From Spirogloea muscicola (taxonomy: Eukaryota > Streptophyta > Zygnematophyceae > Spirogloeales > Spirogloeaceae): a stretch of 28,372 bases of DNA. The stretch lies in NCBI GenBank assembly GCA_009602725.1, contig WELB01000083.1:545221-573592 (forward strand), in the 5' to 3' direction. The position numbers and the translations under genes were made by a program. The notes below the pieces were generated by a model, which saw only the letters and a list, made by a program, of their open reading frames with translations, did not search any database and was not told where the DNA came from. Positions 1 to 28,372 of this stretch are shown here, one piece after another (position 1 is the stretch's first letter; every line of letters begins with the position of its first letter).

Positions 1-2
1 TC

Positions 3-6
<4 letters not shown>

Positions 7-92
<86 letters not shown>
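7..92. repeat. (TC)n microsatellite
   Basis: Uninterrupted TC dinucleotide repeat of about 43 units, followed by three GCTC units and then pyrimidine-rich unique sequence. It is a simple sequence repeat with no coding meaning, and its true length may be affected by assembly. Confidence 0.97.
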
Positions 93-95
<3 letters not shown>

Positions 96-599
96 CGCTC
101 GCTGTCCCCTCCTCTCCAACCGCCCTGGCCCCTTCTCACCCCCCCATTCAGTCGCCTTCTTCTCTCCTCCCTTTCTCTCTCAGTCCCGCTCTGTCCCTGT
201 CTTTCAGTCCTGGTCCTGAAATACCGCCCCCGCAACCTCCCCCGGGCTTCAGCTCCCCCAAGATCCGATCATCGCTTCTTCTATCTAGTGCTCGTTCATC
301 TCCTGCGTCCTACCCGCTTCCCGTCCTCTCTGGACCTTGTCATTATTCTGTGACCTCGCCCTTTGCATACCCCGGCCCCTTTGTAAGAGCTATTTCTACA
401 AACAAGAAGCAGCAATTGCTTCTTGTTTGCATCGGCTCTTCATTTTCCCCTGCAGCAGTCCACGGCCCACGCTTTGCATCTGCGAGCTGGCCATGCTCTA
501 GCAGCCGTCTCTGGCTAGCAGCATGAGGACTGCTTTCCAGCTGCTACATTTTCTGATTTTCTGCTAAGTAGAGGTTACCAAGCAACCATCAATTGTGGT
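93..599. other. Gene-less stretch, C/T-rich, with a small hairpin
   Basis: I see no coding exon here. The first 250 bases are strongly pyrimidine-rich. At 399-429 there is a perfect 13-bp inverted repeat (arms CAAACAAGAAGCA and its complement) around a 5-base loop. The phrase CCCCTTTG(T/C)AAGAGCT occurs just before this hairpin (about 377) and again near 681, so part of this stretch belongs to the repeat material that follows. Confidence 0.6.
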
Positions 600-1500
600 A
601 CTTCCATAGCCTTGTGATTCAGCCCTTTCGGACCCTTGGGACCTTGTCTATAGTCTCCGGGCTGGCCTTTTTATCCTTCGCCCCCTTTGCAAGAGCTTAC
701 TTTTACCAACAAGAAGCAGCTATTCCAAAGAAGTGGCTCTCCCAATAGGCTCTCCCGAAATAGGGGCAAGGGCTGTGAGAAGCCAGCCCGAAAAGAATTG
801 ACAAAGGTTCGAAGGGGCCAAATGACGGAGGGGCCTCAAGCCACAATGACGCAGGGGCCTGAAGATGCAAAGGGCTTCTCTCTTATCTATGAGTGGTCCA
901 TCCTGCACCCGTTCTGACATAAGCGCTTTAGGCCCCTCCGTCACTTGGCCCCTTTCGAAATGAAGGGCTCGCCCATTGAGGATAGGGGCTGGGAAAAGCC
1001 AGCCCACAAAAGAATGAATAAAGGACGAGAAGGGGCCAGGGGGCCAGAAGGGGCCCCTTGCGAGCCTTCGTCACTTCTTTTCGTGTTGGTTTTACATAGC
1101 CCCTTGCCCCCAGTAAGAAAGTGCTCGCCCATAGAGAGAGTCACCTCTTCTCGCTCTCGCTTGTAGCTGTGTGGTTTAAGCGTTTTCCAGCCCCTTCGGA
1201 CCTTGTTCAAAAGGTTTTGGGCTAATCTGGGCTGACCTCTCCCAGCCACCGCCATCTCCTGGTAGCGTCTTTCTCTCCTGGAAGCGAGCAAGCGCGGCCA
1301 GATTAACCGGTGGCTGGGAGAGGCCAGCCCAAAAGAATGGACAAGGTCTGAAGGAGTCGGAGTGCTAAGGACTGAGACAGCAGTAAGCGAACTCTCACTG
1401 GAAGCTTCTACTTCTTCAGTTTCTGAAGAAGTTCTTTTTTGGGCTGGCTTTGCCAGCTCCTCTTCTCTATGGGCGCGCACTTCTTCTTCTTCTTCAGCTT
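600..1500. repeat. Nested cluster of a dispersed repeat family
   Basis: At least four copies, in both orientations, of one short repeat lie here. The core reads approximately GGCTGnGAGAnGCCAGCCC followed by AAAAGAATTGACAAGGTTCGAAGGGGC. Plus-strand copies are at about 771-820, 986-1037 and 1305-1360; minus-strand copies at about 1183-1240 and, partially, 1436-1475. The 726-868 copy matches the reverse complement of 8237-8378 over its whole length, with a 15-base duplication near its start. The long open frame on the minus strand (941-1516) runs through these repeats, resembles no protein I know, and is treated as repeat-derived. Termini and target-site duplications could not be fixed by eye. 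Confidence 0.8.
1286..1397 (+). repeat. Dispersed repeat copy, twin of 28127-28238
   Basis: This 112-base segment matches 28127-28238 with a single substitution (ACCGG here, ACTGG there). It contains the core GGCCAGCCCAAAAGAATGG shared by about ten other copies in the window. The near identity over nearly 27 kb, while other copies are much more diverged, implies recent transposition, duplication or gene conversion. Confidence 0.93.
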
Positions 1501-1740
1501 GCATTCGCACTGTCACCTACCTAGTCACCCGATAGCATAGGGCATCGCTCGATGTAGCCCCAATGTTTGCGCTAGCTTTTGCCGGAACATTGTATTTGGC
1601 TTCTCATTTGACCGCCCTATTATCTCATGCGCGGCGCGCCGCCTTTGCTCTTTTCGTCGAGAGGGCTCGGCTCAGCAGCCGTGTCAGCACTTGCTGAGGA
1701 AACGCGAATGGAAGGGCCAGGAGAGCGAGGGGCGGTGCCG

Positions 1741-1889
1741 CGTCAAGGTTGCGTCGGCTTTGCGTCAAACCGCCGGGCACGCCGCGAACGTGGGGCGCGA
1801 CGTCGCGGCCGTGACGTCGGCTGGCTGGCGTCACGCCGTGACGCCTGCTCTCGCCGTCAAAGTACAGTGACGTAGCCCGAGGCCTGACG
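1741..1889. promoter_or_regulatory. TGACG/CGTCA motif cluster in a GC-rich block
   Basis: Eight TGACG pentamers (either strand) fall within 149 bases: 1741, 1763, 1812, 1829, 1839, 1855, 1868 and 1885. The one at 1812 extends to TGACGTC. TGACG is the core of as-1/CRE-type elements bound by TGA-class bZIP factors (established for plants). The block 1620-2000 is GC-rich and also holds a perfect ACCACGTGGT G-box palindrome at 1985-1994. It is unclear whether it serves the WRKY gene 1.4 kb downstream or something unseen to the left. Promoter function is inference. Confidence 0.5.
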
Positions 1890-1999
1890 GCAGCCGTCCC
1901 GTTTGCCTCGCGGGCGTCCAGTCAAACGGCCGGCCCCATGGCGACTCGGCGGCCCGCCTCGCTCACGTAGTCCCCCGACAAGCGACCACGTGGTACTTG

Positions 2000-2640
2000 C
2001 AAGGTGCCAGGTGGCGTGCTCAGAGGGCACGGCTGCTGTGCTGGAGTGCTAGGCGTACCCAAAGACAAGATTTAGGCGGTGACTGTGAAAGTGAAGTAGC
2101 TCCCGGGCAGCCCAAGAAATCGGAGCTCTGCAAGGGGGGCGAGGGCTGTGAAAAGCGCATGTTCACAGCCAAAGAGAAGCGTGCGTGGAGCTGAAAAAGC
2201 TACAAATCTAAACTAAACACGACGAGCAAAAGCGGCTCCTTGAAAGGTGTCGTTAGCAAGCCGAGTGAGGCAGGCCCTAGGGCGCTTCCACCAAAAGGCA
2301 GTTGAGGGCGGGCTCCGCTGCCGTCTCTCACCTGCGGCCAGCCCTGGCGACGGTCCTCGCATAGTTTAGCAACAAAATTATAAGAACCCAGGCAAGTAAC
2401 AATCAGTGGGGAAGTCGACTGCTGTTCGCCAACCCGCTTGGCATACGAGCCGGTCAGCACGTGGAGGCCGCTACTTGATGTTCCAAGACCGGGTCACAGA
2501 CCGCAAGCCTGCTGCCACCAACCAGAGCTCGCCCAGCTTTCCAGTGCAGAGCATGGGCGTGAGCGCGCGCGTACGGACAATTACGGACAGATTTAGTGTG
2601 GAGAGGGGCTGAGACGAAAGGGGGGAGGGGACAGGACTGG
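2000..2640. other. Gene-less stretch upstream of WRKY promoter
   Basis: I find no supportable gene. Around 2138-2165 there is a degraded fragment of the dispersed repeat core (GGCGAGGGCTGTGAAAAGC). A donor-like CCGCAG/GTGAGA occurs on the minus strand near 2328, but no partner exon or protein family could be recognised around it. Confidence 0.5.
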
Positions 2641-2647
2641 AGGGCCT

Positions 2648-2857
2648 TTGACCCGGGCGCTGACCGGGAGCTGACGGGGCGGTCCGGTCAAAGGACACGC
2701 CCGGACTCTCGGGCTCTGACCGGGCCGGGGCGCTGACCGAGGGGGGTGCCTGTCACCAGTCAAAGGCCGGCACGCTGACCGGGAGCACGGCACGGGCGGG
2801 GGAGGCCTGTGCGGCGGCACTTAGGGCCCGCGGTGGGGGCGCCGGTCAAAGGGTCAA
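2648..2857. promoter_or_regulatory. W-box cluster upstream of the WRKY gene
   Basis: Five complete W-boxes (TTGACC or TTGACT on either strand) occur in 210 bases: 2648-2653 (+), 2686-2691 (-), 2758-2763 (-), 2844-2849 (-) and 2852-2857 (-). A further TTGACA is at 3072. They are interleaved with a degenerate CGCTGACCGGG minisatellite (near 2659, 2715, 2732 and 2774) that supplies extra TGACC cores. W-boxes are the known target of WRKY domains, and this cluster lies 400-600 bases upstream of the proposed start codon of a WRKY gene. Autoregulation is therefore the natural inference. About 0.2 such hexamers would be expected by chance in this length. Confidence 0.65.
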
Positions 2858-3031
2858 CGGTCAGCCGGGGACCCCGTGCGCAAGGCGACAAGACAAGCGC
2901 GCCACGCCGAGGCGTACGGCCGCTTCGCCGCCCAGCTTGCCGGGCAGCTGCCCGGCCCCTTCCCCCTCTCCTCCCCAACATCTCCCCCCCTCCTCCTCCC
3001 CTTCCTCCCTCCTCCCCCCCCTCCTCCCCCC

Positions 3032-3032
3032 N
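3032..3032. other. Single ambiguous base (N) in poly-pyrimidine tract
   Basis: The only N in the window lies at the end of a C-rich tract (about 2959-3032) between the W-box cluster and the WRKY start. Tract length, and so any reading frame carried across it, is unreliable. This is one reason not to use the in-frame ATG at 2876 as the start. Confidence 0.95.
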
Positions 3033-3201
3033 GCGGGACGGGAAAAGCGGCCTCCGCGCCCCACGTGCCCGTTGACAGTCGGCGGGAGGTGGGCCCCGCT
3101 CCACATCACGGCGCGCCCGGTGGCACCTTCCTCACGTGCCGTTGGCGCCCCCCCGAGAGCTTACCGGTAGCGCCATCTCAAATATCCCGCCTTCGCAGCT
3201 C

Positions 3202-3243
<42 letters not shown>

Positions 3244-3253
3244 TGCCGCCGGC

Positions 3254-6200
3254 ATGAGTCCCCCCCTCTTCGGGAACCCGTCCGGGCCGCGGAGCCCTGC
3301 ATTGGTCCCCCTCGTCGTCGCCGCCGCCTGCGAGCCTACTTGGGCGCCCACCAAGAGGTCCCCCCCGCCGTTCAAGACCCGCTGCACCGGTGCCCGCATG
3401 GAGCCGGCGGCGACGCCCGACGAGCTGTCTGAGTACGAGGTGGCGCTGGTGACGGAGGCCATCCGCTATGTGGAGCGCCAGCGCAGCGGCGGCAGTGGCG
3501 GCAGCGACGGCGCTGAGAGCTCGCCCGGCAGCAGCGGCAGCCAGCCGGACGCCCGCCGCTCCTCGGACCTCGTCAACAAGCTCGCGGCGACGCTCCGCCA
3601 GCTTTCTGCTAAGAAGACGACGGCGGCCCAGGCAGGCGCCTCGACGGATCCTCCTCAGCCGCAGGCCCCGCCGCCGCCCACGACCTCGTCCATGGCTGCC
3701 ACCGCCGGCGGCGCTGGCGCCCGTGAGAGCTTCCTCTCGCTGCCAGACCTGCAGGGCGAGGCCCTGCCGCTGGGGCCCAGCTTCGCGGCGCCGTGGGGGG
3801 ACCTCGCCGGCGGCTTCTCCCTCGGCCCCAGCGGCGGCAGCGGCGGCAGCGGCAGCTTCCGCCTGGAGGACTACCTCGCCACCGGCCCCCCAACCGAGAG
3901 CGTCGCTGCGCCGGCCGCCATAAATCCCACAGCGGCCGCCCCGGCTGCCGCTGCCCAGCCAGCCTTCGCTGCGGCGGCGGCAGCGTCCCCGCCGGCGGCA
4001 GGCAGCTCCCCGTCGCCGCCGTTCCACGGCTTCAACCCGCTCATGGACGGCTACAGCTGGCGGAAGTACGGCCAGAAGCCCATCATTGGCGAGCCGGGCC
4101 ACCTGCGGAGCTACTACCGCTGCACCCAGGCGAGCGGCTCTCTCACTTGCCACTGGCATCACACCGCGATGCTTCGTTACCGAGGACAAGTAGCTGGCTG
4201 AATGTTGTCGTGATCTGAGTCTCTCGGTAGCCCTGGCTCTGGTCATCGAAGACACGCCATAAGCTAGAGCCCAGCTCTGATAGTGGATCTGGATCCACGT
4301 TGCATGTGGCGATACAACTCCAGGCTGACTGCACGGTGAAGAAGATCGTCGAGGGCCCGCGCCACGGTCAGCCGGTCGAGATTGTCTACAAGGGCGTCCA
4401 CAACCACCCGGTCCAGGTCATCAGGTCAGTGCAGCGTGCCACAGGCATTGGCAAATAATTTGCACGTTGCGTCTGAGACTCTTATGTGAGTCACTTCATT
4501 AAATGACTGATGGTGGCGATTCAATTGTGTATGCAATATCTAAGAGAAGTCACCTGTTGGACACACTTTGCAGGCGCATCTCAGTGGTGACGGGAGGCGA
4601 GGTACGCGTCCAGGAGGTGGGGCCGCAAGTGGGTGGCGGCGTCGGTACCAGCGTCGTGAACTACTCCCAGGGCCAGGCCATCGACCTCTCGCCGATGCTG
4701 CAGCCGAAGCGCTCCAGCAGCTTCCATGGGCTGTCGCCAAAGCAGGAGCCAGATTCGGGAACACCTCCCCAGCCCGACAGCGAGCTTGCGCAGCGGCTAG
4801 CGGGAGTCACGGAGCGGCTGGACATCAAGGACGAAGCCCCGGCCTTCACTTTCAGCTTGTCGTCGGTGGCTGACAACCCCCAGGCATACGCATTGCCGCC
4901 GCAGCCAGAGCTCTCGCCACTGCTCTCCAAGCTGCCCATGGCCGACATAGGTGCGCGCGCACCAATGTCGACGTCCAGCCCGCTTGCGCCACCGATGACC
5001 ATGGTGCCAACTCCCGGCTCAGACCCCTATCTCGACTTCCTCCAGACCCTGAAGTCAAAACCAGAGACCACCATGGCACCCCAACCTGCTGGTTTCCAGC
5101 CTCCCGCAGACCCCTCACCACTGACCTATTGGAGGACCAGCAGCTATGGTAGCAGTAGCGGCGGCGCAGTGCCAACAGCCTGTGCAGCTACTCCATTCGC
5201 TCCAGGCTTTCCACTTCAGGGCATGCCGCCGACGCCCACGTTGGGCAACACTTTCGAGGCCTTCCAGACACAGGCCACTGTCCAGCCCATCTCGACTTCT
5301 AACGAGATTCAGCAGAATCAAGTGGCACCGTCAGCCAAGAGCGTCTTCGCATCGGGGCTGAGCGTGGCCCCATCCTCGACATTCCCATCACCAACTGCAT
5401 CTTCGAGCGGGAATGTGAGCTTGAAGGCGGCGCAAATGGTCGTGCGTGACAGCAGTTGGACGCACTTGCCAGATGCCTCAGACTTGAGCTCAACTGGGAT
5501 AGACAGTGGGAGCTCCTCTTGGGAGGGAGTCGACGAGGCCAACAGCCCCAAGCAGGGGGAGCAGCAGCAAGGTGCTTCCTTGACTACGTGAACTACTCCT
5601 ACTGTTGCTTCTTCAGGAGGAGCCTTGGGAACATAATTGCTATTCTGCTGCTTGATACCTTCAGGTTTCTGAAACTCATCTGACCCGTTCTGTGTTGCAT
5701 TCTGTTTCTGCAGCAGGTAGCAGCAAACGAAAGGTTGTAACTGACAAGGATGAAGCCTTGACTGCGCACCCCAGCCCCACGTCACTCAAGTGAGCAACAT
5801 CACCTTCACTTGGACAATGTCTTGCATCAAATCCATGACCAACAGTTTGTAGCACCTGTTTCTTCGACTTGTATTATGGAATTTGAAAGGTGTCAGCTGG
5901 TATCTCAGTAGCATCAATAACGTAAAACCTTAGGTGCCACATCTCTGGTGACTGTGAATCAAGAATGTCAATCTCACAGTGCCGTAAAACTGCCTACTCG
6001 CTTGCAGGAAGGGCAGGTTGATGGATGAAGCAGACCCCGGCTCCGTGAACGAGCGGCTGATTCTGGAGACGATCTGCGGGCCTGACGAAGTCCTGGAGGA
6101 TGGCTTCGACTGGGAAAAGAAGGGCCAGAATACCAGGAAGAGCCCGCGATCCAGGTGAATGCTTGGATGGTCTAGCGAAGCTCCACCTTCTCACACACAA

Positions 6201-6497
6201 CATATTTCACTTAGATAGTGGGAAAGTGAGCTCTCTGCGATGCCGACTTGGTGGACCTAACTAGTGCAAATCCTTCTATTGGCCCTCTGCAGGTCCTACT
6301 TTCGCTGCAAGCAGCCAGGATGCCCAATACGGAAATCAGTTTCACGGTTGCAAGGCGATCCGAGGGTGGTGGTGACCACCTATGAGGGGAAGCACAATCA
6401 CGGCGTTCCCAAAGATGACCAGTCAGGAGCGAGCTTGACCGAGGCGATGCCCCATGCTGAGACTGCCGAGGCTGAGCATCAGCAGTCTTCCGCTTGA
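3254..6497 (+). CDS. Two-domain (group I-like) WRKY transcription factor with degenerate C-terminal domain
   Basis: Predicted nuclear DNA-binding regulator of 800 residues. Exons: 3254-4129, 4324-4424, 4574-5571, 5714-5789, 6008-6154, 6293-6497; all phases agree. Domain 1 (residues about 264-319) has intact WRKYGQK at 269-275 and zinc ligands C-X4-C-X22-H-N-H. Domain 2 (about 713-790) keeps C-X4-C-X23-H-N-H, but the heptapeptide is WEKKGQN (719-725). Intron 1 starts with GC (CAG/GCGAGC), splits domain 1 two residues after its first Cys, and no GT fits. The last intron splits the Arg five residues before the first Cys of domain 2, the conserved R-type position of plant group I C-terminal domains. 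The linker of about 390 residues is Ser/Pro/Gln-rich with several SP/TP sites; SSKRK near 661 may be a nuclear signal. Exon 4 has a tandem CAGCAG acceptor (5711-5716) that could drop one residue. ATG 3254 follows a GCC run; ATG 3398 (752 residues) is the alternative start. Family identity is certain; the exact N-terminus is not. Confidence 0.92.
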
Positions 6498-8002
6498 TCC
6501 CACAAGTCATATCAGGGTCCAGTACCTGATTGTCATTGTAAAGTATTTGTAAACATACATTAGTACAGGGGCTTGTCGGAGGCCTCGCTACCCTTGTCTT
6601 AGAGATACGAGACTTGCCTTAGAAGAATGTTACTTAGACTAACATTCCAAATGCAGAGTCTGATAATGTTGGACATGAACATGACTGCATAATGTCAGTT
6701 ATGTCCAATTTTTAGCGAGCTCAAGGTATCCTTGTCGTTTGCCGTGACACAATAAGAAAGCAGCAGGTTGACAGAAGCACGAAATGCAACGTCCAGCGTT
6801 TCCTTGAAGTTCTCTTGTGAGTCACCTAAATAGCCCCTGGGTAAAATTGAGGCAATTTGGATCCTATGCCCAGTGGTCTATGTGTTCCCCGTGCAACGTT
6901 CTTGACGATGTACTTCATTCGTCATGACGGAATGCACGTCCTGAGCATGGTTGAGACACAGACCGTCTTTGAGGCCCGGGCCTCAAATTGGACAGGAGGG
7001 GTTTCGAGTCGAGCTTGGTTGGGTAATCAGGATGCCACATTACTTCTCTTTTTCTGATTGTCTGTGACTTTGTCTAACTTTGCTGACAAGTCTGCTTTCA
7101 CGAAGCAATGCTTGTGGAGGCTCTGAAGTAAGCTTTCTCTGTGCTGGATGATCCAACAGTTCAGGAAAATTAAAGTCTCCAGGAACTGCTGTATGGTCTT
7201 CTGTGAAGCAAGACAAGGCAAGAAACAGTCGAGCATGCGTCAAATGCCAGGGCCAGCTTTCCTGTTGTCTGCCTGTGTTGACGCTGATGTATGCATGTTT
7301 GGCCGGAACGAAGCTTGACTTCATGCAGTCCACACAATCTACGAAATTGCTATGGACTTGCAAGTTGGCAAAGCCTGATGGCTAACACCCAACATAGTAC
7401 AGTAGCACACTTAACTTTGAATACCAGCACCTTACCATATGATGCTCTGCAGTCAATAAACAGCAGCACCCTAGGCCACCATAAGCTGAACCTCTGGTAT
7501 ACTAATCGGAGTATGTACTTGAAGCTTATTTTGGCGCTCCATGGAAGTGCTTGACGACCTGTTTAGTGAAATACCATGGAGCATATGTGGCTAAGCCTTA
7601 GCAAGTGCAATAATGTTAGGGGCTCAAGCAGTCACATCAAAGACGTCAGGATATCTCGGCCCACGGAAGGAAGCGCAGCAGCGGCTTGTACTTCTTGCTT
7701 CGTCCGGAGACAGACACACAGCACGACAACGAGGTGTACAGAGCTCAGAGGGAGGGACTGCACAAGAAATGATCGATTGAGCGGTATAGCTGCCATGAAT
7801 GACGTTGCAGGCAGGTGTATCCATTGCTGCAACCCACACGAAGGGGTCGACTCCTTGTCTGGGGCCTTCCACAGCCACGCCGCCTCTTGAAAGACCGTTA
7901 ACTTCTTCGTCCTCGCTTGCTTGCTGCGTGTTCTGCAACTTTCCGACTTGGACCATCATTTCCTCCCTTGAGACTGGCTGAACCAGTCTCTTTCTGGCCT
8001 GT
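6498..8002. other. Gene-less region downstream of WRKY
   Basis: The first few hundred bases are probably the WRKY 3' UTR; TGTAA occurs at about 6537 and 6549, but no AATAAA was seen there. The longest open frame (7624-8064, minus, 146 codons) has no recognisable domain and no clear splice partners, so I do not call it. No RNA gene was seen. Confidence 0.55.
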
Positions 8003-8102
8003 GCCAATGACAGCCATCGCCTCTTCTGGAAGAGTGTTGTTCCGTATATCTTCTTCGGAAACAAGAAAGGCTATTTAGTAGAGGGCGATGGCTGTGATTG
8101 GC
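8003..8102. repeat. Imperfect inverted repeat (MITE-like or hairpin)
   Basis: Arms at 8003-8023 (GCCAATGACAGCCATCGCCTC) and 8081-8102 are reverse complements apart from one mismatch and one inserted base, around a spacer of about 57 bases. The phrase AGCCATCGCC, followed by a CTTCTGGAA-like stretch, recurs near 19397, so the arm belongs to a dispersed sequence. No target-site duplication was identified. Confidence 0.6.
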
Positions 8103-8226
8103 AAGCCCCAGAAAATGGACTGAGCAATGTGAAGTGAGCCACGCCATTTCCTGGAAGCGCTTTTACTCCCGGGGATAGTTTACCGGCAGCTAGTCTGTCG
8201 GATGTGAGGCTCCTCACTCGTAAGTA

Positions 8227-8385
8227 CTAAGTGGTCCATCCTCCCCCGTTCTGCCATAGCCTCTTCAGGCCCCGCAGTCGCTGCTTAGCTCGTAGTTTGG
8301 CCCCTTCGAACCTTGTCAATTCTTTTCGGGCTGGCTTCTCACAGCCCTTGCCCCCATTGGGAGAGCCACTTCTTCTTCTTTCTGC
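8227..8385 (-). repeat. Dispersed repeat copy (minus orientation)
   Basis: Read on the minus strand this matches 726-905 well. It has the AAGTGGCTCTCCCAAT start, the GGGCTGTGAGAAGCCAGCCC core at about 8326-8345, the AAGGTTCGAAGGGGCCAAA continuation, and the GGATGGACCAC end that corresponds to GTGGTCCATCC near 893 in the opposite sense. It lies 420-570 bases upstream of the profilin start codon. Confidence 0.85.
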
Positions 8386-8800
8386 TCCCGGTGCAGGTGC
8401 GGGGCGATGGAGATAGGGGACTCGCCCCGTCAAGCCGTGGCATGGACGCTGTGCTAGGATCACCAATATCTCGGCCGTAAGTGCGTGCGCGTCGCACCGT
8501 CGGATGCGCCGCCGGCGGGCCCGATCCGAAGCCGCGGCGGTCTTCGACAGGTCGAGGCACCGCCTCCCTGGCACGACGCTAACAAACTATCCAGAAGTTG
8601 TCGAGGCGATGAAGTGATAACGGTTCGGCTCTGCCAGCATACAAGCGGTAGCGTCTCGCTAAGTCGCCGATAAGAGTAGTTCCCCCCAACTCCACATATA
8701 ACCGCCGCCGCCGGCTGCCGCCGCCGCCGCCGTCGCCAAAGCCGCGGCCAAGGCCGCCGTCGAACCCGCCGCGGGCGCAACCGCCGCTGCCGCGGGAGCC

Positions 8801-9578
8801 ATGTCGTGGCAGTCGTACGTCGATGACCACCTCATGTGCGACCTGCCGGGTGGCGGCATGCTCACCTCGGCCGCCATCCTCGGCCACGACGGTGTCGTGT
8901 GGGCCAAGAGCGACAAGTTCCCCGACGTGAGCGCCGCCGCCGCCTCCGCCGCCGCCGTCGCCGCCGCCGTCCGGCAAAGGAAGGCGTCCTTGGCAACGAT
9001 CGGAAGTGCTGCGGCTGAGGCTTCGCTGCGCGTGGATTGTGCTCGGCCTGGCGGCGTTGCCTTGTAGGTGACGGCGGCGGAGGTGTCGGCCATCATGAGC
9101 GAGTTCAACAACCCCGGCCATCTGGCGACGACGGGCCTCTACCTCGGCGGCGTCAAGTACATGATGGTGGCCGGCGAGGCCGGCGCCGTCCTCCGAGGGA
9201 AGATGGTGCGCCCGCGGAAGCCCTCTCCTGCACCTTCTATACCTGCGCCTTCTATGGCCTGCTATACCTTTAGCCTCTGACGGTACTCGCGTCTCGTTGT
9301 GCTGCGTGTCCAGGGTGCTGGTGGTACGACCGTCAAGAAGACGTCCAGGTCTGCCGCCCAATTCCAGGCCACAGCAGCCGGCGCCAACATCTCAACTACA
9401 TTGCTCAATTATTGCTTATCTTATAATTGCTTACTTAGTGCTTGATCTGCTGATATTGCGCCCTGCTGTGCCGTGCAGCGCCCTCGTCATTGGCATCTAC
9501 GACGAGCCCGTCACTCCTGGCGACTGCAACGTCTGTGTCGAGAACCTCGGTGACTACCTGATTGGCCAGAACCTTTGA
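8801..9578 (+). CDS. Profilin
   Basis: Small actin-monomer-binding protein that promotes filament growth and binds proline-rich ligands and phosphoinositides in the cytosol. Exons 8801-8926, 9068-9205, 9314-9348 and 9479-9578 encode 132 residues, the usual length of plant profilins (131-134). The start [13 protein letters not shown] is the family N-terminus with the conserved Trp3, followed by [14 protein letters not shown], then [49 protein letters not shown] and the terminal [10 protein letters not shown]. All junctions are GT-AG; the first two are phase 0, the third splits AG/C for Ser. The 5' leader is a GCC run, with a TATAA at 8697-8701 about 100 bases upstream and no other in-frame ATG before the start. 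It converges on the EXORDIUM-like gene. The family assignment is secure. Confidence 0.97.
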
Positions 9579-10146
9579 CACAATGCTCAATAGGGCCAAA
9601 CAGCTGCATGGAGCATAAGACCTCCACCTGTCAGGGCTTCCACTGTAGAGTTGCGCAGACTGAGCCTTTTACACACAAGGTCAGAAGACTCCAGGGAGCC
9701 AGGTGGATCTAAGCCCTTTCACCTCCAAACCCATGTTACCTCGTCATCAGGGGCGGTTCTGCAGTCATTCAAAACTTGCGCATGCTTGTCGCTTATGAAG
9801 TTACTCAATGCAGGGCCGCAATGTGAAGCACAGTCCTCAGTGTTTGAATGTTGTCAAGTCTGCTAAGTGATCAGCAAAAAGAATGGGGAAAGCTGCTTGC
9901 AGTCAGAAAGAATAAGTGCTTGCTGGGTAAGGTGAAGCAGTCCATCTTTATTCTAAGCATTGCAGAGGCGGCGAACTCCGCTCTCTGCTGCGAAATATAG
10001 AGTTGACTGCTAACGACATTGACGTCCTCGCAGAGCCTTCATCAGGCACTGGGTCTGTGATGGAGGCCATGCTGGTCACCATCATAGATTATGGTTCTAA
10101 CACCTAAGGTGCTCCTCAAATTTGTAAACATTGTTGTGACAGTTCA
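9579..10146. other. Intergenic region between convergent profilin and EXORDIUM-like genes
   Basis: I see no gene. It must contain the 3' ends of both neighbours. No AATAAA is visible shortly after the profilin stop. AT content is higher than in the flanking exons. Confidence 0.6.
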
Positions 10147-12985
10147 TCAGGTATCAAGCCAATTGGGGCCAGCATTGATGACGCACTTGAAGTGGCGCCG
10201 GTTCCAATTTAGCTGGGGAGGAATATGAACAGCAAGCAGATGTCTATGAGCATCACATGACAGTGACCACCACTGTTTCTTTTGTCACCATGCCCCAAAG
10301 CCCAACAAACAATGCAGCTGACCAGGACAACAACAAGGACCTGGTCAGAGTTGTTGCGCGCATCTTGCAGGTGCAGAGGAGGGCTTGAGAGAACCTGGAC
10401 AAGGTACTTAGTGTTGTTGGCGCCAATGAGATTGTAGTAAGCTTTCTCTGGAGGGTCGGAGTAGCTGATGGGCCCGTATGTCCACTCGCATAAGTCTGCA
10501 TTCTCAATCTCCGTTCCCTACTCAAGGAAATACAATCAAATATAGAGAATGGCACAAACATCAGGTTGACTGATAAGCACAACCAGCTATGCCAGAGTCA
10601 TGACAACAAGGCGGCGGACATCATCATGATCATCAACATCATCAACATTGTCAACATGGTCATGGTCATGGCGTGCTCTGGCATGTTAGTCATGCAGAGC
10701 AGACAAGGGACAGCCACTTGCGACGCAATGGCTTTGGAATGCTGCATACATGGACACTGCACTTGACGACCAAAAGGAGAACCTCACAGTGGAAGCATGC
10801 GAGAAGCCTGCACTACATACAACTACTTTCCCACCAGTAAAATAAGTTTAAGTTTGGCAAAAAACCTTCACACAGTAGCTGGGCGTGTCCTTAGGCCCAT
10901 GGAAGGGGTTGGTCGCAATCTCCGCAAGCTCGTGCGCAAACATGTTAACAACAGCGTCAACGCCGCGGTCGCCATTCGGCGGCACCCATGTAATGTCAAT
11001 CTGTGCAAACGTGCAGTAGATGGGGCACTGCGTGATGGGGTTCCCAATCCAGGCATATGCCAGCTTCATGCCCTGCTCAGAGCAACACCAAAATGAGCAG
11101 CTCTTTGAGAGCACAGGGCCTGCAGAGGGCGCAAGCTTGAGCAAGTTATGCTACTGAGGATGTCTAGCGAGGAGTTGGCAGCCGTCCTGCGATCCCTTAG
11201 CAAACCACAAACACTATTCCGAAACACTTCACTTCAACCACACTTCACAGAGGAGGACAGACCAGCTCCAAATCTACAGCGTGCTTTATGATAGGAGTAT
11301 TTTGCCATACATTGATTGGAGCAGACGTGTGGTAGCCGCAGTATACATAGCAAGAGTCCTGGACATACACGTCCGGGCTTGTCAGCACCATGTACGCGCC
11401 CTGCGAGACAAGCGATCACAATATCAGCGTCAGAGTGCCCATTGCAGGACAATTGCATATATTCGTCGAGCTGTGTGGACAATCAAGGTCTCAGAGAGTA
11501 ACTTTCTCAATGCATCGGAGGAGTGATGGAAAGTGCCCATATGAGTTTTCGGATGAATGAAGCGCAGGACGTACGCCAGGGTCAAGCGGGAGGCTCCTCT
11601 GGTTGGCATCATTTGTGGCGTGTGCCACAATTTTCCTTATGTCCGCCTGGCACAGGGCTCCTCAGATAGACTTAAGGTAACGGCCGTGTGCATGCAACAT
11701 AACATGCTCTTGAGCTGCTCATGACTCACACAAGCATCCTAGTTGTTACTCCAGAAGCTAATATGAGCGACTTGCCTGTGTGAGGGGGCTGGCCTTCGTC
11801 CCTGCAGCAGGGTAACGTGAGTATCGGTCCACGATGTCGGCGGCATATGTCACATTTGCCGTAACGCGGGTCCCATTGTAGTTCTGATAATAGTTGACAT
11901 TAATGTCCCACCACCCGCGCACCGTGGCTACGTCATCAATGTATGGGTTGCTGCACTCGCAGTAAAAGCAAGCGTAAATCTCTAGCGGCAAGCAGCGCCC
12001 TGACAGATGCGCAAGGCTTGGTCGGCTGAGTGAGCAGAAATTGGACTACGTGCGACTGAATTTCTATCGAAATCTATTGATTCAACTTTCAATGCCATGT
12101 CACAAAAGTGCAAGGCCCGACCTCGAGCCGATGGAGTCGACGAATCTACGTATGATCTGGCGCTGGTCACTCTTCCACGTGCCATAGTAGATGACGTATA
12201 CGTTAAAGGGTGTAGTGTAGAGCTCGCCACCCTGATACTGCAGGTACGGGTAAAGGCCAGCAACAATGTCTGGCTCGTCCTTGCCCAGTGGTTCAGTCTT
12301 GGCTGCCTCTGCGGTGAAGCGCTCGGCAGCCGACACATTGCCCTGGGGATGCCGTCAAGATGTCGTCAGGAGATGCAGAGCTAAGTCTAGTTTGTCTGTG
12401 TTGGAGAAGGCAAGCAGTGCACAAGCGGCGGCCATGATGCAGGGAGACGGTCACCTGCTGGCTGGCCACGAGAGCGGCGGCGGAGGCGAGCTGCTCGCGC
12501 TTGTACACGGACGAGCCGTGGATGTGGATGTAGCCATTGCTGGCCTGCGCCAGCCACTGGGCCATGGAGCCCTTGGTCACGCCGCCGCTGCCGGCGCCGG
12601 TGCCGGGGGCGGCTAGCTCCTGCACCTCCATCGGCGGGCCTCCGCCTGCCGTGGGCGGCGGCTGCTGCGGTGCCAACGGCGGCGGCGGCGTCGAGCCTTC
12701 CACGACGCCCAGCGACGACGGCTCCAAGACCAACCTGCGCATCACAGAGGGACGCCGCCATTAGCGATGCAGCTTGGCGACGTCGTGAGATTCACTGCTG
12801 AGAACAAGATGGACCTGCAGCTTGACAGCCCAACGTTGCCGCATTCGCAATACTTCCAGTCTGACCCAAGTCGCACTTGCCAGAGATTCCGGCCCAAGTT
12901 ACACTCACCAGGATTCTGCGCAGATTGCAAAGCAGAGGAGTGCCATCACCGCAGCTGCCCCATGCAGGCGCAGTGGCGCCGCCAT
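10147..12985 (-). CDS. EXORDIUM/PHI-1-like secreted protein
   Basis: Member of the phosphate-induced protein 1 (EXORDIUM) family: extracellular proteins of land plants linked to growth and sugar/brassinosteroid responses, biochemical activity unknown. Minus-strand exons 12985-12909, 12734-12455, 12342-12122, 11950-11776, 11646-11575, 11400-11311, 11072-10866, 10517-10395 and 10212-10147 give 436 residues with all phases consistent. Exon 1 encodes a signal peptide (LHGAAAVMALLCFAICA) and splices in phase into exon 2. Family motifs in order: NVYVIYYGTWKSDQ (about 166-179), GWWDINVNYY, MVLTSPDVYVQDSC, LAYAWIGNPITQCP, PPNGDRGVDAVVNMFAHELA with HELAE at 352-356, ATNP, NADLCEW, TKYLVQ, and a short last exon LNWNRRHFKCVINAG. 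The fourth intron has a GC donor (CAG/GCAAGT). Residues 27-119 form an extra Pro/Ala/Gly-rich N-terminal region, so it is longer than typical land-plant members (about 300-340). The exon 7 donor (AAG/GTTTTT) and the last exon are the least certain parts. Confidence 0.88.
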
Positions 12986-13257
12986 CCTCCGGCCCTCTCA
13001 CGATCGCAGGTGGAACAGGATGCGCAGGCTGGGCAGCCCACAAGCACCTCTGGTACTGGCAGAGATCTCACGGGCAGACAGAGGTCTGGCTCGCCACGCC
13101 CGGCGGGCTCGGCCATGAGGGCCGAGCCGCCGCAGCCGCCGCCGCCGCAGCTGCCGGTGTGGGCGACGGCGCCATGGCGGCGATGAAGGCGACAGCGGCA
13201 CAGGGCAGAGCTTGTTGGGCGCGAGGGAACTGGCGCCCAGGTGGGCCAGCTGTGGGC

Positions 13258-13425
13258 CGGGAGGGGGGGAGGAGGGAGGGCGGGGGGGGGGCCAGCAGCG
13301 GCTGCAGGCAGGCAGGCAGGCGGCTGTGACGTGGGCGGGAGATGCGCCGGCGGCGGGGCAGCTGGGAGGAGGGAGGGAGGAGGGAGGAGGGAGGGGGAGG
13401 AAAGAGAGAGAGAGGGTGTGCCAGT
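13258..13425. repeat. G-rich purine microsatellite (GGGA/GGAG type)
   Basis: Runs of GGGAGG and poly-G at 13259-13290 and 13367-13415 flank a CAGG tetranucleotide run at 13305-13320. It lies upstream of the EXORDIUM-like gene. Long open frames on both strands here (including the 326-codon minus frame ending at 12998) are low-complexity artefacts. G4-forming potential is likely but untested. Confidence 0.85.
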
Positions 13426-13517
13426 AAACGGCGAGAGGGGAGGGGGGTGGGGCCGGGGGGAAGGCCAGATGCCGCCGCTTCCACTGGTCGCCGTCGTCTG
13501 CGACACTCACGACGATG

Positions 13518-13985
13518 GCGACCTTGTCAATTCCTTTGGGCTGGCCTCTCCCAGCCACCAGTTCATCTGGCCGCGCTTGCTTCTGATGGCGACTAGTGCG
13601 AGAGAAGCTGACTGCACCGGCTGGCCTTCTACAAGAAAAAACGAAACAGCTCCTCCATCGCAAGGCAAAGTGTGTATCAAGTGATGGAGGGCCTGTGTTG
13701 CTAGGTGCAAAGAAGAAGTGCGCCCATAGAGAAGAGGGGCTGGCAAAGCCAGCCCAAAAAAGAATGGACAATGTCCAAAGCCAAAGAAAGAGGAGCCGGA
13801 AAAAGGACAACACTATAAAACACTGCAGAACACATAGACGACGCAGAGGGAAGCTCAGTACCCACGAGTGTGCAACATCAGGTCTGAGTAGCTCGCTGCA
13901 GGGAAAGAGGCACTCCGCCGAGGCAAGCAAGGCAAGCAAGGCCATGGGTGTGAGAGGCCAGCCCAAAGGAATGTACACGGGACTT
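13518..13985. repeat. Three dispersed repeat copies
   Basis: A minus-orientation copy at 13518-13580 (CTTGTCAATTCCTTTGGGCT, then CCCAGCCACCAGTTCATCTGG) pairs with the 28127/1286 copies, including their GCGCGGCCAGATTAAC arm. Plus-orientation copies are at 13737-13780 and 13945-13980. Together they form inverted pairs spaced 200-400 bases apart, as in the 600-1500 cluster. Confidence 0.8.
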
Positions 13986-15730
13986 CCACAAGAAGCAAGC
14001 CCACAGCTCCTTCGTTCCGGCTTTCTCTAGGCTGGCAGTTTACACTCATTGCCCTCTACTGGAAGAGTCTTTCTCTTCCACATCTCCTTCCGCCTCCCAC
14101 TTACTTGTCATCCCCCCCTTCTGGAGATTGTTTTGCCATTTGGACCTGGCTTATCAGTTTTCTCTTGATTGTCTGTGGGCTGGGTTTCACCTCGCCCCCT
14201 CCCTTTGGGAAACCAGCTTCATCTTTCAGATTTCTTGCACCGTTTAATGTGCTGCTTCTTGGTTTCAGCCAGCCATTGCCCCCTTGTGGAACGATCTTTG
14301 ATCAACCTAGGGGGGGGGGCGGGTGAGAGGGAGTGAAGGAGCTGAAGAAAACGTGGAGAGAGAGATAGACATGTATCCTTCCAAAGGCTCCGCAATGGGA
14401 CAGGTTAGCAACTGCCACCCCAAAGAGAACGCATGAGATTTTAGCAACTGGAAGTCTATTGCCGGAGTTGGTTTGCAATGACCTGCCAATCTTTCATTGC
14501 AAGTGAGTCATGGATTAAAAAAAGCCAGTCACCAGGGATGCAGACGGTTGGTGCGTATATGAGACATTTGCGACGGGAGGCGCAGGGCTCAACATGCTCA
14601 AGGCCTATATGCAATCGATGAGGAACGACCCCTTAATTCGTCATCATGCTAGCACGCACTGACGCAGTCTGGCATGCTGACATGGCCACTGTGGTATCTC
14701 ATTAATGAGGAAATCTAAGCGAAGACCTGGGCACCTGTGGAGTGAGGTCCATCGAGGCAATGCATCGCTTATCAATTAGGCAATCTGCAATCTGCCATTA
14801 ATTTGCCGGTATGACTGCAGCTAACATTTGGCTGTCCAGACTACTCCCGCTTGCCTCGACTTGACGGCACTACCTGGTCTCTGTGATGAAGTCCAAAGCA
14901 CTCCAAGCTGTGACCGATTCCAATTCTCTTGCCTGATTTCAATTGGCCTAGCACTATAATACAGCGCATCTTCATATCAGCATCAAGACTCACTTCTATT
15001 TTTGAGCTGATGCTCTAACCTACTCCAAGTTGTTGAGCTGCTCCATACCCACGATGCAGTAATGTGGCCGTGCCACCTCATCAATAAAGTAACTCTATAT
15101 CTGGCATCATAAGCGCCGATCTCAAGACAGCTGGCTCTTACTGACGGATGCGAGCAGTCAATACCATGGAGCTGGCAGCTGCTGACGTAGTATGATGCTG
15201 GCCGTTGCTTGGGCGAACACGTTGCCGCCATTCATCTGGCGCCCCAATGCGACCTATTGGACGTGGCAACCCCCGAGCAGCAGGCACACCGTGGCGCGTG
15301 GCAGCCGCTTATGTGTCATGCCAGCGAGGCCAGTTGCGCTGCTGATGCGGCAGCCAGCGTGGCAGGAGAAGACTTCCATCTATGCAAGGAGCGCGGTTTC
15401 GCAGCTCTCTCTCTCAGTGGCCCTGTCCTGAAGCTTGTGGAGCACACCGCTCACAGTCCTAGTGGCCATTACTTCGGTGGGAATGGCAGCAATTGGATCG
15501 GCTGTCTGTCCTACAACAACACCCTGTGCCAAATTCGAGGCCTGATTGACAACTTTGGTCGTCCAACCCCATTGGCCAGTCGCACTTGGACCCATTTGAT
15601 TACCCCCCCATTAAGCTGGGTCGTTTGCTTTGGTTTAGCCTGTTCCTGAGCATACAAATGAAAAGTCACTAATGCCAAATGACGCGGCTGGCAACTGGCC
15701 TGATGTTATGTACAGCTACATCCTTCACGT
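13986..15730. other. Gene-less region upstream of the ClpR1 stop
   Basis: No family could be recognised. A pyrimidine-rich start (14050-14320) includes a weak repeat fragment near 14174 (GTGGGCTGGGTTTCACCTCG). A plus-strand open frame at 15209-15649 (146 codons) has no known motif, no convincing start context and no splice partners; it is left uncalled as a possible unrecognised gene. The ClpR1 3' UTR lies at the right end. Confidence 0.5.
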
Positions 15731-18700
15731 TCAAGGCCTCCCTGAAGGAGCAAACTGAGGCCCGGCTCTTCCAGCAGCAGCTCTCATCGCCTTGGACTGA
15801 GCTAGCAGCTCATCGTAGTTCTGCATAATCAGTAACAAAATTCAGTCATTTCATTGCATCCGCTCCTTACTGTCGGTCAAGCGGAGTGACTGCTGCCTTC
15901 AGTCATGCTGTAGAAGCAGATGTGGAACTACACAACCTCAATCAAGCCTGCAACATCAGATAAGAGGCCTAAAACCTTCTCAGCCTGTTATACAGCACCC
16001 ACAGTGACGGCTGGAACTCGGGAAGCTACAGCTTTACCTTCTTGTCCATGGCAACACCACGGCTTTCGATGACCTTGTCTGCCAAACCATACTCGATGGC
16101 CTCCTTTGCGCGGAAGTACCTGCACCAAGACGGGCCATCGCTTTCAGCATGTTACTAATCTGCAGCTGCTCTCTTCCTCATAAGATTGTCAAAGACACCT
16201 CAAGCCTCGATAATTCTTGATAATCAGGAGGTCATTGTTCGAGGCGTAATTATTACCGAGGCCTTTGGATGTCCTTCGCAATTTCATTCCATGGCTTCCC
16301 TGTGCCCTGGGCCAGAAGACCAATGTAGTAATTTGTATTCGCGTCGAGCTCCTTCGCCTGCAGTCACATATTACAGAAGTCCCATATCAAGCCTCTACAC
16401 AGCTTTAGCAGGTACATTTTGCACCATACTGTAACAAACACAAGTAAGCAACAGCAGCGGCGCAGAAGATGCTGCTAAGGGGCCTCATGTCAAGCACAAG
16501 TCCACGAGGTACGCTACTTAGAGTTCAATGTGCATACCTTGATCCACATGTCCGTAGCATTCCCGCTTGACTGGCTCACCTTTGGCGAATACAATTTGGC
16601 TGCACAACAGCGCAACAATCTCTTCATTTCCCCTAACACCACGTAAGGAGGATAGAGCTAAGAGATTGTACAATACCGCACACAATGAAAGCGCAGGCAG
16701 GTCGTAATGCAAAACATGGTCAGGGGTCTCAAAGCAGAACTTACTAACAGAGTTGGGTTGCACAGCTCGGCAACCCTTGTCTCCAATTGTCAGCAGCATA
16801 GCCGCTTGGCCAAAAGCCATCCCGCAGTTCACAGTAAAGACTTTGGGCTTCACATACTGCAGGTAAAGTAACAAGGACTCCTGTTAATGGGTGCAGGTAA
16901 AGTAACAAGGACTACTGTCAATGTGGTGTATTCTGGGAGCACAGGTGGGAAGAGACAGCTAAAAGATCATGGCCTCTATGAAGAATGATGAGGACAAAAG
17001 CAACGCTTAACGGCATGGACTCCTAGGAGGGCGCAGTAAGATGGCGGCCTCTATGAAGAATGATAATAATGGAAGCAACACTGCACGGCATTGACTCCTA
17101 GGCTAAGCGGCCATGCCATAAGTTTTCCTGCAGAGACTCTCCTGCACTCTAGATTTGACCCTACACTCACCGCTATTGTATCAGCTATGGCATAAGCCTC
17201 AGTCTCAAAACCTATGCTCTCTCTCTTGTCATTCTGCCAGCAACAAAAATGATGATTAAGACAAGTTGACTTCCGCAAGCCGATCTTACAAGCACTAAAT
17301 AAAGACTGACTAGGACTGTGACTTCACAACAATTGCCGTGAACAATATGTCAACATCAAAGTACAGAATACCTGTGTGCCTGGTGAATTGATGTAGAAGT
17401 ATATGGGCTTTTGAGGATTGTCATAGTCCAACCAAAGCAACTCTGCTATGATCAACTCAGTGACGGCGGGGACGATCTGCTCATATGTAGATAAGGACAC
17501 ACCAGGCAATTGTGGTCAGAAGCTTGTCAAGCCGGCAATTGACAGAGGGTTCTAGAGAATATCAGCATCCCAAACACTACAAGATGCTGCCTTGCATGGG
17601 TGCACATAAATGGCAACTCACTGCGACAATTTGAAGCATTGAAGCATTGGAAAGAGGGTTCCTCAAACGCGCAAGTGTTGATTTGATTATTGTTCTTTGA
17701 GTCAAGAAATTGATACTTCAGCCATGCAGCTTATGAAAGCACAATTGTCATACCGGCATGCCCAAGTAGCATATCCGTGCATCCAACAGAAGAGAGGGGA
17801 GGTCGGGAGGAGCAGTCTTTGGCCTTCCATAGCCGCCTCCACCTCTATACATGTTAACACTCATGCTCAACCGAGACGGTGCATCACTGAGTGTGGACAG
17901 GTTCCACATGCCTGTTCCCTCCTTGTAATGTCTGGCTGAAGATATTGCCTCCTGCATAAAACAATTTGGATGTACTATGAGTGCCACACGCTTCTTGTGA
18001 CCATTGCTTGACATCGCTGTGACCAGATAATTGACAAGGTGCCAACGAATTTATATTCGCCACTGCTCAGAGATTGTGCAACTTAAGCAGCTGCAGTTGT
18101 CCATGTAAGTCACCTCAATACAGACCTACTCTTCCTCCCACTGTTATTAGATGCTCACATGTATTGCACCAAACGACCACTAGACTGCACTGTGAATGCT
18201 TGCCATGACGGAACAAGCTTCAGAGATGCCAGAGACTAATAGGCCGACAGAAGCAAGTGGCACAGAAGGTCAGACACTGTTGTTTTTGAGATAGGAGGCT
18301 GAGGACAGTACAGGAGTGACAATGTTGCTCTGCCGGGAAATAGGATTGTCCTCTGTCATGAACATATCCATCTGACTTGCCGTCAAGCCATACAAAGACT
18401 GTGGAATGTTCTTGAAATTCTCCGCCACTGAAGGAATGAGGACAGGGGCATGTCAATTGGTCAGAGGTGTAATTGAATAGCTGGAATTCTGAAAGTGCAC
18501 TATATACAGAAATATTTATGCTGAAGAGTCCGCCTGACTGGAAGGGAGAAAGCTTGAGTGGTACTTGTGTCCCACAATTTCAACCATCCCAGCTGATACG
18601 AGGATGACATCCATGTTGCAGCATCCACGCAGCTGGCTACACCTTCGTTCTTGCTTTTATAATTCTCCTGACGAGTAACAATGACAATCAAATGTGTTAA

Positions 18701-18963
18701 CCAAGCGCGGTGCAGAGGCGCATACATCCTTCCTTAAGGTTCTCGTGGCGGAACTGCTTGGGCACGTCCTTGAGAGTCGCGCGCGCGCCCGCCGCGCGGC
18801 CGGCGCGGGCGTGTGCGAAGCGGCGGGGCAGCGCCAGGCGCTGTCCCACGAAAGTGCTCCCGCCAGAGCCATGCACATCGGAGCGGAGGCCACCGGCGAT
18901 GGCCACGCCGGCCGGCGCCGGCGGGGTGCCGCAGCACCGAGCGCTCAGCATGATGGCCGCCAT
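15731..18963 (-). CDS. CLPR1: Plastid Clp protease non-catalytic subunit ClpR1
   Basis: Non-proteolytic ClpP-like subunit of the chloroplast ClpPR core, which degrades stromal proteins with Clp/Hsp100 chaperones. Minus-strand exons 18963-18726, 18427-18312, 17951-17754, 17476-17372, 17233-17171, 16856-16745, 16599-16538, 16357-16257, 16119-16038 and 15820-15731 give 388 residues, matching land-plant ClpR1 length, with every phase consistent. An Ala/Arg-rich transit peptide (about 1-62) precedes DVPKQFRHENLKEG. Then follow ASQMDMFMTEDNP, YRGGGGYGRPKTAPPDLPSL, ARICYLGMPIVPAVTEL, YINSPGTQ, ETEAYAIADTI, NCGMAFGQAAMLL, KLYSPKVSQSSGNATDMWIK and AKELDANTNYYI. By alignment with ClpP the catalytic Ser is Gly256 and the His is Tyr281, as expected for ClpR. 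The exon 6 donor is GTAAGT at 16744, not the nearer GTTAGT, because only it keeps frame into TKLY. Tandem duplications lie in intron 5. In plants ClpR1 is nuclear encoded, consistent with this locus. Confidence 0.95.
16859..17105. repeat. Two local tandem duplications inside ClpR1 intron 5
   Basis: Unit A: 34 bases at 16859-16892 repeated at 16893-16926 with about four differences. It covers the branch/acceptor region of exon 6; the outer copy reads CCTGCAC where the used acceptor reads CCTGCAG. Unit B: GGCCTCTATGAAGAATGAT and about 40 further similar bases at 16971-17030 and 17046-17105, a 75-base period. Both are diverged intronic duplications. Confidence 0.85.
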
Positions 18964-20265
18964 GGTCCTGACGCCAACGGCGGCGACTCTCGTCGGGCTC
19001 TGATGAGCGCCGCCGCACGGCCACTGCCGCGTGCTCGGGCGCTGCGAAAGCGGCGCCGATCCTCGGCCTTGGCTCGCAAGCCCTCGGCTGCGCAGGGCAG
19101 ACTGCAGCCCTCGGCTTCGCTACCCGCGGCTCGACTCGCGGCGGCGGCGGTGTCCCGCTTGCGGCGGCCGCCGCGCCCGCGGAGCGCGGCGCTTGCTGCG
19201 GCGGAGAAGGCGGCGGCGGGCGAGGAGGCCCTAGGGTATGGAAAGGACGGCACACGTCGGCTACGTGGAGAAACCAGATGTTCCATCGATAGGTTCCCAT
19301 CTCGCTTCTTATACTTCGGCCGATTTATGATCTCTGAGGCAAGCTTTCCTTTCGCATTGTTCGTACCTTGGGCATTGTACCCGATAAGTTGCATGATAGC
19401 CATCGCCTTACTTCTGGAAAGAGCTGTTTCTCATGATACACACATGGGGACTGCTAACGATCACGTGAAATGGTGATACATCGGCGCCTTGGACACTTGA
19501 CCACCTCTGTATTGTTTATCATCTTTACACCATTGCTGTCAACGTGGAAGCGCTTATTCTTGGACTACAGTCACCCACTAGCTTATAACTGATTTTCTGT
19601 CACCTTCTTGTCGGGTGCTCGTTACTGAAGGCCTCCTGTGATGGCTTATGCACTTTACTGACTAAAAATTACTGAGAGCCCACTTGCTGAAGTCTCGGAG
19701 CCTAGTATCCTGCTCTTTGCGCCATTCGGCCTTTCAGACTTTGTCCATTCCTTTGGGCTGGCCTCTCACAGCCACTGCTGTCAGTATTATAGAGCTGGTT
19801 TTCTTTGTATTGCAGACACTGCCCCTTGAGAGTAGCCTGTCTTGATGGTTCTCCGTTCTAAGAACTTCCTTGTTTCAGGCCTCACCATCGGTTCTAGTCA
19901 GTCCATGCGCAGCTGCTGCCTTTGAGGGCTGCTCTTGGGTTCATCTCATGAGGTCAATACCTCGGCTGCAGAGTGCGCAACCTCAATGAGCCACGATGAC
20001 ACGCAACTTGTGCTGGGCCATTGCATGATCTCACCATCTCACTGTTTCACTCTTGGAGAAATCCGTTTGTATTAGAGATGTTCTTCCTGGTAGTTCTGCT
20101 GATCGTTTGCTGCACAGAATTTGTGGTAAGCTTATCTGTCCTCCAGGAACCAGTCAATAAAATAATTCGTTGGAACAAGATCTGGTCACTTGAGCCTCAG
20201 CCACGATTTTAAGTCGTCTGCATGCCTGCTCCTAACATGGTCATCATGTCAGCAAGTTGTGCGGC
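18964..20265. other. Intergenic region: ClpR1 promoter side plus repeats
   Basis: The first 270 bases are very GC-rich and probably hold the ClpR1 promoter and 5' UTR; long plus-strand frames there (to 19476) are antisense shadows of the transit-peptide exon. At 19397-19430 there is a copy of the AGCCATCGCC...TTCTGGAA sequence seen at 8011. At 19727-19780 there is a minus-orientation dispersed repeat copy (TTTGTCCATTCCTTTGGGCT). The rest shows nothing I can name; the NTF2-like gene's 3' UTR is at the right end. Confidence 0.6.
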
Positions 20266-20921
20266 TCAATCAGGTGCCTTGTAATGAGCAATGACTTTGA
20301 CAACCAGGTGCTGAGGATCCAGCTCCATCACCTCTGCAGCTAGGAGGTCATTCACACTCTTGTAGTAAAGTACGACACTATTGAGACCAGGGATTGCATG
20401 GTACAGCTCAAAGCTGAGATTAGGGTAGGCTGCCAGCGCTTGTGCAAAATAGTCTTTTAGCAGATCATTTCCTCGAACTACTCCTCCCTTCAAACCCAAC
20501 ATCTGCACAGATCAGTGGGCACATCAAAGGTGACTTAGCTCCAGCATGTACAGAGGTGCTGTGTAGTACTAGGCTTCTAATCTTACTTGTCAGTCAAGGC
20601 TTGCATCTGCAGACGTGCAGACGCAATTGATCAATTGCGTCTGCACGAGGGCCTCTTAGCTCAGCTCAGAGTCTGACTTATAAATAAGACGAGACTTTCG
20701 CGCATTGTTCGTCGCATGCAGTTGGGGAAATATGTTTGCCAGTTCACTTGCCATCGAAGTATATGGTATGCAGAGAGAGAAAGCTGTACCTGTACTACAA
20801 AAGGTGAAGTGAAGACAACTGAGCTGTGGTAGTGCTCCATGATGCGAGTGAGGTCATGTGAATTCCAGGCGGCAATCCACTCTCTGGCGAAATTTTCGGC
20901 TTGGTCTTGCGAAAGGGCCAT
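20266..20921 (-). CDS. SnoaL-like / NTF2-fold small protein
   Basis: Exon 1 (20921-20790) and exon 2 (20502-20266) join in phase 0 at a CAG/GTACAG donor to give 122 residues, a normal size for the SnoaL-like NTF2 superfamily. The pattern is typical: NFAREWIAAWNSHDLTRIME (first helix and HDL turn), then HYHSSVVFTSPFVVQ, VVRGNDLLKDYFAQALAAYP, LSFELYHAIPGLNSVVLYYK and a final strand AEVMELDPQHLVVKVIAHYK. The fold forms a small cone-shaped pocket; substrates in the family vary from polyketides to none known, so no reaction can be assigned. No transit or signal peptide is visible. Close counterparts that I recall are mainly bacterial 'nuclear transport factor 2 family' proteins, so bacterial origin is possible, although the intron shows nuclear domestication. 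The intron holds a 34-bp perfect palindrome. Confidence 0.85.
20614..20647. repeat. 34-bp perfect palindrome in the intron of the SnoaL-like gene
   Basis: CGTGCAGACGCAATTGA is followed directly by its exact reverse complement with no spacer, so the two strands read the same over 34 bases. It lies within intron 20789-20503 of the SnoaL-like gene. Such perfect symmetry without a loop could be a dimeric protein-binding site, a young insertion, or a cruciform-prone sequence. Confidence 0.95.
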
Positions 20922-21420
20922 ATCCTAAACCCAGCCTGTCACCAGAATGTGCTTCAAGATTAGCGGATTGAGATGAGGACTCTTACGCAAAGTCTTAGCC
21001 ACGGCCTGCCAAGTCAGGTGCATCTGGCGATGAGGCACCATGCACAGAGCTGTCAAGGGCTTGCTTGCCTTCGATGCGCCTCAAGGACAGACCTGCTTGA
21101 GCGAGGCCGAAGCCCGCCGTGCTGGCTGGTGCCAGCGTGTGCTACAATCTGTGACGCATGGGGCTGCGATGCTCCCCTCTTGGGCGGCGTTGGCCGCTGT
21201 TGCCGGCTCCTACGCGGAGTGCACGCAGGCAGCCGGATGCGTCTTCGCCCTCGCGGCAGCTCGGGCGCCACGACCAGCGGCAATGTAGGCGGCGTGCGGG
21301 GCACAGCAGGCGGTCGTGACTACGGAGCGCGGCGTGTGGTGAAGGAACAAATTGAGTGTGAATTGATTTGGTGTTGTATTGCATGCTCAAAGCATTGTAA
21401 TGGAACCCGACGCTACTCTG
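20922..21420. other. Gene-less region between SnoaL-like gene and retroelement remnant
   Basis: Upstream flank of the SnoaL-like gene. 21050-21310 is GC-rich with open frames on several strands, none recognisable. It may include further decayed retroelement sequence continuous with 21421-21720, but I could not align it to gag or protease. Confidence 0.5.
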
Positions 21421-21720
21421 CCATACTGTCCGACGGACCGACTGAGCTCTCCCAAATTCCGAACGACGCAGTCCCAAGTGGAGGATGTGCTACGGATAGG
21501 GCACATCGAGCCTTCTCAGTCGCCGTAAGGTGCACCTATCCTCTTTGTGAAGAAAGGGGACGGTGGTCTCCACTTATGCATCGATCCATCGAGCTCTGAA
21601 GAAGCTCGATACCTTTTGCCTCGAGTAGACGACCTGTTTGATCGTTTCGTGAGGGCCACTGTGTATGTCCCCCTGGACCTGCAAAGTATGTATCAGTATG
21701 TTCGTGTACGGATGCACGTC
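21421..21720 (+). pseudogene. Decayed Ty3/gypsy reverse-transcriptase fragment
   Basis: One frame of about 100 codons reads like the N-terminal palm/fingers of a Ty3/gypsy-type reverse transcriptase: YCPTDRLSSPKF, VLRIGHIEPSQSP, a stop (TAA at 21526) where the family has an aromatic or other residue, GAPILFVKKGDGG, LHLCID, then a gap of several residues, YLLPRVDDLFDRFVRATVY and LDLQSMYQYVRV. The stop, the internal deletion and loss of similarity after 21720 show it is dead. No LTRs, primer-binding site, integrase or target duplication were found nearby, so it is an orphan remnant. Confidence 0.82.
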
Positions 21721-22101
21721 ACAATGCTGGCAGGCTCGTACCTCGGGCGGTCCGATGAACTTGCCCACAGCTACATCTACATGCAGCATCACAGCACCGG
21801 TTGGTGCAACCGACTAGTGGAAACAGTACTTTTGGTCGCAAATGTACCTACTGCACATCAACGCCTGTGGAGCCTGGTCCTGGTTCAAATGTTTGACTTG
21901 TGCACCCTTTGTAACAATCGCTACATATATACTTGAACGAATGGATCTTGTTGTCTTGACAGGTCTATATAAAATGATCAATCGAGTCAATAAATAGCAT
22001 GCTGTGTCGATTGTACCTAAGAATGTGAGCTTGTCAGTATCAAGTTTCTTCATTGGCATCGGAAGCTGTCGTACGAGCAACCTCAAACTGCTGGACCTCA
22101 T
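21721..22101. other. Short gap between retroelement remnant and BELL stop
   Basis: No gene is visible. The right half should be the 3' UTR of the BELL gene transcribed from the minus strand; AT content rises around 21900-22000. Confidence 0.5.
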
Positions 22102-24795
22102 TTACTCCACATCTCCAGTACTTGCTTCGTCGTCATATTGGAGTAATGTGGAGATATCTGGCAGTGACGCTCGCAGTGCAGCTCCTTCCTCCCCTCCTTT
22201 CCCACTGGCCTCCACATACAGTTCCTCCACCATTGGCTTCCAAAGTCTTACACGTGCATTGATGAACCAATTGGAGATCTAGGCAAAATATTACTTATAA
22301 GAGCGTTCAGACAAGTGTTGATGACCGCATTTGTTGTCGGAACATTTGTCTGCATATTGTCAGCATTGAGCTGACTTGTGAAGCGCAAGCCCGTCAGCAA
22401 TGGCAGGATAGGCATGTCCCAGTAAGATGTTAGCTGCTTTTAAGAATCACATCAGCACCTCTCTATAGAGCCCATCTTCTAGAGCTCCACATAGATGTTG
22501 TAGTATTGACTTTCACCTGTCCTCGAGACAATCCCGTCTCCCTTGCAAGTGCATCTTTGTCCGCATTTGTTGGATATCTGTGTCGCAAGGAGGGCGCAAG
22601 AATCGTCAATGACTTGTGGGGTTTTTGTAGGTTGTACGACGCAGCAGCTCAGCTGACCTTCTTGCAGAAATACTACAGTCCTGGATTGCGCAGATTGAAA
22701 AAGCAGAAGCCCTCATCAGGGACTTGGGCTGTGCTCACGGATGAAGAAAATGCTCAAAGAGCCAGATGCGAAGCTTTTGAACAGCTGAATCCGGCAGTCC
22801 CCTCTGCGCTCGGGTGCTGGACATGCTAGAGCTCCTCAGATACTCGAGAGATGTGAGAGAAGAGGGCATTCCCCCTGGAAATAGTACTCTTGCGTCTGCC
22901 AAGTGCCTGTTCACAAGCTATCAGAATAAATTTATGCTGCTTTCAGAGAGTAAACCAGAATCAAAACGCAGGACTATAGGCACATTGCTGAGAGCCAATG
23001 CAGAGTCAACGTTGAATGTAGGAGCTTTTCGCCTGAGCTGTGCCCCTGGCCCTGCTTGCTTAAAGCTTTCCGTGAAGCATCAGAGCAGGGAGAGAAATGG
23101 TGCTGAACATCAAACGTATTATCTGGAATACAAGCAAATGGTGTTGTCAAATTCACCTCCTTGCCTCATGCCACCCAGGTAAGCTGGTAACTCGCGAAAG
23201 AGTGTGCTCACCTGAAGTTGGTCCCTGATTGCATCCTTGATTCTTCTGAAGCATTGTGACATGGCTCTCATTGGAGCCTGAGTGTAGGCCTTGGCTGTTT
23301 CCTCCCCGGAGTTGAGGCTCAGCTGATACTCCACATCCTTCAGCTGTGATATATACTGGCTATATCGCCTGTCGACCTGCGTAAGAATCTCAGCGCGCAC
23401 GCATCAGGACTGTCCGAATGGTCATATTTAGTACAATTGGTGAGCCCCTTCTCCTCTGCATCTTCTTACTAGAGTACTGGTACTTTCGACATTCCCCTCA
23501 CACGCAGCAACTGTAGCCACTCACTGGAATTCACATGTACATGAAGAACGCCAACAAGGTCTGCAGATTCTTGACTGGGGCTTACCTCGTTCAGCATCGC
23601 TGTCAACTTCACCCTCCTCCTCTCCAGTTCAGCTCTCCTCTCTGGCAGAAGCTCTGAGGCTACTTCAACTCCTGCCAGTTGTGTATGGGAGCTCTCGTCT
23701 TGATCGTGGCCTTGCCTGTCCGCTTTACTCTTGCCCTTGTGTTTCCTCTGCAGGTCTTGTGGGCTTCTGCCACTATCTTGACGGTCTGCATATCGAGCAC
23801 TGCACACCTCCTTCAGGAGCTCCTGTGCTGCAATTAGATAGCTTCGCACCCGAGAAGACGCTACTTTTCCGCCTGGGGAACCTGCCCCTGGTGGTTGACC
23901 ATGAAGCGTGCCATCAACAGTCTGCAGATGTATATTGTCAGCCTCCGCATCTCCAAGCTGATCAAAGGCCGGCTCGGGCTCCTCCATGTGATCAAGCGTC
24001 AACTGAGGCATGGCTGGAAGGCTTATGATCTCCTCCCTCTGCGCTTCACCTCTCATCAACCCTGCCTGGACCTGCGCGTCAAGTGCTGTGAAAAGAGACG
24101 GAGAAGTGACCCTGTGGGTGGGCAAGTGCGCAAGGAGGCTGGCCAGGCGAACAAGATCAACACTTGGAAACCCTGCCTGCTGCGCATGCGGCAAAGCCCC
24201 TGACGGACTTGGAGCCAGCAGCACTGGAGGCGGGGTGGGCATCCTGGCCTGCGGCTTAAGAAGCTGGTCATGAGCATCTCCAGGTAGCGGCGCCAAGAGG
24301 GTGTTGGCAGGGCCCCGTTCCCAGTGCCTCTTAGTGATCTTAGTGTGGCCAGGGCGGAGCATCATGAACTGGCTGGCGCATACGGGGCTCTCGCGTGGTG
24401 GTGAGCCGCTCTGGGAGTGGTGGAACGATTGGTCCTGATCCAGCAGCGTCTGCTGGCTCCGAGCCTCATGGGCCAAGTGCGGCGTGTGCGGCGCTGGCCC
24501 GTGGCTGGTGCCGGAGGGCCCGCCGACCGACAGCCTCATGCTGGGAGCACTGCCGCCATGGCAGGACGACGCCAGCAGCGGCGGCGGCGACGCCGGCGCG
24601 CCCGCCATGCGCAGCGGGCTCATGGGTGGCGACAGGATGAGGCTCATGAGCGGCTCATGGCCGCCAGGCACGCCGTAGAGGCTGGCCAGCAGGTCGCCGG
24701 CGGGCCCCGGGTCAGCCCACAGCGCCTGGGGGTCGAAGCTGCTCCCACCGCTGCCGGCCACCGCTTGCGCCGCCGCTGCGCCACTGTCCGCGCCG

Positions 24796-24830
<35 letters not shown>

Positions 24831-24861
24831 ATGCTGCTGCTGTAGCTGCTCCTGCTTCTGC

Positions 24862-24902
<41 letters not shown>

Positions 24903-25016
24903 CAGCAGCATAAAGGGTAAGCCGGCGTGCTGATCTGCTGGAAAAGGCGGCGCAGGCCACTCGGCGCCCGGGTGGCGGGGCTGCGGCGCTGTCCGCCATG
25001 GTGGCAGCCTCGACAT
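22102..25016 (-). CDS. BELL-class TALE homeodomain transcription factor
   Basis: Nuclear regulator that in green plants works as a heterodimer with KNOX proteins. Minus-strand exons 25016-23586, 23376-23157, 22874-22739, 22577-22517 and 22278-22102 give 674 residues in phase. The N-terminal 386 residues are Pro/Gln/Ser-rich, with a polyglutamine tract at about 39-73. A SKY-like segment ([14 protein letters not shown], about 391-404) is followed by the BELL domain: [59 protein letters not shown]. The homeodomain (about 571-637) reads [20 protein letters not shown], the TALE loop [10 protein letters not shown], and helix 3 [17 protein letters not shown] with the invariant WF.N (Trp620, Asn623). 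The C-terminus is acidic. The join from exon 2 to exon 3 is my choice: donor 23156 (GGAG/GTGAAT) with the acceptor before 22874 keeps frame through [14 protein letters not shown]. The stronger donor at 23211 (CAG/GTGAGC) would need another exon. Start ATG 25016 is the first in frame. Confidence 0.9.
24798..24909 (-). repeat. CAG/CTG trinucleotide repeat coding polyglutamine in BELL
   Basis: About 35 nearly pure CAG codons on the minus strand, interrupted by a few AAG, GAG, CTA, CAT and CAA codons, encode the Gln tract of the BELL protein. The interruptions suggest a moderately stable allele. Such tracts often act as activation domains and vary in length between strains. Confidence 0.95.
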
Positions 25017-26064
25017 CTACTGGTTTGCCGCTGCACGTAGCAGGGCTGGAGGCCCGTGGCAGGGCGCGGCCAGGGCGGCGCGGGCCCGTGCGAGCTCGCG
25101 CCTGTCACGGTGGCAGAGCTCGGCCAGCGAGCACATCAGCGCGAGGCCGGCCTCCTCAGGACCGCCGAGCTGGGCTTGTGGAGGCACGCCATGAGCAACC
25201 CTCGGCGCAACAGCGAGCCGCCGAGTCGGCTCGCCGTAGCGATGGTGGCGGGGCCGAGCATAAGGCACGGCCACGGCTCCTCGGCCCCCATGAAGGGGGT
25301 CGGTGACCACAACTCTGGCTCAGCCTGCCAACGGTGCAAAAAGCAGGCGGCCTTAGTGTGGCTGGCCCATAACGAGGGAGGAGGAGGAACGTGAGGATAG
25401 GACGTCGAGGCAGGCGAGCGGCCGCCAGCGCCGTGGAAGCTGGCGGCTGGACAGCGATGGCGGGCGGGGGCGAGGTGGGCTGTCACGTCTCGCCCGCCCG
25501 GGCCGGCCGGCCTGCAGCTCGGCCCCCCGCCGGCCGCCCCGGCGCGGCAGAATCCGCGCCGGCGCCGTATTCGGCCCGGCCACTGGGGCGTCATCCGAAC
25601 CGTGGACTATCTCCCGTCCCGCCGGCCGTGGCGGCCCGTCACATCACCCGCGGCCTCCTCGTGCGCTGGCCGGCCCACCGTCGCCGCCTCCCTTCTCCAG
25701 CCGTCTCCTCTTGCCTCGTCCTTCTGAGAAGAGTGTTTCCTTCTCTATCTAGAAGTGCCTACAGAAGAAGCTGCCAGATAGCCATTCAGTAACCCCTTGT
25801 CACTAGCCGCCATCGGAAGCACTAGCAACAGGGAGGGATCTCCACCTTTACTTGGCTATCCTTTGTGTTGTTGCTATTGTTGCTAATTGTCTGGAGTCTT
25901 CGTGGTGGGGATTCCGCCAGAGACCTAGTTCATGTAACTCGTGCTGGCCTTTCACAATCACCGTCTTTGTTTGAAAATCCTTCAAATATGGCACCTGCCC
26001 TTGAGAGCGTCACCAACTATCATCGCCACCCTCCTGCCGCGGCATGCACAGCTTGCCCAGCAAG
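25017..26064. other. Upstream region of BELL gene
   Basis: 25017-25700 is GC-rich, with open frames on both strands that resemble no protein; it is the probable 5' UTR and promoter of the BELL gene. From 25730 on, base composition returns to average. A faint repeat-like phrase (CGTGCTGGCCTTTCACAATC, 25939-25958) may be a decayed dispersed-repeat core. No gene is supported. Confidence 0.5.
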
Positions 26065-26116
26065 GTGCGCTAGCCGCTCAGTGAATGGCTGTCCAGTCAC
26101 TGAGCGGCTAGCGCAC
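26065..26116. repeat. Perfect 20-bp inverted repeat (hairpin)
   Basis: Left arm 26065-26084 (GTGCGCTAGCCGCTCAGTGA) and right arm 26097-26116 are exact reverse complements around a 12-base spacer. The arms are 65% GC, so RNA or single-stranded DNA would fold into a strong stem-loop. It lies outside every gene I can call. No T-run follows that would make it a terminator. Confidence 0.95.
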
Positions 26117-27904
26117 TATGAACCCTTGCCGTTCTATCGCATGCTCTAGATTCCAGAGCCAGCCCAGGCCACATGGCAGTCAAAGTGAAATCACACGACG
26201 TAGAGCTCTGGTTGCAGCCTCGCAGCCTCTTGCTGTCACCGCTGCAATTGCTATCGACTACTTGTCGGAAACAATCTTTGACTCGTAGACGGGAAACCTG
26301 ATTGCAGCTTCCAAGCGTCCAGCGTTGCGGGCTGGCCCTCTTGCACTTACCAGCCTCATCGCCTCTTTCTTACCCTTTATATATGCCATGTGGAGTGCCC
26401 CAGAGAGTTGATGATGATGCCCAGCTAGACTTACCTTCGAACATGCTGGGTGCTTGCGCTCCATTTTCCCATCTAAAGTCTTCTAGCAATTCATGTCCAA
26501 ATGTTCACTCTCGCCACTCCAATCTGATCTAGCAAATCTAACAGAGACTTGGGATGAATTGGAACATTTCACTTGCATATCAAGACGCAGATGCACTTCA
26601 TGCGCGTCTTCCAAATGTGCGTCAGGAAACCGTAGGAGCGGGCATGGCAGCATCTCAGCCGAAGGACCTCCAAACGACATGCTGCACCTTCACAAATTGA
26701 GCTCCTAAATCTACGGTTTGCTTTTGTAGCACAAAGTCCAAGATCGATCCAAGAAACCTCGTATCTTAGGACGAGGCAAAGGTCAGTATAAGCCAGACAA
26801 TTGTCTGATGACATGTCTTGTTTCATATTAGCCAGGAAGTCAGTAACCTCTTGCAAAAGTTTCGGATCAAGGGTTTAGGGGTCGGGGTTTAGACAGAGAG
26901 AGGACAGAGCTCGACAAATGAAAAGAAGCTCTCCCCTGATTCCTTAAGGGGCAGATGGCTCGAGGAAGGTACGGCATTCTGCTGATAGTAGATCGTGGTT
27001 ACACTCAGAGTCATTAGAGAGCCTAAACTTAGTCCACTGGTTGCTAGACAGTCATATGCGCATCTCCACGCGTTTCAAGTAGTCACTCAATATTTCCATT
27101 TGCAGCCTTGCACAAAGCGCACAGGATACCTGCGCTATTTCCATTAGCTTATGATTTCCATTAGCTAATTAAGTCAGCGAGTACAATGCTTCCCTAAAAG
27201 ACCTCATCCGTCTTCAAACGATGAAACTGTTATTATACTCTTGTCACTATGATATTTGGAGGCACTATTGCTTAAAGTCAAAGCATAAGCATGCGGGCTA
27301 TCAAAAGTCATTTGCCTAGGCCACACTGTCCTTTACTAGCTCTAGCAACCACAATCCAGCATCGTCATTGATGCGTGCCAATACCTTGATCGAGGCCACA
27401 GGTGTGCTGCTTGAGCTTCGAGCTGCAACCACATGCCGATATTTTGTCATGCAAAAGGCGCCATCTCACACGTACTGATAGCGGATACAGCCCAGATGGG
27501 TTGATTGAGCCAATAGAGGCGTATACTCCTGATTCACTGGATTCACACGTTTACAAGCAACACCAAGAAGGGCTTCACAAGAACACAGCTTTAATGCTCG
27601 TCTCATTACCAACCAGAAAGTAGTTGTGCTACGCTGCAGAGCTGGTCCTTCATTGAAGGTTATTAACAAAACAAGAAATTTGGGTCAGCTAAGTTCTAAT
27701 ATTACGATGAATACTGTGTCACTATGTGATGAGTTGGCTTTCATGTTTGAACAAGATCCACACGAATGTCAAATGATGTGCAAGGATGTCTGATATGTAT
27801 CTTAACTGCGTCTATGTGCAGATATGTGACTGAGAATCGTAGTTGTTGCATTGTTGTTTTGTTAAAGATATTCCACTTCGCAAAGGGGCGTGGGAAAAGG
27901 TAAC
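26117..27904. other. Unassigned region, possible minus-strand exons
   Basis: Two good minus-strand donor sites lie close together: GTTCGAAG/GTAAGT at about 26434 and GAGGCTG/GTAAGT near 26350. Upstream on the same strand is an open frame (26856-26569) beginning LQEVTDFLANMKQDMSSDN. They could be exons of an unrecognised gene, but I could not join them in frame or match them to a family. At 26871-26892 two GGGTTTAG units resemble plant-type telomere repeat/telo-box sequence. A perfect CAGACAATTGTCTG palindrome is near 26795. From 26900 to 27890 I see nothing coding. Confidence 0.4.
27895..27898 (-). terminator. RNA polymerase III terminator of 5S rRNA
   Basis: On the minus strand TTTT lies a few bases beyond the 3' end of the 5S gene, the minimal polymerase III termination signal. 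It supports the 5S copy being transcribable. Confidence 0.6.
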
Positions 27905-28025
27905 GTGGATACGACACGAGGACTTCCCGGGAGGTCACCCATCCCAGTACTATTCTCGCCCAAGGGAGCTTAACTTCGGAGTTCTGATGGGATCCGGTGT
28001 AGTGGCCCTGGTATGATCGTATCAC
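27905..28025 (-). rRNA. 5S ribosomal RNA
   Basis: Read on the minus strand, the sequence GTGATACGATCATACCAGGG, then CACCGGATCCCATCAGAACT, CCGAAGTTAAGC, TTGGGCGAGAATAGTACTGG and GATGGGTGACCTCCCGGGAA is a complete 5S rRNA of about 121 bases with land-plant-like loops. The ends (GTGATACGA and TCGTATCCAC) pair to form the terminal stem. The internal promoter blocks (box A in AGTTAAGCTCCC, box C in GGATGGGTGACC) are intact. It is a single copy here, not a tandem array, 102 bases from a dispersed repeat. The exact 5' and 3' ends are good to a base or two. Confidence 0.95.
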
Positions 28026-28126
28026 GACAAATGGGTGCCGCATGCAAACAAGAACTGTGGCAAAGTCATGATTTAATGATGGCAGCAGGGAGATGGTTCA
28101 AGTGGGAGAAGAAGCTCCCTATTTAA

Positions 28127-28238
28127 GAGCAAGCGCGGCCAGATTAACTGGTGGCTGGGAGAGGCCAGCCCAAAAGAATGGACAAGGTCTGAAGGAGTCG
28201 GAGTGCTAAGGACTGAGACAGCAGTAAGCGAACTCTCA
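28127..28238 (+). repeat. Dispersed repeat copy, twin of 1286-1397
   Basis: 111 of 112 positions match 1286-1397. Identity begins at GAGCAAGCGCGGCC and ends at GCGAACTCTCA in both places. It is preceded by CTATTTAA here and by different sequence at the other site, so these are likely the true edges of this subtype. The last 134 bases of the window after it show nothing recognisable. Confidence 0.93.
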
Positions 28239-28372
28239 GTAACCTCTCGTCAGTAGATGCAAGTCTGAGTAGCTAGCAGGCGGAAAGACGTCGCCCTGAC
28301 GGAAGCCGGAGGCCGCCGCCAGAGCGCGGCCTGCGCGCAAGTGGACCGCAAAAGCTAGGGACCGCTGCACAG

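Follow-up and report, generated by a model that had tools for sequence, protein, structure and literature searches.

The 28,372-nucleotide window, by which we mean the whole stretch of Spirogloea muscicola DNA analysed here (positions 545221-573592 of contig C83, in an assembly of 153 Mb and 471 contigs), contains on its + strand a WRKY gene of group I, divided into six exons. The spliced frame encodes 799 amino acids and contains no internal stop (Table 1). The splice sites were picked by eye and checked by script, and the start of exon 1 is a putative ATG that is common to the window copy and to one of its two further copies in the genome (L010). The sites bounding intron 5 are CCAG|GTGAAT at the donor and CTGCAG|GTCC at the acceptor. 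The GC donor of intron 1 is present in all three homeologs.

Table 1. Features of the window, with positions counted from its first nucleotide
Feature	Position	Strand	Remarks
Exon 1	3254..4129	+	N-terminal WRKY domain starts at 4043; heptad codons 4058-4078
Intron 1	4130..4323	+	GC-AG type; within the N-terminal WRKY domain
Exon 2	4324..4424	+	Completes the zinc finger of the N-terminal domain (C-X4-C-X22-HNH), its HNH extending to 4407
Exon 3	4574..5571	+	Long linker joining the two WRKY domains; spliced model
Exon 4	5717..5789	+	Basic SSKRKVV stretch; spliced model
Exon 5	6008..6154	+	Exon 5 part of the C-terminal WRKY domain, with the heptad
WEKKGQN codons, replacing WRKYGQK	6111..6131	+	TGG GAA AAG AAG GGC CAG AAT
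Intron 5	6155..6292	+	PR-type position, splitting an Arg codon; same place in 3/3 copies
Exon 6	6293..6497	+	SYFRC, zinc finger, tail; stop codon included
Finger Cys codons in exon 6	6306-6308, 6321-6323	+	C-X4-C-X23-HNH
Finger HNH codons in exon 6	6393-6401	+	C-X4-C-X23-HNH
Open frame matching the POX domain	23469-25016	-	PF07526

Both the N-terminal and the C-terminal WRKY domain (N-domain and C-domain) matched Pfam PF03106 within one spliced frame, with 77 and 65 bits, respectively, against a cut-off of 21. The C-domain match of the window copy covers profile positions 1-58 of 59, and the C-domains of the other two copies scored 64.1 bits each. The C2H2 finger pattern C-X4-5-C-X22-23-H-X-H is present in both domains, the spacing being counted by hand. 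The C-domain is interrupted by the PR intron in all three copies, an intron that has been named as a feature of the group I C-terminal domain (PMC4350883). The heptad of the N-domain is the canonical WRKYGQK in 3/3 copies. That of the C-domain is WEKKGQN or WEKKGQS. Substitutions of the C-terminal heptad are known, and the lack of WRKYGQK alone does not exclude membership of group I (PMC5112548). Because the C-domain heptad is not WRKYGQK, the predicted protein is a group I member by architecture with a diverged C-domain, rather than a typical member of the group. The first-pass annotation had described a group I protein with a degenerate C-terminal heptad and a conserved finger, and this description is borne out by the Pfam matches, the finger spacing and the PR intron; the seven codons that it read in exon 5 were likewise found in place (Table 1).

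Two further copies of the gene were found, L010 on contig C151 and L009 on contig C290, both with the heptad WEKKGQS. Thus, position 7 is N in the window copy and S in the other two, and the remaining six residues are identical. The exon-intron plan of both copies matches that of the window gene wherever it is readable, the 5' part of exon 1 of L009 falling within a long run of N. In blastn comparisons with 39.9 kb of C151, 11 of the 39 blocks were longer than 150 bases and lay along much of the window; with 39.9 kb of C290 this was the case for 9 of 19 blocks. The identity of these longer blocks was 73-87% in the two comparisons. The order of the blocks is conserved save for one short block per comparison, and the part of C290 that matches window positions 24106-28117 is inverted. 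On these alignments the neighbourhoods of the three copies are homeologous, and the threefold homeology is consistent with the genome triplication reported for S. muscicola (PMC11712027).

An assembly error at the heptad, about which there had been an earlier worry, is an unlikely source of WEKKGQN because WEKKGQS is encoded by both homeologs, which lie on other contigs and share the splice positions where these are readable. The two strands of the three loci were pattern-scanned between the exon 1 end and a point shortly beyond the gene; no WRKYGQK-like exon turned up, although such an alternative exon had been proposed as something that would overturn the annotation. The scan recovered the WEKKGQ frame alone in each copy, and a hidden canonical exon was rejected for that span. 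The artefact explanation as a whole, be it misassembly, hidden exon or pseudogene, could draw on the use of a single assembly and on the run of N in the third copy; the agreement of three loci and the outcome of the pattern scan leave it a negligible probability.

The three copies are the only group I genes among the matches listed by two genome searches, one with PF03106 and one with the C-domain itself, both of which score the best candidates only in an assembly that may be incomplete. The 25 PF03106 matches listed were sorted by hand: six came from the three group I genes, three from genes with a V-type intron and four from a pair of loci on C243 and C227; eleven were loci with a full-length uninterrupted domain, of which eight were read, and one match contained a stop. 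No further group I gene was among the 25 matches listed with the C-domain as query. Neither list of matches contained an additional group I gene whose C-domain was intact.

Searches of solved structures yielded 13 sequences for each domain. For the C-domain, phmmer ranked AtWRKY4-C, AtWRKY33-C and AtWRKY1-C first. The best four for the N-domain were chains of AtWRKY2, AtWRKY33 and AtWRKY1, to whose N-terminal domains we take the accessions 6j4e, 6j4f and 6j4g to belong. Structures of the N-terminal domains of these three proteins have been described for these accessions (PMC7026264). A 16-domain tree placed the N-domain with those of Arabidopsis at an ultrafast bootstrap of 90%; the branch of the C-domain is long (0.79), and the splits near it have 33-56%. 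The protein resembles land-plant group I proteins such as AtWRKY1, AtWRKY4 and AtWRKY33 in its two WRKY domains, in the finger spacing C-X4-C-X22-HXH (N) and C-X4-C-X23-HXH (C), in the PR intron, and in that the best solved matches of each domain are group I domains of the corresponding position. It differs from them in the WEKKGQN/S heptad of the C-domain and in a post-heptad loop that is one residue shorter than in three aligned Arabidopsis C-terminal domains. No relatives were found in the viral contigs or the prokaryote genome contigs searched. A transposase-like origin of the C-domain was rejected, the MuDR and FLYWCH models matching below their cut-offs only.

Two-domain WRKY proteins with C-terminal WRKN, WRKD, FRKY, WIKY, WRIY, WWKN or WWKS have been described (PMC5112548). 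The C-domain studied here is similar to these in that one or two of the WRKY residues are replaced, two in the case of WEKK. In contrast to them, the change here extends to the seventh residue and is shared by all the group I copies that were found, the comparison being by four letters only since the seventh residues are not given in the available text of that source. Alternative heptads kept across a lineage are represented by the fungal WKNNGNT and the diplomonad C-terminal WKKYGHK (PMC4350883). However, the fungal proteins have a single domain and another finger spacing, unlike the gene described here, and the diplomonad heptad keeps Tyr4 and Lys7, both of which are changed here. WEKK is absent from the forms named in the available text of PMC5112548 and from that of PMC4350883, and WEKKGQ did not occur in the text, as distinct from the figure alignments, of the literature searched. 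Substituted C-terminal motifs are already known; the joint change at positions 2, 4 and 7 is unusual, as is WEKKGQN/S as the sole group I type found in the genome.

In AtWRKY1-N, the heptad residues R2, K3, Y4, G5, Q6 and K7 contact bases, and the backbone and flanking contacts come from R131, Y133, R135 and K144 (PMC7026264). In the C-domain of the S. muscicola protein, R2 is replaced by E, Y4 by K and K7 by N or S, and K3, G5 and Q6 are kept. According to the alignment, the equivalents of R131, Y133 and R135 are also kept, and Arg occupies the K144 position, which is also the case for AtWRKY4-C and AtWRKY33-C. Phe replaces the second Tyr of RSYY in the C-domain, and likewise in AtWRKY18. All mutant tests were made in proteins other than the S. 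muscicola WRKY. Changing K7 to Ala, Gln or Arg abolished binding in the N-terminal domains tested, with the exception of a slight band for the K-to-R mutant of AtWRKY2-N; the R2A, K3A and Y4A mutants of AtWRKY1-N retained DNA binding, and no binding was seen for K3A of AtWRKY4-C (PMC7026264). In GhWRKY17, binding was lost in Y4A and K7A and nearly so in R2A, and it was also lost when Ala was put in place of Y267, which by our numbering is the strand 3 Tyr that comes second (PMC12905487). The change of Lys7 is the strongest single argument because AtWRKY1-N still binds DNA with R2A, K3A or Y4A. Judged by these comparisons, the strand that reads the bases has been rewritten, and the predicted backbone grip of strands 3 and 4 has largely been kept. 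The grip is not fully kept because the second Tyr of RSYY, whose Ala mutant does not bind in GhWRKY17, is Phe.

The net charge, in which only K, R, D and E were counted and which was computed for the window and C290 copies, is +1 for the heptad as against +3 for WRKYGQK. The post-heptad loop, on the other hand, carries +4 in the window copy and +5 in the C290 copy, whereas the loops of three Arabidopsis C-domains have +1 or +2, and the whole C-domain carries +10 and +11, respectively, compared with +7 or +8; the source of the Arabidopsis loop value of +1 and of one total of +7 is 8k31, a construct with a Cys in the loop. The total charge of the N-domain of the window gene is +5.

The protein sequence of the N-domain is identical across the three copies, with no protein change in 60 codons. 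In the C-domain, four protein changes were counted by parsimony in 75 codons, compared with 44.6 expected neutrally, and its finger part had one change compared with 22.8 expected, the neutral expectation being based on the gene-wide synonymous rate. A Fisher test gave fewer changes for the C-domain than for the linker (P 0.03), but no significant difference from the linker for the stretch of the C-domain encoded by exon 5 (P 0.35); the linker count is about 50-51, with 51 (half of the summed pairwise counts) used for the former test and 50 for the latter. There was also no significant difference between the C-domain and the N-domain (P 0.13). Pairwise dN/dS was 0.215, 0.237 and 0.252 for the linker exon 3; over the complete C-domain, with its own synonymous counts, the values were 0.07, 0.42 and 0.06. 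For the exon 5 part of the C-domain they were 0.28, 0.89 and 0.29, derived from three protein changes, one of which falls at the Lys7 position. A run of ten codons is identical in the three copies and is uninformative on selection because its silent sites are identical too. Taken as a whole, the C-domain looks to be under constraint, a reading that the counts support for the domain rather than for the new motif as such.

We hypothesize, with a probability of roughly 0.6, that the gene encodes a group I factor in which the C-domain no longer reads the W-box, its fold is kept and the N-domain reads DNA. The rewritten motif probably ends normal DNA reading by the C-domain and leaves the zinc-finger frame in place. 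The N-domain would recognise the W-box, the C-domain would still fold around zinc, and, with its basic surface, it may either hold on to DNA at a second point, weakly and largely irrespective of sequence, or provide a scaffold for a non-VQ partner. That the heptad changes should cost the domain its W-box binding, as the first-pass annotation proposed, agrees with what published mutants of other proteins would predict. The annotation's idea of a role swap finds no support in that form, since the division of labour between group I domains is disputed: older work assigned the main role to the C-terminal domain, and AtWRKY1-N binds the W-box with a KD of about 0.1 uM compared with 1.3 uM for AtWRKY1-C (PMC7026264). 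Because AtWRKY1-N is already the tighter binder, reading by a lone N-domain would mean the loss of a second reader and not a swap.

The C-domain may instead dock a partner protein without any contact to DNA. There is a precedent in the VQ proteins, which bind only the C-domain of group I members via strand N and the following loop, the I358A/I360A double mutant of WRKY33 showing no binding of SIB1 (PMC11088704; see also PMC5052590), and the strand N-like stretch ERL[I/V]LET of the S. muscicola protein contains hydrophobic residues. However, the genome search gave no VQ protein above the Pfam cut-off of 20.5; the best match reached 17.3 bits over 10 of 28 positions, and matches below the cut-off also occurred in 5 of 14 control genomes, none of them from a plant. 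In a hand alignment, moreover, the loop has one extra residue, I358 of WRKY33 has no counterpart and Val stands at the position of I360, and a module of this kind would have no need to keep DNA backbone contacts. A purely protein-binding role is thus unlikely, and the earlier suggestion of a protein-interaction module fared poorly for the VQ class, the one checked. The DNA-grip or non-VQ scaffold role is favoured because I358 is unmatched and no VQ protein lies above the cut-off. A bolder alternative to that role is that the WEKKGQN/S strand enters the major groove and reads another DNA sequence, so that the protein would be bispecific. The domain has retained its match to the family, its basic charge and the greater part of its backbone grip, and fungal WRKY proteins with a conserved WKNNGNT show that even a strongly divergent heptad can persist (PMC4350883); nevertheless, Arg2 to Glu would place a negative charge beside the DNA, and the alternation of N and S at the seventh position is odd for a base reader, so we regard a retargeted strand as rather improbable. 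It is doubtful that the factor combines an N-domain on the W-box with WEKKGQN/S on another site as the sole group I C-domain form in the algal lineage. Slow decay, in which relaxed constraint on the C-domain is tolerated since the N-domain does the work, would account for the N/S variation at position 7 and for the exon 5 dN/dS values, few as the underlying changes are. It is very unlikely in view of the frame, splice sites and zinc ligands, all intact in 3/3 copies, and of the shortage of changes in the finger part.

It has been proposed that the ancestral WRKY proteins were of group I, with its two domains (PMC4350883). A relative of land plants with a rewritten C-terminal reader in every group I gene found would offer a natural test of a lone N-domain, and the same case would probe roles of the C-domain besides W-box binding. 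Sequences lacking WRKYGQK were dropped in one legume survey (PMC6192229), and surveys that filter on this motif would miss such a protein.

The remaining WRKY matches listed for the genome are of other kinds. In the eleven loci mentioned above the WRKY domain is uninterrupted by an intron, and five of them lie on contig C21. The eight that were read (L001-L008, on C21, C421, C82, C370 and C25) have DGW[SNR]WRKYG[KR]K, and their Cys residues are spaced more widely; the other three are on C21, C361 and C9. On C23, a match related to these contains a stop in frame. This intronless-domain set looks like a lineage-specific expansion, as far as the matched loci suggest. L013, L014 and L015, on C471, C114 and C42, are mutually similar; they contain WRKYGQK, and their intron follows RKQV, as is typical of WRKY groups IIa/IIb, and the C471 gene groups with AtWRKY18 in the domain tree (83%). 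In the neighbourhood of the window gene, a Pfam scan of 10 of the 43 listed open frames gave one match above its cut-off and one weak match below. The former is to the POX domain (E 3.3e-9, 37.8 bits, cut-off 27) on the minus strand, and a BELL-type homeobox gene is therefore likely to adjoin the WRKY gene.
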